From Rhizobium sp. WSM4643 (lineage in GTDB: Bacteria; Pseudomonadota; Alphaproteobacteria; Rhizobiales; Rhizobiaceae): a DNA stretch of 64,000 nt. The notes beneath the pieces are model-generated. The model had not been told where the DNA came from. It searched no databases and saw nothing but the letters and a program-made list of their open reading frames with translations. The DNA lies in contig NZ_CP104040.1 in assembly GCF_025152745.1 (NCBI RefSeq), forward strand, positions 3,224,001-3,288,000. The letters are read 5' to 3'. A program made the translations under genes and the position numbers. Position 1 is the first letter of the stretch, and each line of letters begins with the position of its first letter. Below are positions 1-64,000 of the stretch, in pieces.

Positions 1-1205
1 TCGACAATCCCGGAGATTCCGGATCCGGCGGTCTCGGTCACCTCCGATGGGCGACTCAGTACCAACCCACGTTTATGCGCCTCGTCCACCAGCGCGCGTC
101 CGACCACATGCCCCGACGCCTGGTCCAGCGAGGCGGCGAGCCGCAGGATCCTGTCGGGGTGTTGCGGTCCTTCGATGTGGCCAACTTCCGGCTGTCCCGC
201 GGTGAGCGTCCCAGTCTTGTCGAACACCGCCACGGTGGCCTGGGCGAGAGCATCGAGAGGTCCCGCGCCCTTCACCAGAACGCCCTCCTTGGCAGCTTTT
301 GAAGTGCCGGCCGCAAGCGCGACGGGTACGGCAAGGATCAACGGACAGGGGGTGGCGACGACCAGCACGGCCACGATCCTTGAAAGGTCTCCGGACATGA
401 ATGCCGAGCCTCCTGCAATCGCCACCGTGGCGAATAGGAACCAGACCGAGAACCGGTCGGCCAGGCGCATCAGCTTCGCCTTGGAGCGCCTCGATGCTTC
501 CACGAGCCTGACTATGCCGGCATAGGTGCTGTCCTCGGCGCGGCTCAGAACGCGAATTTCGATCGCGTCCCCCTCGTTCGTGGCGCCGCTCGAAATTTTG
601 CCATCCCTGGCGATGCGCACCGGGAAAGGCTCTCCGGTCAGCACCGCCTGGTCGATCGTCGCGACTTCGCCAACGAGAGTCCCGTCGGCCGGTATGACGT
701 CACCCTTGCGTATCAGGAGCACGTCGCCGACCGCGACCGTCTCGATCGGAATTTCGTCGAAACCGGTTCCGGCAAGCCGCAGGGCCGTCCGCGGCACTTG
801 CGCCAGCAAGGCCGACATGCGCTCGTCGGCGCGACGATGTGCGTATGCCTCCAGAAACTGACCGCCGGAATACATGAGACCGACGATCGCTCCAGCAAGA
901 TATTCGCCGAACCATAAGGAGGAGCCCATGGCCAAGGCCGCAATCAGGTCCAGGCCATATTCCTCTTTCCGCAGCTTCCTGGCCATCTCGGTACAAAGAG
1001 ACAGCAGGATCAAGCTGGTGCAGCCTACCAGGATTAATCGATATCCAAGGCCGTAATCCGTGAGATGAAAAGCGAGTGCAGCCGCAAGCGCAAGGAGCGA
1101 CGACAGCACCAGAAAGCCCGACCGGGAGCTCCCGTTCCTCAGTCGCGAGAGCCTGGCTTGAGGGTACGTCCACCTGCCCGCCCTCCAAACCGCCGCTGTA
1201 ACCAC
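1..1205 (-). CDS. Heavy-metal P1B-type ATPase (C-terminus beyond window)
   Basis: ATP-driven metal transporter of the inner membrane; about 401 residues are visible and the 3' end lies beyond base 1. Reading from a GTG at 1205 (preceded by GGGAGGG, with an in-frame stop just upstream) gives hydrophobic N-terminal segments, the actuator motif LTGEP near residue 188, the transmembrane metal-site motif TPCPL near 284 and the phosphorylation motif DKTGTL near 331. There is no N-terminal HMA metal-binding domain, unlike FixI at 15911-18199. The TPC rather than CPC signature argues against a plain copper pump; the metal cannot be named. Oddity: where P1B pumps have the HP dipeptide of the nucleotide domain, this one reads SGHVVG. 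It could be a partner of the neighbouring microaerobic genes, but no FixK box lies directly upstream. Confidence 0.85.
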   Translation of the reverse strand, partial: MVTAAVWRAGRWTYPQARLSRLRNGSSRSGFLVLSSLLALAAALAFHLTDYGLGYRLILVGCTSLILLSLCTEMARKLRKEEYGLDLIAALAMGSSLWFGEYLAGAIVGLMYSGGQFLEAYAHRRADERMSALLAQVPRTALRLAGTGFDEIPIETVAVGDVLLIRKGDVIPADGTLVGEVATIDQAVLTGEPFPVRIARDGKISSGATNEGDAIEIRVLSRAEDSTYAGIVRLVEASRRSKAKLMRLADRFSVWFLFATVAIAGGSAFMSGDLSRIVAVLVVATPCPLILAVPVALAAGTSKAAKEGVLVKGAGPLDALAQATVAVFDKTGTLTAGQPEVGHIEGPQHPDRILRLAASLDQASGHVVGRALVDEAHKRGLVLSRPSEVTETAGSGISGIV

Positions 1206-1233
1206 CTCTCACCCTCCCATCAATCCGGAAGCC

Positions 1234-1557
1234 TCAGCGAAACGACTTTGCGCAATCGATGCAGAACGGCGTATAGGGAACCGCAGTTAGCCGCTCCTTG
1301 CCGATCGGATGATGGCATTTGACGCATCGCCCATATGTGCCATCGTTCAGCCGGTCGATAGCCGCGTCGATGGCCGCAATCTGGTCGCGCCCCTCGGCTT
1401 GCATCTCGCGGAGAACTTCGTCGTTCTCAACCTGGGTCGCGCGCTCCTCGCTGTCCTTCTCGAGCGCCACGCAGAGGTCCGCATCGATCGCTCCGAGACG
1501 ACGGACAAGATCCTCCTTCATCGTCTGCAACACCGTCTGTACCGAGCTTTTGTTCAT
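1234..1557 (-). CDS. DksA/TraR-family zinc-finger protein
   Basis: A 107-residue protein with an N-terminal helical half and a C-terminal C4 zinc finger: Cys78-X2-Cys81, then Cys99-X2-Cys102. This is the DksA/TraR fold, whose members bind the secondary channel of RNA polymerase and modulate transcription. It is shorter than E. coli DksA (151 residues) and resembles the short rhizobial versions. Its start is separated from the ATPase remnant at 1795 by a 237-base divergent region that contains a FixK box (1709-1722), so microaerobic control is plausible. Which promoters it affects cannot be read from the sequence. Confidence 0.85.
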   Translation of the reverse strand: MNKSSVQTVLQTMKEDLVRRLGAIDADLCVALEKDSEERATQVENDEVLREMQAEGRDQIAAIDAAIDRLNDGTYGRCVKCHHPIGKERLTAVPYTPFCIDCAKSFR

Positions 1558-1708
1558 TTTAATCGCCTTTCAATCATGCCGGATCAATTTGGGTCCACAC
1601 GCGATGCCGTCGTAATACCGAACCAAACGCACCGCCTTCGAAAGGCCGTGACCGCATATGCCGCGGTCACAAGTCGTCTGCAGCATATCTCAATGCGATC
1701 GGAGCTCC

Positions 1709-1722
1709 TTGATCCCGGTCAA
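1709..1722. promoter_or_regulatory. FixK/FNR box (anaerobox)
   Basis: TTGATCCCGGTCAA fits the TTGA-N6-TCAA operator of FixK/FnrN. It lies between the divergent dksA-like gene (start 1557) and the ATPase pseudogene (start 1795), 86 bases before the latter. The functional target today may be the universal stress gene downstream of the broken ATPase. Confidence 0.75.
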
Positions 1723-1794
1723 TGCCGCCTGCGCAGGGGCACATAGGCTGTCGCGCGAGCTTTCAGTGAAATCGTTGCGACCAGCCCGGAGACC

Positions 1795-2723
1795 ATGATG
1801 AATCTCACGGCGCAGACACCCGCCCCCACCGCACCTACGGCAATCGGTCTGACCGACGTCGAGGCCGCGGAACGCCTTGCCGAGCTCGCGCCAAACACGC
1901 TGCCCGAGCCTGAGCCCCCATCGCCGCTGAAGGTGTTCCCCATCCAATTTCGCAACCCGATCATTTACATTCTTTTGCTGGCGTCGGGGCTCTCGTTTGC
2001 GACCGGCAGGATCGAGGACGCCCTGTTCATTCTCGTCGTGCTTCTGATCAATGCCTCCATCGGCACGTATCAGGAGTATTCTGCGGATCGGGTGGCCGCC
2101 GCCCTTCGCAAGCTCGAGCAGCCGTCGGCCAGGGTCATCGCCGCCGAGTTGGGAAGAGCCGATTCCTCGCAGCCTCCGCTTGTCGCCCGTCTGCTGAAGT
2201 TCACGAACGCGCTCGCTCTTTTCGTAGGATTGGCGGCATTGGTGCTGGTAGTCGCCGGCTTCATGCGGGGCCTGCACGATCTTGTCATGATGTCCGTAGG
2301 TCTGGCGGTGAGTGCTGTGCCGGAAGGGCTTCCGATCGCCATTTCCGTCGCGCTTGCCGTCAGCATGCGGCGGATGGCCGGCCGCAATGTCATCGTCCGA
2401 AGCATGCCGGCGGTGGAGACCCTGGGTTCGACCACGATGATCGCCACGGACAAGACGGGTACCTTGACCAGCAACGTGCAGACGGTGACTGAAATTCGCC
2501 TGCCTGATGGCACGGACATCGCTCTGGACGCCCATGCCGATCTCGACAGGTGCTGGACGGCGGCCTGGTCCGCGAGAGGGCGCGCAGGCTGCTGCGCGCA
2601 CTGCTTGCAAACGAACCCTCGTCCGCCGGGACGACCGCGATCGTTCATCCCGTGTTGCTTGACGAAGATCAAAGACGTCAGCGCATGCGCCGTTATCCTT
2701 TCGATATTCAACAAGAGAGGTGA
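1795..2723 (+). pseudogene. P2-type cation ATPase, internally deleted and truncated
   Basis: Remnant of a P-type cation-transporting ATPase of the P2/P3 type. The N-terminal cation ATPase segment and TM1-TM2 are recognisable, then the reading frame jumps from the start of the actuator domain directly to the linker before TM3, so the TGES-containing actuator is absent. TM3-TM4 with the PEGLP motif and the phosphorylation motif DKTGTLT follow. Shortly after, near base 2545, the frame is lost; another frame continues to a stop at 2721-2723 and ends in a motif resembling the PFD segment of the nucleotide domain. The P domain and TM5-TM10 are missing. A product, if made, could not complete the transport cycle. 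A FixK box upstream suggests the ancestor was microaerobically induced, as are related ATPase and universal-stress pairs. Confidence 0.8.
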
Positions 2724-2728
2724 TCGAA

Positions 2729-3562
2729 ATGTCCATTCGCACGGTATTGAGCATCCTGAGTTCCAAATATTTCGATGAAGACCTGAAGGCCGCCGTCGAG
2801 TTTTGCGGAGCCTCAGGAGCGCATCTCAGCGCGGTCGTGATCTGCATGGGCGCGTCGCCCATGATGGGAGAATATAACTCCCTGTCGACCGTCTGGCTGG
2901 AAGAACGCCAGCGCGAAATCGAGGAAATCGTCAAGAAAGCCGAAGAGATCAAGGCGTATCTCTCGCGCACCGACCTGTCCTACGACGTGCAGGACGTCTA
3001 TACGGAATATGCTTTTGCACGGGAGGACGTTGCAGAACGGGCGCTCTACGCCGACGTCGTTCTCGTCGGCCGCCAAGCGTGCAAGGACGAGGAACTCCAG
3101 AAAAGGGTCATGGATGGCGCTCTGTTCCATACGCCGACGCCAATCATCATCAACCGCGGACGGCGGCCGCTCTCTTCAACTTCAAAATCGATCGTACTGG
3201 CGTGGGATTCGAGCGACGAGGCGTCGCGTGCTGCAAGGCAGGCCCTCGACCTGCTGAAGACGGCGGACTGCGTCTACGTGACGATGGTCGATCCGGTCTC
3301 GCGAGAGCGGGTGAATGGAGAAGAACCAGGCGCCGACATCGCGAGCTTCCTCTCCCGTCACGGGGTCAAGGTTCAGGTGGATCGCGTGGCCAGTGGCGGA
3401 AACACCGCCGACGAGGTCCTGAGGCGGCATGCGATGGACGTCAACGCGGATCTGGTCGTCATGGGCGCATACAATCACCCTCGCTGGCAGCAGACGCTCT
3501 TCGGAGGCGTGACGCGCAACATGATAGAGCAAAGCAGCATGCCGATTTTCATGGCGCATTGA
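2729..3562 (+). CDS. Tandem universal stress protein (UspA family)
   Basis: A 277-residue cytoplasmic protein made of two UspA-like domains. The second domain carries the ATP-binding type signature GAYNHPRWQQTLFGGVT near its C-terminus. The ATG at 2729 is chosen over an in-frame GTG at 2720 because AGAGAGG (2714-2720) sits at a proper distance from 2729. The gene follows the ATPase remnant with no promoter of its own visible, so it probably depends on the FixK box at 1709. Such double-domain Usp proteins are common in oxygen-limitation regulons of rhizobia; the ligand and role are not known from sequence. Confidence 0.88.
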   Translation: MSIRTVLSILSSKYFDEDLKAAVEFCGASGAHLSAVVICMGASPMMGEYNSLSTVWLEERQREIEEIVKKAEEIKAYLSRTDLSYDVQDVYTEYAFAREDVAERALYADVVLVGRQACKDEELQKRVMDGALFHTPTPIIINRGRRPLSSTSKSIVLAWDSSDEASRAARQALDLLKTADCVYVTMVDPVSRERVNGEEPGADIASFLSRHGVKVQVDRVASGGNTADEVLRRHAMDVNADLVVMGAYNHPRWQQTLFGGVTRNMIEQSSMPIFMAH

Positions 3563-3970
3563 CTGAGGGAGGAACATGGCCGCGGAACATTTGCGGTCAT
3601 GGCCGCTCAGTGGTGCGGCATGGCGCGTTCAACATGATCGATGTTGGCCGTCCGGATGTCACCCGCGTTAGGCTCCGACGGCGCCGACACCGCCGCCCAA
3701 TCGGCGTCAGCTAAAGACGGTGATTGAAGATGACGCCATCGATCACCAAGTCAGGTCGATGCAATTGGACGGGCACAGGATCGTGGCGCAAAAGCCCATC
3801 GCCGATCATTCCCTACGTCGGGCAGTGAGACGACGTCTGGCTGATAGCGCGGCGCCCTTGACAGGTTCCTGATCGGGGAACGGTTCCTCGCATTTTACCG
3901 ATCGGTTTACCGGCCTCGAAAGATCCGACGTCGTATGCACGTCCACGGGAACTTGACGCCACCCGATCCT
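3563..3970. other. Intergenic, no convincing gene
   Basis: Between the universal stress gene and the 3' end of hemC. A 31-codon frame (3576-3671, plus strand) begins behind a very good ribosome-binding site, GGGAGGAAC, but ends soon and resembles nothing I know. It may be the 5' stump of a lost gene. No box, tRNA or clear terminator is seen in the rest. Confidence 0.4.
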
Positions 3971-4908
3971 CTAAACGGATCCTGACGCCATCCCCACCCC
4001 GGCCAGGACCATCCGACCGGCCTCTTCGCCCAGCGTCGCCGGGACTGTCCGAGCGCCACGCACGGTCACGCGCCGAGGGTTCCGCCCATCAGCATCAATG
4101 CTCAGACCGCGAAGCAGAATCTCGCTTCCATGACAGACCGCGAGCGCTCCGACCGGCGTTCGGCACGAGCCGTTGAGGGTTCGAAGGAAGGCACGCTCGC
4201 AGCGAACGGCATCGGCCGTGCTTGCATCGTTTAGAGCCGATACCAGTTCAGTTATTCGGTCATTCGCGACGACATTCTCGATACAGATGGCTCCCTGCGC
4301 GGGCGAAGTTGGGAAATCGCGCGGGTTCAAAATCTCCGTCGCGGCGTCGGACATGCCCAGTCGGTTCAGTCCCGCCATCGCAAGCAGCGTCGCGTCAACA
4401 ACCCCACTCTCGAGCTTCTGCAGCCGCGTACCGACGAATCCCCGAAATGGAACGATATCTAGATCTGGCCGGTGCATTGCGACAAGCGCTGCGCGTCGGA
4501 TCGACGACGTACCGACCACGGCGCCAGGCGGCAGCTCCCACAATCGATATCCGCTGCGTGAGATCAACACATCGCGCACGTCCTCCCTCGGCAGGAACGC
4601 GCTGAGGTGCAGCCCGTCCGGAAGGGTCGTGGCGACGTCCTTGGCCGAATGCACCGCAAGATCGAGGTCTCCTGAAGGAGCCTTTCCTCCAGTTCAGTTG
4701 TAGAAAGGCCTTTCACTCCGACCTCTGGCAACGGCCGTTCGTCAATCCGATCGCCTCTGGTCGTCAGAGGCACGATCTCGAAGCAGTCACCAGGAAGAAC
4801 GTGGTAGGCGGCGAGCCGGCCGGCCACCTCCTTCGCCTGGGCAAGCCCAAGCGGGCTCGCTCGCGTACCGATCTTGATTTGGTTCTGTGCAGCTCCTCCC
4901 AACTTCAT
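3971..4908 (-). pseudogene. hemC: Hydroxymethylbilane synthase with a one-base frameshift
   Basis: Porphobilinogen deaminase joins four porphobilinogens into hydroxymethylbilane in haem synthesis. The start (ATG 4908) overlaps the stop of the ABC transporter. The first about 76 codons read correctly (IGTRASPLGLAQA motif); the rest, including VHSAKDV, GTSSIRRAA and the cofactor-binding cysteine in NGSCRTPVG, is in a different frame. The break is at about 4673-4680 and is explained by loss of one base in what should read LLSGDLDLAVHSAKD. Everything else is intact, so this is a recent lesion or a sequencing error. A functional chromosomal hemC is expected elsewhere in such genomes. Confidence 0.85.
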
Positions 4909-6770
4909 CAGGCGGCATCCTGTTCGGGCTGGGTGGCGACATTGAACTGCAACTCCGCGAATCTTGCGTAAAGTCCCCCCTGTCGAACTAGCGACGCATG
5001 TGTACCCTCCTCCACGATCCTGCCCTTGTCCATGACCAGGATGCGGTCGGCATTGAGAACGGTGGCGAGCCGGTGCGCAATAACGATCGTCGTCCGACCG
5101 CTCATGAGTCCTTCCAATCCCCGTTGAACGAGCTGCTCGTTCTCGGCGTCCAACGAGGCGGTCGCTTCGTCGAGAAGGAGGATTGGAGCATCTTTGAGCA
5201 GCGCGCGTGCAATCGCTATCCTCTGGCGTTGTCCTCCGGAGAGCGTCAGACCGCGTTCGCCGACGACGGTTTCGTATGCCTTTGGGAGCGCGGCGACAAA
5301 GGCGTCCGCCCGCGCTTTGGCGGCAGCCGCCGCTATTTCCGCCTCCGTGGCGTCAGGACGACCGAATGCGATGTTTTCAGCGATCGAGGCGCCGAAGATC
5401 GTCACGTCCTGCGGGACAACGGAAATCTCCTTCCGAAGATCTTCGGGCGTGGTCGATCTGATATCCCGCCCGTCGATCGCGATGCTGCCCGAGTAGTCGT
5501 CATAGAAACCGAGCAACAACGAGAGAACGGTACTCTTCCCCGATCCCGATGGGCCGACGATCGCGACCGTCTCGCCGGCCACGACCTGCAGCGAGAGGCC
5601 TCTAAGGACTTCTCGTTCAGGCGAGCCAGGATAGGCGAAATGGAGATCCGCGATCTGAACGTCGCCCCGTACCTGACCGATCGGTCTGACGGAACCACGC
5701 TGACGGACGCTCCCTTGTTCGTCCAATAGCTCGAAAAGCCGTCCAGCCGCTCCGGCAGCCTGGGCCATTTCGCCCCAGACTTCGGAGAGCGACCCGAGCG
5801 AGCCCGCCGCGATCACGGCATAGATTAGAAACTGACTGAGATTACCGGCAGAAAGCGTTCCACTAAGCAGGCTGTGCGCCCCAATCCATAGCACTCCGAC
5901 GACGCTTCCGAATATTAGAGCGATTGCAACCGCCGTAAGGACTGCCCGCGAGCGCGAAGCGACGACTGCGCTTCGATAGGACTCCTCTATATCCTTTGAG
6001 TATCGGCGACAGGCGATCTCCTCGCCGTTGAATGCCTGGACGGTGCGGCTTCCGGCTATGATTTCGGCCGCGTAAGCGGATGCATTGGCCAGGGCGTCCT
6101 GAGCGGCCCTCGACCGCTTCCGAACCGAGCGTCCGAATACCACCAGCGGGGCCACGACTAAGGGAATGGCGCCCATGGTGATCGCGGACAAAGCGGGGCT
6201 TGTGACGAACATCATGGCAAGAGCGCCGACGCAGAGGATGGAGTTTCTCAACGCTACGGATGCGGCGAGACTCGTCGCTGTCTTAATGTGAGCAGCGTCG
6301 GCGGTCAGCCGCGAGGCGATTTCCCCCGACCGGTTTGCATCGAAGAAACTCGCGGGGAGACGGGTGATCTTGTGGAAGACCATTATCCGGAGATCGCCAA
6401 CGATCCGTTCCCCAAGCGTCGTGACGAAGTAGTATCGGCAGGCGCTTGCTACCGCGAGTCCGATCGCAAGGATCATTAGCATCATGAAGTAACGGTTGAC
6501 GAACGCGCCATCAGCCTGGCTGAAGCCATTGTCTATCATCCTGCGAACCGCCAACGGGAGCGCAAGCGATATCAGAGCCGCACAGGTCAGCGAAACACCC
6601 GCGCACACCACCAGCGGCCGATGATTGCGAAGCAATGGTCGCAAACGCATCAGGCCGCCGATCCTCCGCTTCGCGGAATTTCCCCCGCATGTATCCGTGG
6701 CGCCTTCCAACGGGCCGGCGGAACGGCAGTCGTGCTTTGCAATCATCAATGTCTTGGTCTCCGACTTCAT
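4908..6770 (-). CDS. ABC exporter, fused membrane and ATPase domains
   Basis: A 620-residue half-transporter of the MsbA/BmrA type: a six-helix transmembrane domain (about residues 55-340) followed by an ATPase domain with Walker A GPSGSGKST, signature LSGGQRQR, Walker B ILLLDEATASLD and the switch His in VIAHRL. The in-frame region upstream of 6770 overlaps a FixK box, so I take the ATG at 6770, preceded by AAGAAGAG. The gene is translationally coupled to hemC (ATGA overlap) and lies just downstream of hemA, all in the minus direction; this suggests a role tied to haem or porphyrin supply at low oxygen, but the family also exports lipids and drugs. The substrate is unknown. Confidence 0.87.
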   Translation of the reverse strand: MKSETKTLMIAKHDCRSAGPLEGATDTCGGNSAKRRIGGLMRLRPLLRNHRPLVVCAGVSLTCAALISLALPLAVRRMIDNGFSQADGAFVNRYFMMLMILAIGLAVASACRYYFVTTLGERIVGDLRIMVFHKITRLPASFFDANRSGEIASRLTADAAHIKTATSLAASVALRNSILCVGALAMMFVTSPALSAITMGAIPLVVAPLVVFGRSVRKRSRAAQDALANASAYAAEIIAGSRTVQAFNGEEIACRRYSKDIEESYRSAVVASRSRAVLTAVAIALIFGSVVGVLWIGAHSLLSGTLSAGNLSQFLIYAVIAAGSLGSLSEVWGEMAQAAGAAGRLFELLDEQGSVRQRGSVRPIGQVRGDVQIADLHFAYPGSPEREVLRGLSLQVVAGETVAIVGPSGSGKSTVLSLLLGFYDDYSGSIAIDGRDIRSTTPEDLRKEISVVPQDVTIFGASIAENIAFGRPDATEAEIAAAAAKARADAFVAALPKAYETVVGERGLTLSGGQRQRIAIARALLKDAPILLLDEATASLDAENEQLVQRGLEGLMSGRTTIVIAHRLATVLNADRILVMDKGRIVEEGTHASLVRQGGLYARFAELQFNVATQPEQDAA

Positions 6771-6807
6771 TCCGTGGCACTCTTCTTGTGGGAAGGCGGC
6801 TCTGTCT

Positions 6808-6821
6808 TTGATCGCGATCAA
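6808..6821. promoter_or_regulatory. FixK/FNR box upstream of ABC exporter-hemC
   Basis: TTGATCGCGATCAA is a perfect dyad matching the FixK/FNR consensus. It lies 38 bases before the chosen ATG of the ABC exporter (6770), which supports that start over the longer frame. Confidence 0.85.
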
Positions 6822-6967
6822 TAATAATGGCGATACATCCTCGTCTTGCCGGAGGCGCGATCCCGCACCTGAGACCTGAAAAAATGTAGAGGGCTGCACG
6901 ACGTCTGAATTTAGCAAGCAGACGATGGGTCATGCCTTCGTTAGAGAACGGAAGTGTCCTCAATGCA

Positions 6968-8182
6968 TCAGGCGACGTGCCTCGCGAGCGCGCAGCGCGA
7001 CCAGAGCGAATGCAGCGCCTCGACCAGATGGGCGATATCGGCGTCGGAATGCAGCGGCGTCGGCGTGATGCGCAGCCGTTCGGTCTTCTTCGGCACGGTG
7101 GGATAGTTGATCGGCTGAACGTAAACGCCGCAATTGTCGAGCAGCAGGTCGGAGATCCACTTGCACTTGGCCGCATCGCCGACCAGCACCGGCACGATAT
7201 GGCTCGGATTGGGCATATGCGGAATACCGCGCTGGTCGAGCAGCGCCCTCAGCTTGCGGACACGGTCCTGATGCCGGGCGCGCTCGAACTGGCTGATCTT
7301 CAGGTGCTGGATCGAGGCGACGGCACCGGCGGCCAGCGCCGGCGGCAGCGCCGTGGTGAAGATGAAGCCCGACGCAAACGAGCGGATGAAATCGCAAAGC
7401 GCCGTCGAAGCGGCGATATAGCCGCCCATCACCCCGAACGCCTTGCCGAGCGTGCCCTCGATTACCGTCAGCCGGTCCATCAGCCCTTCGCGCTCGGCAA
7501 TGCCGCCGCCGCGCGGGCCGTACATGCCGACGCCATGCACTTCGTCGAGATAGGTCATCGCCCCGTATTTGTCGGCGAGGTCGCAGATTTCCTTGATCGG
7601 GGCGATATCGCCATCCATCGAATAGACGCTCTCGAAGGCGATCAGCTTCGGCGCCTTCGGATCGGCGGCCTTGAGCTTGGCTTCGAGATCGGCCACGTCA
7701 TTGTGCTTCCAGATCACCTTGTCGCACTTGGCGTAGCGGATGCCCTCGATCATCGAGGCATGGTTCAACGCGTCGGAGAAGATGATCAGGCCGGGGATCT
7801 TGGCGCCGAGCGTGCCGAGCGCTGCCCAGTTGGAGACATAGCCAGACGTGAAGATCAGCGCTGCTTCCTTGCCGTGCAGATCGGCAAGCTCACGCTCGAG
7901 CATGACATGATGATGGTTGGTGCCAGAAATATTGCGGGTGCCTCCCGCACCCGCGCCACAGTGGTCGATGGCGTTCTTCATCGCCTCGATCACCTTCGGA
8001 TGCTGGCCCATGCCGAGATAGTCGTTGGAGCACCAGACCGTGACTTCCTTTTGGCCATCCGCGGTGTGACGCGTCGCGCGGGGGAAATTGCCGCGGTGAC
8101 GCTCGAGATCGGCAAAAACGCGGTAACGGCCTTCGCTATGAAGCCCGTCCAGCTCGTCTTTGAAAAACGCTTCGAAATCCAT
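6968..8182 (-). CDS. hemA: 5-aminolevulinate synthase
   Basis: Condenses glycine with succinyl-CoA to 5-aminolevulinate, the first step of haem synthesis in alphaproteobacteria; PLP enzyme, cytoplasmic. The 404-residue length is normal. Motifs seen: [30 protein letters not shown], the [13 protein letters not shown] aspartate/histidine cofactor region and the PLP lysine in EGTLGKAFG near residue 248. The start ATG at 8182 matches the conserved N-terminus MDFEAFF; the frame is open further upstream but that part overlaps the promoter. A FixK box (8235-8248) stands 53 bases before it, so this copy should be induced at low oxygen to supply haem for the cbb3 oxidase and c-type cytochromes. Rhizobia often carry a second, chromosomal hemA. 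Confidence 0.96.
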
Positions 8183-8234
8183 GTGCACGCTCCCTGTTCG
8201 ATTCGAGCAGTACATTGCGGTGGTTGCGGCGTAT

Positions 8235-8248
8235 TTGATCCTGATCAA
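8235..8248. promoter_or_regulatory. FixK/FNR box upstream of hemA
   Basis: TTGATCCTGATCAA matches the FixK/FNR consensus exactly in both half sites. It is 53 bases upstream of the hemA ATG, consistent with an activator position. Confidence 0.88.
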
Positions 8249-8613
8249 GTTGGGTGAAAGCTGAACACCGACTGGCGAGCGCATCGGACCAGTCACGAGA
8301 TTCCCCCGTTCCAATCGCTGTGGAAAACGGCAATCCGTTCGCGGCGATCGGAATCGACACCACGGGAAGAAGCTCGATCGACTGGGGAGCCTAGGGCGTC
8401 CCGGAAACATTTATTATCGATCGCACGGGACGAATCCTCTTGAGACATGTCCGACCGATCGACGAGAAAAGCCTCACGATTGATTTTCTGCCCATTTTGG
8501 AAGAGATCATTGCCGCCGAATGAATGCTGCCTCTGCCAGCCGTGTTTGACCTCCATCAAGGAAACGGCCTCGCCTATTGAGTATGTCGATTTGGCGGGTC
8601 GGGATTTTCCCGT

Positions 8614-8675
8614 GTCAAGGGGGGAAACTTGACAGAGGCTCGCTCGGTTTTGGGGCGCAACACCGAGCGAGCCTC
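8614..8675. repeat. Nested inverted repeats between hemA and the CBS-BON gene
   Basis: Two dyads lie side by side. TGTCAAG (8614-8620) pairs with CTTGACA (8628-8634). A perfect 14-base stem, GAGGCTCGCTCGGT (8635-8648) with ACCGAGCGAGCCTC (8662-8675), encloses a 13-base loop. TTGAC before and GTCAA after the longer stem extend the symmetry imperfectly. It could be a transcript-end hairpin or a rhizobial intergenic palindrome; no T-run follows on either strand. The rest of the 8249-8954 interval shows no gene I can support. Confidence 0.6.
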
Positions 8676-8954
8676 CTCGCGTCAAATTCACTCTCACCAA
8701 CGAGCGCCAGCCGAAGCCGCGCCGCCAGGCGCGGGCGGCAGTGCCGCAAGCTTGAGAATTTCGGGTGTCCAGAATCTGCGAGATTGTCTGGTTGAGGCAA
8801 GCGGCGATTTCACTAAATCTTTGCGAGATTCGGCTTGAACACCAGCGGGCGAGCATAAGATGCTTTATCGCCGCATATGCTCCGACATCCAGAAATTGGT
8901 CTCCGCGGATGTGCGGATATTGGTCGGCGCTTTAAACAGCATAGAGGCGCTGTC

Positions 8955-9635
8955 TCAACCCACCTCGGTCCCGGTCAACCGAGCGATCTGGAGCCGGTCA
9001 CGATAGGCGCCGACACCCAGGCTTTCGACCAGGGTGCGAACAGCCTTTTGCTTCAGCTCCGACTCGACGTTGCCATCGAGTGTCACCTGGCCGTCCTTGA
9101 CGGTCACCTGGATCTTCTGAGGCGTTATCCCCAAGTCCGACCTCAGTCGCGTCCGGACAGCCAGCCTGATCGATTCATCTTCTTTTGGCAACGGTGCCGT
9201 CTGGGCATCGATGATCAGGCCGAGGATGTCCCTGCGGCTGACAATCCCGACTAGGCGCCCGTCCTCGACGATCGGCAGCCGCTTGATCCGGTGGGCCTGG
9301 AGGCTTTCGGCGATATCCGATACCTCGCTGTCGGGGCTCGCCACGATCACATCTTGAGACATGACATCGGCGACACACCAGCCATTGCTGGAGATATATC
9401 GCTCAAGATCAATCTCGGATATGATTTCGGGTGCGCGGGCGGCTCGGGGAGCGAACCGGATCTCTCTTCGCAGCAGCAGGTCGCCCTCCGTAAGCATTCC
9501 GCAGACGCGGCCTTCGTCGTCAATGACAGGAAGGCCGCTGACGTTGTTTTGCATCATGACAGCGACGGCGTGGCGTATACCGACCGCTGGACCGATCGAC
9601 ACCACGTTCGTGGTCATTATGTCCTTCGCCTGCAT
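8955..9635 (-). CDS. CBS-domain pair plus BON domain protein
   Basis: A 226-residue protein with two CBS motifs (about residues 5-60 and 95-150) that usually bind adenine nucleotides, followed by a C-terminal BON domain (about 155-220) with the characteristic VKDGQVTLDGNV strand. The start ATG at 9635 (MQAKDIM) has GAGGCAGG in front; the frame extends upstream to 9713 but that stretch is the promoter. A FixK box (9700-9713) lies 65 bases ahead, so the gene is probably microaerobic. Such CBS-BON proteins are frequent in low-oxygen regulons; no enzymatic role is evident. An energy-charge sensor is a reasonable guess. Confidence 0.85.
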   Translation of the reverse strand: MQAKDIMTTNVVSIGPAVGIRHAVAVMMQNNVSGLPVIDDEGRVCGMLTEGDLLLRREIRFAPRAARAPEIISEIDLERYISSNGWCVADVMSQDVIVASPDSEVSDIAESLQAHRIKRLPIVEDGRLVGIVSRRDILGLIIDAQTAPLPKEDESIRLAVRTRLRSDLGITPQKIQVTVKDGQVTLDGNVESELKQKAVRTLVESLGVGAYRDRLQIARLTGTEVG

Positions 9636-9699
9636 TGTCCTGCCTCGTTTATAGGAATTGTTGCTGCGACGACGATAGGACGACCGCGTCGAGCCGCCA

Positions 9700-9713
9700 T
9701 TGATCTCCGTCAA
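9700..9713. promoter_or_regulatory. FixK/FNR box overlapping the cycL stop codon
   Basis: TTGATCTCCGTCAA fits TTGA-N6-TCAA. Its right half site contains the stop codon of cycL (9710-9712), and it precedes the CBS-BON gene start by 65 bases on the minus strand. Operator and coding end are therefore the same bases. Confidence 0.75.
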
Positions 9714-10183
9714 ATAGTGCGATCTCTGTGAAGCAACTCGCTCAGCTTCGCCTGTTCATCGGCCGTCAGCTTGCTGCCGGTCGGCTTGCCGGCCCTCTTG
9801 CGCGCGAAGACCAGCAGTGACAGTCCGCCGGCAAGGATCAGCAGCAGCGGTGCGCCCCAGAGCAGCCCCGTCTTCATGCTGACACGCGGTTTCAGCAGCA
9901 CGAATTCACCGTAGCGCGAGACGATGTAGGTCAGCACCGCCTCGTCGCTGTCGCCATCGGTGATGCGCTCGCGCACCAGCAGCCGCAGGTCCTTGGCCAG
10001 ATCGGCGTTGGAATCGTCGATCGACTGGTTCTGGCAGACCATGCAGCGCAGCTCGGCCGAGAGAGCGCGAGCGCGGGCTTCCAAAGCTGGATCGGCCAGC
10101 ACCTCGTCGGGATTGACGGCGAAGGCGGAGACGGGCGTGAAGAGGACGAAAAGGACGATGAGGAGCCGGGAGAGAAGCCGCAT
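9710..10183 (-). CDS. cycL: Cytochrome c maturation protein CycL (CcmH)
   Basis: Periplasm-facing thiol redox protein of the system I cytochrome c maturation pathway; it keeps apocytochrome CXXCH cysteines reduced. It has 157 residues with an N-terminal signal peptide ([15 protein letters not shown]...), the redox motif CMVCQNQ and a membrane helix near residues 105-125. The start at 10183 is set by the signal peptide and AAGGGG directly upstream; the longer open frame runs through a palindromic repeat. It is the last gene of cycHJKL. The stop codon lies inside a FixK box. Confidence 0.92.
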
Positions 10184-10185
10184 TC

Positions 10186-10350
10186 CCCTTCGCCCCTCGG
10201 GGAGAAGGTGCCCGACAGGGCGGATGAGGGGGCCACCCTTCGCAGCACAGGCGACCTTTCGCTTGCGCTCAAGCTCCTCGCAGCTCCGCCGCTCGGCCCC
10301 CTCATCTGCCCTTCGGGCATCTTCTCCCCGATGGGGAGAAGGGGAAGAAA
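10186..10350. repeat. Pair of inverted rhizobial palindromic repeats (RIME-like)
   Basis: Two related GC-rich units face each other between cycK and cycL. One (about 10187-10235) holds CCTCGGGGAGAAGG and TGCCCGACAGGGCGGATGAG; the other (about 10297-10350) holds CTCATCTGCCCTTCGGGCA and TCTTCTCCCCGATGGGGAGA. Each folds into short hairpins, and the two are near-reverse complements, so the whole can also pair end to end. This resembles the RIME family of rhizobial intergenic mosaic elements. It interrupts an otherwise overlapping operon and could attenuate cycL expression. Confidence 0.75.
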
Positions 10351-10362
10351 GGTGTGAGCGCA

Positions 10363-12363
10363 TCATTCGGCCGGCTCCATTGCGGGAGCTGCCGGCCTTG
10401 CCGGTTTCGCCTTGCGGCGCGGCGCGCCGACACGCAGCCGCCGGTCGCTGAGCGAAACCAGGCCGCCGAAGGCCATGATCACCGCGCCGCCCCAGATGCA
10501 GAGAATGAACGGCTTCCACCAGATGCGCACGACGATGCCGCCGTCCTTGGTGGCGTCACCGAGCGAGACATAGAGCTGGCTGAGCCCGAAGGTCAGAATA
10601 CCAGCCTCCGTCGTCGGCATCTGCCGGGCGGTATAGAGCCGCTTGGCCGACCAGGTATCGGCAACCGCGACACCGGCACGGCGGATGGTGAAGTGGCCGC
10701 GCTCCTCGGTATAGTTCGGCCCGGTCCCCGGCTGCATGCCGTCGAAATGCAGGCTGTAACCGCCGGCCTCGGTCACCTCGCCGGGCTTCATCTCGATGAC
10801 ATGCTCGCTCTCAAACGTCGTCACCGCGACGATGCCGAGCACGGTGACGCCGAGCCCGGCATGGGCTAGCGCCGTGCCGAAGGCCGAACGCGGCAGGCCG
10901 GAAAGCCGCCGCCAGGCAAGGCTGCCCGCCACCTTGCCGATGCCGGCGCGATACCAGAGATCGGCCACCGCACCGAGGATGAGGAACAGCCCGGTAGCCA
11001 GGCCGAGGACGGCAAGCACCGGCCCGCCATGTTCGATATAGAAGAAGATCAGTGCGGCAAGGAAGGCGAGACCTGCGACGACATAAAGCCGCTGCAGCGC
11101 ACCGAGCAGATCGCCGCGCTTCCAGGCCAGCATCGGCCCGAACGGCACGATGACGATCAGCGGTGCCATCAGCAGGCCGAAGGTCAGATTGAAGAAGGGC
11201 GGCCCGACGGAGATCTTGTCGCCGGTCAGCGTTTCCAAGAGCAGCGGATAGAGCGTGCCGGTCAGCACCGTGCCGCAGGCGACCGTCAGGATCAGATTGT
11301 TGACGACGAGCGCGCCCTCGCGCGAGATCGGCGCAAACAGCCCGCCGGCCGACAGCTTCGGCGCGCGGAAGGCAAACAGCGACAGCGCCCCGCCGATGAA
11401 GATCAGCAAGATACAGAGAATGAAGACGCCGCGGGAGGGGTCGCTGGCAAAGGCATGCACCGAGGTCAGCACGCCGGAGCGCACCAGGAAGGTGCCCATC
11501 AGCGACAGCGAGAAGGTGAGGATGGCGAGCAGCACCGTCCAGATCTTCAGCGCCTCGCGTTTTTCCATGACAAGCGCCGAATGCAGCAGCGCGGTGCCGG
11601 CCAGCCATGGCATGAAGGAGGCGTTTTCCACCGGGTCCCAGAACCACCAACCGCCCCAGCCGAGCTCGTAATAGGCCCAGTAGGAGCCCATGGCGATGCC
11701 GAGCGTCAGGAAGGTCCAGGCCGCCAGCGTCCAGGGCCGCACCCAGCGCGCCCAGGCGGCGTCGATGCGTCCTTCCAGGAGGGCAGCGACGGCAAAGGAG
11801 AAGCAGACCGAGAAGCCGACATAACCGAGATAGAGCAGCGGCGGGTGGATCGCCAGACCGACATCCTGAAGCACCGGGTTGAGATCGCGGCCCTCGGCCG
11901 CAAACGCCGGATCGAGCCGCAGAAAGGGATTGGAGGTCAACAGAATGAACAGCGTGAAGGCGACCGAAATCCAGGCCTGCACGGCAAGCACATTGGCCTT
12001 CAGCGTCTCCGGCAGATTGCGGCCGAAGACGGCGACCAGCGCGCTGAACAGCGTCAGGATCAGCAGCCAGAGCATCATCGATCCCTCGTGATTGCCCCAG
12101 ACGCCAGAGTATTTGTAGATCAGCGGCACCAGCGAATGCGAATTCTCCCAGACGTTTTCGACCGAGAAATCCGAGACGACATGGGCATAGGTCAGCACGG
12201 CGAAGGAGAAGGCCACAAGCGCAAACATCGCCAGCGAGCCGACCGTCGCCACATCCATCATCGCCCGGTCGTGACGGCGGGCTCCGATCACCGGCACGAT
12301 GGAAAGGATGAGCGCCGTGGCCAGTGCCAGCACCAGCGCGTAGTGGCCGATCTCGATGATCAT
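10363..12363 (-). CDS. cycK: Cytochrome c haem lyase subunit CycK (CcmF)
   Basis: Large polytopic inner-membrane protein (666 residues) that takes haem from CcmE and attaches it to apocytochromes c together with CcmH and CcmI. The tryptophan-rich WWD motif [19 protein letters not shown] is present, and many membrane helices span the whole length. The start at 12363 overlaps the cycJ stop (ATGA), showing translational coupling. Third gene of cycHJKL. Needed here to mature FixO and FixP. Confidence 0.95.
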
Positions 12364-12872
12364 GGCGTCGCCTTCACTTCCTGCGCTTGGCTTTCCTTTC
12401 CTGGGCCTTGCTTCCCAGGACCTTCCTGGCCTTGCCCTTCCTTCCACAATCCCTGGGCTTTCAGCCCGTCGGCCACGTCCTTCGGCATATAGGTCTCGTC
12501 ATGCTTGGCAAGCACGGTGTCGGCGACGAAGATGGTCGTTCCGGCAGTGAACATGCCCTCGGTGACGACGCCCTGGCCCTCGCGGAAGAGATCGGGCAGG
12601 ATGCCGGTATATTTGACCTTCACGGCGTTGGCGCTGCCGTCGGTCACGGCAAATTCCACCGTCGAGCCGGTGCCGCGCACGACGCTGCCCTCACCGACCA
12701 GGCCGCCAAGGCGAATGCGGGTTTCCGGCGCCACCGGCGTCTGGGCGAGATCGGCCGGCATGTAGAAATAAGCGACCGACTGGCTGAAGGCGAACATCAC
12801 CAGCAGCACGGCGGCGAGGATGAAGCCCATGCCGCCTGCAATCACCGCCAGGCGCTTCTGCTTGCGCGTCAT
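12360..12872 (-). CDS. cycJ: Haem chaperone CycJ (CcmE)
   Basis: A 170-residue membrane-anchored periplasmic haem chaperone. One N-terminal helix (about residues 8-30) is followed by the OB-fold domain; the haem-binding histidine is His124 in [10 protein letters not shown], with the conserved Tyr128. The tail after residue 140 is a low-complexity Gly/Gln/Lys stretch. The start ATG at 12872 overlaps the cycH stop, and the stop overlaps the cycK start. Upstream in-frame sequence belongs to cycH in another frame. Confidence 0.94.
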
Positions 12873-14059
12873 TGCGTCGCTCCCTCCGGGGCTATGCCGA
12901 GTTCCCTGGCCAGCGCCAGCAATTGCCTGCCCTGTTCGCCAGGCGGCGGAAAGGCCGCAAGCCCGCGCTTCAGGGCGCCGGAGGCGCGATCCTTGTCGTT
13001 CAATACGGCGTAAGAGCGGACGAGCCGCATCCATCCCTCGAAATTGTTCGGATCCTCGCTGAGCTTGGCATCGAGGCTTTCGACCATGCCGCGGATCATC
13101 TGCTGCCGGTCGCCGGCGTTCATCGTCTCGGCCGCCGTCACATCCTGCTGCGTGGGATTGCCGGGGGCCGGATTGGCGCCCGAGGCAGCCGGATTGGCGC
13201 CCGAGGCAGCTGGATTGGCGCCTGAGGCAGCCGAACCGGCGCCTGCCGGCGCGCCGCCGTTCACGGCGATATGCTGGTTGACCAGCGGTAGCCAGGGCGC
13301 ATCGGCGGGCGATTGTTTTGCCAGCGCCTCGAAGGCCTGCCGCGCCTCATCGGGCCGCCGCGCCTGCTCCATGCTGAGGGCGATGTAGAAACGGGCGCGC
13401 ACATTCGCAGGATCGATCTGCAGCAAGTTATTGAGCGCGAGCAGGACATCTTCTCCCACAAGCCCGTTTGAACGAGCCATCAACGCTTCCGAGAGCCCAC
13501 CCAGACGCGGTACGCTCGGGCCAAGGATACGAAGCGCGGATCGATATGCCTCGACCGCGTCGTCCGCTCGACTCATCTTGAGGAGAACGGGGGCAAGTAG
13601 ATCCCACCCCCGACCGTCCTGTGGACTGCTGACGAGATGGTCCTGGGTCTTCTTGACAAGGATCGCAAGATCCTCGCCAGGGTCATCAAGTCTGGCCTGC
13701 AAAGGTCGCGACTCCAGCTCAGGAGAACCGAGAGAGGCGTAGACTCCGATGCTAATTAGTGGGAGCATCGCAGCGACGGCCAGTCTGACGCGCCTGTGGG
13801 AGCGTTGGGGACCGCTAGGCGTCCGTGGCAGATCCATGGACTTGAAGAGCCGTCGTGCTGTTTCCGCATTGGCAAGTTCGTACTCGTTTGCACCAATCTG
13901 TTGCGTCGCCAGCTCCCTTTCGAGTTCGTGGAGCTGGTCCCGGTACACGTGGGCGTCCACGCCGACGTTCGAATGACGGGCGCGAATCGACGACAGCGGA
14001 TGCATTAGGACTCCGGTTGTTGCTGCCGAGACGACCGCGAAAAGTATCCAGATGATCAT
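12869..14059 (-). CDS. cycH: Cytochrome c maturation protein CycH (CcmI), mosaic
   Basis: CcmI-type apocytochrome c chaperone, 396 residues: two N-terminal membrane helices (about 1-20 and 93-112) bracket a cytoplasmic loop, then a periplasmic TPR domain. The start MIIWILF at 14059 is typical of the family; further in-frame Met codons at 14074 and 14113 exist, but the last one lies within the FixK box. Between about residues 275 and 305 a GANPAAS unit is repeated in tandem (about 13160-13230), a low-complexity linker. By eye, the codon style changes sharply near base 13450: the C-terminal part resembles the GC-rich cycJKL genes, the N-terminal part does not. This suggests recombination between two cycH copies. 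Confidence 0.88.
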
Positions 14060-14112
14060 TGGTCCCGAAGCCATTGCACGGCCGACCGTATGCACGATCG
14101 CTACGTGGAACA

Positions 14113-14126
14113 TTGACCCTGATCAA
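14113..14126. promoter_or_regulatory. FixK/FNR box upstream of cycHJKL
   Basis: TTGACCCTGATCAA fits TTGA-N6-TCAA and lies 54 bases before the chosen cycH start. It sits directly against the fxkR stop codon (14127-14129), leaving no room for another gene. Confidence 0.78.
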
Positions 14127-14864
14127 CTATCTCACATTTGATGGGCGTGGTGTGAAGACGTATCCGACGCCGCGAACCGTCTGGATCATCGTCGGTTCCT
14201 TTGGGTCAACTTCGACTTTTTTCCGAAGGCGGACGATCTGCGCATCTATCGCCCGGTCGAAGGCCTCCAGGCTGCGGCTTCTCGTTAGGTCCATTAGCTT
14301 GTCGCGCGACAGCACGCGGCCAGGATTTTGCGCGAAGACCAGAAGCATTTCGAATTCTCCGGTCGTCAAGGAGACGTCCTCTCCCTGCGGAGAAGTTAGC
14401 TTCCTTCGACCAACCTGGAGCTTCCAGCCGTCGAACTGGAGGACTTCCTCCTCTGCGTTCGCGGCTCGATCCGTCGGAGGGGTCTGTATGCGCCTCCTTA
14501 GTACAGTCCTTAGCCTTGCGAGCAGTTCCCGCAGATGAAACGGCTTTGCAATATAGTCGTCAGCACCAAATTCCAGGCCCACAACCTTGTCGGTCACGTC
14601 GTCCTGCCCAGTGAGCATCAGCACCGGAACGTCGGACGTGTTGCGCAACTCCTTCAGCAGTTCGAGGCCGTTCTCTCCATTTGGGAGCACGAGATCGAGA
14701 AATATGGCCGAGTAGGACGCCTTGGACAATTCGGCGCGCATGGCGGCGCCATTGCCGACGGCCTTCACCCTGTATCCGTTGTCCTCGAAGTAGCGGACAA
14801 GCATCTGTCTGATCCGGGCGTCGTCGTCGACCACCAGAATGCGATCCGGTTCCATGTCCCTCAT
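14127..14864 (-). CDS. fxkR: OmpR-type response regulator, FxkR-like
   Basis: A 245-residue response regulator: receiver domain (about 8-120) with the acidic pocket VVDDD, phospho-acceptor Asp in FLDLVLPNG near residue 57 and Lys in YIAKPF near 107; then a winged-helix OmpR/PhoB DNA-binding domain (about 140-240). ATG at 14864 has GCGGGACG upstream; a second ATG at 14855 is possible. In R. etli, FxkR is an OmpR-type regulator that links hybrid FixL to fixK by binding a GTTACA-N4-GTTACA K-box. Such a box exists at 24238 before fixK, and a hybrid FixL is encoded at 25090, so the assignment is well supported by context though not by direct alignment. Confidence 0.8.
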   Translation of the reverse strand: MRDMEPDRILVVDDDARIRQMLVRYFEDNGYRVKAVGNGAAMRAELSKASYSAIFLDLVLPNGENGLELLKELRNTSDVPVLMLTGQDDVTDKVVGLEFGADDYIAKPFHLRELLARLRTVLRRRIQTPPTDRAANAEEEVLQFDGWKLQVGRRKLTSPQGEDVSLTTGEFEMLLVFAQNPGRVLSRDKLMDLTRSRSLEAFDRAIDAQIVRLRKKVEVDPKEPTMIQTVRGVGYVFTPRPSNVR

Positions 14865-15068
14865 TCGTCCCGCTGCACTTCTGTTTCAAAACCAGATACC
14901 GCAGGATCGGGGACAGCGCTACTGTTCTGGTCACGATAACAGTGCACATCGTAACCGACCGAACGCGAGCGCGTCTCTTCCGAGCAGCACGTCGTCGCAG
15001 TCCCGCAGGTCTCGTCCGTCGCGCATCGTGGTTAGCGCTCTCGGGGGGGGGGCCGCTGAAGAGGACTT

Positions 15069-15734
15069 CTAGCAAGCTTCCCTTAGCTGGGCCACGCTGC
15101 CGATACAGACCGTCCGGCCCCTCACGTCCACTCCCGCACCGGAAAGAGCTGCAAAGGCGCGCGACAGCGCCTCGGGAGCGAGGCCGAGTTTTCCGGCAAG
15201 AACTCTTTTCTGATAAGGCAGTCGGAACGTCGCCTGGGACGCGGAGTTGGGGCAGCGGCTCACGAAGTAGTTGGCAACGCGCTGGGCAGCGGTGTGCAGG
15301 CGGTCTCCCGCGATGCAGTCCAACGAGCCCAGCAGATGCCTGGCCATGATCCGCATGACGTTGCGCTGGATGCCGCCGTGTTCGGCGGCAAGTGCACGAA
15401 GGCCGGGCAGATCGAACTGCGCAAGCTCCACGGGGGCCGCGGCCCAAGCCCCATGCGCGTAGGCGTCCCCCATGGGAACCAGATATTCCCCAAAGCAGTC
15501 TCCGGGCTCACAGATGCAGACGTCGGCCTCGCGCCCGCCAGCCTCGGCCTTGGTCAACCGGACCACGCCAGACAGAACGCAAAACACGTGGGACGCTCGC
15601 TGTCCTTCGGCCACTATTCGTTCGTTGACCGCGACTGCCCGCAGACCCACCAACTCCAGCATGCTTCGGCATACTTTCTCATCGAGTCCTTCGAAGAGCT
15701 CTGACCGCAGTACTATCTCATCATCTAAGGACAT
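15069..15734 (-). CDS. Crp/Fnr-family transcription regulator
   Basis: A 221-residue protein with an N-terminal cyclic-nucleotide-like beta-roll (about 10-120), a long dimer helix and a C-terminal helix-turn-helix whose recognition helix reads PEALSRAFAAL, with the E..SR residues used by FNR/FixK proteins to read TTGA half sites. It lacks the N-terminal cysteine cluster of FNR/FnrN, so direct oxygen sensing by an iron-sulfur cluster is unlikely. It follows fixS by 21 bases and is probably co-transcribed with fixGHIS. Its position recalls StoR-type repressors described beside fixNOQP in R. etli; that link is inference. About 205 bases between it and fxkR hold no gene but include a G-run at about 15042-15051. 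Confidence 0.8.
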   Translation of the reverse strand: MSLDDEIVLRSELFEGLDEKVCRSMLELVGLRAVAVNERIVAEGQRASHVFCVLSGVVRLTKAEAGGREADVCICEPGDCFGEYLVPMGDAYAHGAWAAAPVELAQFDLPGLRALAAEHGGIQRNVMRIMARHLLGSLDCIAGDRLHTAAQRVANYFVSRCPNSASQATFRLPYQKRVLAGKLGLAPEALSRAFAALSGAGVDVRGRTVCIGSVAQLREAC

Positions 15735-15755
15735 CGTCGTCCCCCCTTTAACGGC

Positions 15756-15914
15756 CTACGACTTAGGCGGATCGTATTCATCGTCAGCGAGCACCCGCCA
15801 GGCGGCTCCCTGAAGATCGTCATACTGACCGCTCCGAAGAGACCAAAGAAATGCCGCAAGTCCGGCGCCGCCCATGAGGAGCGCTATCGGAATAAGAAAG
15901 ATCAGCATGTTCAT
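15756..15914 (-). CDS. fixS: cbb3 oxidase maturation protein FixS (CcoS)
   Basis: A 52-residue membrane protein with one N-terminal helix (MNMLIFLIPIALLMGGAGL) and a short acidic tail containing YDDLQGAAWRVL, the typical CcoS signature. Needed to load haem or copper into cbb3 oxidase. Start overlaps the fixI stop (ATGA). Last gene of fixGHIS; the Crp/Fnr gene follows closely. Confidence 0.93.
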   Translation of the reverse strand: MNMLIFLIPIALLMGGAGLAAFLWSLRSGQYDDLQGAAWRVLADDEYDPPKS

Positions 15915-18199
15915 GCTACTTTGACCTCCCCGCCCCTCGCGGCTGGCCGCGAAGCATCTATGACAGGAGATCGCTTGGAGCCTGCGTTGAGCCTGAGAGC
16001 GTTGGTAACGACGATGATCGATGAAGTGGACATCGCCACTGCTGCGATCAGGGGCGTGGCAAGTCCCGCCATCGCGATCGGGACGGCCAGCACGTTGTAG
16101 CCGATCGCCAGCGCAAAGTTCTGACGTATGAGGGCAGCCGATCGCTTCGCCACAGCGATCGCCTGGGGGACGGCGTCCAGCCGTTCGTTGAAGAATACCA
16201 GATCGGCGGCCTGCCGGCCGATGTCGGAAGCCGTGGCAGGCGCCATGGAGACATGGGCGGCAGCCAGCGCCGGCGCGTCGTTGATGCCATCTCCCACCAT
16301 CAGGACGCGATGGCCGGCGTCGCCGATCTTCTGGCACTCGTCGACCTTCTGTTTCGGAGTAAGCGCTCCCATCGCCCGACCGACGCCGAGCGCATGCGCC
16401 GCACTGTCTACTACGCTCTGACGATCTCCTGAAACGATCAATGTTCCAAATCCGCTGGATTCGAGTTCTTTGATAACGTCCTGCGCGCCAGCTCGGAGCG
16501 CGTCCTCGAAGAAAAAGCGCGCAAGCGCTTCTCCGTTCCTGGAAAGGATGACTTCGGAGAGCGGGCTGTCGGCCGTCGACGGAGCCGGATCTGCGCCGCA
16601 CGCGAACGCCGCGCTCCCCAGCCTATAGGTCTCCTCGCCACGCATGCCTTCGAGCCCGCCGCCGGGAATTTCGCTGACGCGATCAAACGGAACCGCGACG
16701 TGGCTGGCGCTCTGGGCCAACGTCTGGGACAGTGGGTGCCTGGAGTGGACGGCTAGTCCCACCGCTTTCCCGAGATCGGCCTCATGCGCGGCCTCGAGCC
16801 TGACCAGCCTTGGACGACCGATGGTCAGCGTTCCCGTCTTGTCGAAGGCGACCGTGTCGATCTCTGCAAGCCTTTCGAGCGCCGAGCCGTCCTTCACCAT
16901 GATACCCCTGCGGAAAAGCTCGCCAGCCGCCACGACTTGAACGACTGGAACCGCAAGACCCAGCGCGCATGGGCACGTAATAATAAGCACGGCCACCGCG
17001 ACCAGCATCGCATGCTTCCAATCGCCGTCGATCAGGCCCCAGGCAAGAAACGAGGCAAGTGCAAGAAGATGGACGACCGGGGAATACAGCGCGGCGGCGC
17101 GATCGGCGATACGCCGGTAGCGCGCCCTTCCGCCCTCCGCAGCCTCCATGAGGCTGATGATTTCGGCCAACAGGGAGTCCTTCGCGAGCTTGGTAGCGCG
17201 GACCACGAGAGCGCCCGTCAGGTTCATGGCGCCGGAGCTGACCCCGACGCCGACGCCTACGGAGACAGGGGCGCTTTCACCGGTAACGATCGCAAGGTCG
17301 AGGTCGCTTTCGCCGACCGCGACGGTTCCATCCACCGGAATTCGTTCGCCGGCCGCGACCGCGATCTCATCTCCCACGACGATCTCGTCAAGCGGAACGT
17401 AACGGCGCGATCCGTTGGACGACAGGAGCAGCGCACCGCGCGGCGCAAGTCGCGCCAGGCCGTTGATGGCAGCACGGGCTTTTTCGCGCATCACATGGTC
17501 GAGCGTCCTGCCGATAAGAAGGAAGAACAACAAGGAGACGGTCGCGTCGAACCAGGCGTGTTCGCCATGATGCGCAGTCTCCCAGAGCGAAACCGCGTAG
17601 GAAAGGGTCACGGCCAACGATATCGGCACGTCCATGTTCGTGCGGCCGTGCTTCAACGCGTGCCACGCCGACCGGAAGAAGAACCGCCCCGCGTAAACTA
17701 GCGCGGGCGCGGCAATCAGCGCCGAGATCCAGTGGAACATGTCCCTCGTCGCAGCGTCGGCGCCGGACCAGACGGAGACGGACAGAAGCATGATATTGGT
17801 GGCTGCAAAGCCGGATACTCCGACTGCCAGGAGAAGCTGGTTCCTTGTCTTGTCGGTCTCGAGCGCCACTGGCGTGAACAGATGCGCACGGTATCCCGCG
17901 GCATTGATCGCAGCGATGATACCCGTCGGATCGGTGGCCCCTTCAACGGTTTCTTCAGCGTACACGCAGGTGACGCGCCGCGACGTGAGGTTCACTCTGG
18001 CTTTCCGGACGTATGGGAGCGCTGAAACGGCCTTTTCCAAGGTCGATATGCAGCTCCCGCAGTGGACGTCCGGAACGCTCAGGTCGAGCTGCCGGAGTCC
18101 TTCGCCCAAGGAATGGCTCACTAGCGCGATTTCCTCGGCGCTGATGAACGTCGTGCTTATCGCGAGAACCCCTTCGGCATCCATCGTGCAGCATGTCAT
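15911..18199 (-). CDS. fixI: Copper-type P1B ATPase FixI (CcoI)
   Basis: A 762-residue copper transporter dedicated to cbb3 oxidase assembly. Order: an N-terminal HMA domain with the metal motif HCGSC near residue 46, eight membrane helices, actuator VTGES, membrane metal motif TCPCALG, phosphorylation site DKTGTLT, the HP dipeptide (SRHPLSQ) and the hinge GDGINDAPAL. Both Cys of CPC are present, so it should be active. Start and stop overlap fixH and fixS. FixI/CcoI pumps move Cu slowly into the periplasm for oxidase loading rather than for detoxification. Confidence 0.96.
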   Translation of the reverse strand: MTCCTMDAEGVLAISTTFISAEEIALVSHSLGEGLRQLDLSVPDVHCGSCISTLEKAVSALPYVRKARVNLTSRRVTCVYAEETVEGATDPTGIIAAINAAGYRAHLFTPVALETDKTRNQLLLAVGVSGFAATNIMLLSVSVWSGADAATRDMFHWISALIAAPALVYAGRFFFRSAWHALKHGRTNMDVPISLAVTLSYAVSLWETAHHGEHAWFDATVSLLFFLLIGRTLDHVMREKARAAINGLARLAPRGALLLSSNGSRRYVPLDEIVVGDEIAVAAGERIPVDGTVAVGESDLDLAIVTGESAPVSVGVGVGVSSGAMNLTGALVVRATKLAKDSLLAEIISLMEAAEGGRARYRRIADRAAALYSPVVHLLALASFLAWGLIDGDWKHAMLVAVAVLIITCPCALGLAVPVVQVVAAGELFRRGIMVKDGSALERLAEIDTVAFDKTGTLTIGRPRLVRLEAAHEADLGKAVGLAVHSRHPLSQTLAQSASHVAVPFDRVSEIPGGGLEGMRGEETYRLGSAAFACGADPAPSTADSPLSEVILSRNGEALARFFFEDALRAGAQDVIKELESSGFGTLIVSGDRQSVVDSAAHALGVGRAMGALTPKQKVDECQKIGDAGHRVLMVGDGINDAPALAAAHVSMAPATASDIGRQAADLVFFNERLDAVPQAIAVAKRSAALIRQNFALAIGYNVLAVPIAMAGLATPLIAAVAMSTSSIIVVTNALRLNAGSKRSPVIDASRPAARGGEVKVA

Positions 18200-18681
18200 T
18201 CGCCGAATCCCGCGGTATCGAGACGGGAGGCCTCGTGCATGACGACTTTGCCTTCCCTGCGCGAGACGACCTCCACGATCCAGTCGCCCGAGCCGACACG
18301 GTGCCGGGACTCAAACTGTCCGTCGGCGACTTTCGTGAACGAAATGTGGAAATCTTCGTGATCGCCGACGGGGCGTTTGAAGTTTGCAGTCACGTCGTCG
18401 ACGATGACAGGAGATCCGTCACGGTTACGGATGTCGTAGTGGATTCGGCCGCCATCGAGCGACAGGCTTCCGATGATTCCGGACGCCGCCATCGCCTTCA
18501 TATCTGCCGCCTTGCGGTTGAACTCCTGGCTGGCGACATAGGTGTTTTCGACGACCAGACCGCTCCAGCTCGACGAGGCGAACCAGGCCATGATCACGTT
18601 GACGCCGATCACCACCGCGAAGAACGAGCACGTGGCGATCAGCATGTGCCTCCCTGTGAATCCTTGACTGGCAGTCGTCAT
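18196..18681 (-). CDS. fixH: cbb3 oxidase assembly protein FixH (CcoH)
   Basis: A 161-residue protein with one N-terminal membrane helix (about 12-36) and a periplasmic beta-rich domain, as in FixH/CcoH, which stabilises cbb3 assembly intermediates. It overlaps fixG at its start (ATGA) and fixI at its stop, so fixGHIS is a tightly coupled operon. The central IMAWFASSSWSGLVVENTY region is the conserved FixH motif. Confidence 0.93.
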   Translation of the reverse strand: MTTASQGFTGRHMLIATCSFFAVVIGVNVIMAWFASSSWSGLVVENTYVASQEFNRKAADMKAMAASGIIGSLSLDGGRIHYDIRNRDGSPVIVDDVTANFKRPVGDHEDFHISFTKVADGQFESRHRVGSGDWIVEVVSRREGKVVMHEASRLDTAGFGE

Positions 18682-20249
18682 CTGGCATCTCCTGGTGAGT
18701 TGAACGCGGCTCGATATGTTGCTCTGTCGGCGTGGGCGGCGTCCTCGATGGCAAAGAGGAACTCGGCGACCGCGGCAGCCGACGGTTTGCTCGTCACAAA
18801 CACTTTCACGGTGGTCGCAACATCCGGCGCCGCTTCGATGGTGAAAGCTCGGGCGTCTTCTTTGCCGAGCTCGGGAATGCGCATGGTAGCGCCCTCGTCG
18901 AGGCCTAGAAGGCTCAGCTCGATCTTGCGTGGAGCCGGCACCATGTTGAGTATTCGCAGCGTGTAGCCGTTGCGGATCGAGCCGTCGCTCTCCATGACGT
19001 ACTGCGGATTGCGATCGTGGACCACGTTCAGTTCAAGTCCCTCACGCATTGCGAGGTGGACGACCATCGCGACGCCGATCAAAAGCCAGACAGACGCGTA
19101 AAACAGCACGCGTGGGCGGAATATGATCCGCCAATCGAAATGTTTGATCGTTTCGATAAACGAGCCATCAGCATTGCGGACCTTCGCGGGCTGCACCGAG
19201 GTCCTTCCGCCGTCCGTCGCGATGGCCATGTTGGCGGCGTATTCGCTGAGCGTCGCGTAGGCTATCAGCCCACGAGGCTTCCCGAGCTTGTCCATGACCC
19301 CATCGCAGGCGTCGATACACAAAGCGCAGGTGATGCATTCCATCTGCTGACCGTCGCGGATGTCGATGCCCATGGGGCAGACGGCCACACACGCATTGCA
19401 GTCGACGCAATCGCCGACGGGCTGTCCGGCAGCCAATGCCTTCTTCGGGTGACGTGAGCGAGCCTCGCCGCGCCAATCGTTGTAGGTGACGACCAAGGAA
19501 TTTTCGTCGAGCATGGCCCCCTGGATTCGCGGCCAGGGGCACATGTAGGTACAGACCTGTTCGCGCATGAGCCCGCCAAGCACGTAGGTGGTGGCGGTAA
19601 GTGTGGCGACGGTCGCGTAGGCGACAACCGGCGCCTTTCCGGTGAAAAAGGAGACGAGGAGCGTGGGCGCATCGGCGAAATAGAAGATCCACGCCCCCCC
19701 GGTCGCGAGGCCGATGATCAGCCATATCGTGTGCTTGGCGACACGTTTCTTCGCCTTGTCGAAATTCCACGGCCCGGCGTCGAGCTTCATGCGGGCGTTT
19801 CGGTCCCCCTCGATCGCGCGCTCGACGACAAGGAAAAGATCGACCCACACCGTCTGCGGACATGCATATCCACACCAGGCCCGCCCGACGGCGGACGTGA
19901 CCAGGAAGAGACCGAACCCCGCCATGACCAGCAGGCCTGCGACGTAGTAGAATTCCTGAGGCCAGATCTCGATGAAGAAGAAGAAAAATCTGCGTGAGGC
20001 CAGATCGATCAGGATAGCCTGATCCGGTGCGTAAGGCCCCCGGTCCCAGCGAATCCAGGGAGCCAAATAATAGATCCCCAGCGTGATCAGCATCACGATC
20101 CACTTGAACCGCCGGAAACGGCCCTCGGCACGCTTCGGAAACACCTTCTTTCGCGGAGCGTAGAGGGGTTCATTTTTATGGCGGTTGTTTACGGGTTCAA
20201 CGTCGATCCGTTCGACCGGCGTGGGATCTGGTGCTGTGTAGAGGTCCAT
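18678..20249 (-). CDS. fixG: Iron-sulfur membrane protein FixG (CcoG)
   Basis: A 523-residue inner-membrane protein with about five helices and two 4Fe-4S cysteine clusters (CVDCNACVAVCP and CITCALCIDACD), plus conserved pairs in WCGYACPQTVW and CTYMCPWPRIQG. CcoG is thought to reduce Cu(II) to Cu(I) for FixI. The C-terminal part is a periplasmic Ig-like domain. Start ATG at 20249, first gene of fixGHIS, 51 bases behind a FixK box. Confidence 0.96.
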   Translation of the reverse strand: MDLYTAPDPTPVERIDVEPVNNRHKNEPLYAPRKKVFPKRAEGRFRRFKWIVMLITLGIYYLAPWIRWDRGPYAPDQAILIDLASRRFFFFFIEIWPQEFYYVAGLLVMAGFGLFLVTSAVGRAWCGYACPQTVWVDLFLVVERAIEGDRNARMKLDAGPWNFDKAKKRVAKHTIWLIIGLATGGAWIFYFADAPTLLVSFFTGKAPVVAYATVATLTATTYVLGGLMREQVCTYMCPWPRIQGAMLDENSLVVTYNDWRGEARSRHPKKALAAGQPVGDCVDCNACVAVCPMGIDIRDGQQMECITCALCIDACDGVMDKLGKPRGLIAYATLSEYAANMAIATDGGRTSVQPAKVRNADGSFIETIKHFDWRIIFRPRVLFYASVWLLIGVAMVVHLAMREGLELNVVHDRNPQYVMESDGSIRNGYTLRILNMVPAPRKIELSLLGLDEGATMRIPELGKEDARAFTIEAAPDVATTVKVFVTSKPSAAAVAEFLFAIEDAAHADRATYRAAFNSPGDAR

Positions 20250-20299
20250 TGCGCTCTGTCCGATTTTCCCTGTCTTCTCAGCTTTGGGAGGACCCGTCC

Positions 20300-20313
20300 T
20301 TGATCCAGGTCAA
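20300..20313. promoter_or_regulatory. FixK/FNR box upstream of fixGHIS
   Basis: TTGATCCAGGTCAA matches TTGA-N6-TCAA, 51 bases before the fixG start. It gives fixGHIS its own promoter, separate from fixNOQP. Confidence 0.85.
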
Positions 20314-20555
20314 GGACGACAACTGCTCAAAAAAGTGGGCCGCACTCCGGACAGGGAAACGCGGCCAAAAAGACTAGATGCCGGCTGGTAGCAGCCCGCC
20401 GCAATCGGCTCCTTTGAGAGATGGAGCTTAGGAATGGCCACGCCTCGGAAGAGAAGGCGTGGCCTGGAGGAACTGCGGGGGAGAGACCGCCTGGACGTCC
20501 TCGAGAGGTTCCTACCTGCTTGTCGGCTTCTGTTCTTTTAGCCCGATCAAACTGA

Positions 20556-20696
20556 TCATCGAATTCCCCATCTTTTCCGCATCCCCTTTTCGGGATCGGG
20601 TGTGACGGGCTTTGCGCGCACGGAAACTCGCGAGTGTACGACCGCGCGGGGGATTCCATAAAGGGCGAGCAAGGGGTCGTGGTCGTGCGTGGTCAT
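20556..20696 (-). CDS. Possible 46-residue protein after fixP
   Basis: A short frame that starts 11 bases after the fixP stop behind an excellent ribosome-binding site (AAGGAG, 6 bases from the ATG). The product begins MTTHDHDPLLALYGIPRAVV and is rich in Arg and Lys toward its end, with no membrane helix or cysteine. I do not recognise it. The strong start signal and position in the fixNOQP operon favour expression, but a short non-conserved frame is also possible. The about 240 bases between it and the fixG box hold no other gene. Confidence 0.45.
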   Translation of the reverse strand: MTTHDHDPLLALYGIPRAVVHSRVSVRAKPVTPDPEKGMRKRWGIR

Positions 20697-20707
20697 GTTG
20701 ATCTCCT

Positions 20708-21571
20708 TCAGGTTCCACCGCCAAGCGAATGGACAAAAATGGTAAGCTCCTTGACCGTCGTCTCACCCAGGCGCGCTGCCCAGGCAGGCATTACGCCATG
20801 TTTGGGAGAGGCGACCTGTCGAACGATCGCATCTTCGCCGCGCGCCTTCAGCCAGATTGCGTCGGCGAGGTCCGGCGCACCCATTTCCGCCTTTCCTTTG
20901 GCATTCTCGCCGTGACATGCGGCGCAGTTGTCGAGGAAGATCTGTTTTCCCGCCTCTGCGAGAGCGGGGTCCGAGGGCGTATTGCTCAGCCCCCACACAT
21001 AGGCGGCGACCTGCCGCATCTGGACAGGCTCCAGAACGTCGCCAAAGGCCGGCATCTCGGAAGCGTGGGTTTCGGCATCCGAGTCGAAGCGGATCCCATG
21101 GGCGATCGTGGTCTGGATGGCATCCAGATCTCCGCCCCACAGCCACTCGTCATCGTTGAGGTTCGGAAAGCCCGGACCGCCGCTCGCCCCCGAGCCGTGA
21201 CAGGGCGCGCAGTTCACCTTGAACGCGGACGCGCCGCCGGCGCTCGCAAATTCACGAAGAGCAGGATCCGCGTCGATCTCCTGCACCGTTTTGGCAGCGA
21301 TCAGATCATGGAACTTCGTCTGGGATGCCTTGGCGAGATCAAGCTCCTGCTGCAGTTCGGCGCGAGTTGAGTAGCCGAGATAGCCCTTCGTGGCGGAAGT
21401 GATCATCGGGATGGCTGGATAGGCGATCGCGTAGCCGATCGCCCATAGAATGCAGACATAGAACGTCCAGACCCACCATCTCGGCATCGGATTGTTGAGC
21501 TCGCGGATACCATCCCATTCATGACCGGTAGTCTCGACGCCGCTGATTTCATCGATATGCTTGTCCGACAT
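20708..21571 (-). CDS. fixP: cbb3 oxidase di-haem cytochrome c subunit FixP (CcoP)
   Basis: A 287-residue subunit that passes electrons from c-type cytochromes to FixO/FixN. Two N-terminal hydrophobic segments (a main helix near 35-57) are followed by two cytochrome c domains with haem motifs CAPCHG and CAACHG, each with a later Met ligand. The ATG at 21571 (MSDKHIDE) is chosen over 21580 because GAAGGA lies 8 bases ahead of it; the earlier ATG abuts that site. Needs CycHJKL for haem attachment. Confidence 0.96.
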   Translation of the reverse strand: MSDKHIDEISGVETTGHEWDGIRELNNPMPRWWVWTFYVCILWAIGYAIAYPAIPMITSATKGYLGYSTRAELQQELDLAKASQTKFHDLIAAKTVQEIDADPALREFASAGGASAFKVNCAPCHGSGASGGPGFPNLNDDEWLWGGDLDAIQTTIAHGIRFDSDAETHASEMPAFGDVLEPVQMRQVAAYVWGLSNTPSDPALAEAGKQIFLDNCAACHGENAKGKAEMGAPDLADAIWLKARGEDAIVRQVASPKHGVMPAWAARLGETTVKELTIFVHSLGGGT

Positions 21572-21572
21572 C

Positions 21573-21725
21573 TCAGTCATCCTTCAGGGGAATATCGGCT
21601 GCCTCCGCCGCCGTCTGCTTGCTGCCGGGGCGAAGGGTGTAGACGACGGCGCCTACGAAGAACGCGGCCATTGCCAGCAGGCCCCAACTGTCGGCGAAGT
21701 GCCGCATCGCTGTGTACGTTTCCAT
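21573..21725 (-). CDS. fixQ: cbb3 oxidase small subunit FixQ (CcoQ)
   Basis: A 50-residue protein beginning METYTAMRHFADSWGLLAMA, with one membrane helix and a short acidic C-terminus, as expected of CcoQ, which stabilises the FixP subunit. It lies between fixO and fixP and its stop precedes the fixP start by one base. An in-frame alternative is not available; an ATG five bases upstream is in another frame. Confidence 0.92.
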   Translation of the reverse strand: METYTAMRHFADSWGLLAMAAFFVGAVVYTLRPGSKQTAAEAADIPLKDD

Positions 21726-21734
21726 TGCATCGCC

Positions 21735-22469
21735 TCATCGATAGCCGGTTGCGTCGTCGTAGGTCGAAAAGTCGACCAACGTCCCAAGCATCTGCAGGTA
21801 GGAGACGAGTGCGTCCATCTCCGTGAGCGTCTGCGGATCGCCGTCGAAGTCGCCGGTCTTGGCCTTCGGATAGCGCTCTAGCAGCGCCGTGGTGTCGGCG
21901 TTCGGATCGGCCTGCATCTTCATGTCGGCTTCGGCATTGGCCATCATGTCGTCGGTATAGGGAACGCCGACGTCCTCGTTGGCCTTGAGGTCCATGCCAA
22001 TATCCGTGACCGAAAGCTCCTTCGACTTGAGGAACTCATACTTCGGCATGATGGATTCAGGCACCACGGCCCGCGGATCGGAAAGATGCTGGACGTGCCA
22101 CTCGTTCGAATAGCGGCCGCCGACGCGCGCAAGGTCCGGCCCGGTTCGCTTCGAACCCCATTGGAATGGGTGGTCGTACATCGATTCCGCAGCCAGAGAG
22201 TAATGACCGTAACGTTCCACCTCGTCGCGGAACGGCCTTATCATCTGGCTGTGGCAGAGATAGCAGCCTTCGCGAATGTAAATGTTTCTGCCGGCCAGCT
22301 CGAGTGGCGTATAGGGACGCATCCCCTCCACCTTTTCAATCGTATTCTGCAGGTAGAACAGCGGTGCGATTTCGACGATGCCGCCGATGCTGACGACGAG
22401 CAGCGAGCCGACGAGAAGAAGCGTTGCGTTCTTCTCGAGGATCTTATGTTTATCAAGTATCGATGCCAT
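21735..22469 (-). CDS. fixO: cbb3 oxidase mono-haem cytochrome c subunit FixO (CcoO)
   Basis: A 244-residue membrane-anchored cytochrome c: one N-terminal helix (about 18-38), then a haem c domain with [12 protein letters not shown] and a distal Met ligand in the region of [10 protein letters not shown]. Typical length and sequence for FixO. Sits 9 bases after fixN and 9 before fixQ. Confidence 0.96.
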
Positions 22470-22478
22470 TTTTTCACC

Positions 22479-24104
22479 TCACTCGGCAGGCTGTGCCTGG
22501 GGCACGTATGCGGTCGGAATGGCTGCCTCGTCGCGGAGATGGCCGCGGACCGTCATGAAGACGTTCCATGCCATCACCAGGCCGCCGGCCAGATACAGGC
22601 CGCCCCCGACGACGCGGAGCACGTAGTATGGGAACATCGCGGCCACGGTCTCGGCGAACGAGTAGACGAGGAAGCCCTGCGAATTGTACTCGCGCCACAT
22701 AAGGCCCTGCTGGATCCCGGCCACCCAGAGCACGGCGGCGTAGATGACGATGCCGAGTGTAGCGAGCCAGAAGTGCCAGTTGACCATCCGCAGACTGTAG
22801 AGACGTTCACGTCCCCAGAGCTTGGGCGTCAGGTAGTAGATTGCACCAAAGGTGATCATGCCGACCCAGCCGAGGGCTCCCGAATGCACGTGGCCGATCG
22901 TCCATTCTGTATAGTGGCTCAGCGAGTTGACGGTCTTTATCGACATCATCGGGCCCTCGAAAGTCGACATGCCATAAAAGGCGATGGCGACGATCATCAT
23001 GCGGATGATAGGATCGGTCCGAACCTTGTCCCAGGCCCCGGAAAGGGTCATGAGGCCGTTGATCATGCCGCCCCAGGAAGGCATCCAGAGCATGACCGAG
23101 AAGACCATGCCGAGCGTCTGCGCCCAGTCTGGAAGCGCCGTATAGTGCAGATGATGCGGACCCGCCCATATGTACATGAAGATCAACGCCCAGAAATGGA
23201 TGATCGACAGCCGGTAGGAATAGACCGGGCGGTTCGCCTGCTTGGGCACGAAGTAGTACATCATGCCCAGGAAGCCCGCGGTAAGGAAGAAGCCGACCGC
23301 ATTGTGGCCGTACCACCACTGTGTCAGCGCGTCCTGAACGCCGGAGAAGACCGAGTAGCTCTTCGAGCCGAGGAAGGACACCGGAACGGCAAGGTTGTTC
23401 ACCACATGCAGCATCGCGATCGTCACGATGAAGCCAAGGTAGAACCAGTTCGCCACATAGATGTGCGGTTCCCTGCGCTTTAGGATCGTCCCCAAATAGA
23501 CGGCCAGGTATGCCACCCAGACGATGGTCAGCCAGATGTCCACGTACCATTCCGGTTCCGCATATTCGCGCGCTTGGTTGATCCCCAGGACGTAGCCTGT
23601 CGCGGCCATGACGATGAAGAGCTGATAGCCCCAGAAAACGAACCACGCCAAGCTGCCGCCGAAAAGGCGCGCATGGCACGTACGCTGAACGACGTAGAAT
23701 GAGGTCATGATGAGCGCGTTGCCGCCGAAGGCGAAGATGACGGCGGAGGTGTGCACAGGTCGAAGACGGCCGAAATTGAGATAAGGCGCTAGATTGAGGT
23801 CCGGGAAGGCCAACTGCGCGGCGACGACTACGCCGACGAGAAAGCCGATTACGCCCCAGAAGACCGTAGCGATCAGTCCGTACCGGATCACCTCGTCAAA
23901 ATAGCCTGACGTGTCGACCTTCTGCTGTCTTCCAGCGGGCGAAAAATCGACGTTCCTCACCAGCAGCAGGGTGCCAACGGACAAGCAGAAGCATAGTATG
24001 CCCATGTGGACCGAAAATAGATGATCGTGCGCGAATGCGGCTCCTAGCAGCGCTAGGAAAGCAGCGACCGCGACCACTGCCGTTTCCGTTGTATAATTCA
24101 TCAC
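22479..24104 (-). CDS. fixN: cbb3 oxidase catalytic subunit FixN (CcoN)
   Basis: A 541-residue haem-copper oxidase subunit I with about 12 helices. Conserved His ligands for haem b, haem b3 and CuB appear in the [27 protein letters not shown] and [14 protein letters not shown] segments. High-affinity oxygen reduction lets rhizobia respire under nodule-like oxygen levels. The ATG at 24104 has a second ATG right after it. A FixK box stands 86 bases ahead. Confidence 0.97.
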
Positions 24105-24189
24105 GTCGTCCCCAGTGCCCAGACGACCGCAACGCGGCCGGTTTTCTCGTACTTTGAGGCAGGACTGGCATGGGGGCGGCCTCTGCTCC

Positions 24190-24203
24190 TTGATCTAAAT
24201 CAA
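24190..24203. promoter_or_regulatory. FixK/FNR box upstream of fixNOQP
   Basis: TTGATCTAAATCAA is a perfect consensus site, 86 bases upstream of fixN. It lies in the divergent fixN-fixK interval and is 35 bases from the K-box, so FixK bound here might also affect its own promoter. Confidence 0.9.
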
Positions 24204-24237
24204 CGAAGGACGACTTTGGGGGCCGCATCCCGCGGCT

Positions 24238-24253
24238 GTTACAGACGGTTACA
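24238..24253. promoter_or_regulatory. K-box, FxkR target in the fixK promoter
   Basis: GTTACA-GACG-GTTACA is a perfect direct repeat of the hexamer with 4-base spacing, identical in form to the K-box through which FxkR activates fixK in R. etli. It is 87 bases upstream of the chosen fixK start. I saw no second copy in the window. Confidence 0.85.
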
Positions 24254-24339
24254 CAGTCTCACCATTTGAAACCCGCCAATCATTGTCGTGTGACGTGCGT
24301 GCCTTCTATTGCATCCATCGAAAACGCGGGGACACCAAG

Positions 24340-25071
24340 ATGCTGATGCAGAATCGCCAAGGCTTCCAACAGATCGAAGCCACCACGAGCAATGCGCGCG
24401 GCGGTCCCTCCCTCGGTTCCGTATTCAATATGTCGCCACTGGAATCGGTTTCGGCCGGAAAGGCCATCTGCTGGGAGGGCGACGCAGCGAAACACCTCTT
24501 CCAGGTCGTCGAAGGCGTCGTCCGGCTCCAGCGCATCATCGGCGAAGGACGCCGCGTGATCACGGCTTTTCACTTCGGGGGCGACGTTGTCGGCGCCTTT
24601 CTTCAGAACGACTTCCTCTTCACAGCCGAGGCAGTCACCGACTGCAAGATTCGGCGTGTCGCACGCAAGAGGTTTCTTGACGAGGTTGGGCGATGCGACC
24701 TGCTGCGTCCCGAATACATCTCTCTGCTCTGCAACGAGACCGTCGCCGCTCATGACCAGATGGTGCTTCTGTCCAAGAAGAATGCCGAAGAGCGGCTTTG
24801 CAGCTTCATCGCCAGGCTGGTGTTCCGTCACAACGCCGGGGTCAACAAGGGCCTGCTGCGGATCCCCATGAACCGCCAGGACATTGCGGACTACCTCGGC
24901 CTGACGATCGAAACGGTATCCCGCACGATCACAAAGCTCGCTTCCCGGAACATCGTTGTTCCGGAAGGGCGTCATGACCTGAGAATCGTGAACTTGCGCC
25001 GTTTGCAGGAACTCTCAGGCAACCCAGATGATTTCTCGGAGAAAACCTGCCATAGCGTCAGTCTCCACTAA
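24340..25071 (+). CDS. fixK: Transcription activator FixK
   Basis: A 243-residue Crp/Fnr-family activator: beta-roll sensor-like domain (about 25-140), dimer helix, then helix-turn-helix with recognition helix TIETVSRTITKL, whose E..SR contacts TTGA half sites. No N-terminal cysteine cluster, so it is FixK rather than FnrN and must be controlled by transcription. The frame opens at 24283, but I take the ATG at 24340, preceded by GCGGGGA, because the earlier part is very close to the K-box. Target boxes occur at seven places in this window. Confidence 0.93.
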   Translation: MLMQNRQGFQQIEATTSNARGGPSLGSVFNMSPLESVSAGKAICWEGDAAKHLFQVVEGVVRLQRIIGEGRRVITAFHFGGDVVGAFLQNDFLFTAEAVTDCKIRRVARKRFLDEVGRCDLLRPEYISLLCNETVAAHDQMVLLSKKNAEERLCSFIARLVFRHNAGVNKGLLRIPMNRQDIADYLGLTIETVSRTITKLASRNIVVPEGRHDLRIVNLRRLQELSGNPDDFSEKTCHSVSLH

Positions 25072-25089
25072 TTGAACGCCGGACAAGCC

Positions 25090-27015
25090 ATGCCTCACCG
25101 TCTCGTATCGCCACGAACAGCCTCCTATCAGGAGCTTGACGTAATGGTTCACGTGCTGGACGGCGCCGATATCCTGATCCATCGGTTCGAGGGCACCATC
25201 AGCCATTGGTCCATCGGCTGCGAGAACATGTATGGCTGGACCAGGGACGAGGCGGTCGGCGAGAACGTCTACGAACTGCTCGCCACCAGGTTTCCGGAGC
25301 CGGTGGACGAAATAAGAAACCAGATCAAGCAACGCGGGTTCTGGCAGGGCGAAATCATCCATCGTCACAAAAGCGGGCATGAGATCCACGCCGCGTCCCG
25401 CTGCGTGCTTGTGAACCTTCCCGACGGCGACCTGGCCATCATTCAGACCAACAGCGACGTCAGCGCCCTGAAACAGGCTCAGGACGCGGTCAAGTCCCGC
25501 GAGGCCCATCTAAGTTCCATTCTCGACACCGTTCCGGATGCGATGGTGGTCATCGACCATAAAGGAATGGTGCTTTCATTCAGCAAGGCGGCAGAAAAGC
25601 TGTTCGGGATGGCCTCCGATCAGATCTGTGGGCGCAATGTTAGAAACCTGATGCCGAATCCCTATCGTGACGCCCACGACGGCTACATCGGCCACTACAT
25701 CGAGACGGGTGAAAAGCGGATCATCGGCTACGGCCGAGTCGTCACCGGCCAGCGGGCCGACGGCACCCAATTTCCGATGGAGTTACACGTCGGGGAAGCG
25801 ACGGCAAACGGTGAACGGATCTTCACCGGTTTCGTCCGTGATCTGACAAGCCGCTTCAAGATCGAGGAAGATCTCCGCCAGGCTCAGAAGATGGAAGCCG
25901 TGGGGCAGTTGACGGGCGGCCTGGCCCACGACTTCAACAACCTTCTGACCGTGATCAGCGGGAATCTCGAGATGATCGAGGACAAGCTACTCCCCGGCAA
26001 GCTTCGAGACATCCTGAGGGAGGCGCAGGACGCGGCGGCCGACGGCGCGAAACTTACGGGCCAGTTGCTTGCCTTCGGCCGGCGTCAGCCTCTCAATCCC
26101 AAGCATGCCGATCTCGGTCAGCTCGTGACAGGTTTTTCTGATCTGCTTAGGAGAACCCTCGGAGAAGACATCAAGCTCTCCACGACGATCGCGGGATCCG
26201 ATCTGAACGTGGTGGTCGACAGCTCGCAGCTTCAGAACGCTATTCTCAACATCGCTCTCAACGCTCGCGACGCCATGCCCAAGGGGGGCAGTCTGACCAC
26301 CGAAATCTCGCGCGTCCACCTGGATTCAGATTATGCGAAGATGTACCCAGAGGTCCGCAGCGGCAATTTCGTGCTCATTTCCGTCACCGACACGGGCGTC
26401 GGAATGACGGACGAAGTGACGAAGCACGCCATTGAGCCATTCTTCACCACGAAAGAGGTCGGATCGGGAACGGGACTGGGTCTCAGCATGGTCTACGGCT
26501 TCGTCAAGCAGTCCGGGGGCCATTTTCAAATATACAGCGAGGTAGGTCGAGGCACCACCATACGGATCTACCTTCCGGCCCTGACAGGATCCAAACTGCA
26601 GAAGCCAGATTCAGAAGACGGCAAACAAGCCAATCCGCTTCCGCGAGGAAGCGAAAGCATTCTTGTGGTGGAGGATGATCCACGCGTTCGCCGGGTAGCC
26701 GTCGCGCGGCTCGCCGACATGGGATACGTGGTGCTTGAAGCGGAGAACGGCCGTGAAGCATTGGGAATCTTGCGCGACCACCAGGAAATCGCGCTCCTGT
26801 TCACAGACATCGTCATGCCGGGCGGAATGACGGGAGACGAGGTGGCGAGGGAGGCTCGCCTCCTTCGGCCCGACGTCGCCGTCCTCTTCACCTCCGGGTA
26901 CTCGGAGCCGGCCCTCGCGACGACCGATGTCATCTCCGGCGCTCGATGGCTTCGCAAGCCATACACTGCGAGGGAACTGGCGTCCATGATCCGGGAGCTT
27001 TTCGATCGGCATTGA
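25090..27015 (+). CDS. fixL: Hybrid oxygen-sensor histidine kinase (hFixL)
   Basis: A 641-residue cytoplasmic hybrid kinase: PAS domain (about 15-120), a second PAS domain (about 125-240) with the FixL haem signature YRDAHDGYI (axial His) and the oxygen-responsive Arg in IIGYGR, a dimerisation helix with phospho-His in GLAHDFNNLL, an ATPase domain with NARDAMPKGG, DTGVGM and GTGLGLSM boxes, and a C-terminal receiver (about 515-635) with VVEDD and phospho-Asp in FTDIVMPGG. No membrane helices. A TTG start at 25072 is possible; I choose ATG 25090. Follows fixK in the same direction. In R. etli this architecture works with FxkR instead of FixJ, and no fixJ is seen here. Confidence 0.93.
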   Translation: MPHRLVSPRTASYQELDVMVHVLDGADILIHRFEGTISHWSIGCENMYGWTRDEAVGENVYELLATRFPEPVDEIRNQIKQRGFWQGEIIHRHKSGHEIHAASRCVLVNLPDGDLAIIQTNSDVSALKQAQDAVKSREAHLSSILDTVPDAMVVIDHKGMVLSFSKAAEKLFGMASDQICGRNVRNLMPNPYRDAHDGYIGHYIETGEKRIIGYGRVVTGQRADGTQFPMELHVGEATANGERIFTGFVRDLTSRFKIEEDLRQAQKMEAVGQLTGGLAHDFNNLLTVISGNLEMIEDKLLPGKLRDILREAQDAAADGAKLTGQLLAFGRRQPLNPKHADLGQLVTGFSDLLRRTLGEDIKLSTTIAGSDLNVVVDSSQLQNAILNIALNARDAMPKGGSLTTEISRVHLDSDYAKMYPEVRSGNFVLISVTDTGVGMTDEVTKHAIEPFFTTKEVGSGTGLGLSMVYGFVKQSGGHFQIYSEVGRGTTIRIYLPALTGSKLQKPDSEDGKQANPLPRGSESILVVEDDPRVRRVAVARLADMGYVVLEAENGREALGILRDHQEIALLFTDIVMPGGMTGDEVAREARLLRPDVAVLFTSGYSEPALATTDVISGARWLRKPYTARELASMIRELFDRH

Positions 27016-27355
27016 CGTCTGGGACTGGAAGCATTTGAAGGACGATCCTAGTACCACGGCGCCTTGCTGTCACAGTCCGTCCTGACGCGGCAGAGAACCC
27101 ACGTTCCCCCGCGCGGCCGACAAGGTCGCGAAGCAGTCAGAAGTGTTCTCGGCGGGCGATGCCTGCGGCACGCGTCGCCACATCGAAACGACTCGCTCAA
27201 GGGGATCCCGATTGCGGCCGCCAGTCAGCGCAACAGCTTGGTTGCGCCTCGATCCGCTTGGTGTGCCCCAAACAAATATCTTGCAGGTACCTCGCGCCTC
27301 CTGATGCAAGACGCAGCGGGAAACGGCTTAGGTCGGCCATAGAAGCCTTCTAGGA
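27016..27355. other. Intergenic after hFixL, nothing recognised
   Basis: No gene, box or clear hairpin could be supported between the hFixL stop and the TatA-like frame. Short frames here have poor starts and no recognisable motif. Confidence 0.4.
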
Positions 27356-27607
27356 ATGGTCGCCAAGAAGCTTTCTTCTCGAAACCGCTGCCGCTCGTCT
27401 CAATTGCGTGCGAAGGCTGCGCCCATCTTTCTAGATTTGGTCATCGTGCTTATCTTGTTTGGTCGTGGCAAGATACCTGAACTGATGGCCGACGTTGCTC
27501 ACGGCATAAAGGCATTTAAGAGGGGGATCCAGGACGATCATGTCCGCGTTGGTAACGACGCGACGCAACCTGGGTGTTCTTCGGAGCAAGCGCGGGATGA
27601 TGAATAG
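27356..27607 (+). CDS. TatA-like protein with abnormal N-terminus
   Basis: An 83-residue frame whose middle part, [16 protein letters not shown] followed by an amphipathic helix [16 protein letters not shown], is clearly TatA (twin-arginine translocase pore subunit). Normal TatA begins with a few residues directly before the membrane helix; here about 25 unrelated, basic residues precede it and part of the helix is replaced. The tail after residue 65 is also unlike TatA. A Shine-Dalgarno TAGGA precedes the ATG. This is probably a decayed paralogue; the Tat genes proper are expected on the chromosome. Confidence 0.55.
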
Positions 27608-27721
27608 CTGGCACCGGGACATCGCAATGTGGAACGCTCGCAATGGCCCTGCCCTCGTCCTTGTCTCGGAGACGCCCGTAAGCTGTTCCAAAGTCGCCGC
27701 GAGCTCGCGACGCCCCGCTTG

Positions 27722-27940
27722 TTATCGGGTGTCATCGAGCATAAATGCCGTGGCGAGATAGCCAACGCCGAGGGTGCTGGCGAACAGGTACACGAACATA
27801 CCCTGGGCGATGTAATAATCCGTCGAACTAGCTGAGGAAATTCCGGCAAACCCGTTGCTCCATACGACGAGCCCTACCACGCACCCCAATCCGGCGCCGG
27901 CAGCGGTGCGCGTCAGCATGAATGAAATCAACCGAGGCAT
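27722..27940 (-). CDS. Small two-helix membrane protein, unknown
   Basis: A 72-residue protein starting MPRLISFMLTRTAAGAG with two hydrophobic segments (about 8-28 and 44-66) separated by a polar loop, so probably an inner-membrane hairpin. AAGGAGA lies 6 bases ahead of the ATG, a strong start. I recognise no enzymatic motif. It is on the minus strand between plus-strand hFixL/tatA remnants and a broken response regulator, without obvious operon partners. Confidence 0.65.
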   Translation of the reverse strand: MPRLISFMLTRTAAGAGLGCVVGLVVWSNGFAGISSASSTDYYIAQGMFVYLFASTLGVGYLATAFMLDDTR

Positions 27941-28036
27941 CTTGTGTCTCCTTGGTCTTCGCGCTCAACGTACGAGCGCTGATCAAGTTCCGGCGGCGAA
28001 GTCACGTTCGATTAAATAGGTGGGCAGGAGTTCCCC

Positions 28037-28351
28037 CTAGTATGGGGGCTTGGCCAGATAGTCGTCCGCGCCAGCATCGAGCCCGGTTATGCGCTCGTCG
28101 ATCGCATTGCGCGCCGTCAGGACAACTACCGGCGTCTGCGTCCCCGAAGCGCGAAGCGACTTCAAGACGTCGACGCCATCTTCGTCCGGCAGACCGAGGT
28201 CGAGTAGCAGGAGATCATAGTCGCCGCCAAATAGGGCAAGCCGTCCTTCCTGCGCCGTCTCAAAGGCGTCGATCTTCCAGCCTTCGTCCCTGATTGCCTC
28301 GCAAAGAAGGTCGCGAAGCCGGGCGCTGTGCTCGATGAGCAGAATCCCCAT
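28037..28351 (-). pseudogene. Response regulator receiver stub
   Basis: A 104-residue receiver domain of the OmpR/TctD type: phospho-Asp in LLLLDLGLPDEDG, Thr in VVLTARN and Lys in DDYLAKP. It stops at KPPY, exactly before the last helix and the DNA-binding domain that should follow. The bases beyond the stop do not continue the family in any frame. The frame opens at 28405, but ATG 28351 gives the normal start MGILLIE. Probably a truncated, non-functional regulator, though a single receiver domain could in principle be a decoy. Confidence 0.65.
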
Positions 28352-28585
28352 GCATTCTTTCGGCCCGTGACCATCGCCCAGACGAGATTTTCCCGATGCC
28401 TCCAACTCCAGTAGGATGCGATAGCTGTCGGTTTACTTCAGCATCATTGAACCGCGCCCTGGCGTTCCACCCGAGCATTTGCGCTACGGCATGCCAGGCT
28501 AAACGGATTTTTACCTCGCCTCTTATCCAGGTTGTAACGCCGTACCTATAGGACTTCCCTGACCGTCCGACGCACGAGGTCCAAC

Positions 28586-29238
28586 GTGAACGATACCGCC
28601 GCCGCGCTGAAGAACGCGAAATATCAGATAGGCAAACTTCGTAGAGCGATTAGCGAGAGTTCATCAAGCTGGCGCAGGAGATCGAAAAGCTGGAATTTCA
28701 CTTACCGCTCCAGGAGAGCCGGGAATTCCTTATGACCCGCTGCGGCCTTATGCCGAGCGAAATCAAGACCTGCTCGCAGTTCTCGCGGAAGCTCAAAGGT
28801 TACGAGGAGTTCCTCCAGAAGAATGCCGTCTCGTACCACGTCATCCGCGGTCTCATTACCACGAATTCGACGGTTCGCGAGATCGCCCTGGCCCAGATCG
28901 CTTCCGGCGTCCGCTTCGACACCTCCGACCTGAGAGCAGTCCGGCGCGGAGTTGCCGATAGCAAGCTCACCGAATTTCAGTATCAGGCTCGCGCTAGCAA
29001 GAAGGCCATGCTCGACGCCGCCCGCCGGCGCTCGGCCGAGACCGTGCAGGAGTTCCAGTGCGACGCGGTCGCGCTTTTGGAGAAAGTCGCGGCGCTTCCG
29101 ACAGCGACGGCGAGGAGCTCCACGTCACGACAAATGGCAGAGATCGCGCAGGACGCAGCCCGGCTGCTACCCGTGTTCGAGACGATCGCCGGATCCGACC
29201 ATCCGCGCGAGGGTGAACAAAGGCGGCGACATCGGTAG
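28586..29238 (+). pseudogene. Hypothetical coiled-coil protein with a frameshift
   Basis: A GTG at 28586 behind GAGGT begins a frame (VNDTAAALKNAKYQIGKL) that loses register near base 28655; the adjacent frame continues EFIKLAQEIEKLEFHLPLQ and runs into the 168-residue frame whose first ATG is 28732. Joined, these give about 217 residues, helical and without membrane segments, containing MTRCGLMPSEIKT. I have an impression of a family of rhizobial plasmid hypothetical proteins but no function can be assigned. If the frameshift is real, only the part from 28732 could be made. Confidence 0.55.
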
Positions 29239-29420
29239 CAAAAGGCGAACCGCGTCGAAAAAACCTCGTTTTCACTATCCGCAAATTGCTGCCGAAGCGG
29301 TCGTTAGCACAGTGTTAGCGCGAGCCACCTAGTGTGGTGACGCCATGGGAAACCCGGTTGTCCGTTGAAAACAGGACAAGCAGAATGAAGACCAGCCCTG
29401 CCGCGGCTTACGGAGGTTAC

Positions 29421-29747
29421 ATGAAACTGGTTCTAGGCAGCGTAATATTGGCGTCTGCCATACTGCTATCCAGCTTGTCGGGATTCGCAGCTTCGGGAGG
29501 ATGGCATTCCGATGGGCAAGGGACGAGATACTGGCACGTCACTCCACCGCCCGGGCAATGTAATATAAGCCAAGCGAAGAACAGAGCGCTTCGGGCCGGC
29601 ATCTATCGTAGCGAGATTATACAGCAGGATGACAATGTCATCGTGCTCAGAGGTCTGGATGAATCGGGCGACCGGCGAACGATCGGTTTCGGCAACATCA
29701 GGGGGTGCCCCGAGTTGGAGGGGTATGAGGATAGTCCAAACTTCTGA
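29421..29747 (+). CDS. Small exported protein, unknown
   Basis: A 108-residue protein with a clear signal peptide (MKLVLGSVILASAILLSSLS... cut near AASGG) and a mature part of about 80 residues with two cysteines (PGQCNIS and IRGCPEL) that could form a disulfide in the periplasm. The start at 29421 has GGAGG five bases ahead; earlier in-frame starts lack such a site. No known family is recognised. It stands alone between a broken gene and a 416-base gap. Confidence 0.7.
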   Translation: MKLVLGSVILASAILLSSLSGFAASGGWHSDGQGTRYWHVTPPPGQCNISQAKNRALRAGIYRSEIIQQDDNVIVLRGLDESGDRRTIGFGNIRGCPELEGYEDSPNF

Positions 29748-30163
29748 GGACATAGTTAGAGCTTGTTCAGCGAACTTTGCCAGTTCCGACCGACGTACGC
29801 ATTTCTGGGCAAGCGTCGCGTCTCTACCGATCGACAAGGCTGGCGGTTAGCAGCTCATCGGATGCCTCATTCCCAGCTGGCCTGCCCTATTGATTGATCC
29901 GGGTTTAAGTTCGATGCATGTTCTGGTCAGCCTCTAGGCGGGAGTTGAGGTCGCGTGTTCAGGGAGATCGAAGGTCGGGAGCGGTTGTAATCGTTTCAGG
30001 GCGGCGGGGATTTCAGAGCAGTACACAATGCGCTCGATGCTCTCCTCCCGCGGCCGCAGGGTCCGACTGCGCTTGGGATGATCCGCATCCTCAATCCGCC
30101 GAGCTCACGCATCCACTCGTTAGGAATTTATTGACCATAAGCTGGCTTTACTGAGCGCGATGG
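29748..30163. other. Intergenic, nothing recognised
   Basis: Between the exported protein and the DUF882 peptidase. The half-palindrome TTGATCCGGGTTTAA at about 29894 is not a full FixK box. No gene or clear hairpin is supported. Confidence 0.4.
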
Positions 30164-31573
30164 ATGCGGAGGTTCCCGCACGTCGCCGAGTGTTTGGTCT
30201 GGGCGGGATTGTTCGTGTTGAGGTATCCAGTGCAAGGACTATCAGGCGCAGCCTTGGGCGGAATTGCGACACTCCTGTCGCGTGCGGAACGTTTCGTCGC
30301 GCAGACCATTCTGCCGGCTCTGTTTGCGCTGCCGGCACTTGTTGGTTCTGCATCGTTTGCCTCAGCGGAAGATCGTGCCCTGAAGCTGTTCTTTACCCAT
30401 ACAGGCGAGAGGGCGACGATTACCTATAAGCGGGACGGAAAGTTCGATCCAAAGGGCCTCGCCCAGATCAATCGGTTTCTGCGCGACTGGCGAAGGAACG
30501 AGCCGACCCGGATGGATCCCCGGCTGCTCGACCTGGTCTGGGAGGTGTACAAGCGCAGCGGCGGCAAAGACTACATCCATATCGTCTCCGCCTATCGTTC
30601 GCCCACCACCAACAACATGCTCCGCAATCGTTCGCGCAGCACGGGCGTCGCCAAGAAGAGCCAGCACATGCTGGGCAAGGCGATGGACTTCTATGTTCCC
30701 GGCGTGAAGCTTTCGACGCTGCGTGCGCTTGCCATGCAGATGCAGGTCGGCGGCGTCGGATATTATCCGACCTCGGGATCGCCCTTCGTGCATCTCGACG
30801 TCGGCAATGTCAGGGCTTGGCCCCGCATGTCCCGGCAAGAACTCGCTCGAATATTCCCAAATGGGCAGACAATGCATCTCCCGGCCGATGGCCGGCCGCT
30901 GCCGGGATACAATCAGGCGGTTGCGAACTACAAGAAGCGCGTCGGCCCCACCTCGATCCAGATCGCCAGCACCGCTGGAGAAGACGAAGATGCAGGAGCG
31001 CCGACAACATCGAGCGGCGACAAAAAACTCGTGACAGCGCTTCTGCCCACGCCCCGAAGCAGGGCATTAAATGCGCTGGCGCAGACCGGCGCGGTCGAGC
31101 GGGATGACAAACGGTCCGCTGGGGATGTTTCATCTTTGCCGATTCCAATACCGGCGATGCGGCCGCCCGCCCTCGAGCACGGCGCGGGCGCAGATGACAA
31201 ACTGGAGACTGCGTCGATTGGCCCAATTGATGTTCTTCCGGACAGGCCGGCGCCAGCATTGCCGACCTACGCCCGATTCGAACCCCTCGTTGTTGCACAT
31301 CAGGCCTCCAAGCAGGGCCCTGATATGATCGCCTCCCTGCCCATGACCGCTTCCTGGGAAGGAGCAAGTTTCTTTGGATCGACTTCCGACGCGGCGTTGA
31401 TGAAATGGGCGCTGCATTCTTCAGGAGAGGTGATGGGATTGAGCGCACCTCGCGTTTCCCCGCGCACGGTTCATCGCGAGGTCAATGTCGCGACGTCAGG
31501 TGACGATATCATTCCGGTCGCCGCCAAAGGCCAGTTCAATACCAACCGGTTTGCGTCGTCTCCGGAGGGCTGA
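30164..31573 (+). CDS. DUF882 / M15-type murein peptidase
   Basis: A 469-residue exported protein. An N-terminal hydrophobic stretch ending in FASAEDR (near residue 69) looks like a signal sequence. The next about 180 residues form the DUF882 (YcbK/MepK-like, peptidase M15) domain with SAYRSPTTNN, the metal motif SQHMLGKAMDFY and FVHLDVG, including the His, Asp and His expected to bind zinc. The C-terminal about 220 residues are low-complexity and Pro/Ala-rich, with no known domain. Such enzymes cut peptidoglycan cross-links. The start is not well fixed; no good ribosome-binding site is seen before 30164. Confidence 0.85.
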   Translation: MRRFPHVAECLVWAGLFVLRYPVQGLSGAALGGIATLLSRAERFVAQTILPALFALPALVGSASFASAEDRALKLFFTHTGERATITYKRDGKFDPKGLAQINRFLRDWRRNEPTRMDPRLLDLVWEVYKRSGGKDYIHIVSAYRSPTTNNMLRNRSRSTGVAKKSQHMLGKAMDFYVPGVKLSTLRALAMQMQVGGVGYYPTSGSPFVHLDVGNVRAWPRMSRQELARIFPNGQTMHLPADGRPLPGYNQAVANYKKRVGPTSIQIASTAGEDEDAGAPTTSSGDKKLVTALLPTPRSRALNALAQTGAVERDDKRSAGDVSSLPIPIPAMRPPALEHGAGADDKLETASIGPIDVLPDRPAPALPTYARFEPLVVAHQASKQGPDMIASLPMTASWEGASFFGSTSDAALMKWALHSSGEVMGLSAPRVSPRTVHREVNVATSGDDIIPVAAKGQFNTNRFASSPEG

Positions 31574-31575
31574 CC

Positions 31576-31814
31576 TCAGTCATCGGGGGGTCCGCGCTGC
31601 GCCGGTGAAACGCATTCGTCGAGATCAGCTCCCGCCCCACCCCAGCCCTTGATCGCCCCAAGCTGCCGGTCGAAATAGTCGCGCCGGACGACGATCATCC
31701 CGTCTTCGATGGTGACGGTGCCCATGACCGGCAGCGTGATCTCGCCGCCGCTCTCGTGGGTGAGACATCGATACGTTCATTGAGGACGACATTGCCGGTT
31801 GCGGCTATGTTCAT
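31576..31814 (-). pseudogene. Limonene-1,2-epoxide hydrolase-like remnant
   Basis: From an ATG at 31814 the start MNIAATGNVVLNERID reads in one frame; after a frameshift near 31765 the other frame gives GGEITLPVMGTVTIEDGMIV and RRDYFDRQL, ending at 31576. These match the second half of limonene-1,2-epoxide hydrolase/SnoaL-like (NTF2-fold) proteins. The first half of the gene is absent. It is non-functional and just downstream of the oxidoreductase at 31826. Confidence 0.6.
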
Positions 31815-31825
31815 CTGCCTGCGGC

Positions 31826-32428
31826 TTAGGCAAACTTGACTAGGTTGAGGGCCGGCAGTGGACCACCGGGGAATTGGGCGAGTTTGCCGCCGACGGCGAT
31901 AGGCCCAAGGTCGATGCCGGCAAAGCCGAGCCTGTCGATCAGCGCGCCGACCTCGGCTTTCGCCGCAGCGTCATCACCGGAATAGAAGAGAACGCGCTGG
32001 CCGCCTTCGGAATGCGGATCGCGGGAAACGAGATCCGCCAGCAGATGGTTGAAGGCCTTGACGACGCGGGCGCCGGGCACGAGATCGGCGACGATTTCCG
32101 TCGAGAGGCGTCCGTGCAATTCCGCCGGCTTGAAGAGCGGCGCCTCGATCGGGTTATTGGCGTCGATGACGATCCGGCCGTTCCAATTAGGCAGTCCTGC
32201 AAGCGCTTTCGGGAGTTTCGACGAGTTGACCGCGACGAAGACGATATCCTGCGAAGCCGCCTGCACGCTTGTGCCCGCCGACACGCAGGAGCCGATGGCC
32301 GCGACCGTCTCCGCGAGGCTCTCCGGACCGCGGCTGTTCGACAGCACAACCGGAATGTCGTGACGGGCGAGTGCGGTGGCGATTGCGCGGCCAATATTGC
32401 CTGCGCCGATGATGCCGAACGTGGTCAT
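31826..32428 (-). CDS. F420-dependent NADP reductase-like oxidoreductase
   Basis: A 200-residue protein with an N-terminal Rossmann fold (GIIGAGNIGRAIA) and the sequence features of the NADP oxidoreductase, coenzyme F420-dependent family (IDANNPI, VVKAFNHLLA). In rhizobia, which lack F420, these probably act as NAD(P)-linked reductases of unknown substrate. Divergently transcribed from the LysR gene at 32568, which is a common arrangement for regulator and target. Confidence 0.85.
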   Translation of the reverse strand: MTTFGIIGAGNIGRAIATALARHDIPVVLSNSRGPESLAETVAAIGSCVSAGTSVQAASQDIVFVAVNSSKLPKALAGLPNWNGRIVIDANNPIEAPLFKPAELHGRLSTEIVADLVPGARVVKAFNHLLADLVSRDPHSEGGQRVLFYSGDDAAAKAEVGALIDRLGFAGIDLGPIAVGGKLAQFPGGPLPALNLVKFA

Positions 32429-32567
32429 GTCATGTCTCCATAGTGTGTTCAGGTCGGGCCGCGTGGCCGCTATTCGATGTTCGACGAGGTGAAGATCGCC
32501 TATTTATTCCGCCGTGATTAGCGGGTATTTCTACGAGTGAGTTTCAAGCGTTCATTGAAAGAAGCCT

Positions 32568-33497
32568 ATGGAGAGCCTCGCCAACCTTGAATCCTTCGTC
32601 CGCAGCGCCGAGCTCAGAAGCTTTTCCGCAGCCGCCCGCCGCCTCGGCCTCACTCCGGCCGGGGTCAGCCGCAACGTCGCTGCCCTGGAAGCCAATCTGA
32701 AGCTGCGCCTGTTTCATCGCAGCACCCGGAAACTGACGCTGACGGAGGCTGGAGAGCGTTTTCTGATTTCGATCCGCGATCACCTGGAACAGCTTCAGAC
32801 TGCCATTGCAGATGCCTCCACTGAGCAGGCGGAGCCGGCCGGCGTATTGAAGATCAGCATGGGACCCACCTTCGGCATTGGCTATATTCTGCCGCTGCTG
32901 CCGAAATTCATGAAGGCGTATCCGCTGATCCGGCCCGAATGGATGTTCGAGAACAGGCAGGTCGACCTGATCGCGGAAGGTTATGACGCTGCCATCGGCG
33001 GCGGCTTCGAACTTGCCCAAGGCATCGTGTACCGCGCACTCACGCCAGCGCATCTCATTGCGGTGGCCTCGCCCGACTATATGCGAGATCGAGTGCTTCC
33101 CACGGACCCCTCCGGCCTGGCCGCGCTCGACGGCATCGTTATGAGATCGCTGCGCACCGGGCGGATCACGGAACGACAGATGCGCAATGCCGCCGGAGAG
33201 CTGCAGACGGCCTCCCTCAAGGAGACGATCATCTTGAATGATCCGGCCGCCATGCGGGCGTCCGCACTGCTCGGCCTCGGGGTGACATTGATCGCCAAGC
33301 CGGACGCCCTGCCCGATATCGAGAGCGGCAGGCTCGTTCGGCTGCTGCCTTCCTGGTGGGTCGATGCGGGCCCGATCTCGATCTATTATGCAAGCAGGAA
33401 CCTGCTGCCATCCAAAACGCGGGCGTTCATAGATTTCGTCGTCGAGCATTTCGAAACGGAAGGATATCCGAAACGGTTTGCCGGCAGCCTGGATTGA
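32568..33497 (+). CDS. LysR-family transcription regulator
   Basis: A 309-residue regulator with the LysR winged helix-turn-helix (residues 1-60, SFSAAARRLGLTPAGVSRNV) and a C-terminal periplasmic-binding-like co-inducer domain (about 90-295). The 139-base divergent interval to the oxidoreductase at 31826-32428 probably holds the shared operator, so that gene is the likely target. The inducer is unknown. Confidence 0.88.
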   Translation: MESLANLESFVRSAELRSFSAAARRLGLTPAGVSRNVAALEANLKLRLFHRSTRKLTLTEAGERFLISIRDHLEQLQTAIADASTEQAEPAGVLKISMGPTFGIGYILPLLPKFMKAYPLIRPEWMFENRQVDLIAEGYDAAIGGGFELAQGIVYRALTPAHLIAVASPDYMRDRVLPTDPSGLAALDGIVMRSLRTGRITERQMRNAAGELQTASLKETIILNDPAAMRASALLGLGVTLIAKPDALPDIESGRLVRLLPSWWVDAGPISIYYASRNLLPSKTRAFIDFVVEHFETEGYPKRFAGSLD

Positions 33498-34071
33498 GAA
33501 GATTGGGAACCGATCGCCCTGCCCGGCAATTGTTGCGCTTTATTCTCTGGTCGTCTGAGTGGGCCAGAGCTCACCTTGTCCACGCAGTGCGCTTACTGCG
33601 ACCGTTACCGCGCGAGCAGTTGCTCATAGGTGCGCTACCCAGCGCCAGAAGCCTGTCGTGGTCGGGACGCAAAATGGAAGACGACGTTATCGCTTGATGC
33701 GACCGCGCGTCACCAATAGCCGAGCGTCACCACGAAGGCGGGAAATTCCATGTCAGCGCTAGAATGAAGGACTGCACTGCGGCCGACCAGTATTTTTTAA
33801 GATCTCCTAAACAATCGCCACATCTTACAGTCGGTGCACGCGCATCGGCCCGAAAAATCGGAATCGATCCTCCGGAAAAGCGATGTAGATCCAATGTGTT
33901 AAGGCGTTATCTATACGCTTGAAAAGACGCGCAGGCGCCATAGTTTTGGGCAATCGAACGACGACGGCGATCGTTTACGTGCGCGCGAAATTCAGACCAA
34001 AGTCCGATCCACCCCCGGACTTCGTGCCCTACTAAACTTTCGATCGCTGTAATAACAATAATATACTCTCA
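33498..34071. other. Intergenic before the polysaccharide region, nothing recognised
   Basis: A 570-base interval that becomes AT-richer to the right. Frames present on both strands have no good starts or motifs. It marks the junction between the metabolic genes and the polysaccharide cluster. Confidence 0.4.
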
Positions 34072-34378
34072 AGTAACGAGGCGAGATGATGTGAGAAACG
34101 GGGCCGGCTTCATTGGATCGCATTTCTGCGACGACTTCTACTTAGAAAGCGATACCCAGAAGCTGGTTGTTGTTGACAATCTTTGCATCGGACCTTTCGA
34201 AAATATTGCACACATCAAGGATCCCCATTGCCACCGAGCTACATGCTTTTCGATGAGCAACCTCAGCTCTGATCCGAAACTGGTTGGAGAGGTTCTCGAT
34301 ATCATGCCGATTCCTTCGATCGAATTCGATGGCGGCCGCTCATGGAATGGAGTGTCGATATTGGGCAGGTCGTGATCG
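34072..34378 (+). pseudogene. Partial duplicate of the UDP-xylose synthase-like gene
   Basis: The frame from GTG 34091 gives GAGFIGSHFCDDFY, KLVVVDNL and FENIAHIKDP, a clear but diverged copy of the first about 50 codons of the epimerase gene at 34581. The untranslated leader is also similar (CTCAAGTAACGAGG against CTCAAGTCACGAGG). About 20 bases after the start are missing, including the first beta-strand, and similarity stops near base 34240. The remaining frame to 34378 is unrelated. It cannot bind NAD properly or act as an enzyme. Confidence 0.75.
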
Positions 34379-34580
34379 CACGCCAAGCATCTGTCGCATC
34401 CGGCCCCGGCGCGGCCACGCGTCATCGACCGCGGCGTCGGAGGCGACACCTTAAAATAGGCAAAATTAAGAATTAACACTAACAAGCGAGTATTTCTTAG
34501 AAACCTTCTAAGTAATTGTCATGCAATACAGGCGATGCTAATAAGCAAACACCTTATCTCAAGTCACGAGGGGCAAAGCA

Positions 34581-35537
34581 ATGAAAAGCGTATTGATTTC
34601 TGGCGGGGCTGGCTTCATCGGATCCCACTTGTGCGATCGACTTTTGCTTAGGAAAGACATCCAGAAGCTGGTCGTTGTCGACAACCTCTGGACCGGGCTT
34701 TTCGAAAATATCGCACACATCAGGGACCCCCGTTTCCACTTCGTGAAATCCGACGTCGAGACGCTGCAGACCTCGGATAAATTCGACGAAATCTATCACC
34801 TTGCATCGCCCGCATCGCCGCCGTGGTACATGAAGGAGCCGAAGAGGACGATCTCCGCCAATCTTCTCGGAGCGTTCCGGTTGCTCGACTTGCTGAAGAA
34901 GGGCGGGCGTTTCGGTTTCACCTCTTCTTCCGAAGTCTATGGCGATCCTCTGGTGTCGCCGCAGCCGGAATCCTACAAAGGCCAGGTCGACTGCACCGGA
35001 CCGCGCTCGTCCTACGACGAGAGCAAACGGTGCACGGAGTCGCTGCTGTTCGAGATGCAGCGTACCCAAGGGCTCGACGTCAAGATCGTTCGCCCCTTCA
35101 ACATCTATGGTCCCCGGACACGTTCCGACGATGGGCGCGCGGTCTCCAACTTCATCACCCAGGCGCTTTCGGGTCGCCCGATTACCGTGTTCGGCGACGG
35201 CCTTCAGTCTCGCAGCTGGGGCTATGTCGATGACGTCGTCGATGGTTTCGCGCGCTATTTCTGGATGAATGAAACCGACTATAAGGGGCCTCTGAACGTC
35301 GGCAATGATCGCGAGATTTCGGTTCTGGAGGTCGCGCAATATGTCTCCAGACTCGTTGGCGGCGTGCCGATCGTCTTCGAGCCGTCACCGCCGCAGGACC
35401 CCACGAACAGACGGCCGGACTTGACCAACGCGCACTATGCCATGCCCGAGTGGTCGTGCAAGATCACCTACGAACAGGGCGTGGCAATGACGCTCGACTG
35501 GTTCAGGAACCAAATGAAGGCACACGCGGCAGAATAA
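34581..35537 (+). CDS. UDP-glucuronate decarboxylase-like SDR epimerase
   Basis: A 318-residue extended short-chain dehydrogenase: NAD-binding GGAGFIGSHLCD at the N-terminus, catalytic Ser in TSSSEVYGDP, YDESKR (Tyr-X3-Lys) and RPFNIYGPRTR. These, with DDGRAVSNFI and GDGLQSRSWGYVDD, match UDP-glucuronate decarboxylase (UDP-xylose synthase) more closely than GalE or dTDP-glucose dehydratase. It would supply UDP-xylose to the glycosyltransferases downstream. AAGTCACGAGGGGC precedes the ATG. Substrate assignment is inference; other NDP-sugar decarboxylases or epimerases are possible. Confidence 0.83.
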   Translation: MKSVLISGGAGFIGSHLCDRLLLRKDIQKLVVVDNLWTGLFENIAHIRDPRFHFVKSDVETLQTSDKFDEIYHLASPASPPWYMKEPKRTISANLLGAFRLLDLLKKGGRFGFTSSSEVYGDPLVSPQPESYKGQVDCTGPRSSYDESKRCTESLLFEMQRTQGLDVKIVRPFNIYGPRTRSDDGRAVSNFITQALSGRPITVFGDGLQSRSWGYVDDVVDGFARYFWMNETDYKGPLNVGNDREISVLEVAQYVSRLVGGVPIVFEPSPPQDPTNRRPDLTNAHYAMPEWSCKITYEQGVAMTLDWFRNQMKAHAAE

Positions 35538-35610
35538 GCCATGATGACTTTCGAGACTCGCGTCCTGGATGCAGGTGGCGTATGTTCACGGTGCGATTGA
35601 GAGAGTAATA

Positions 35611-36789
35611 ATGCGAGAACCAGTTCCGTCCGATCTCGAGGATATAAGTTTTCCCATACCGATTCACTATCTTGATCTCGCCACCTCTCGCCTCGATACC
35701 GTTTCGCCCCCTATCTCCAATGGGCTCGTGGTCTTTCTGTCGGATGGTCTTCCGGTAGGACAAGCCTATATCGAAAGGCACGAGACGGCTGCGGCACTCG
35801 CCGAGCGTGTCGTGCGACCCGAGACGCTCGAGCATGCGCGTCATGTCGCGCAAACGCCAGTGCGCAACCGTGACGTCAGCATTCTGATTTGCACAAAGGA
35901 CCGGCCGGAGGACCTACGCCGGTGCCTGGCCTCAATCCCCAAACAGTCGCTCAGCCCCATCGAGATCATCGTGGTGGATAATGCCTCCGCCGGCGAGGCG
36001 ACGCGTCGGGTGGTAGAGGAATCGGGCGCCACCTATGTCCGTGAAGATCGGGTCGGGCTGGATTATGCGCGCAATGCGGCGGTTCGTGCGGCGAGAACCG
36101 AATTCGTCGCGTTTACGGACGATGACGTCGTCCTCCACGAGCGGTGGCTGGAGAACTTGATGAAGGGGTTCGATCTGCCGGAGATCGCCTGCGTCACCGG
36201 ATTGGTCCTTCCCGGAGAACTCGCAACGCCTGCACAGTTTATCTTCGAAAAGCATTGGAGTTTCGGCCGGGGCTATCTGCGGCAGGATTTCAATCAGGAT
36301 TTCTATACCAGGGATACACGTTACGGCGCTCCGGTTTGGACGATCGGAGCCGGCGCAAGCCAGGCCATCCGCCGCAAGGTCTTCGACGAGATCGGCCTGT
36401 TCGATGTCCGCTTGGACATGGGAGCTGCCGGATGCTCAGGCGATTCCGAATACTGGAATCGGCTCCTCCATCATGGCCATGTCTGCCGCTACGAGCCGAC
36501 GGCGGTAGCCTGGCACTTTCATCGCAAGGATATGAAGGGGCTCGCCAAACAGATCTACCAATATATGAGTGGCCACGTCGCAGCCCTGCTCGTCCAGTAT
36601 CAGAACACAGGAAATAACGCCAATCTGCGGCGGATCCTGCTCTCGTTTCCGAAATATTATGCCGGAAGGGTTAAAAGACGGCTTCGCAAAGGTGCGACAT
36701 CACACGACTTCTTCCTGAAGCAGGAAATGCTCGGAAGCGTAAATGGCGCTCTATACGTTCTGCGGCGATGGAAGAGGCCCGCATGGTAA
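35611..36789 (+). CDS. Family 2 glycosyltransferase
   Basis: A 392-residue GT-A enzyme. A leader of about 90 residues precedes the catalytic domain, which begins SILICTKDRPEDLRRCL and carries the DxD-type motif FTDDDVVLHERW. The C-terminal part (AWHFHRKDMKGLAKQ) is typical of inverting transferases working on surface polysaccharide. The ATG at 35611 has GAGAGAG upstream; the longer frame from 35569 lacks a site. Overlaps the next gene by 7 bases. Donor and acceptor unknown. Confidence 0.87.
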   Translation: MREPVPSDLEDISFPIPIHYLDLATSRLDTVSPPISNGLVVFLSDGLPVGQAYIERHETAAALAERVVRPETLEHARHVAQTPVRNRDVSILICTKDRPEDLRRCLASIPKQSLSPIEIIVVDNASAGEATRRVVEESGATYVREDRVGLDYARNAAVRAARTEFVAFTDDDVVLHERWLENLMKGFDLPEIACVTGLVLPGELATPAQFIFEKHWSFGRGYLRQDFNQDFYTRDTRYGAPVWTIGAGASQAIRRKVFDEIGLFDVRLDMGAAGCSGDSEYWNRLLHHGHVCRYEPTAVAWHFHRKDMKGLAKQIYQYMSGHVAALLVQYQNTGNNANLRRILLSFPKYYAGRVKRRLRKGATSHDFFLKQEMLGSVNGALYVLRRWKRPAW

Positions 36790-39785
36790 CCGCTGTGAAG
36801 CCTGACATTTCTTTCCTCATACCCGCCTATAATGCAGACGATACGCTTGCTGAATGTCTTGCCAGCCTGCAGCAGCAGTCGCGATCGAACTGGCAGGCCG
36901 TCGTGGTCGATGACGGTTCGACAGACGGCACCTGGGAGCTTCTCGAGGGCATCGCAAAAACGGACAGCCGCATTCTCCCCGCCCGTCAGCCGAATGCCGG
37001 CGCCGCCGCGGCGCGAAACCATGCCGCCAGACTGGCAGCCGCACCTCTGCTCTGCATGCTGGATGCCGACGATTGGCTGGATCCGACCTTCATCGAAAGC
37101 ATGCTGCCGGTGGCAGAGAATACATCTCCAGCAGTTATTTCCTATTGCGCCTACCGCCGTGTCGCCCCGGACGGCAGGCTTATGCAGATAGAACAGCCTC
37201 CCACCCTGACGGGTGACGCCGCCAAGCGCGAATTCTCCTCCTTTTGTGCGCTCGCCATACATACGGTTGTCTTTCCCCGGAGCCTTTTCGAGCTTTTGGG
37301 AGGCATGGACGAGACCTTGCAGACCTGCGAAGACTGGGATCTTTGGCTTCGCATGGCCTTTTCGGGCGCCGAATTTCGTCGAGTCGACAGGTGCCTGGCT
37401 TTCTATCGCATGAAGTCGGGCTCTCTATCCGGCGATCCGACCAAAATGATGCGTGACGCCATTCGCGTGACAACGAAGGCGCAAGCGCTGCAGATGCAGC
37501 AAGGCTTGTCGGCCGAGGAGCCGGAGACAGGTTGGATCACGCCCGCGATCAGCCAGCTGCGCATGCTAGCCTGGGTCGTCGCGGCCAAGCTCGATCCGAC
37601 TTTGGATATAGCGGCCCTTGCATCGCTCCTGCCTGACATGCCGGACGGCGCGGGCTACGAGAACCTTCTTGCCGGTGTAATTCTGCATGGTTTGCAGACA
37701 GGGCTCTTTATCGATCGGGCCGACGATCTCATTGATGTCAGCGATAAATGGCAGCCGACGTTCCTTTTGCTCATCCAGTTGATTCAGAAACATTCCTTCC
37801 CTGGCACTGGGCGCAAGATCATTGAGGCCGCTTCCTGGCATATATCGGCCGCAAACCCTTTGCGGTCATTCACGCTTGGCAATGTTCAGGTGGTCGGTGT
37901 CGCGCTCGAGACGCTTTCGCGAATTCCCAAGGCCGAACCAGCCGACACGCTCATCATGCATGCCCTGTCCGGCGGACAGCATGTCGGCTCTTTTGTCGGG
38001 CCATTCTGGGGCGATCTTTCGATCCGGGCGCAGATCAGGCTGATCATGCATGAGATGCAGGCCGAAGAGCATCTGCAAACACCGCCCAAGCTCGCCTATA
38101 TGAGCTCCTGGACGAAGGAGGCATTGCGCGGGTACAGAGCCTTCGGTGGCCTCATCATACGAAATGGCCGGCGGCGGGGACGTCTCGAACGGATTTTGGT
38201 CCGTACCGGACGCAACGCCCTTCTTGCCTGCGCGCCAAGCGACAAACAAGACAACGACGCCAGGCTGTCCGACATCCTGCGGAATCTCCGACGCGATCCG
38301 ACTCGACTGCTTTCAGACTCTTCTGGCCCGTGTCCGGAGGAAAAAAATGCGGCTCCCCCTGTTCAGTCGGAGGAAGAGTATTGGGAGCATATCTTTGAGC
38401 GCCCGGATCCATGGAATTACGTCTCCGTTTACGAGCAGGTCAAATATGCGCAGACGTTGAGCCTGATCCCGGAAGGGATCGAGAAGGCCCTCGAGCTCGC
38501 CTGCGCCGAGGGGATCTTTACCGAGAAGCTGGCGCGGAAGGTCGGTCGGGTGACGGCCACGGATATTTCCCAGCGGGCGATCGACAGGGCCGTCGAGCGG
38601 TGCCACGACCACCGCAATGTCGAGCTTCGCGTGCTTGACTTCGTCAGACAAGATCTCCCACCCGAACAGGATCTCGTCGTCTGCTCCGAAGTCCTTTATT
38701 ACATGAAGGATGAGGAGATGCTTGCCGCCGTCTGCGGCAAGATGGCCGCAGCATTGAAGCCGAACGGCTACCTGATCACGGCCCACGCGCATATCCGCCG
38801 GGACGAACCCACCCGGACCGGTTTCGACTGGGGCAATCCCTTCGGTGTCGGCACGATCAAACAGGTTTTGGCCGCACAGCCTGGCCTGGCCTTGGAAGAC
38901 ACGATCGAAACCGAACTTTACGCCATCCACCGGTTCAGAAAGGGCTCGCTGGCCGATCCTGTGCTGCGGGTCGAGCGGCACGGAACTCCGTTGGACGCCG
39001 ACGTGGCGAAGCACATCATCTGGGGGCCGGCTGGCGTTGAGCGTGAGGCGGCATGGACAACGGAGGTTACGACCTCGGTTCCCATCCTCATGTATCACAG
39101 GATCGCAGACGAGGGCCCCGCGGCACTCCGGCGCTTCCGCACGCCGCCCGAGGTTTTCCGCAAGCAGATGCAGTTCCTTCGGCGCCAGGGTTATTATACG
39201 CTGACGGCGCAGGCGCTTACGGATCTGCTGCGCAGCGGCAAGCCGGTCCAGGGCCGGCCCGTCATGCTGACCTTCGACGATGCCTACCTGGATTTCCTGA
39301 CGGACGCCTTCCCGATCCTTGCCGAGAATGATTTCAGCGCCGACGTATTCGTCGTCACCGATAAAGTCGGCGGTCAATCAGATTGGGATTCTGCCTATGG
39401 AGAGCCTGCGCCGCTGATGTTGTGGTCGGATATTCAGCAGTTGCACCAAAAGGGCATCAGCTTCGGCTCCCACCTCGTATCACACACACCGGCCACTGCG
39501 ATGGACAACGAAGCCTTGCTGGCCGAAGCCATGCTTTCGCGCAATGCGCTGCACAGCCGGCTGGGCACCTCCGTGGAATCCATTGCGCTTCCTTATGGCG
39601 CGACGGACTTCAGGGTCCCCGGCATTCTGGCGCTTGCCGGCTATGGGGTCGGCTTCACGACACGGCAGGCGAAAGCCACCTTTTCCGACAATCTCTTCGG
39701 TCTGCCACGCCTGGAAGTCCGCGGCGATTGTCCTCTTGAAGCCTTTCCCGAACTTATGGGCCTGCCGGGAGCTTTTATCGGATGA
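36783..39785 (+). CDS. GT2 / NodS-like methyltransferase / NodB-like deacetylase fusion
   Basis: A 1000-residue multidomain protein. Residues about 5-230 are a family 2 glycosyltransferase (ISFLIPAYNADDT, the DxD motif MLDADDWLD). Residues 230-525 are helical with no known family. Residues about 528-715 are a SAM-dependent methyltransferase like NodS (PDPWNYVSVYEQVKY, ALELACAEGIFTEKL, VCSEVLYYMKD). Residues about 763-1000 are a polysaccharide deacetylase like NodB (PILMYHR, TFDDAYLDF, ALPYGATD). The deacetylase motif has Ala in place of the usual Gly in TFDDG, and the metal-site histidine segment reads GSHLVSHTPAT. The start at 36783 has GAGG ahead; the gene overlaps its neighbours on both sides. 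Role: probably adds a sugar and modifies it during polysaccharide assembly. Confidence 0.85.
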   Translation: MVTAVKPDISFLIPAYNADDTLAECLASLQQQSRSNWQAVVVDDGSTDGTWELLEGIAKTDSRILPARQPNAGAAAARNHAARLAAAPLLCMLDADDWLDPTFIESMLPVAENTSPAVISYCAYRRVAPDGRLMQIEQPPTLTGDAAKREFSSFCALAIHTVVFPRSLFELLGGMDETLQTCEDWDLWLRMAFSGAEFRRVDRCLAFYRMKSGSLSGDPTKMMRDAIRVTTKAQALQMQQGLSAEEPETGWITPAISQLRMLAWVVAAKLDPTLDIAALASLLPDMPDGAGYENLLAGVILHGLQTGLFIDRADDLIDVSDKWQPTFLLLIQLIQKHSFPGTGRKIIEAASWHISAANPLRSFTLGNVQVVGVALETLSRIPKAEPADTLIMHALSGGQHVGSFVGPFWGDLSIRAQIRLIMHEMQAEEHLQTPPKLAYMSSWTKEALRGYRAFGGLIIRNGRRRGRLERILVRTGRNALLACAPSDKQDNDARLSDILRNLRRDPTRLLSDSSGPCPEEKNAAPPVQSEEEYWEHIFERPDPWNYVSVYEQVKYAQTLSLIPEGIEKALELACAEGIFTEKLARKVGRVTATDISQRAIDRAVERCHDHRNVELRVLDFVRQDLPPEQDLVVCSEVLYYMKDEEMLAAVCGKMAAALKPNGYLITAHAHIRRDEPTRTGFDWGNPFGVGTIKQVLAAQPGLALEDTIETELYAIHRFRKGSLADPVLRVERHGTPLDADVAKHIIWGPAGVEREAAWTTEVTTSVPILMYHRIADEGPAALRRFRTPPEVFRKQMQFLRRQGYYTLTAQALTDLLRSGKPVQGRPVMLTFDDAYLDFLTDAFPILAENDFSADVFVVTDKVGGQSDWDSAYGEPAPLMLWSDIQQLHQKGISFGSHLVSHTPATAMDNEALLAEAMLSRNALHSRLGTSVESIALPYGATDFRVPGILALAGYGVGFTTRQAKATFSDNLFGLPRLEVRGDCPLEAFPELMGLPGAFIG

Positions 39786-40864
39786 CAATAACTGGCGTTG
39801 CGGCCCCTCTCATTACCATCGTCATACCGGCTTACAACGCCGAGAGGACGCTTGCCGAAACGTTGAGAAGCGTCTCCAGCCAGTCCTACGACAAGCTCGA
39901 AATCCTTGTGGTCGACGACGGATCGCGGGACGGCACCTTCGATCTCGCGAGCGACCACAGCCTGATCGATCGCCGTGTCCGTGTTCTCCGCCAGGAGAAT
40001 GGTGGGGTTGCGCGCGCGCGCAACCACGGCGTCCGGGAGGCCAGCGGCCTTTACATAGCCCCCGTCGATGCCGATGATTTATGGCACCCCCGGAAAATCG
40101 AGCTCCAGCTTGAGGCACTAGGGAAGTTTCCGGACGGACGCGGAGTCGCCTACAATTGGTATGCGGCGATTGACGAAAACGGGATCATTTTCGGTCATTC
40201 GCGACCAGTCCTGCATCAAGGGAATATCTTCGAACCTCTGTTAAGGGAAAACTTCATCGGCAATGGCAGCACGCCCTTGATGCCGCGGGCGGACATTCTT
40301 CGCTGCGGCGGCTATGACGCCAGCCTGCGCGACAACGGCGCCGAGGGATGCGAAGATCTGAAACTTTATCTGGCTTTGGCCGAAACCTTGCCCTTTGCGC
40401 TGGTTCCCGATTTCCTGACCGGTTATCGTTTCACCAAGGGAAATATGTCCAGCAACGCTTATCGGATGCTGAAGTCCCACGCCCTGGTGATGGCCCCGAT
40501 CATCACGCGCTATCCGCATTTTACGCGTGACATCAAGACAGCCGAATTCAACACGGCGCGCTGGTATTTCGCCAAGGCGTTTCTCGGCAGCGATTTTGCC
40601 CAGGTCAAAAAGCTGGCGCCGATGATGGTCAGCAAATATTCCTTGCGCCTTATCGCCCACGGCGTGCAGCAGGGCTGGCGCCAGGCGAAACGCGGCCTCC
40701 GGATGGCAAAGCGCGTCCTCGGCAAGTCTTCGGCGCGGCCGAAAACCCGCGTCGCGAACGCGCCGCTTCCGCAACCCGGAACAGCATTCAGCGATCGTTT
40801 CATAGCCGTGCCTGCCAAAGAGGCAACCGGTCTGACCTCTTCCCGGATGGTCAACAATGAATAG
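39782..40864 (+). CDS. Family 2 glycosyltransferase
   Basis: A 360-residue GT-A protein with IVIPAYNAERTLAETL, VVDDGSRDGT and the sugar-nucleotide DxD motif VDADDLWHPR, followed by a helical C-terminal region with basic residues that may touch the membrane. It begins inside the fusion gene (ATGA overlap) and overlaps the ABC exporter by 8 bases, so these form one transcript. Closely similar in style to 42617-43732. Sugar unknown. Confidence 0.87.
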   Translation: MTITGVAAPLITIVIPAYNAERTLAETLRSVSSQSYDKLEILVVDDGSRDGTFDLASDHSLIDRRVRVLRQENGGVARARNHGVREASGLYIAPVDADDLWHPRKIELQLEALGKFPDGRGVAYNWYAAIDENGIIFGHSRPVLHQGNIFEPLLRENFIGNGSTPLMPRADILRCGGYDASLRDNGAEGCEDLKLYLALAETLPFALVPDFLTGYRFTKGNMSSNAYRMLKSHALVMAPIITRYPHFTRDIKTAEFNTARWYFAKAFLGSDFAQVKKLAPMMVSKYSLRLIAHGVQQGWRQAKRGLRMAKRVLGKSSARPKTRVANAPLPQPGTAFSDRFIAVPAKEATGLTSSRMVNNE

Positions 40865-42611
40865 GTTTCGAAAGCCGCCTTCCGCTAAACCCGCAAGAGC
40901 CTACAACCTGGTTATAGCGGCTCGGTTCCGCGAGCTTCTGCAACTCGTACCGGCACTGCGACTCAAGATGACAGTGATGATCATCCTGGGAATTCTTACC
41001 GGCTTCTCGGAAATGGTCGGCATCACCTTTCTGGTCAGCCTCGTCTTTCTTCTCGGGCAGCAAGGTCCCGCTTCCGGCTCCGCCGTTGCATGGCTTCCGG
41101 CGTTTTTCGGCGGCATTGACCTCAGTCTCTCGAAGCCTGTCCTGATCGGCATCCTGATCGGCTCGATCCTGTTTCGGATTTTTCTCGGATGCGCCAATTC
41201 GCTCATTGCAAGCGCTGTCAACCACCGAATTAGCGACCGCATGCGAGACCGTCTCTACGCCAAGGTCTTGACCATGCCGTTTCAGCGCTTTCAGGATTAC
41301 GAGCGTAGCGACCTGATCAACGTTATCGCGACCGAATCCCATGCAGTGTCGTCGGCGCATGCCAGCCTGGTACGACTGGGAGTGAATTTCGGCACGATTG
41401 TGATTTTCGGCGTCGGCATGCTGGTAATGGCCTGGCCGATCGCGTTGCTCGCCCTCGCCTTCGGTTTCATCCATAATTTTGTATTGGGTTTCTTTGCCGG
41501 TGCCTACCGCCGTCTCGGCGCCTCTGCATTGGCGGCAGTGGAAGCATTGACGCAACTGAGCTGGACAACGCTACAGACTTTGAAAGCCGTCAAAAGCTTC
41601 GGCATGGAAAAGCGTCATCAACAACTCTTCGCGGCGCTTTCCAACGACGTCGGCCAGACCTGGCGTCGGTCGGACTGGATGGGAGCGATAACCTCGCTTC
41701 TGAGCGAAATTCTGACCTTCGGGGTCATCCTGACGATCATTCTGTCTTCGGAATTCCTGCCGGTCGATTTCAAGGCGGCGCTCTCGGCGACGATCCTTCT
41801 TTACAGGCTTCAGCCGCATATCAAGGGATTTGATTCCCAGATTCTCAGCCTTTACGAGATGGAAGCGTCCCTGCAAAACGTCCTGGCGCTGCTTTCGGAG
41901 AAAGATGACATCAAGCAGGCTTCGCAAGGGGAAAAGGTAAGCCGCCTGGCGGAGGCGATTGTCTTCCACGACGTCTCGTTCGCCTATGAGCGATCGAACG
42001 CACCGGCGGTTCACAATCTCAGCTTCTCGATCAGGGCAGGTGAGACGACGGCTCTGACGGGGCCGAGTGGCTCCGGCAAAACCACAATCCTCAACATGAT
42101 TCTCGATCTCAACCCGCCGACCCGGGGCCTGATCACGGTCGACGGCAGGGATCTGACAACCATCGACCGTTCCAGCTGGCTGCAGCTGCTCTCCGTGTCG
42201 GGCCAGGACGTTGAACTGATGGAGGGGACGGTCCTCGACAACATCCGGTTCCGTCGCGATATCTCGGAGCAGGATATCCGCTGGGCGGCCGATGTGGCCT
42301 GCGCAACGGAGTTCATCAAAGATCTGCCGTATGGCTTTGATGAATGGCTGGGTGACGAGGCGATCCGGCTTTCGGGCGGGCAAAGGCAGCGCATAGGCCT
42401 GGCGCGCGCGCTCGCCGGCCGGCCTCAGATCCTGCTGTTGGACGAAGCAACAAGCGCGCTCGACGAAGAGACCGAGATGCGGGTGTTTTCGGCGATGAAA
42501 GAAGACGCCGGCAGAACGCTGATTGTCGTCAGCCATCGGCCCGCTGTGGCCAGGCTGATGAAGAACCGGATCGATCTCCGCCCGCCCGCACCCACATCTA
42601 AGCTCGGGTGA
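40857..42611 (+). CDS. ABC exporter, fused membrane and ATPase domains
   Basis: A 584-residue half-transporter: six-helix exporter domain (about 30-325) and ATPase domain with Walker A GPSGSGKTT, signature LSGGQRQR, Walker B ILLLDEATSALD and switch VVSHRP. It lies between two glycosyltransferase genes with overlapping ends, so it most likely exports or flips a lipid-linked saccharide or the substrate of the fused deacetylase/methyltransferase. It is unrelated in position to the exporter at 4908. No peptidase domain is present, so it is not a bacteriocin exporter of the C39 type. Confidence 0.88.
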   Translation: MNRFRKPPSAKPARAYNLVIAARFRELLQLVPALRLKMTVMIILGILTGFSEMVGITFLVSLVFLLGQQGPASGSAVAWLPAFFGGIDLSLSKPVLIGILIGSILFRIFLGCANSLIASAVNHRISDRMRDRLYAKVLTMPFQRFQDYERSDLINVIATESHAVSSAHASLVRLGVNFGTIVIFGVGMLVMAWPIALLALAFGFIHNFVLGFFAGAYRRLGASALAAVEALTQLSWTTLQTLKAVKSFGMEKRHQQLFAALSNDVGQTWRRSDWMGAITSLLSEILTFGVILTIILSSEFLPVDFKAALSATILLYRLQPHIKGFDSQILSLYEMEASLQNVLALLSEKDDIKQASQGEKVSRLAEAIVFHDVSFAYERSNAPAVHNLSFSIRAGETTALTGPSGSGKTTILNMILDLNPPTRGLITVDGRDLTTIDRSSWLQLLSVSGQDVELMEGTVLDNIRFRRDISEQDIRWAADVACATEFIKDLPYGFDEWLGDEAIRLSGGQRQRIGLARALAGRPQILLLDEATSALDEETEMRVFSAMKEDAGRTLIVVSHRPAVARLMKNRIDLRPPAPTSKLG

Positions 42612-42616
42612 CGGAC

Positions 42617-43732
42617 ATGGATGTGTCAACGATGTCAGGTGTTCGGGTGGCGGTCGTGATCCCTGCCTATAATGCCGGAGAATACCTTGCCCAGACGCTC
42701 CAATCCGTTGTCGACCAGACCCACAAGGCGCTTGAGATCATCATCGTCGACGACGGCTCGACGGACGAGACACCCTCGATCTGTCGCCGTTTCGCCGCGA
42801 GTGATTCAAGGATCCGAATTCTGTCGACCGAAAACCGTGGCGTCGCTGCGGCCCGCAATACCGGGATCCAGGCATCGAAATCCGACTTTATCGCCTTCCT
42901 CGATGCAGACGACCTATGGCATTCGACCTATATCCAAAGAATGCTCTCGGCTCTCCAGCCTTTGCCGGACGCCTGGGGCGCGGTCTATGCGCTTCACCGC
43001 TTCATCGATACCGAAGGATATTGCACAAGATCCGGTTCGTCGCTGAACGCCCGAGACAGCATTCTCAACCGTCATCTCGTATTCCGCTTCGTCGGCAATG
43101 GCAGCGGCTTCATGGTTCGCCGCGCTGTTATCGACAAGATCGGCGGCTACGATTCAAGCTATGCCAGAAAGGGGATTGGAGGATGCGAGGATTTCGATTT
43201 CGAACTCCGCACCGCTGAACATTTCAAGATCGAGACGGTGCCGTTGGGCCTGGTGGGCTATCGCTCACATTCCGCAGCCATGTCTTCAGACAGGTCACGG
43301 ATGGCGCGATCGCTTCTGGCGGTGACCGAGCAATGCATCGCCCGCAATCCTGAGCTTCCGGCTTTTGTCGTCAGTTGCGCCCGCGCGTCGGCGCATCTTT
43401 ATGCATTCTCAAAATTTGCCGCCTTGAAAGATTGGTCCAGCGCTGCGACCTCGCTCAAACACATTTATCATCATAGCCCAATGCTCGCCTCCGGCATCCT
43501 CGCCAGGCTGCTCTTTTCAAAAGCTGGCAGAGCCACACGCCGGGCGTTGTCGAAAGTCTGGCCAGCGAGGGAACAAAAGCAAAAGAATCTCAGGAAATTC
43601 GAAGAGATAGACCCGCTTCTCCCCTTGGTCGGTGGTTGGTCTCGCTTCAGAACGAAGGCATTGCTCAGCCGCTTGTCTGAGACGGATCGGTCTGGCGAAT
43701 GCTCTGTGGCGACCTCATCGCAGGAGGCTTGA
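42617..43732 (+). CDS. Family 2 glycosyltransferase
   Basis: A 371-residue GT-A transferase with VVIPAYNAGEYLAQTL, IIVDDGSTDETP and FLDADDLWHSTYI. A GTG at 42608 overlapping the ABC stop is an alternative start; I prefer ATG 42617, with GGG eight bases ahead. It is the last gene of the first polysaccharide segment, followed by a 1.3-kb gap. Similar to the product of 39782-40864, so the pair may add successive related sugars. Confidence 0.86.
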   Translation: MDVSTMSGVRVAVVIPAYNAGEYLAQTLQSVVDQTHKALEIIIVDDGSTDETPSICRRFAASDSRIRILSTENRGVAAARNTGIQASKSDFIAFLDADDLWHSTYIQRMLSALQPLPDAWGAVYALHRFIDTEGYCTRSGSSLNARDSILNRHLVFRFVGNGSGFMVRRAVIDKIGGYDSSYARKGIGGCEDFDFELRTAEHFKIETVPLGLVGYRSHSAAMSSDRSRMARSLLAVTEQCIARNPELPAFVVSCARASAHLYAFSKFAALKDWSSAATSLKHIYHHSPMLASGILARLLFSKAGRATRRALSKVWPAREQKQKNLRKFEEIDPLLPLVGGWSRFRTKALLSRLSETDRSGECSVATSSQEA

Positions 43733-45028
43733 TGTCTGTCGGCTGAACGGCTGTCGATGGCGTTTTTCGCTCGGCCGCTATGTCGCGCCGAAGAGATCGA
43801 GCACCGTCAAACATCCAGAGGTTTGACAACGCCTCCCGTCCATCAGCCTGGATCTCGCTATTTTGTACTACGAGCTTTTATTTTAACGAAGAATAGCAAT
43901 TGCTAAAAAAGAGAGTAACCTACAGAAAGAAGAACTACCCCAATAATAATCTTCGACAATGTCGATTTTAACTGCAATCATACCTACGTACTGTGTAAGC
44001 ATTCCGACTGGAGGACCCGCCAACCACCCCGGCGGGTCCTCAACTTTCCTTCTCGACCGGTTGCACAGATGCAATCGCCATTAACACTGCATCAGCATAG
44101 ATAGATCTTACTTCGGACGACGATATTACGCTGTTGAGATCGGCTTGATGAGAAAATCTCGCATCATCGGCAGGTGACGGTCGAAGTGCCGGCTCTCCTG
44201 CTTAATACTTCGATCAAAATTTCAATTGAGCGCGCGATATTTTTGGATCTGCAGTGAAATTTCGGAGACGGAGCAATCCCTCATAAAGTTGATATTGCTT
44301 TTCAATAGAAATTAATAAGTATCGATGCCGCTATTAGGAAATGCATCCTCTGATTATTTCTTGATATAATTTTAACCGCCTCACCATTGGCATCTAAATA
44401 CAACCATTATCTGAAAGTCATAAATTTTACCTTTTGATAAATTTTTTTGTTATACTCAATTATTGTTACCAGTTTAATTAGTTCCTTCATTTCATAAGCA
44501 TCGGCGTTTAGGTTTCGCGCGAGGGCTGGAAATCTCCCGAAAGCTATTTTCCTCCCCCCGGCTCTCAACGATCGGACAACCTGCCGGCACACTGGTGATG
44601 TTGTTACGGCCGATGGCCCCAATAGTCCTGGGCTGGTCGCGCGTGGAAAAGTTGCCGATGCAATTCAACATCGCCGCACGAAACATTAACATTCTGATAC
44701 ATAACGATATTATATAGGACCGGCCAATTCAGCCCAACGGCATTCGGTCTGTCATTTCAAAGGCCGGCATTTGGGGCTGTACTTGCCAACGGAAATACCG
44801 ATGCAAAACCCGCGGCGTAAGAAATGCCTATCCTCTAGGCGAGCCGCCTAATACGAAACAACTGATATGCTTGGACGAAGTTGGACGGTCCTGATTCATT
44901 ACATCAGAGGCCCCGACCTGTGTCGAAATGGTCGCACCTCGCCCGCGAATTAACCCTTCATAAAGCATTTGCTTGCTCAACTTATAATTTGTGTCATGGT
45001 CACTGTAAGTAGCGAGGGAGCCGACCTG
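43733..45028. other. Long AT-rich interval without supported protein genes
   Basis: About 1.3 kb, distinctly more AT-rich than its surroundings between about 43860 and 44760. It contains a weak dyad GTCAAAC/GTTTGAC (43806-43827), a strong hairpin at 44011-44041 and short minus-strand frames (44407-44692) rich in rare codons with no motif. No tRNA, rRNA or transposase was seen. It may contain regulatory RNA or be foreign DNA. Confidence 0.5.
44011..44041 (+). terminator. Strong hairpin, terminator-like
   Basis: GAGGACCCGCC (44011-44021) pairs perfectly with GGCGGGTCCTC (44031-44041) around a nine-base loop. Only a weak T-rich tract (AACTTTCCTTCTC) follows on the plus strand. It is 280 bases after the last glycosyltransferase stop, so it may end a small RNA rather than that operon. 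Confidence 0.55.
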
Positions 45029-45235
45029 ATGAGTGATATGGCATCGCAGATTCCGGAATTTGGTTACGATGAGCGCGTGATGATCTGCCGGAAGCAGATC
45101 GAAAAGGCGGTCTATCAGTTCATTGCAAATACGAAGGTCGAGGGATGCGATCCAGCGGAAGTCGCAATGGCCATCGCAGACATTGCCGACGATTACATTT
45201 TACTGCTGGCCCAGAAGCGCAATTTGACCCATTGA
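45029..45235 (+). CDS. Small helical protein, unknown
   Basis: A 68-residue acidic protein starting MSDMASQIPEFGYDERVMIC, with helices predicted by eye over most of its length and no membrane segment. AGGGAG lies about nine bases before the ATG at 45029; the frame opens earlier at 44969 without a good site. An AT-rich stretch before it (ACTTATAATTTG) could be a promoter. No family recognised. A hairpin follows the stop. Confidence 0.6.
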   Translation: MSDMASQIPEFGYDERVMICRKQIEKAVYQFIANTKVEGCDPAEVAMAIADIADDYILLLAQKRNLTH

Positions 45236-45243
45236 GGTCAATG

Positions 45244-45266
45244 GATCGGCCGTCAATCGGCCGATC
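45244..45266 (+). terminator. Hairpin after the 68-residue gene
   Basis: GATCGGCCG and CGGCCGATC form a perfect nine-base-pair stem with a five-base loop, nine bases after the stop codon at 45235. No T-run follows, so termination is probable only by position. Confidence 0.5.
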
Positions 45267-45508
45267 GTCCGCACGATGTGCGTGACCCAAAATCGCCGCC
45301 GCTTTTCTGCCCGGAGGCAACGTCAACGGAATCGTTTACGGATTGTGCCGAAACCATCCGAGCGATGATGTCGAACAGCGTTTGAATAAACCGCCCAACC
45401 ACGCTCAACAGTGCATGCGTCCGCCCAGAACGAGCCGGGCTTCTCCCAATCTATAATTCGCGCCAGCTCACAGAATGGATTTCGATTGACCGCTCACCGG
45501 ACCAACAT

Positions 45509-45552
45509 ATGCATAACCCCGGAAATCGATGCTGATTTCCGGGGTTATGCAT
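45509..45552. repeat. Perfect 19-bp inverted repeat
   Basis: Bases 45509-45527 (ATGCATAACCCCGGAAATC) pair with 45534-45552 around a six-base loop GATGCT, without mismatch. It lies 52 bases beyond the end of the TfuA operon on the minus strand. It could be a bidirectional terminator or a protein-binding site; the stem is unusually long for a plain terminator and there is no T-run. The rest of 45267-45603 shows no gene. Confidence 0.65.
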
Positions 45553-45603
45553 GGATTTGAAGTGGTAGAGCGTTCCAGCGCGTCCGATCGGACGCATGCC
45601 GGT

Positions 45604-45852
45604 CTAGTGGCTTCTGACGCTCACTTGCGGAACCGGGGAGCTCAATTCAGCCAATTCCCTGGTCAAGCCCTCCCCGACCTCCTGCTTCACTGCCTCGAGC
45701 GCAAGGTCGAGGCAATTCGTCGCGAACGGCAGTTTGACATCCTGGGCGACCTGTCGCGCATAGGCGATCATCCGCGCCAATGCGACGAGCTCTTCCACAC
45801 CATCTTCCGCCCTTTGGTCTGCTTCTACATTGCCAACCGATGTCACGCCCAT
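45604..45852 (-). CDS. Small protein at the end of the TfuA-YcaO operon
   Basis: An 82-residue, mainly helical acidic protein (MGVTSVGNVEADQRAEDGVE...) without membrane segment or cysteine-rich motif; one cysteine in ATNCLDLAL. Start at 45852 has GGGGAAATGGGA ahead; the frame is open up to 46014, overlapping tfuA. It is 103 bases after the tfuA stop, likely the last gene of the operon. Unknown function; an immunity or accessory role for the peptide product is only a guess. Confidence 0.5.
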   Translation of the reverse strand: MGVTSVGNVEADQRAEDGVEELVALARMIAYARQVAQDVKLPFATNCLDLALEAVKQEVGEGLTRELAELSSPVPQVSVRSH

Positions 45853-45955
45853 GTCCCATTTCCCCAATGAATTGAAGGAATGATACGCGCCTAGACGTGA
45901 TCCACCCCGTGAAAAAAGCGTGACACAACTCCCGGTGACTATTGCCGGCTGCGAT

Positions 45956-46663
45956 TCACAATGCAGGGCGCGTGCGGAATGAAGTTTGGCGCAGTTTCCA
46001 GGGCAGATCGGCATTCGACCGAATATCGCGAACGTCCTGCACGGCTTTCAACAATTCCAAGGCGTCGATGCGTTTCTGGTCGACGGCATTCGACAAAAGT
46101 GCCGCCATCAGGTGCGGACGATCCTGCTCGGCCAGCCCTGCACATTGCTCGACGACCGCCCGCCAAGTTCGCTTCTTGAAGAAGATAGCGCCTGCGGCAT
46201 CCTCCAGCTGTTGGCGCAACCGACTTTCCAGCAGTCCGCTATCCTCCATCATATCGAGCGTTGCGCTGACATTGACGAGCGGTATCGTGAGCGGCTTGCT
46301 GCCCAGCGCGCTCGGCGCGTGAGTGAGTGCGACCGCGGCATCGTCGACCAGCCGGCCGATGCGATAGTCTTCGAAAATGCGTCCGATCCCGATCATGCCG
46401 AACGGATGGCATTCGGCAGCGCGCAACGCACCCATGCTTGCCGCCCCGAGAACCGCGACGCCCAGCGAAAGAGCATGGAGAATTTCCTTGTGCCAGACCG
46501 GTGCGGTATATTGGAAGCCGCCGTCGATCAGGCCGATGACATTGGCGCCCTGTTCCACCGCCGCCAAGACATCGCCCTGCGTCGCAGGCGGCAGGACGCA
46601 TATCCCCTCGCCGGCAAGCGACGCCGCATCGGGAAGACTGGGACCTGCGAAAATGATCTTCAA
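45956..46663 (-). CDS. TfuA-like protein
   Basis: A 235-residue cytoplasmic protein with the TfuA core: VIGLIDGGFQYTAPVWHKEI, GVAVLGAASMGALRAAE and MIGIGRIFEDYRIG. TfuA was first named from trifolitoxin production in R. leguminosarum, and TfuA proteins partner YcaO enzymes in making thioamides by helping sulfur delivery or amide activation. The start overlaps the YcaO stop (ATGA), so the two are translated together as expected of an enzyme pair. Confidence 0.9.
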   Translation of the reverse strand: MKIIFAGPSLPDAASLAGEGICVLPPATQGDVLAAVEQGANVIGLIDGGFQYTAPVWHKEILHALSLGVAVLGAASMGALRAAECHPFGMIGIGRIFEDYRIGRLVDDAAVALTHAPSALGSKPLTIPLVNVSATLDMMEDSGLLESRLRQQLEDAAGAIFFKKRTWRAVVEQCAGLAEQDRPHLMAALLSNAVDQKRIDALELLKAVQDVRDIRSNADLPWKLRQTSFRTRPAL

Positions 46664-47853
46664 AACCCTATTGCCCTGGCAAGCGCCCTTGTTCCGAACC
46701 GCTGGGCACGCTCCCCCTCCGGATTTTCGAGCTCGGGGATGACAATCTTGACGACACTGAAGGGAAGCGTGTCGTCGCTGAGGCGCACGGCGATCACCGA
46801 AGCGATCCGCCTGCCGCGTAGCTGGTCAAGCACATGCTGCAGCAAGCGGGCCAGATCCTGCTGCCCATGTCTGGCAACCGCATCAAGGCCGATGGCGGCA
46901 GCCGGCGGTGCGGCAACCGCAGCGAAGGCCTGCCGCATCAGCGGCGGCAAGGATCGTGAGAAAGTTGCGGGAGAGATATCGTCGCGGGCTCCGCTGATAT
47001 AGGTCAACCGAGATTGCACGGCTTCCGTCACCGCCCGAATGGCCGCGCGCACGGGAGACGGGTGAGCGCCGGTGCCGCCGGTCACCTCGACGAGGCGAAT
47101 GTCCCTGTTTCCGTGAAGGTCCCGGGAACCAAGCACGGCATCCCCAGGACCCAGCATGGCGGTGAAACAGGGGATTGCGATGTCGCTGGTGATATCGAAG
47201 AGCCTGAGCGCCAATCCCGATGTTTCGATCTTGTCGATCAGCCCGTCCAAAGCGACGTCCTGGAAGCCGCGGGGATCGACGCAGCCGGCATAACGATCCG
47301 CTTCCGCGCCCACCTGCCACAGCACATGGGCGTCACGCTCGATACGCTCCAGAACGCCATGAAAGATCGCCTCCTCGGCATTGTTTCCCGACGCCAGGCC
47401 GTCTGAAGACATCCAGTATCGCGCGTCACGCGTGCGGTCGAGCACCACCGCTTCAAAGGGGACATAGACCTCCTCGCCGGTGAGGATATCGATGCCGGCA
47501 ACCCATTCCGTCTCCTCGTCCGGTCCAAGATCGGGTTTATGAAGAGCGGTCAGGCAGTTCAGCGTGTCGGTCTTGCATCCCATCGCCTGCAGACGGGAAG
47601 AGGTGCCGTGGACGAGATCGACGGCGGGTTCGCCGGCAACCGCCCGTTCGAGGGCTTCCATGATAGTGGATACTTTGGCGTCAATATCGGTCAGGCCCTT
47701 TCCCTGGGCAATCACGATCGAGCGGGAATTCGGGGCATATGCACACCAGACGGGGATTCCGATGTCGTCCAGTCCGGTATGTCGCGCAACCCTGGTAATG
47801 CCGAACCCGGCCAAAAGAGGTTCGACGCGGGAAAGGGTTTCTCGCGGCGACAT
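46660..47853 (-). CDS. YcaO-domain peptide-modifying enzyme
   Basis: A 397-residue YcaO protein. The ATP-binding elements are seen as IMEALERAVAGEP near residue 65-77 and FHGVLERIERDAHVLW near 165-180, matching the E-rich Mg-ATP motifs of the family; the C-terminus ends RALARAIGF without the PxPxP tail typical of azoline-forming cyclodehydratases. Together with TfuA this favours backbone thioamidation over azoline formation. AGGATC precedes the ATG. It starts 42 bases after the 70-residue peptide gene. Other YcaO roles (RimO partner, tRNA or methyl-coenzyme M reductase thioamidation) are less likely in this context. Confidence 0.9.
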   Translation of the reverse strand: MSPRETLSRVEPLLAGFGITRVARHTGLDDIGIPVWCAYAPNSRSIVIAQGKGLTDIDAKVSTIMEALERAVAGEPAVDLVHGTSSRLQAMGCKTDTLNCLTALHKPDLGPDEETEWVAGIDILTGEEVYVPFEAVVLDRTRDARYWMSSDGLASGNNAEEAIFHGVLERIERDAHVLWQVGAEADRYAGCVDPRGFQDVALDGLIDKIETSGLALRLFDITSDIAIPCFTAMLGPGDAVLGSRDLHGNRDIRLVEVTGGTGAHPSPVRAAIRAVTEAVQSRLTYISGARDDISPATFSRSLPPLMRQAFAAVAAPPAAAIGLDAVARHGQQDLARLLQHVLDQLRGRRIASVIAVRLSDDTLPFSVVKIVIPELENPEGERAQRFGTRALARAIGF

Positions 47854-47895
47854 GATCCTGTCGGAATATATGGACCGATCCGTCAGAATGCCGGC

Positions 47896-48108
47896 TCAGC
47901 CGTCGACGTGACCGGAGAGGGCAACCTGCGCCGACGAGACGGCAACGGCAAGGTCGACGCCCTTCACAAATGTGCCGCCGGCTTTGCGCAGGTCGTTCGC
48001 GGTCGCCAAATCCCCCGTCGGATTGAGAGGCTTGACCGCACCTGCGCCGAGATCGGCAAGCCAAAGATCCGCCTCACCGGGTATACCTACAATGACAGCT
48101 TTCGCCAT
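47896..48108 (-). CDS. Candidate RiPP precursor peptide
   Basis: A 70-residue protein directly before ycaO, with AGGGGC seven bases ahead of the ATG. It begins MAKAVIVGIPGEADLWLADL and ends FVKGVDLAVAVSSAQVALSG followed by HVDG. It has no cysteine, few charges in its last 25 residues, and a small-residue-rich C-terminus (Ala, Val, Ser, Gly) that would suit a core for backbone modification; the first about 45 residues would be the leader. Position and size make it the best precursor candidate in the operon. It could instead be a small accessory protein; I know no function for it. Confidence 0.65.
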   Translation of the reverse strand: MAKAVIVGIPGEADLWLADLGAGAVKPLNPTGDLATANDLRKAGGTFVKGVDLAVAVSSAQVALSGHVDG

Positions 48109-48128
48109 GTAATGCCCCTAAGCTATTG

Positions 48129-49976
48129 TTAAAAACCGGCCTTCAATAGGCCCTCCCGATACAGCTCTTTTTGCCAATGCTCTTTGAAGGGAACGATGGC
48201 AAGCCATTTCTCGACGTCGAAGGCCGGGTTGATGCTTGCGACCCGTTGCCGATGGAAAAGCGCCCGTTTTCGATCGCCGATCATTGCGCAACTGGCCGCA
48301 GCAATGCGATGGGCCGGCGCTTTGTCTTTCATCGCCTCGACATAGGCGATGGCCTCCTCGTATTGTTCCAGGAAGAAACTCGCTCCCGCAGCACACCAGA
48401 GATAGGCGTCAGGCGCAATCGGATTGAGCGAAATCGCCTTTTTGATCTTGGCGAGCGCATCGCCCGGGCGCGATGCATGCACCAGCGTGTCGGCATGGCT
48501 GTAGATGACATCGGCAAAATGCGGGCTGAGTTCTTCCGCCAGACGAAGTGCGGCGACACTGGCATCGACATCGCCGAGATAGAGTTTGGTGACGCCAAGC
48601 TCGCGATGACCCGCCGCCGATTCTGGATCCCGCTCGATGGCCCGAAGCGCATTCTGCTCGGCCAGATGCAGCAGCTCGTTGTTTCCCTGCGCCGTCACGA
48701 GCCACTCGCTGGTGAAGGTCCTGGCCAGCCCGGTAAATGACGGAGAAAAATCCAGCTTATGCAACAGGGACTGCTTGAATGCCTTCCTTGCCCGGCGGAT
48801 ATGCGGCAACGTCAACCTGCTCATCAGGCTCGAGCCGACGAGATAGGAATGATAAGCTTTCGGGTTGGCTTCGAAGCGTAGTCGCTCTTCCTCGTTTTCA
48901 GCCAGCTCGCTTGCCACCGATAAGGTCAGTTGCTGCGCGATCAACCGTCTTTGCCGTGGCAATATATCGGGCGTCATCGCAAAGCGATTGGCCCAGATAA
49001 TCTCGTCCGTGGGAAAGTAAACCAGCTGGGCGAATAATCCCTCTTCGGAGAGCCTCGTATCCAGAAGATAGGCGATCGAATGACGCGCGACCACGGCAGC
49101 CTTCTCGGAATCGCGGCGGATCTGGCCGGCCGTATGCGGCGCGACGATGGAAATGTTTCGTAGCGCGCAGAGTTCGATTGTAACGTCTTCGATCAGGGCG
49201 TTGGCAAGCGCAAGTCCGGCATCGGCATGTTTCGATGTCGGAGGAAGCAGCACCAGGCGAGGCAAGATCAGCGGTATCGGCGATATACGTTCGATGTCGG
49301 CAGTTGTCTGACCACCGGCCTCTGACCGCTTCACCTGTACCCGGGCATGGTCGTCGCCGTTCGGCAATCTCTCATTGAGGGACGAACCGCCGGATAGCCG
49401 GTGCAGCAAGGCTCTGACCTGCTCGTCATTCGGATCCCGTTCGAGGATCTGCAGGGCGGCGCTGGAAATGGTGCGCGCCGCGCCGGGCTTTTGCGCGTCC
49501 GGCAGCGCATCCAGCAGTGCCTGCCGCAACTGCAGCGCCTGAGCGTCCCGTTGCGCCCTGATCCACGCTTCTATCAGCTTTGTCGCTGGTTTGATATTTC
49601 CGATGAAGCCGCGCTGGGTCAGTTCGGCGATCGCGTTCAGCCGCTCCAGCGGCGAACCGCCTGTGCGAAAGATATCCAGATCGCTGGAAACTGCCTGCGT
49701 GTCGAGACGAACCGTGGTGGCGGTGAAATCGAAGGGCATTTCCGCGCGACCGCCGTCTGTATCGCGGATGCGGGAAAGCAGTTTGCGCAGATTGAGCCGC
49801 GCCAGGTCAGCTTCGACGTCGTTCCATAGAAACTGAGCCAATTCATAACGGCTGAGTTCATGGTCCGCGCCGGCATAGAGATGGGCCATCATCAACAGGC
49901 CCTTGATCGGATAACGAACCGGGTCGCCATTCGTCTCGATCAACCGCAGATCGCCGAATGTCTGCAGATGGAGCAC
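48129..49976 (-). CDS. SARP/BTAD-type regulator with TPR domain
   Basis: A 615-residue protein: an N-terminal OmpR-like winged helix (LQTFGDLRLIETNGDPVRYP..., about 1-90) and a bacterial transcriptional activation domain (about 95-200), then a long C-terminal half with tetratricopeptide-like helices (about 380-600) and a middle segment similar to the cyclase-associated regulators of rhizobia. The start is GTG at 49976 with GAGGACGG ahead, 9 bases after the Xre gene. SARP proteins commonly switch on secondary-metabolite genes; being first before the peptide gene, it likely controls this operon. Confidence 0.83.
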   Translation of the reverse strand: MLHLQTFGDLRLIETNGDPVRYPIKGLLMMAHLYAGADHELSRYELAQFLWNDVEADLARLNLRKLLSRIRDTDGGRAEMPFDFTATTVRLDTQAVSSDLDIFRTGGSPLERLNAIAELTQRGFIGNIKPATKLIEAWIRAQRDAQALQLRQALLDALPDAQKPGAARTISSAALQILERDPNDEQVRALLHRLSGGSSLNERLPNGDDHARVQVKRSEAGGQTTADIERISPIPLILPRLVLLPPTSKHADAGLALANALIEDVTIELCALRNISIVAPHTAGQIRRDSEKAAVVARHSIAYLLDTRLSEEGLFAQLVYFPTDEIIWANRFAMTPDILPRQRRLIAQQLTLSVASELAENEEERLRFEANPKAYHSYLVGSSLMSRLTLPHIRRARKAFKQSLLHKLDFSPSFTGLARTFTSEWLVTAQGNNELLHLAEQNALRAIERDPESAAGHRELGVTKLYLGDVDASVAALRLAEELSPHFADVIYSHADTLVHASRPGDALAKIKKAISLNPIAPDAYLWCAAGASFFLEQYEEAIAYVEAMKDKAPAHRIAAASCAMIGDRKRALFHRQRVASINPAFDVEKWLAIVPFKEHWQKELYREGLLKAGF

Positions 49977-49985
49977 GATCCGTCC

Positions 49986-50411
49986 TCAGCTGTTCACAAC
50001 CGAATCGTGCAACTCACTGTCGCTTTCAGGCAACCCCGCGGCTGCCAGGCTTTTGGCTAACGCAACCAGCTTTTGCCTGATATTCGGGTCCTCGATGGCG
50101 ATGAATGCCTTGTTGAGCGCCAGCCCCTCCTTCGAGGACAAAAACTTGTTCAATTCGCTCGTCTCGCCCTCGATTGGTCCGGCGCCGCCGTTCTCGAAGA
50201 AAAAGCCGACGGGCACGCGAAGAATCTCGGATATGCGCTGAAGGCGGCTGGCGCCTATTCTATTCGTTCCTTTTTCGTATTTCTGGATCTGCTGGAAGGT
50301 AATGCCGAGAAGTTCGGCCAAGCCGTTCTGGGTCATCCCGAGCGTCTTCCGCCGAACTCTCACGCGGTTGCCAACATAGACGTCGATCGAATTCGGCGAT
50401 TTAGCCTTCAT
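49986..50411 (-). CDS. Xre-family helix-turn-helix regulator
   Basis: A 141-residue repressor-like protein: HTH_3 domain (about 14-68) with RKTLGMTQNGLAELLGITFQQ as its helix-turn-helix and KYEKGTNRI, followed by a helical C-terminal part of about 70 residues. This is the common rhizobial SinR/cro-type regulator. GGGAGA stands eight bases before the ATG. It is the first gene of the operon that ends with tfuA, so it may autoregulate the locus. Confidence 0.87.
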   Translation of the reverse strand: MKAKSPNSIDVYVGNRVRVRRKTLGMTQNGLAELLGITFQQIQKYEKGTNRIGASRLQRISEILRVPVGFFFENGGAGPIEGETSELNKFLSSKEGLALNKAFIAIEDPNIRQKLVALAKSLAAAGLPESDSELHDSVVNS

Positions 50412-50970
50412 GTGAATTAGTCTCCCGCGTTATCAGCACGCCCAGCTGTATAATGGAGAGTTTAAGCAAGAATGCAACTAAAAGTAAATATTTCGCAAGG
50501 GTTTTTTTCAGCCGTGCACCAGTAAAAGCAACTTGTGGATTATTGCAACGGGGTGCCATTTGGCGCGGTGCTGCTATCGCGCATGTCGCAGCGGACGAAT
50601 CCCGTTCGAAACCAGCGCCGCTCCGACGCCGTGTCTAAGAGGCTTTTGCGCAACAGCGATCATCGACTTGGCGAAAACGGCAATCCTTCCAACATATTCA
50701 AACGAACATTGTCGAAGCCGGTATCCAAAATATGCAGCGCGCCTTCCTGATGACGAGGCACAAAGGTGCCCAATTGCCGACACGAAGCCAAAGATATTTA
50801 ACGGCTGAATGTATATGCTGGATCTAGAGCAATTCCAGCAAAAGTGCGCAGCGGTTTGTGTCCGGAGTTGCGCAAAAACAAAAAGATAGAGGGTTCCGTG
50901 GCTTGGAGAAAAACGGAAATGCTCTAGCCAGCCCGATCGAAACCCTTCTCGCGCGCCGGAGAAGACAAGC
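50412..50970. other. Divergent interval with a short palindromic element
   Basis: It separates the RiPP-type operon (minus) from the gene at 50971 (plus). The part next to the Xre gene (50440-50520) is AT-rich and probably holds its promoter. A repeat lies at 50825-50926. No further gene is supported. Confidence 0.5.
50825..50926. repeat. Short element with terminal inverted repeats, copy 1
   Basis: A 102-base unit whose ends are inverted (TAGAGCAATTCC at the left; GGAAATGCTCTA at the right, one mismatch). It includes TGCGCAGCGGTTTGTGTCC and AAAACAAAAAGATAGAG. A partial second copy is at about 51920-52003. This pattern is known to me as a dispersed rhizobial intergenic repeat. Miniature, non-coding. 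Confidence 0.65.
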
Positions 50971-51861
50971 TTGCCCGATAATTCGTCGTCCGCATATGCG
51001 AAACAGCCGGTGGGAAAACCGCGGATTCCCGTGGTCTTCTGGTTGCTGCTGGCGATTTCCCTCTCACTGGTCATGGGGACGGTGCTGCTTTCCAACGACA
51101 TGAAACACTTAAAGACAGTCAGCCATTATTTTGGCTTCGATCTTTTTCCCCATGAGGTGAGGCCGCCTCCACCCAAACCCCTTCCCCGCCCGATGCCCCC
51201 AGCCAGCTTTAAGCTTCCCTTGCATGCCATCGAACCGCCGATGGTAGAGGCCGCGTCGACTTTTCTACGGACATGGCGGATATCCGGCGCCGCGATGTGT
51301 GCGGCACTGCGCAATGCCGGCATCGAGACCAGCGATTGGGCAGCGGCGAGCTTCAACGCCGATACATTCGAGTGCTTTTTCGAGCAGAGCGGCAAGCGGG
51401 AAAAGGATCAGCTCCCAAAGTCCATCTTCGTCATCGTTCGCGGCAACGCCGCCGGCACGATCAACAATATGCGCGTGAAAATCATCAATCCCGAGACTGA
51501 TCGAAATGGCCAGCTCGATCCCGGCATTCTGCGAATTTTCGAAATCATGCTGCGGCAACCGCAGTGGCTCGATTTTCACGAGACCCTGAACGCGATCAAG
51601 AATCTGAGGGACATCAAGGAAGACGGATTCGGAGCCAGCATCAGCTTCACCCGCGAGGTGCTCAATCCCGGGAATTACAATTTCACACTCTCGCTGGATG
51701 CGACTTCAGGAGCTCAGAAAAGAACGAGAAACTATTTTTCCGGCAGAATATGGCTGCCATTGCCGGACCCCGCGGTCGAGACCGGCAGCCCACAACCGGA
51801 AGCAGTCTCCAGGCCTCCCGATGCCGAGGCCCCGGCAGAAAGTCGGGAACACCCGCATTAG
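50971..51861 (+). CDS. Membrane-anchored protein, unknown (DUF6030-like)
   Basis: A 296-residue protein with one N-terminal membrane helix (about 20-41, VVFWLLLAISLSLVMGTVLL), a proline-rich linker (about 64-80) and a globular domain of about 190 residues outside the cytoplasm (AALRNAGIETSDW..., IFVIVRGNAAGTINN). The start is a TTG at 50971, chosen because GGAGAAG lies seven bases ahead and no ATG fits before the helix. It may belong to DUF6030, known from rhizobia, but I am not sure. Next to polysaccharide genes; a role at the cell surface is only contextual. Confidence 0.7.
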   Translation: MPDNSSSAYAKQPVGKPRIPVVFWLLLAISLSLVMGTVLLSNDMKHLKTVSHYFGFDLFPHEVRPPPPKPLPRPMPPASFKLPLHAIEPPMVEAASTFLRTWRISGAAMCAALRNAGIETSDWAAASFNADTFECFFEQSGKREKDQLPKSIFVIVRGNAAGTINNMRVKIINPETDRNGQLDPGILRIFEIMLRQPQWLDFHETLNAIKNLRDIKEDGFGASISFTREVLNPGNYNFTLSLDATSGAQKRTRNYFSGRIWLPLPDPAVETGSPQPEAVSRPPDAEAPAESREHPH

Positions 51862-51919
51862 AGCCCCTGCGTAGTTTCAGACGCACAAAGGACGCTTTAA
51901 CTCTTTCAATCCTCGCATC

Positions 51920-52003
51920 AGCAAAACTGTGCAACGGTTTCACAGGACTTGCGCGAAAACAAAGAGATAGAGCATCTTCGCGACCTGGAGAAAGGCGAAC
52001 ATG
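51920..52003. repeat. Short palindromic element, partial copy 2
   Basis: GCAAAACTGTGCAACGGTTT, then TTGCGCGAAAACAAAGAGAT and GACCTGGAGAAA follow the order of the unit at 50825-50926 with many substitutions. The terminal inverted repeats are lost. The two copies flank the gene at 50971. Confidence 0.5.
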
Positions 52004-52346
52004 TTGTCGATTTCCGGTTTCGCCCCAAGCACCGGCCTGTCACGCCATGTGACTTACATCGTCACGATGTCTGGCCAGAATCTTGTAGAGCTTTTCAAGC
52101 TGTCCGCACTCGGCCGTTCGGTGCTGTCCCCACCCGCCAGGCGCCAGACACGCTCGGCATTGAGGTCCTGTGTAACTTGCACAAGGTCATCGTTCAGCGA
52201 GCGAATGACGATCTCCGATCGACGCAGCCGCACGACATTCTGACGATCACTGCGAACGGGAGGAAAATGACGCCGACGATGTCGAGAACAAGGGCAGCGA
52301 ACTGCCGGTCATCGAGAAGAGATAGATCGTTTCGGACGGTCGCCAT

Positions 52347-52371
52347 AAAAAAAACGGCATTTTGAAATGCC
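52347..52371 (-). terminator. Orphan Rho-independent terminator on the minus strand
   Basis: Read on the minus strand, GGCATTT pairs with AAATGCC around a two-base CA loop and is followed by G and eight T residues. This is a textbook intrinsic terminator, but no minus-strand protein gene ends here: the nearest gene on the right (52617) is on the plus strand. It suggests a short transcript starting between about 52380 and 52600. Confidence 0.6.
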
Positions 52372-52616
52372 ATATAAAAATAGCTCGTCAGATAGCTAGA
52401 CCAATCTTCCATCACCGGCGCCCTCCCCCAGCGGTCTATATCTTGGAGTATGCTGAAAAGTCTTGCAGACACTGACAATGTCCCCTGCCGGGAAAGTATA
52501 TTTGAGGTTGCATTAGCCTGCTGAATTGAACGCGAATCCCCTGGCGGATCGGTGCCGACGAGCTCGGTCCTTCAAATTCCACCGCGCACATGAAAAAGCT
52601 AACAGAGAGAGATAGA

Positions 52617-53690
52617 ATGAATAGAAGACGTTTCCTCGCCTCGCTTCCGCTCGCGCTGTTATATGTTCGTGCAGGCCAGGCCTTGGCACAGGTGCCTGCC
52701 GCTGCAGGCTTACGCGCCCTTGCCGACAAGAAGTCGTTCCGATTCGGATCGGCAATCGACCTGCAAAACATCAACGATCCAATCGCTTCCGAGATCTACA
52801 TCGACAACGTCAATTCGATAACGCCGCGAAACGAGCTGAAGTGGAATGCGACGGAAAAAAGACCAGGCGTTTTCAGCTTCGGCAGTGCTGACCGCATGGT
52901 TGCATTTGCACGCAAAAACAACATGAAGGTTTATGGCCATACGCTGATCTGGTATCGCGTCCCGGGCTGGGTGTCTGATATCACGGACGCAAAGACCATT
53001 CAGGCGGCGATGAACCGTCATATAAAACAGGTTGTCACTCGCTATAAGAACTCGATCGATGCTTGGGATGTGGTCAACGAACCGTTGGAGTATGATGCAC
53101 CGGATCTGCGGGATTGTGTTTTCCGACGCCTTCTTGGCGACGATTATATTCGTATGAGTTTCGACATGGCGCACCAGGCCAATCCCGACGCAACGCTGGT
53201 ACTCAACGAAACGCATCTGGAGAAAAAATCCGACGTGTTCGAACAGAAGCGCGCGCGCATCTTGAAAATCGTCGAGGATCTCGTGGCAAAAAAAACGCCG
53301 ATCAATGCGGTGGGGCTGCAAGCGCATTTCCGCCCCGGACTCGACCGGATCGATCCGGAAGGAATGGGGCGCTTCTGTGCGGCGTTGAAGGACATGGGTG
53401 TCGGCGTTTTCATCACCGAACTGGATGCGTCCTGCCACTTCCTGAACCGCGACAAAGCCCTCACGCCGGCATCCTACGCCGATATTTTCAGTGACGTGAT
53501 CACCGTGGCGGCCGAACATGGCGACTTGAAAGGCGTGACAGTATGGGGCATGTCGGAAAAATACGGCGAGCGCGATGAGAAAGCGGCCGATCCCGCCGCC
53601 GCTTGCACGAAGCGTGTTAATCTTTACGACGAAAATAATGCGCCAAGAAGTGCGGTTGACGGTGTCCGGCGGGCAATAGAGGCGATGTGA
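52617..53690 (+). CDS. GH10 endo-beta-1,4-xylanase-like glycanase, Tat-exported
   Basis: A 357-residue glycoside hydrolase family 10 protein. It starts MNRRRFLASLPLALL, a Tat-type signal with cleavage near GQALA. Motifs: GHTLIWYRVPGW (substrate His/Trp), the acid/base Glu in WDVVNEPLEY and the nucleophile Glu in VFITELDAS. Both catalytic residues are present. ATG 52617 has AGAGAGAGAT ahead; an ATG at 52590 is less likely. In a polysaccharide cluster such an enzyme often trims or releases the cell's own polymer (as ExoK-type glycanases do), and the UDP-xylose-like synthase at 34581 makes a xylose-containing polymer conceivable. Confidence 0.92.
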   Translation: MNRRRFLASLPLALLYVRAGQALAQVPAAAGLRALADKKSFRFGSAIDLQNINDPIASEIYIDNVNSITPRNELKWNATEKRPGVFSFGSADRMVAFARKNNMKVYGHTLIWYRVPGWVSDITDAKTIQAAMNRHIKQVVTRYKNSIDAWDVVNEPLEYDAPDLRDCVFRRLLGDDYIRMSFDMAHQANPDATLVLNETHLEKKSDVFEQKRARILKIVEDLVAKKTPINAVGLQAHFRPGLDRIDPEGMGRFCAALKDMGVGVFITELDASCHFLNRDKALTPASYADIFSDVITVAAEHGDLKGVTVWGMSEKYGERDEKAADPAAACTKRVNLYDENNAPRSAVDGVRRAIEAM

Positions 53691-53721
53691 TGCATAAGAC
53701 AACGGAGACGCGAACAGATTC

Positions 53722-54873
53722 ATGAAAAAAGCCGTTATTTATGTGGAAAAATTTTTGCCTGCCAGCCAGGCATTTGTTCTCAACCAGGCGGTAGCGTTTC
53801 GTACTTTCGAAGCTGAAATTCTTGCCGGCTCGCGAATTTCTTCGGCGCATACAAAAAAATCCACTGTTCCGGTTCATGACATCCGTCGGTCTCCCATTGC
53901 GCGGGCCGGTGAACTGCTGCTGAAAATCCCGCAGATCGGCCTTCCCTTCCTCTTTCCTGCGATCGGCAAAGCCGATCTCGTTCACGCCCATTTCGGTAAG
54001 AACGGCTATGTCATTGGCCCGCTGGCCCGGGCCGCCGGCAAGCCGCTCGTCACGACGTTTCACGGCTTCGATGCCACCTATCGCGGCGACCCGAAAAAGC
54101 CGGGCGGCTTCAATCAGGTGCGTTTCTTCGCCAAGGGCCGGAGCGAGATGGCCAGCTGGAACAGCTGGAACATCGCCGTTTCCGATTTCATCCGCGACCG
54201 GCTGCTGGCCCTCGGCTTTCCAGCCGAACGCGTCTATCGCCATCATATCGGCATCGATCTCGATCTCTTCAAAATGGAACCCCGCCCCCGAAAAAAAGGG
54301 CTCGTGGTTTCAATTGCCCGCTTCGTCGACTATAAGGGCCATCGTTTCATGATCGACGCGCTTTCGCGTGTGGCCGCCGCCGGCACCCCGGTCGAATTCG
54401 TCATGGTCGGCCAGGGTCCCTTGAAGGAGGAAATCGAAGCACTGGCGCGTCGTTCCTTGCCAAGCGTCACGATCCATGAAAATCTGTCGCAGACTGAGAT
54501 AAGAGATCTGCTCGCCAGTGCGGAGCTCTATCTCCATGGAAGTGTGACCCTCGACAATGGTCACGCCGAAGCTTTCGGCCTCGCAAATCTCGAGGCGGAA
54601 GCCGTTGGTACTCCGGTCGTCGCATTTCGCTCGGGAGGCGTCGGCGAAGCGATCGAAGAGGGGAAAACTGGTTATCTCGTGGAGGAGCGGGATGTCGCGG
54701 GAATGGCGGACGCGGTCGGAAGACTGCTCAACGACCAGACCCTGTGGACAGCCTTTAGCGCGCGGGCACCGCTTCTGGTGGCCGAGCGCTTCGACTTACG
54801 TCGTCAGACGGGGACGCTCGAGGACTATTACAGTTCCGTGCTAGACGAATTTTCCAGCCGGGGTCGGACTTGA
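53722..54873 (+). CDS. Family 4 glycosyltransferase
   Basis: A 383-residue GT-B transferase: N-terminal acceptor half with HAHFGKNGYV and TTFHGFDATYR, C-terminal nucleotide-sugar half with VVSIARFVDYKGHRF and the EX7E-type motif in NGHAEAFGLANLEAEAVGTP. Retaining mechanism expected. It follows the GH10 gene by 31 bases and overlaps the acyltransferase stop-to-start (TGATG). Sugar not identifiable. Confidence 0.9.
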   Translation: MKKAVIYVEKFLPASQAFVLNQAVAFRTFEAEILAGSRISSAHTKKSTVPVHDIRRSPIARAGELLLKIPQIGLPFLFPAIGKADLVHAHFGKNGYVIGPLARAAGKPLVTTFHGFDATYRGDPKKPGGFNQVRFFAKGRSEMASWNSWNIAVSDFIRDRLLALGFPAERVYRHHIGIDLDLFKMEPRPRKKGLVVSIARFVDYKGHRFMIDALSRVAAAGTPVEFVMVGQGPLKEEIEALARRSLPSVTIHENLSQTEIRDLLASAELYLHGSVTLDNGHAEAFGLANLEAEAVGTPVVAFRSGGVGEAIEEGKTGYLVEERDVAGMADAVGRLLNDQTLWTAFSARAPLLVAERFDLRRQTGTLEDYYSSVLDEFSSRGRT

Positions 54874-55364
54874 TGGTGCAGACGGGAAAAAAGCCGAAGT
54901 GGGGACTGAACGTATTTCGGCCGCTACGGAACGGATTTGTGAAGGCGAAGTGGCTCTATTATACGAAATTCTGGGGAATGGACATCGATCCGACGGCGAG
55001 CTTTTCCTTGAGCGTGCGTTTCGACAAGACCAACCCTAGGGGATTGCATATCGGCGCGGAAACTTACGTCGCCTTTGAGGCTGCTATTCTGACCCACGAT
55101 CTCACACGCGGGCTCTACCTTCACACGAGGATCGGCAAACGCTGCTTCATCGGCGCCCGCAGCATCATCCTGCCCGGCATCGAGATCGGCGACGAATCCG
55201 TCATCGGCTCGGGCTCGGTGGTGACCAAGAGCGTGCCGCCGCGCTCGCTCGTCGCTGGCAATCCGGCAAAGATTATCCGCAGCGACATCAAAATAATCTC
55301 CCGCTACGGCCGGATGGATCCAGACAGCGGTTACCGTCCCGATGCGGAATTCCAGAAAAGCTGA
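54873..55364 (+). CDS. Left-handed beta-helix acyltransferase
   Basis: A 163-residue protein of the LbH/hexapeptide-repeat type (WcaF/NodL-like acetyltransferases). Hexad repeats run from about residue 45 to 135: RGLHIGAETYVAFEAAIL, RIGKRCFIGARSIILPGI, IGDESVIGSGSVVTKSV and the typical end PPRSLVAGNPAKII. It probably acetylates a sugar of the polymer using acetyl-CoA. ATG 54873 is used; the previous in-frame TTG is inside the upstream gene. Confidence 0.87.
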   Translation: MVQTGKKPKWGLNVFRPLRNGFVKAKWLYYTKFWGMDIDPTASFSLSVRFDKTNPRGLHIGAETYVAFEAAILTHDLTRGLYLHTRIGKRCFIGARSIILPGIEIGDESVIGSGSVVTKSVPPRSLVAGNPAKIIRSDIKIISRYGRMDPDSGYRPDAEFQKS

Positions 55365-55394
55365 GCGGCCTTCGGACGCGTCTGAGAGAGCAAT

Positions 55395-56348
55395 ATGAGC
55401 ACGATAAAGGTCACCATCCTTTTTTCGACCTATAATGGCGCAAAGACGCTACCCCGGATGTTGGAGGCGCTGACCAAGACGACGCTTCCGCGCGATCAGT
55501 GGAAGATCGTGGCCGTCGACAACAACAGCAAGGACAATACGCGCGAAATCCTCGACGCCTTTTTGGACCGGCTGCCGCTTGAGATCTATTTCGAGCCCAG
55601 GCAGGGAAAGGAAAATGCGCTCGAAACCGGTTTCAAGCATCTCGATGGTGATCTTGTCATCTTTACTGATGATGACGTTATCCCCGAATCAGATTGGGTT
55701 GAGACGTTTCTGCGGGTGTCGGAAGAGAGGCACGACTTCAATATCTTCAGTGGCCTCATCAAGCCCGCTTGGGACGTGACGCCTCCAGAATGGGTTCTGA
55801 GCTGGGCGCCACTCAATATCCTTTATGCCGACAATTCGAAGGTGCCGGTGGGCGAAATACCGAGTGCCTGGGTCCACGGTCCCAATTGCGCCTATCGTCG
55901 AGCGAGCCTGGGCGACGCCTACCGCACCAATGCCGGATTGGGGCCGAATGCGAGTGTTGCCCAATATGCAATGGGGCAGGATACGATGTTTGCCATCGGT
56001 ATCGATGCCAAGGCATACCATACCGATGCTGCCGTTGTCGGGCACATCGTCCCTGCTGATTATCTTTCCGAGAAATGGATACTGGGGCGCGCGGAGCGCT
56101 ATGGGTTGGGACAGCCAGTGACGATGCCCGCCTGGTTCAAGGAGCCCCTCTTTGTATTCGGAATTCCGGCCAAGTCCACGATGCTTATGGCTTATGCCTT
56201 TCTCAGATATTTTCTCCTGCGATGGATGGGCGACGCCGAAACGCGTTTCAAAGCCGCATGGGAATATCGGAGGCGACTTGGAAACTTTAGGAAAATTAGG
56301 TCTTTAGGGCAGGATAGCCGGGGCGCCTTGAAAGGCGATCCTGCATGA
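55395..56348 (+). CDS. Family 2 glycosyltransferase
   Basis: A 317-residue GT-A transferase: ILFSTYNGAKTLPRML, VAVDNNSKDNTREIL and the metal-binding FTDDDVIPESDW. A paralogue with the same layout is at 61653-62606 (FSSYNGA..., VDNNSGDNT, FTDDDIRAEPDW), so the cluster has at least one duplicated transferase. Thirty bases after the acyltransferase; overlaps the next gene (ATGA). Confidence 0.88.
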   Translation: MSTIKVTILFSTYNGAKTLPRMLEALTKTTLPRDQWKIVAVDNNSKDNTREILDAFLDRLPLEIYFEPRQGKENALETGFKHLDGDLVIFTDDDVIPESDWVETFLRVSEERHDFNIFSGLIKPAWDVTPPEWVLSWAPLNILYADNSKVPVGEIPSAWVHGPNCAYRRASLGDAYRTNAGLGPNASVAQYAMGQDTMFAIGIDAKAYHTDAAVVGHIVPADYLSEKWILGRAERYGLGQPVTMPAWFKEPLFVFGIPAKSTMLMAYAFLRYFLLRWMGDAETRFKAAWEYRRRLGNFRKIRSLGQDSRGALKGDPA

Positions 56349-57436
56349 AGATTGCCATTATCGCACCCATCCAGCATCCGATCGGAAAGCCTTTTCGAGG
56401 AGGCGTTGAATCACAATTGTGGTTCCTCACGCGCGGGCTCGTCAGCCGCGGGCATGACGTAAAACTTTTCGCCGCATCAGATAGCGACAGCTCACTGCCT
56501 CTGCACCCGATCGTGGATAGCTCCGTACTGAATTCTGAGCACCTGCAGAAACATGACGGGCGGTGGATCGAAAAATATCGGCGCTTTCAAAGAAACCGGA
56601 TCGCGGATCAAGCATATTCGCACATGATCGATGTGGTCTGCGCTTCCAAATTCGATATCGTGCACAACAATTCACTATCGAAATACCCCCTAGCGAATGC
56701 GCATCGACTGGGCGCTCCGGTGGTGACGACGATCCATACGCCCGTCTTCAAGGAAGTGGTTGAAGGCGCTAAGGCCGCGAGGTCTAAAAAGGGCTCGGAT
56801 TTCGTTTGCGTTTCGCGATTTCTACAAGAATCTTGGCGCCCCTATATCGAAAGCAAGGTCGCCTATAACGGCGTTGATCTAAATGGCTGGCATTTCAGCG
56901 AACAACCCGATCGGAAGAGAACGGCCATATGGTATGGCCGAATAAATCGCCAGAAGGCGCCGCATATGGCGGTGCGAGCTGCCCTGGAGGCAGGATTTTC
57001 CATCTCGTTATACGGCTTGGCAGAAGACACGTCGTACTTCGAGACTATGGTGAAACCGCTGTTGGATCCTGAACGCGCAGTCTATCATGGTTTGGCGGAT
57101 CATTCCGAGCTTTCACTTGCCATCGGCAAAGCGTCGGTGGCGGTATTTTTGCCTGAATGGGATGAACCCTTCGGCCTGACTTTCGTGGAGGCACTGGCTT
57201 GTGGGACGCCGATCGTTGCTTATCAAAGCGGTGCGGCACCCGAAATCATCGACAAGGACAGCGGTATTTTCGTCGAGCGGAATGCGAACGTGAATTTCAA
57301 GCAGATTTTCACTGAGGCGAGCCAGTTGTCGCGCGAGAACTGCCGTAACCGTGCAAAGCAGTTTTCGATGGATTCGATGCTTGCAAACTACGAGAGAATT
57401 TATTCCGAAACCATACAGGGAGCCAGTGTTCGCTGA
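56345..57436 (+). CDS. Family 4 glycosyltransferase
   Basis: A 363-residue GT-B protein: PFRGGVESQLWFLTRGLVSR near the N-terminus, VVTTIHTPVFK, and the donor site motif EWDEPFGLTFVEALACGTP with the two Glu expected of GT4. Overlaps both neighbours by 1-4 bases. The codon use is less GC-rich than in the upstream transferases. Confidence 0.88.
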   Translation: MKIAIIAPIQHPIGKPFRGGVESQLWFLTRGLVSRGHDVKLFAASDSDSSLPLHPIVDSSVLNSEHLQKHDGRWIEKYRRFQRNRIADQAYSHMIDVVCASKFDIVHNNSLSKYPLANAHRLGAPVVTTIHTPVFKEVVEGAKAARSKKGSDFVCVSRFLQESWRPYIESKVAYNGVDLNGWHFSEQPDRKRTAIWYGRINRQKAPHMAVRAALEAGFSISLYGLAEDTSYFETMVKPLLDPERAVYHGLADHSELSLAIGKASVAVFLPEWDEPFGLTFVEALACGTPIVAYQSGAAPEIIDKDSGIFVERNANVNFKQIFTEASQLSRENCRNRAKQFSMDSMLANYERIYSETIQGASVR

Positions 57437-58695
57437 TGAATACGATGACGACCGAGTTGAATGTTGTCTATTTCAGTCTGAACTATCCGGAGCTCAGCCA
57501 GACCTTTGTATTCAATGAGATGCGCAGTCTTCGTGATGAGGGGGCAGGTGTGCGGGTTGTCGCATTGCGCCACGCGGAAGTCGGGGCGTCCGATCTGCCG
57601 GCAAAATATGGCTTCTCGAACGCCGTAGATTTTGTGCTGTCGCCGGGCGTTCGCCCCCCCAGATCCAGAAGGGTCTTGCAAGCTGCTCGAGCAATGACGG
57701 AATGCGGTGTTGGCATTGGCGCTGCACTCCGTGCCAGCATGAAAAATCGGGCTAATGGTTTGCGCGAAATGCCCTTTTCGCTAAAGCTCCAGGTGGCTGC
57801 CAAACTGCAACCGAAAAGCCAGAGGCCGGTGATCCACTGCCATTTTGGTCCTGCCGGTCAATTCATGGCGGATCTGAAGAAGCTCGGACTCGGCACAGCG
57901 CCGCTTTCAGTGGTTTTTCATGGTTATGACCTTACCCAATATATGCAGGACAAGCGCGCCGACCTATACCACGATCTGTTCGAGCAAGCAGACCTTCTGC
58001 TGCCGATCAGCGATCTCTGGCACCGCCGTTTGATCGAACTCGGCGCGCCGCCAGAGAAGATCCGCACCCAGCGCCTTGGCATCGATTGCAGGGCCTTTCG
58101 CTTCAGGGAAAGGGTGAAAAGGTCCGACCAGCCACTACGCTTGATCTCAGTGGGCCGTATGACCGAAAAGAAAGGGCACCGCTATATTCTTGAGGCATTT
58201 GCCCAGCTGGTCGCCAGCCAGCCCGATCTCGACATCCGCCTCGACTTGATCGGATCAGGCCCGCTGTTCGATGACATTCGCGCGCTCGCCGACCATTATC
58301 AGCTAGGCAGCCGTCTCGTCTTGCACGGAAGCCTTCAGCATGACGAGGTGCGCACGCTCCTGGATGAAGCGCATGTATTCGTACTGCCGAGCGTGACAGC
58401 TGCCGATGGCGATATGGAAGGCATACCAGTTGCGATCATGGAAGCCATGGCTCTAGGCCTTGCCGTTATTAGCACACATCACAGCGGTATCCCGGAATTG
58501 GTCGCAGACGGAAAGTCCGGTCTGCTGGTCTCTGAACGCGATGTTGAGGCCTTAAGCGCGGCAATGCAAACACTTGCGGTGAACCCCGAAAAGATCGCAT
58601 CGATGGGACGCGAAGGACGAAATATTATCGAAGAAAATTATAACGAAGAAAAGCAGGCCAAAAAACTCCTCGCAGCTCTGAGTAGTATAAGATGA
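57436..58695 (+). CDS. Family 4 glycosyltransferase
   Basis: A 419-residue GT-B protein resembling the exopolysaccharide transferases of the WcaL/AmsK group: YFSLNYPELSQTFVFNEM, IHCHFGPAGQFMADL, SVGRMTEKKGHRYILEAF and the donor site MEGIPVAIMEAMALGLAV. Start overlaps the upstream stop by one base. A 55-base gap follows before the pyruvyltransferase. Confidence 0.9.
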   Translation: MNTMTTELNVVYFSLNYPELSQTFVFNEMRSLRDEGAGVRVVALRHAEVGASDLPAKYGFSNAVDFVLSPGVRPPRSRRVLQAARAMTECGVGIGAALRASMKNRANGLREMPFSLKLQVAAKLQPKSQRPVIHCHFGPAGQFMADLKKLGLGTAPLSVVFHGYDLTQYMQDKRADLYHDLFEQADLLLPISDLWHRRLIELGAPPEKIRTQRLGIDCRAFRFRERVKRSDQPLRLISVGRMTEKKGHRYILEAFAQLVASQPDLDIRLDLIGSGPLFDDIRALADHYQLGSRLVLHGSLQHDEVRTLLDEAHVFVLPSVTAADGDMEGIPVAIMEAMALGLAVISTHHSGIPELVADGKSGLLVSERDVEALSAAMQTLAVNPEKIASMGREGRNIIEENYNEEKQAKKLLAALSSIR

Positions 58696-58750
58696 TGCTA
58701 TTTAAGCAAGTGCTTTAATGGCTTCAAACAAAAGGATCTGATGGGTCGTC

Positions 58751-60097
58751 ATGTTGATTTTGATAGAAAATACCGTTTGTTTGAACGCGGGTGATGCGGC
58801 GATCGCGCTGGCAATAATGCGGATCTTGCGACGCGCATTCGGTGAGAAAAGTGAATTTGTCGTTTTTGACAGTAACCCAGAGGTTGCAGCGCGATATTAT
58901 CCTGACATCAGATTTCGACCGCTGACAACAACTCTGACAGCAACACCATCGATTTCGCTCCCATTCGTTGGGAAGCGCTTCGCGATACGGTTGCGCCGCA
59001 ATATCGACCGTTTAAAAAAGCATGAGTTTCGGAGATTGCTGAGTTCGGCGCGAAATAATGGAAGCGTCGGCTGGAGTCCGCTTCTGAACAAGCAAGTTCG
59101 CGAAAATATCGAACTCTACGCCAAGGCAGACCTTATTGTATCCACAGGGGGGACATACCTCGTTGAGCACTACGATATTTCATCTCGCCTTGAAGAATTC
59201 GAAAAGGATTTAATGCTTGGAAAGCCGCTGGTATTGTTTACGCAGTCACTCGGCCCGTTCAACAAACGGGAAAACCAGAGCAGAATTAAATCTATCATCG
59301 ATCAAGCCAGATTTACCCTTTTGAGAGATGTAAAATCCGAAGGTAATTTGCGCGCTATCGGCGTCAAGCATGATCGTCTTAAAGTTGTATCAGATAGCGT
59401 TTTTGCCTTTGCAGATATGGAACGTCTATCAGCGCGCCCGCAATCAGGGGGATCAAAAAAGCTCAAAGTCGCTATATCCGTCCGTGACTGGGCACATTTT
59501 GACGGACTTTCGCCACAGCAAGGTATGGCTCAATACAGAAATGCAATCTCTCAAGCAGTTGTAGCGCTGGTGAAGACAAAGAATGCAGAGGTCACGTTTC
59601 TGTCAACTTGCCAGGGCATTGCCGAGTACCACTATGATGACTCCATTGTCGCCCAGGGGATTGCTAACGAATTGGATGCAGAGACACAAAAATCGGTCTC
59701 CGTTGATTCAGGGTTTTATGGCCCCGATGCACTCCTCAAAAAAGTGGCCGATTTTGATTTCGTGATCTCCACACGCATGCACATGGCTATTTTATCACTG
59801 TGTGCCGGGGTGCCGGTGCTTCCAATCTCATATGAATTCAAGACCACAGAACTGTACAACGGTCTGTCTCAGAGCCAATGGGTAACAGACATATCGCACA
59901 TCGAACCCGTGAGCTTTACCGAACGCGTACTCGAATTCACCGAGCATCTGGATGAATTCTTTCAAGCTGCCGCGCCAAAGATTCGTGAACAGTCTTTATC
60001 GGCTTGGTCGGCAGGCGCACTCATCCAGGCATCCTTGTCGTCGCAGTTGCATGACGCAAAAATTGACGCAAAATTTGTAGAGCAGGCATCATCATGA
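58751..60097 (+). CDS. Polysaccharide pyruvyltransferase family protein
   Basis: A 448-residue protein with the PS_pyruv_trans fold: N-terminal ENTVCLNAGDAAIALAIM, central LVLFTQSLGPFNKRENQ and SDSVFAFAD, and C-terminal VISTRMHMAILSLCAGVPVL. These transfer pyruvate from phosphoenolpyruvate as a ketal on a sugar, which gives exopolysaccharides extra negative charge. The coding style is AT-richer than upstream genes. Overlaps the flippase gene (ATGA). Confidence 0.88.
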   Translation: MLILIENTVCLNAGDAAIALAIMRILRRAFGEKSEFVVFDSNPEVAARYYPDIRFRPLTTTLTATPSISLPFVGKRFAIRLRRNIDRLKKHEFRRLLSSARNNGSVGWSPLLNKQVRENIELYAKADLIVSTGGTYLVEHYDISSRLEEFEKDLMLGKPLVLFTQSLGPFNKRENQSRIKSIIDQARFTLLRDVKSEGNLRAIGVKHDRLKVVSDSVFAFADMERLSARPQSGGSKKLKVAISVRDWAHFDGLSPQQGMAQYRNAISQAVVALVKTKNAEVTFLSTCQGIAEYHYDDSIVAQGIANELDAETQKSVSVDSGFYGPDALLKKVADFDFVISTRMHMAILSLCAGVPVLPISYEFKTTELYNGLSQSQWVTDISHIEPVSFTERVLEFTEHLDEFFQAAAPKIREQSLSAWSAGALIQASLSSQLHDAKIDAKFVEQASS

Positions 60098-61611
60098 CAA
60101 ATGCACCCAAGCGGATAGGAGCGAAGACACTCCAAGCGTCGTTCTGGTTGATGACAGGTGTCTTCTATGGCCGCCTCGCAAATCTGGCGATGACGATAAT
60201 CCTCGCACGTATCCTCGTGCCCGCAGATTTTGGTCTTGTGGCGCTGGGCACGACATTACTTATTATCCTGACATCAGTGACGGACTTGTCTCTGGCAAAT
60301 GCCCTCATTCATCATCAGGATAACAAGGAGGCTGATTTCCATACTGCTTTTACGCTGAGTGCAATTCGCGGCTTTTTGCTGGCGATTGTTATGGTGATCA
60401 GTGGATTTGTTATGGCTCACCTCTATAACGACCCTAGGCTTATTGGCGTTTGCACGGGCCTCGCAGTGCGCCCGCTTTTTAGCGGACTAGGAAGTCCCTA
60501 CTACGTAACCTTCGCGAAGGAACTCGATTTCGGTACGGTCGCCAAAAACGAGGCGTTGAATTATACCGCGCAACTGGTCGTAGCCGTCGGTGTCGCCTGG
60601 TTTACCGAGAGTTACTGGGCAATCGTCGCAGGTGCGGTGGCCGCGTCCACTACCGGAATTGTCGCGACTTATATTAGGGCGCCTTATATTCCCCACTTCA
60701 CATTGTCCTCGTGGCGAAAACTTACCAACTTTTCAGTTTGGGTTACGCTAAATCAATTCGTTACGATTATCGGGAATCGCTTCGATAACTTCCTTGCCGG
60801 CGGCCTGCTCGGAATTTCGAGCTTTGGCGCATATAATGTCGGCAACAATATCGCAGCTATGATTACGCAATCCGCGTTTCAGCCGCTGGAACGGGTCCTG
60901 TTTCCCAGTTTTGCAAAATTGACTGGAGACAAGGCGAGATTAAATGAAGCTTTCCAGAAAAGTCAGGCTTCTCTTTTCGCGATCGGCTTTCCGATGGGTG
61001 TCGGCCTTGCGTTGGTGGCCGAGCCTTTCGTGTATCTGACGCTCGGACCCAAATGGTCTATTGCCGTCACTGTTATTCACTTTATCGCACCGGTACTTGG
61101 AATGCAGATCGTGTTCGGCCCCTCGAACGCTCTTGCCTATGCTCTGGGCGCCACCCGAACTCTTTTCAACAGGGGCATCGTACTCCTCATATTTAGAGTG
61201 CCGATCGTGCTGACTGGCCTCTATTTCTTTGGCCTCGTTGGTCTGCTCGTTGCTCGAGTGATATCCGGAGGCGTAGTGGTGTCGATTGTCAATTTCTATA
61301 TCGTCAGATCCTTGACCGGGCTTAGTCCATGGCGGCAGTTGCTCGTGACCTGGCGGTCATGGGTCAGCGGCGGCGCCATGGTGTTAGCACTCCTGACGCT
61401 ACGAGATTTTTCGGCGCCGATAGCGACCAATTTGGGCGCGGGCAAGATGCTTGTCGAAACCGTCCTGCTTGGGGGCGGCGTCTATTGCTGCGTTCACGCC
61501 TTGCTTTGGGTGATGAGTGGCCGATCGCAAGTTGGGATTGAGTCGGAGTTGGTCAAGATGGCTTCTGGTGTTTTAGGGCGTTTCAAGAAACTACACCGGC
61601 GATCGATATAA
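60094..61611 (+). CDS. Wzx-type polysaccharide flippase
   Basis: A 505-residue membrane protein of the MOP (polysaccharide exporter) family with about 12-14 helices; LASFWLMTGVFYGRLANLAM-like first helix and LVPADFGLVALGTTLL near the N-terminus are typical of the RfbX/Wzx and PST group. It would flip the lipid-linked repeat unit across the inner membrane. No Wzy polymerase or Wza/Wzc is seen in the window, so these should be elsewhere or beyond the right edge. Confidence 0.9.
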   Translation: MTNAPKRIGAKTLQASFWLMTGVFYGRLANLAMTIILARILVPADFGLVALGTTLLIILTSVTDLSLANALIHHQDNKEADFHTAFTLSAIRGFLLAIVMVISGFVMAHLYNDPRLIGVCTGLAVRPLFSGLGSPYYVTFAKELDFGTVAKNEALNYTAQLVVAVGVAWFTESYWAIVAGAVAASTTGIVATYIRAPYIPHFTLSSWRKLTNFSVWVTLNQFVTIIGNRFDNFLAGGLLGISSFGAYNVGNNIAAMITQSAFQPLERVLFPSFAKLTGDKARLNEAFQKSQASLFAIGFPMGVGLALVAEPFVYLTLGPKWSIAVTVIHFIAPVLGMQIVFGPSNALAYALGATRTLFNRGIVLLIFRVPIVLTGLYFFGLVGLLVARVISGGVVVSIVNFYIVRSLTGLSPWRQLLVTWRSWVSGGAMVLALLTLRDFSAPIATNLGAGKMLVETVLLGGGVYCCVHALLWVMSGRSQVGIESELVKMASGVLGRFKKLHRRSI

Positions 61612-61652
61612 GGCGGCCCGCCAATGTAGATTCGAAAAGGAGTCCATGAGGC

Positions 61653-62606
61653 ATGGCAGATCCTAAAATCAGTGTCGTCTTTTCATCTTATAATGGTGCA
61701 AGCCGCAGGTTGAAGCACACCTTGGAATCCCTCGTTCATCAGGATCTATCCCCTGATCAGTGGGAGTTGATTGCTGTCGATAACAACAGCGGAGACAACA
61801 CAATGGATCTATTGGAGACGTATCGCGAGCGCCTGCCAATCTTGATCCTGAAACATTCGCAGCCGGGCAAATCAAGCGCGCTCAACGCCGCACTTGAGAA
61901 AGCCGGCGGGTCTCTTGTCGTATTTACCGACGATGATATACGCGCCGAACCTGATTGGCTTCGCGAAATTGCTGCTTGCGCGGATGCCAACCCGCACTAT
62001 GGCATTTTTGGCGGCAGGATTGTTGCCGAATGGGAGCATCTTCCGACCGGAAATCCTCTGCTCGAATGGATTCCTATGGGATCGACCTTTGCGATTGTCG
62101 ACGAGCAGATCAGCGGGCCCTGCGATCCTACGAAAGTGTGGGGACCGAACACTATCGTGCGACGGAGCGCTCTCGGTTCGGACGTTCGATATAGAGAAGA
62201 TCTCGGCCCCCTACCGGGAGGGTTGTTCGCAATGGGCGAAGACCAGGAGATCATCATGCGCCTCTCGGCGCGCGGGGTGCAAGCCTATCGTTGCGCCGAG
62301 GCCGTCGTTCATCACTGGATTCCCGCATCCAGCGTGAATGAGCTTTGGGTTCAGAAGCGCGGAGAACGACTTGGATACGGCGTACCCGCGCTCTTTCCGC
62401 AGGATGTCCCAACTGGACCGCGGATCGCGGGTGTACCCGTGAAGACTTGGATCGAGAGCGCGCAATGGGCGTTGCGCGCCGCCCTGCTCTATCCCACGCC
62501 CTCTTCGAGGAAGCGGTTCTGGGCAATCTGGAAGAACTACTATATGCGCGGCTATAGAGCGGGCGTAAGGCGGTATGCACCGTCGATACCGGTTACAAAT
62601 CGCTAG
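61653..62606 (+). CDS. Family 2 glycosyltransferase (paralogue of 55395)
   Basis: A 317-residue GT-A transferase with VVFSSYNGASRRL, VDNNSGDNTMDLL and FTDDDIRAEPDWL. It matches the transferase at 55395-56348 in length and motif order, so the two probably arose by duplication and may add similar residues. It is preceded by GGAG but spacing to the ATG is slightly long. Confidence 0.88.
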   Translation: MADPKISVVFSSYNGASRRLKHTLESLVHQDLSPDQWELIAVDNNSGDNTMDLLETYRERLPILILKHSQPGKSSALNAALEKAGGSLVVFTDDDIRAEPDWLREIAACADANPHYGIFGGRIVAEWEHLPTGNPLLEWIPMGSTFAIVDEQISGPCDPTKVWGPNTIVRRSALGSDVRYREDLGPLPGGLFAMGEDQEIIMRLSARGVQAYRCAEAVVHHWIPASSVNELWVQKRGERLGYGVPALFPQDVPTGPRIAGVPVKTWIESAQWALRAALLYPTPSSRKRFWAIWKNYYMRGYRAGVRRYAPSIPVTNR

Positions 62607-62615
62607 GGGATGGGC

Positions 62616-63497
62616 ATGAAAATTTCCGTTCTGATCAACAACTACAACTACGCGACCTATCTACGCGCCTGCATCGATAGCGCACTCGAGCAGGATTATC
62701 CGGAGTTCGAAGTGGTGGTGGTCGACGACGGATCGACCGACGATTCCCGCCAGATCCTTGCCTCCTATGGGGAACGGATCCTGACGGTATTGAAGGAAAA
62801 CGGCGGCCAGGCATCGAGCTTCAATGCGGGTTTTGCGGCCGCAAGCGGCGATATCCTCTTTCTCCTCGATGCCGATGATGCGTTTCTGCCCGGCAAACTT
62901 GCTCGTATCGCCGAGATCTACGATCGCAATGAGATCGACTGGTGCTTCGACCGGGTGACGACCGAGGAAAGCGACCTGCCGCCTGCAACGCTGCAAGTGA
63001 CACTGTTCGACAAGCGGGACACGCTTCGCAGGGGCGGCTTTCCCTCGCTTCCGGTTCCGACATCGGGCTTGAGCTTCCGCCGCCACCTGCTGTCCCAGAT
63101 CCTGCCGATGTCCGTCGCGACAGACGTCGTCCTCAGCGACAATTATATCAAGTTTGCTGCTGCCTTTCTCGGCCGCGGCGCGATCGTCGAAACACCGCTG
63201 ACGTTTCAGCGCATTCATGAGTCGAACCGCTACACGGGTACAAGCAGAGCAAAGACGCTGCGCCCGCGGATCATGATCGCAACTGGGCTGGAACTGGCAC
63301 GCCGCTATGACGGGCTGCAAACACTCGGCAAGAGCCTGGTGGCCGGCGGCATTGCCGAAACGACATCGCTGCTGAAGCTCAGGGGCGAAGCTCGCAACAC
63401 GGTGGCCGGCGGTCCGTTCGGCGCTGCAGCAACCGAAGTGGCCTTGATGGCGGCGCGCAAACGTTTGGGAAATATGCTGCGGAGAGGACAGTCATGA
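62616..63497 (+). CDS. Family 2 glycosyltransferase
   Basis: A 293-residue GT-A protein with VLINNYNYATYLRACIDSAL, VVVDDGSTDDSRQIL and FLLDADDAFLPGKL. I prefer ATG 62616 (MKISVLI), six bases after AGGGGA; the ATG at 62610 directly abuts that site. Overlaps the next gene by 4 bases. Confidence 0.87.
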   Translation: MKISVLINNYNYATYLRACIDSALEQDYPEFEVVVVDDGSTDDSRQILASYGERILTVLKENGGQASSFNAGFAAASGDILFLLDADDAFLPGKLARIAEIYDRNEIDWCFDRVTTEESDLPPATLQVTLFDKRDTLRRGGFPSLPVPTSGLSFRRHLLSQILPMSVATDVVLSDNYIKFAAAFLGRGAIVETPLTFQRIHESNRYTGTSRAKTLRPRIMIATGLELARRYDGLQTLGKSLVAGGIAETTSLLKLRGEARNTVAGGPFGAAATEVALMAARKRLGNMLRRGQS

Positions 63498-64000
63498 ATC
63501 AGCAACAGACTTTTCCGCATTCATCCGTCGTCACAGAAGCAGGCAACGCACCGTTGAATATCGCCGTCGGCGTGCTGACCTATCGACGCCTCGACGGGAT
63601 CGCCAAGCTGCTCGACGTGATGACCCGCCAGGTCAGGCATCCGGATCGCCCCTATCATCTCACTATGGTGATCGTGGATAATGATGCGGCCGGCAGCGCA
63701 AAGGCCACGGTGGAGGGTTTCGGCCAGACTGGTGCCTACGACCTGATCTACGTCATCGAACAAAACCAGGGCATACCGTTTGCGCGCAATCGCGCGCTGG
63801 ATTCAGCGCCCCTCGGCACCGACCTCTTCTGCTTTCTCGACGATGATGAATGGCCGGTCGACGGCTGGCTGGACGCGATGCTGGAGACAAGGAAGAAAAA
63901 CCGCGCCGATTGCGTCTATGGCCCCGTCCAACCGGTCTATCCCGAAAACCCGCCGGAATATTTCATCAAGGCAAGGGTGTTCGAGCGCAAGAAGAACAAA
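63494..64000 (+). CDS. Family 2 glycosyltransferase, cut by window end
   Basis: The first 169 codons of a GT-A transferase: NIAVGVLTYRRLDGIAKLLD, VIVDNDAAGSAKA, GIPFARNRALDSA and CFLDDDEWPVDGW. Similar in kind to the succinoglycan-type transferases that carry a LDDDE motif. The frame is open at the right edge. Start ATG overlaps the previous stop (ATGA) with GGAGAGGAC ahead. Confidence 0.88.
   Translation, partial: MNQQQTFPHSSVVTEAGNAPLNIAVGVLTYRRLDGIAKLLDVMTRQVRHPDRPYHLTMVIVDNDAAGSAKATVEGFGQTGAYDLIYVIEQNQGIPFARNRALDSAPLGTDLFCFLDDDEWPVDGWLDAMLETRKKNRADCVYGPVQPVYPENPPEYFIKARVFERKKNK

What the first reader, a model, noticed from the sequence alone, without database searches (positions are those of the whole stretch)
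45604..50411. Self-contained TfuA-YcaO peptide locus with its own regulators
Six minus-strand genes run in order: Xre regulator, SARP/BTAD-TPR regulator, 70-residue peptide, YcaO, TfuA and 82-residue protein. Most gaps are 0-45 bases; tfuA to the last gene is about 100. YcaO without a PxPxP tail plus TfuA is the enzyme pair of thioamide-type RiPPs. The first two genes are regulators and a peptide lies between them and the enzymes. No obvious dedicated transporter or protease is present, which differs from trifolitoxin. I know of no described product with this gene set.
Basis: partly seen in the sequence, partly recalled or inferred. Interest (0 to 1): 0.85.

Follow-up and report, generated by a model that had tools for sequence, protein, structure and literature searches.

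The report
Regulator-linked thioamide peptide pathway in Rhizobium
Almost every Rhizobium genome examined carries a small pathway that appears to make a short sulphur-modified peptide, encoded right next to the same kind of regulator gene, so the peptide may be a chemical signal rather than an antibiotic.

Summary
The six genes are real and as described. The 70-residue ORF is very probably the RiPP precursor of the YcaO-TfuA pair. (1) In 148 genomes of the genus, YcaO and TfuA match the same 142, and the peptide 138, all inside that set. (2) It is kept even where unlinked: all ten modules with a decayed local copy, among the 30 closest modules read, have an unlinked one. (3) In 297 genomes of the order, 18 of 18 credible carriers have TfuA, against 44 of 297 overall. 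(4) Outside Rhizobium, several relatives repeat the C-terminus behind a conserved leader: SGGFMD x2-3 in Shinella, GGFLEAS-type x4, GLFERSE x6, HHYFP x8. Rhizobium has one copy, here SGHVDG. The TPR regulator lies directly upstream of 105 of 107 distinct peptide genes. No exporter or protease was found conserved. Thioamidation is inferred, not shown. "Self-contained" fails genus-wide: the parts can lie on three contigs. Best reading: a new thioamide-type RiPP family with a folded leader and a TPR-regulator partner. A modified peptide signal read by that regulator is the boldest reading not excluded.

The parts
49986..50411 (-). Xre-family helix-turn-helix regulator, 141 aa
   Evidence: ORF; Pfam HTH_3 49.6 bits. 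Present beside ycaO in all ten modules with decayed TPR regulator and peptide; found in 6 of the 10 regions, in one of them on the other strand.
48129..49976 (-). TPR regulator ('SARP' as working name), 615 aa: winged-helix-like N-terminus, alpha/beta middle domain, TPR C-terminus
   Evidence: Pfam TPR models in 25 of 34 aligned regulators, Trans_reg_C in 2 of 34; PDB hits are TPR proteins; predicted model pLDDT 78.7; Foldseek lists TPR proteins and the CadC sensor domain. Directly upstream of the peptide in 105 of 107 distinct cases.
47896..48108 (-). RiPP precursor (70 aa plus stop)
   Evidence: no Pfam family and only a chance-level NCBIfam match (E 0.096).
47935..48108 (-). leader, residues about 1-58: predicted beta-beta-beta-alpha microdomain, then a linker
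   Evidence: Conserved through the order; model pLDDT 86, strands 4-8, 15-19, 24-28, helix 33-42. The leader/core border is my estimate.
47899..47916 (-). predicted core SGHVDG, residues 65-70
   Evidence: The matching C-terminal unit is what is repeated in relatives; residues 59-70 have median dN 0 against 0.049 for 1-58 (66 pairs of 12 loci).
46660..47853 (-). YcaO, 397 aa, thioamide-type
   Evidence: Pfam PF02624 216.8 bits, the only Pfam domain found; best solved relative MJ1094 (6pe3) E 1.5e-29; NCBIfam McrA-glycine thioamidation model 197.9 bits, below its 365 cut-off. The C-terminus reads RALARAIGF: no PxPxP.
45956..46663 (-). TfuA, 235 aa
   Evidence: PF07812 139.3 bits against cut-off 30; solved TfuA 6xp8 E 9.1e-31.
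45604..45852 (-). 82-aa accessory protein of unknown role
   Evidence: No family; recurs downstream of tfuA in many modules and in 6 of the 10 regions (one weakly, E 8e-3).

Best explanation
This is the chromosomal copy of a thioamide-type RiPP pathway that is near-core in Rhizobium. The 70-aa protein is the precursor: a small folded leader (about residues 1-58) and a C-terminal core, SGHVDG here. YcaO activates a backbone amide of the core with ATP, and TfuA releases sulphide from a thiocarboxylated ThiS-like carrier, giving an O-to-S exchange. General peptidases then trim the leader to a short linear thioamidated peptide, as proposed for thiovarsolins. The TPR regulator that precedes the precursor controls it and may sense the product; Xre gives a second layer of control. 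Shown here by sequence: gene set, co-occurrence, leader and repeated cores, regulator-precursor adjacency, dispersal of the genes. Inferred: the thioamide, its site, sulphur delivery, trimming, export, the regulatory links and what the regulator senses.
For: YcaO and TfuA match the same 142 of 148 genus genomes; 138 have the precursor, all within them. All ten modules with decayed local regulator and precursor (of 30 read) have an unlinked regulator-precursor pair. Order: 18 of 18 credible carriers are TfuA-positive against 44 of 297 overall, Fisher p 3e-17, or 8e-14 without the own genus (not corrected for relatedness). Repeated cores: no shuffle of 2000 as repetitive in 11 of 14 tails tested outside the single-core controls. 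Shinella has 2-3 copies of a unit present once in three Ensifer loci. Enzyme identities. A ThiS-family gene exists elsewhere in the genome.
Against: No chemistry was measured. Three of the 14 tested tails are weakly or not repetitive: G206 17 of 2000 shuffles as high, G436 256, G301 1925; G209's 8-residue tail was not tested. Single-core members do not by themselves show a leader/core division. No secretion signal or exporter was found. The leader is conserved like a small protein. ycaO can stand without an adjacent tfuA (L035, L039-L041; S. meliloti Ak57). Six of 148 genus genomes lack all three, and four more have YcaO and TfuA matches but no such peptide.
Confidence: 0.82

Rival explanations
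1. The 70-aa protein is not a substrate but a small conserved partner or regulator of YcaO-TfuA, whose true target is another cellular protein, as in McrA or uL16 thioamidation.
For: Near-core distribution (142 of 148) suits a housekeeping target; the precursor evolves slowly (dN/dS 0.12) and its N-terminus is predicted to fold; YcaO, TfuA and the 82-aa gene stay under purifying selection where the local peptide is lost (median dN/dS 0.23, 0.17, 0.29).
Against: Tandem repetition of only the C-terminal unit is expected of a core, not of a partner. In the ten decayed modules the loss is covered by an unlinked copy. The uL16-type enzymes are reported to have no TfuA nearby (PMC13063428, passages).
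Confidence: 0.1
2. The product is a narrow-spectrum antimicrobial that rhizobia use against each other, like trifolitoxin or phazolicin.
For: RiPPs known from rhizobia include phazolicin, active against relatives of its producer (start of abstract in the listing); cores differ between lineages.
Against: It is present in nearly every species sampled of the genus rather than patchily (138 of 148); no gene beyond the six recurs widely beside the loci compared, so no immunity or export gene stands out; the core hardly varies in the window's clade (median dN 0).
Confidence: 0.15
3. The 82-aa protein is the real precursor and the 70-aa protein an accessory.
For: It stays beside ycaO-tfuA when the local peptide is lost.
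Against: The aligned copies show no repeats, it was found in only 6 of the 10 regions, and its two ends vary while the middle is conserved, unlike a leader/core peptide.
Confidence: 0.04

Closest known systems
Thiovarsolins (Streptomyces varsoviensis; PMC6511847, passages read)
   Same: YcaO + TfuA; a precursor whose relatives range from no repeat to five repeats of a short core; no dedicated protease in the cluster.
   Different: The thiovarsolin cluster also has a heme-oxygenase-like protein, ATP-grasp ligase, amidinotransferase and MFS transporter; none of the genes that recur here is of these kinds. Leader and core were not aligned with VarA. Here a TPR regulator is tied to the precursor.
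TfuA-related clusters of Rhizobium in the survey of Malit et al. 2021 (PMC8120280; passages, sections 12 and 13)
   Same: Over 500 Rhizobium clusters with ycaO and tfuA are counted there; this locus very likely falls among them.
   Different: The parts read name berninamycin-like and Nif11-like Rhizobium precursors, not this one, and suggest glycosyltransferases and ABC transporters as partners. Such genes flank the window module and partly that of one close relative but have no close relatives beside the other modules held with long flanks. Their supplements could not be opened.
McrA-glycine thioamidation YcaO-TfuA of methanogens
   Same: Closest solved YcaO (6pe3) and TfuA (6xp8); Pfam finds only the YcaO domain in the YcaO protein.
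   Different: Scores below the curated cut-offs of both McrA-specific models (197.9 of 365; 178 of 235.2); a small precursor is present.
RRNPP peptide-sensing regulators of Gram-positive bacteria (recalled; search listing only)
   Same: A TPR regulator gene directly followed by a small peptide gene.
   Different: N-terminus is winged-helix-like, not Xre-type; Gram-negative host; the peptide has dedicated modifying enzymes; binding is untested.

Membership tests
Thioamide-type (TfuA-YcaO) RiPPs | YcaO of the thioamide branch next to, or co-occurring with, TfuA | tested here: met
   adjacent in the window; same 142 of 148 genomes. Branch judged from best hits, not from a YcaO tree.
Thioamide-type (TfuA-YcaO) RiPPs | small precursor with conserved leader and separable core, co-occurring with the enzymes | tested here: met
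Thioamide-type (TfuA-YcaO) RiPPs | backbone O-to-S exchange on the core | not testable with these tools
   Needs mass spectrometry.
Azoline-forming YcaO (LAP/TOMM) | PxPxP C-terminus and E1/ThiF-like partner (criterion recalled; partners also named in PMC7136475) | tested here: not met
   C-terminus RALARAIGF; SagD-type model 91.7 bits, below cut-off 219.25; no such partner among the six genes.
McrA thioamidation pair | scores over the McrA-specific models | tested here: not met
uL16-modifying YcaO | stand-alone YcaO without TfuA nearby | tested here: not met
   TfuA adjacent; feature from PMC13063428 passages.
Thiovarsolin family | VarO, VarL, VarS, VarP partners | tested here: not met
   Among 12 loci with ycaO behind the peptide, no ORF outside the six module genes had a relative in more than 2 of the other 11 (one 119-aa ORF at the tfuA position, n=3, is taken as a tfuA fragment).
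RRNPP | TPR regulator gene directly followed by a peptide gene | tested here: met
   105 of 107 distinct cases; the other two have the regulator about 270 bases upstream.
RRNPP | Xre-type HTH fused to TPR; exported propeptide re-imported and bound by TPR (recalled) | tested here: inconclusive
   N-terminus is winged-helix-like instead of Xre-type; export and binding not testable here.
SARP | winged helix plus BTAD | tested here: inconclusive
   Trans_reg_C in 2 of 34 regulators, no BTAD model listed; model has winged-helix-like and helical regions.

The most novel reading that the evidence does not exclude
A Gram-negative counterpart of RRNPP signalling: a short thioamidated peptide, protected from peptidases by its sulphur, is an intra- or intercellular signal read by the cytoplasmic TPR regulator encoded directly upstream of its precursor. 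Regulator and precursor travel as an inseparable pair, while the modifying enzymes can serve pairs elsewhere in the genome, apparently two pairs at once in the window's own genome.
Probability: 0.3. Interest if true: 0.88.

Novelty: new variant of a known kind. Interest (0 to 1): 0.72.

Why it matters
Rhizobium supplies over 500 of the 2,326 TfuA-type clusters counted in 2021, yet at that date the known products of the pair all came from Actinobacteria (PMC8120280, passages). A firm precursor family, with a predicted core and multi-core relatives, makes the product directly searchable by mass. If nearly every Rhizobium makes one short thioamidated peptide beside a dedicated TPR regulator, it is a candidate for a genus-wide signal in bacteria that live with plants. 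It also shows a RiPP pathway whose genes are kept together without being clustered.

Tried and rejected
First idea, rejected: because the peptide and TPR regulator are decayed in ten modules while ycaO, tfuA and the 82-aa gene are intact, I first thought the peptide irrelevant to the enzymes. The genus-wide profile search and the regions fetched from it showed unlinked copies in all ten, which reverses that reading.

A flanking ABC transporter and glycosyltransferases as exporter or tailoring enzymes: not supported. Among the loci held, only distant ABC hits (27-33% identity) in 7 loci and none for the other flank proteins at E <= 1e-15 (families). The window's 30 closest modules were held with only 1.5 kb of flank, so they do not test this; in one close relative a xylanase and a glycosyltransferase do flank the module.

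Structure search for the precursor: no match with E <= 0.001; two recognition-element folds at E 0.64 and 1.7 are a lead only. A motif upstream of 20 regulators without ycaO beside them, GTTGAATnTC, beat three shuffles at each width, but the sequences are related and it may be a -35 element; not used. Class-wide search: of 289 genomes only the own genome matched. The genome searches score a limited number of candidates per genome (19, 20), so weak relatives could be missed. 2 of 72,556 plasmid records match the window's peptide at E <= 1e-5. The second-type 47-aa ORF was sought in 18 chosen genomes, not the whole genus.

Dropped before counting: the G345 match (E 7.9e-4, 32 positions, internal stop, no module genes in its 3.1-kb locus) was treated as chance and left out of the Fisher test. 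Alignment A7 for the model used 34 of the 50 loci plus the window; A8 used 33 of them plus the window. L160 (broken peptide frame) was not used in either. The window's own regulator is not in the tree, because its locus there is cut short. In one search the window's tail and G209's tail were too short to be shuffled; the zeros printed for them mean nothing.

Literature: searches listed no paper that describes this precursor, as far as titles, abstract starts and the passages read show. The library lacks most subscription journals and no supplements could be opened, so it may be listed there unnamed. Liu et al. 2021 on TfuA is not held; its mechanism is used from recall and from passages and a citation in PMC13063428.
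Full report
What is there. Six minus-strand ORFs lie at 45604-50411 with gaps of 9, 20, 42, -4 and 103 bases. Families: Xre HTH; a TPR regulator; a 70-aa protein with no family; YcaO; TfuA; an 82-aa protein with no family. The best solved relatives are MJ1094 YcaO (6pe3, E 1.5e-29) and TfuA 6xp8 (E 9.1e-31). 'SARP' is only a working name: TPR models match 25 of 34 aligned regulators, Trans_reg_C 2 of 34, and no BTAD model was listed. The predicted model (pLDDT 78.7, pTM 0.50) has a winged-helix-like N-terminus, a low-confidence linker at 196-235, an alpha/beta middle and mostly helices from about 372 on; Foldseek lists TPR proteins and the CadC sensor domain.

Distribution. In 148 genomes of the genus the YcaO query matches 142 at E <= 0.001 and TfuA matches the same 142. 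The peptide profile A1 matches 138. The ten without it are the six that lack YcaO and TfuA, plus G025, G074, G090 and G120. So in these 148 genomes the peptide is never found without the enzymes. G025, G074 and G120 match, weakly (49% over 37 residues, E 1e-5, context not read), a different 47-aa ORF that in L048-L050 sits between a related regulator and a second-type YcaO of 37-40% identity; G090 matches neither. The window's own genome holds two peptide copies and one second-type system.

Linkage is not needed. Of the 30 closest modules read, ten (L015-L017, L019-L021, L023, L026, L029, L030) have decayed TPR regulator and peptide beside intact Xre, YcaO, TfuA and 82-aa genes. All ten genomes hold an unlinked regulator-peptide pair. 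In L035, L039, L040 and L041 ycaO has no adjacent tfuA, but TfuA is present elsewhere in these genomes. In G063 and G145 ycaO, tfuA and regulator-peptide lie at three separate places, in G145 on three contigs. In a quick tree of 86 regulators the unlinked and tfuA-divergent copies form one supported group of 48 rows, and loci with ycaO behind the peptide fill the rest, including other families (the program warns of long branches). The clustered arrangement is therefore probably the older one; that is an inference.

The peptide is a precursor with a core. In 297 genomes of the order 19 match profile A3. One (G345) looks like chance and was left out; the other 18 are all among the 44 TfuA-positive genomes (Fisher p 3e-17, or 8e-14 without the own genus; relatedness not corrected). 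Beyond Rhizobium the C-terminus is often repeated behind the same leader: SGGFMD two or three times in five Shinella loci against once in three Ensifer loci; GGFLEAS-type units four times; GLFERSE six times; EAFSGQFD twice; HHYFP eight times; SHYYYP five times. Of 14 tails tested outside the single-core controls, 11 had no shuffle of 2000 as repetitive; G206 had 17, G436 256 and G301 1925. The single-core Ensifer control gave 1585. Rhizobium copies end once in SGHVDG, SGHYDG, SGLFDG and the like. The leader is predicted to fold as three strands and a helix, with no significant structural match. Among 12 loci of the window's clade residues 59-70 have median dN 0 against 0.049 for residues 1-58 (66 pairs).

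Regulator and precursor are inseparable in what was read. Among 107 distinct peptide genes with at least 300 bases upstream, 105 have the TPR regulator directly upstream on the same strand; in the other two it lies about 270 bases upstream. 56 of the 107 have ycaO directly downstream and tfuA in the locus, 4 ycaO only, 9 tfuA only and 38 neither; some loci are short, so tfuA can be missed. In ten 16-kb regions (nine from other families, one from another genus of the family) the order regulator-precursor-ycaO-tfuA holds in all ten, with Xre in six and the 82-aa protein in six, one of these weakly (two precursors recognised). ORFs of 60 aa or more were compared between loci. In 15 unlinked loci no ORF other than regulator and peptide had a relative in more than 3 of the other 14. 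In 12 loci with ycaO nothing outside the six genes had one in more than 2 of the other 11, apart from a 119-aa ORF at the tfuA position. In five tfuA-divergent loci, which are related to each other, some further ORFs recur in up to 3 of the other 4 and were not identified. The window's polysaccharide neighbours have no close relatives beside the modules held with long flanks, but a xylanase and a glycosyltransferase flank the module of R. leguminosarum BIHB 1148 too.

Mechanism. By established knowledge of the families (recalled, and passages of PMC13063428), YcaO activates a backbone amide and TfuA draws sulphide from a thiocarboxylated ThiS-like carrier; a ThiS-family gene exists elsewhere in the genome. 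The nearest worked example is thiovarsolin (PMC6511847, passages), where repeats of a short core yield tripeptides without a dedicated protease. By analogy the product here is a short linear thioamidated peptide from the SGHVDG end. The site of the thioamide is unknown; G66 is invariant in 30 aligned peptides. The near-core distribution, the inseparable TPR regulator and the lack of an evident exporter, protease or immunity gene suit a signal better than an antibiotic, but nothing here shows sensing.

Known or new. Survey work has counted over 500 TfuA-type clusters in Rhizobium (PMC8120280, passages), so the enzyme pair is not new. The precursor family, its repeated cores, its tie to the TPR regulator and the dispersal of the pathway were not seen in the searches made or in the passages read. 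Filed as a new variant of thioamide-type RiPPs.

Noticed in passing
G000:C4, about 385400-388600 (L175), outside the window: A second regulator-ORF47-YcaO-TfuA system with an unrelated 47-aa candidate precursor (72% identical to MKTVETNAAIPAPALRFSAAAKAAVKQDELNVSANGLESLTHALRFR of L048). It suggests that the regulator-precursor-YcaO-TfuA plan is wider than this family.
   Followed up: partly
G000:C1:1879513-1879728 (L071), outside the window: A second, unlinked copy of the peptide behind its own TPR regulator in the window's genome, 51% identical to the window peptide.
   Followed up: yes
L165:10280-11701 (G217): A subtilase (Peptidase_S8) gene on the other side of the regulator of the eight-core precursor; a possible leader or linker protease there.
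   Followed up: no
L176 (Sinorhizobium meliloti Ak57, CP090106.1): Regulator-peptide-YcaO-small protein with no annotated tfuA within about 5 kb; tfuA not sought elsewhere in that strain.
   Followed up: no
L177 (R. leguminosarum BIHB 1148 plasmid pSK03): Six annotated genes in the same order; the TPR regulator is named 'peptide antibiotic resistance protein' there and 'adenylate cyclase' in L176: probably misleading automatic names.
   Followed up: no
window 40857-43732 and 50971-55364: The module sits among ABC transporter, glycosyltransferase, GH10, DUF6030 and hexapeptide-transferase genes; automatic cluster callers may count these as part of the RiPP cluster.
   Followed up: partly
upstream of 20 regulators without ycaO beside them, e.g. 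L120 about -126: Recurrent GTTGAATnTC motif, possibly a promoter or regulator site.
   Followed up: no
L126, L135, L137 (tfuA-divergent loci): Further ORFs recur downstream of the peptide in several tfuA-divergent loci, e.g. L126:8526-10025 and L135:8522-10018; not identified, and the loci are related.
   Followed up: no
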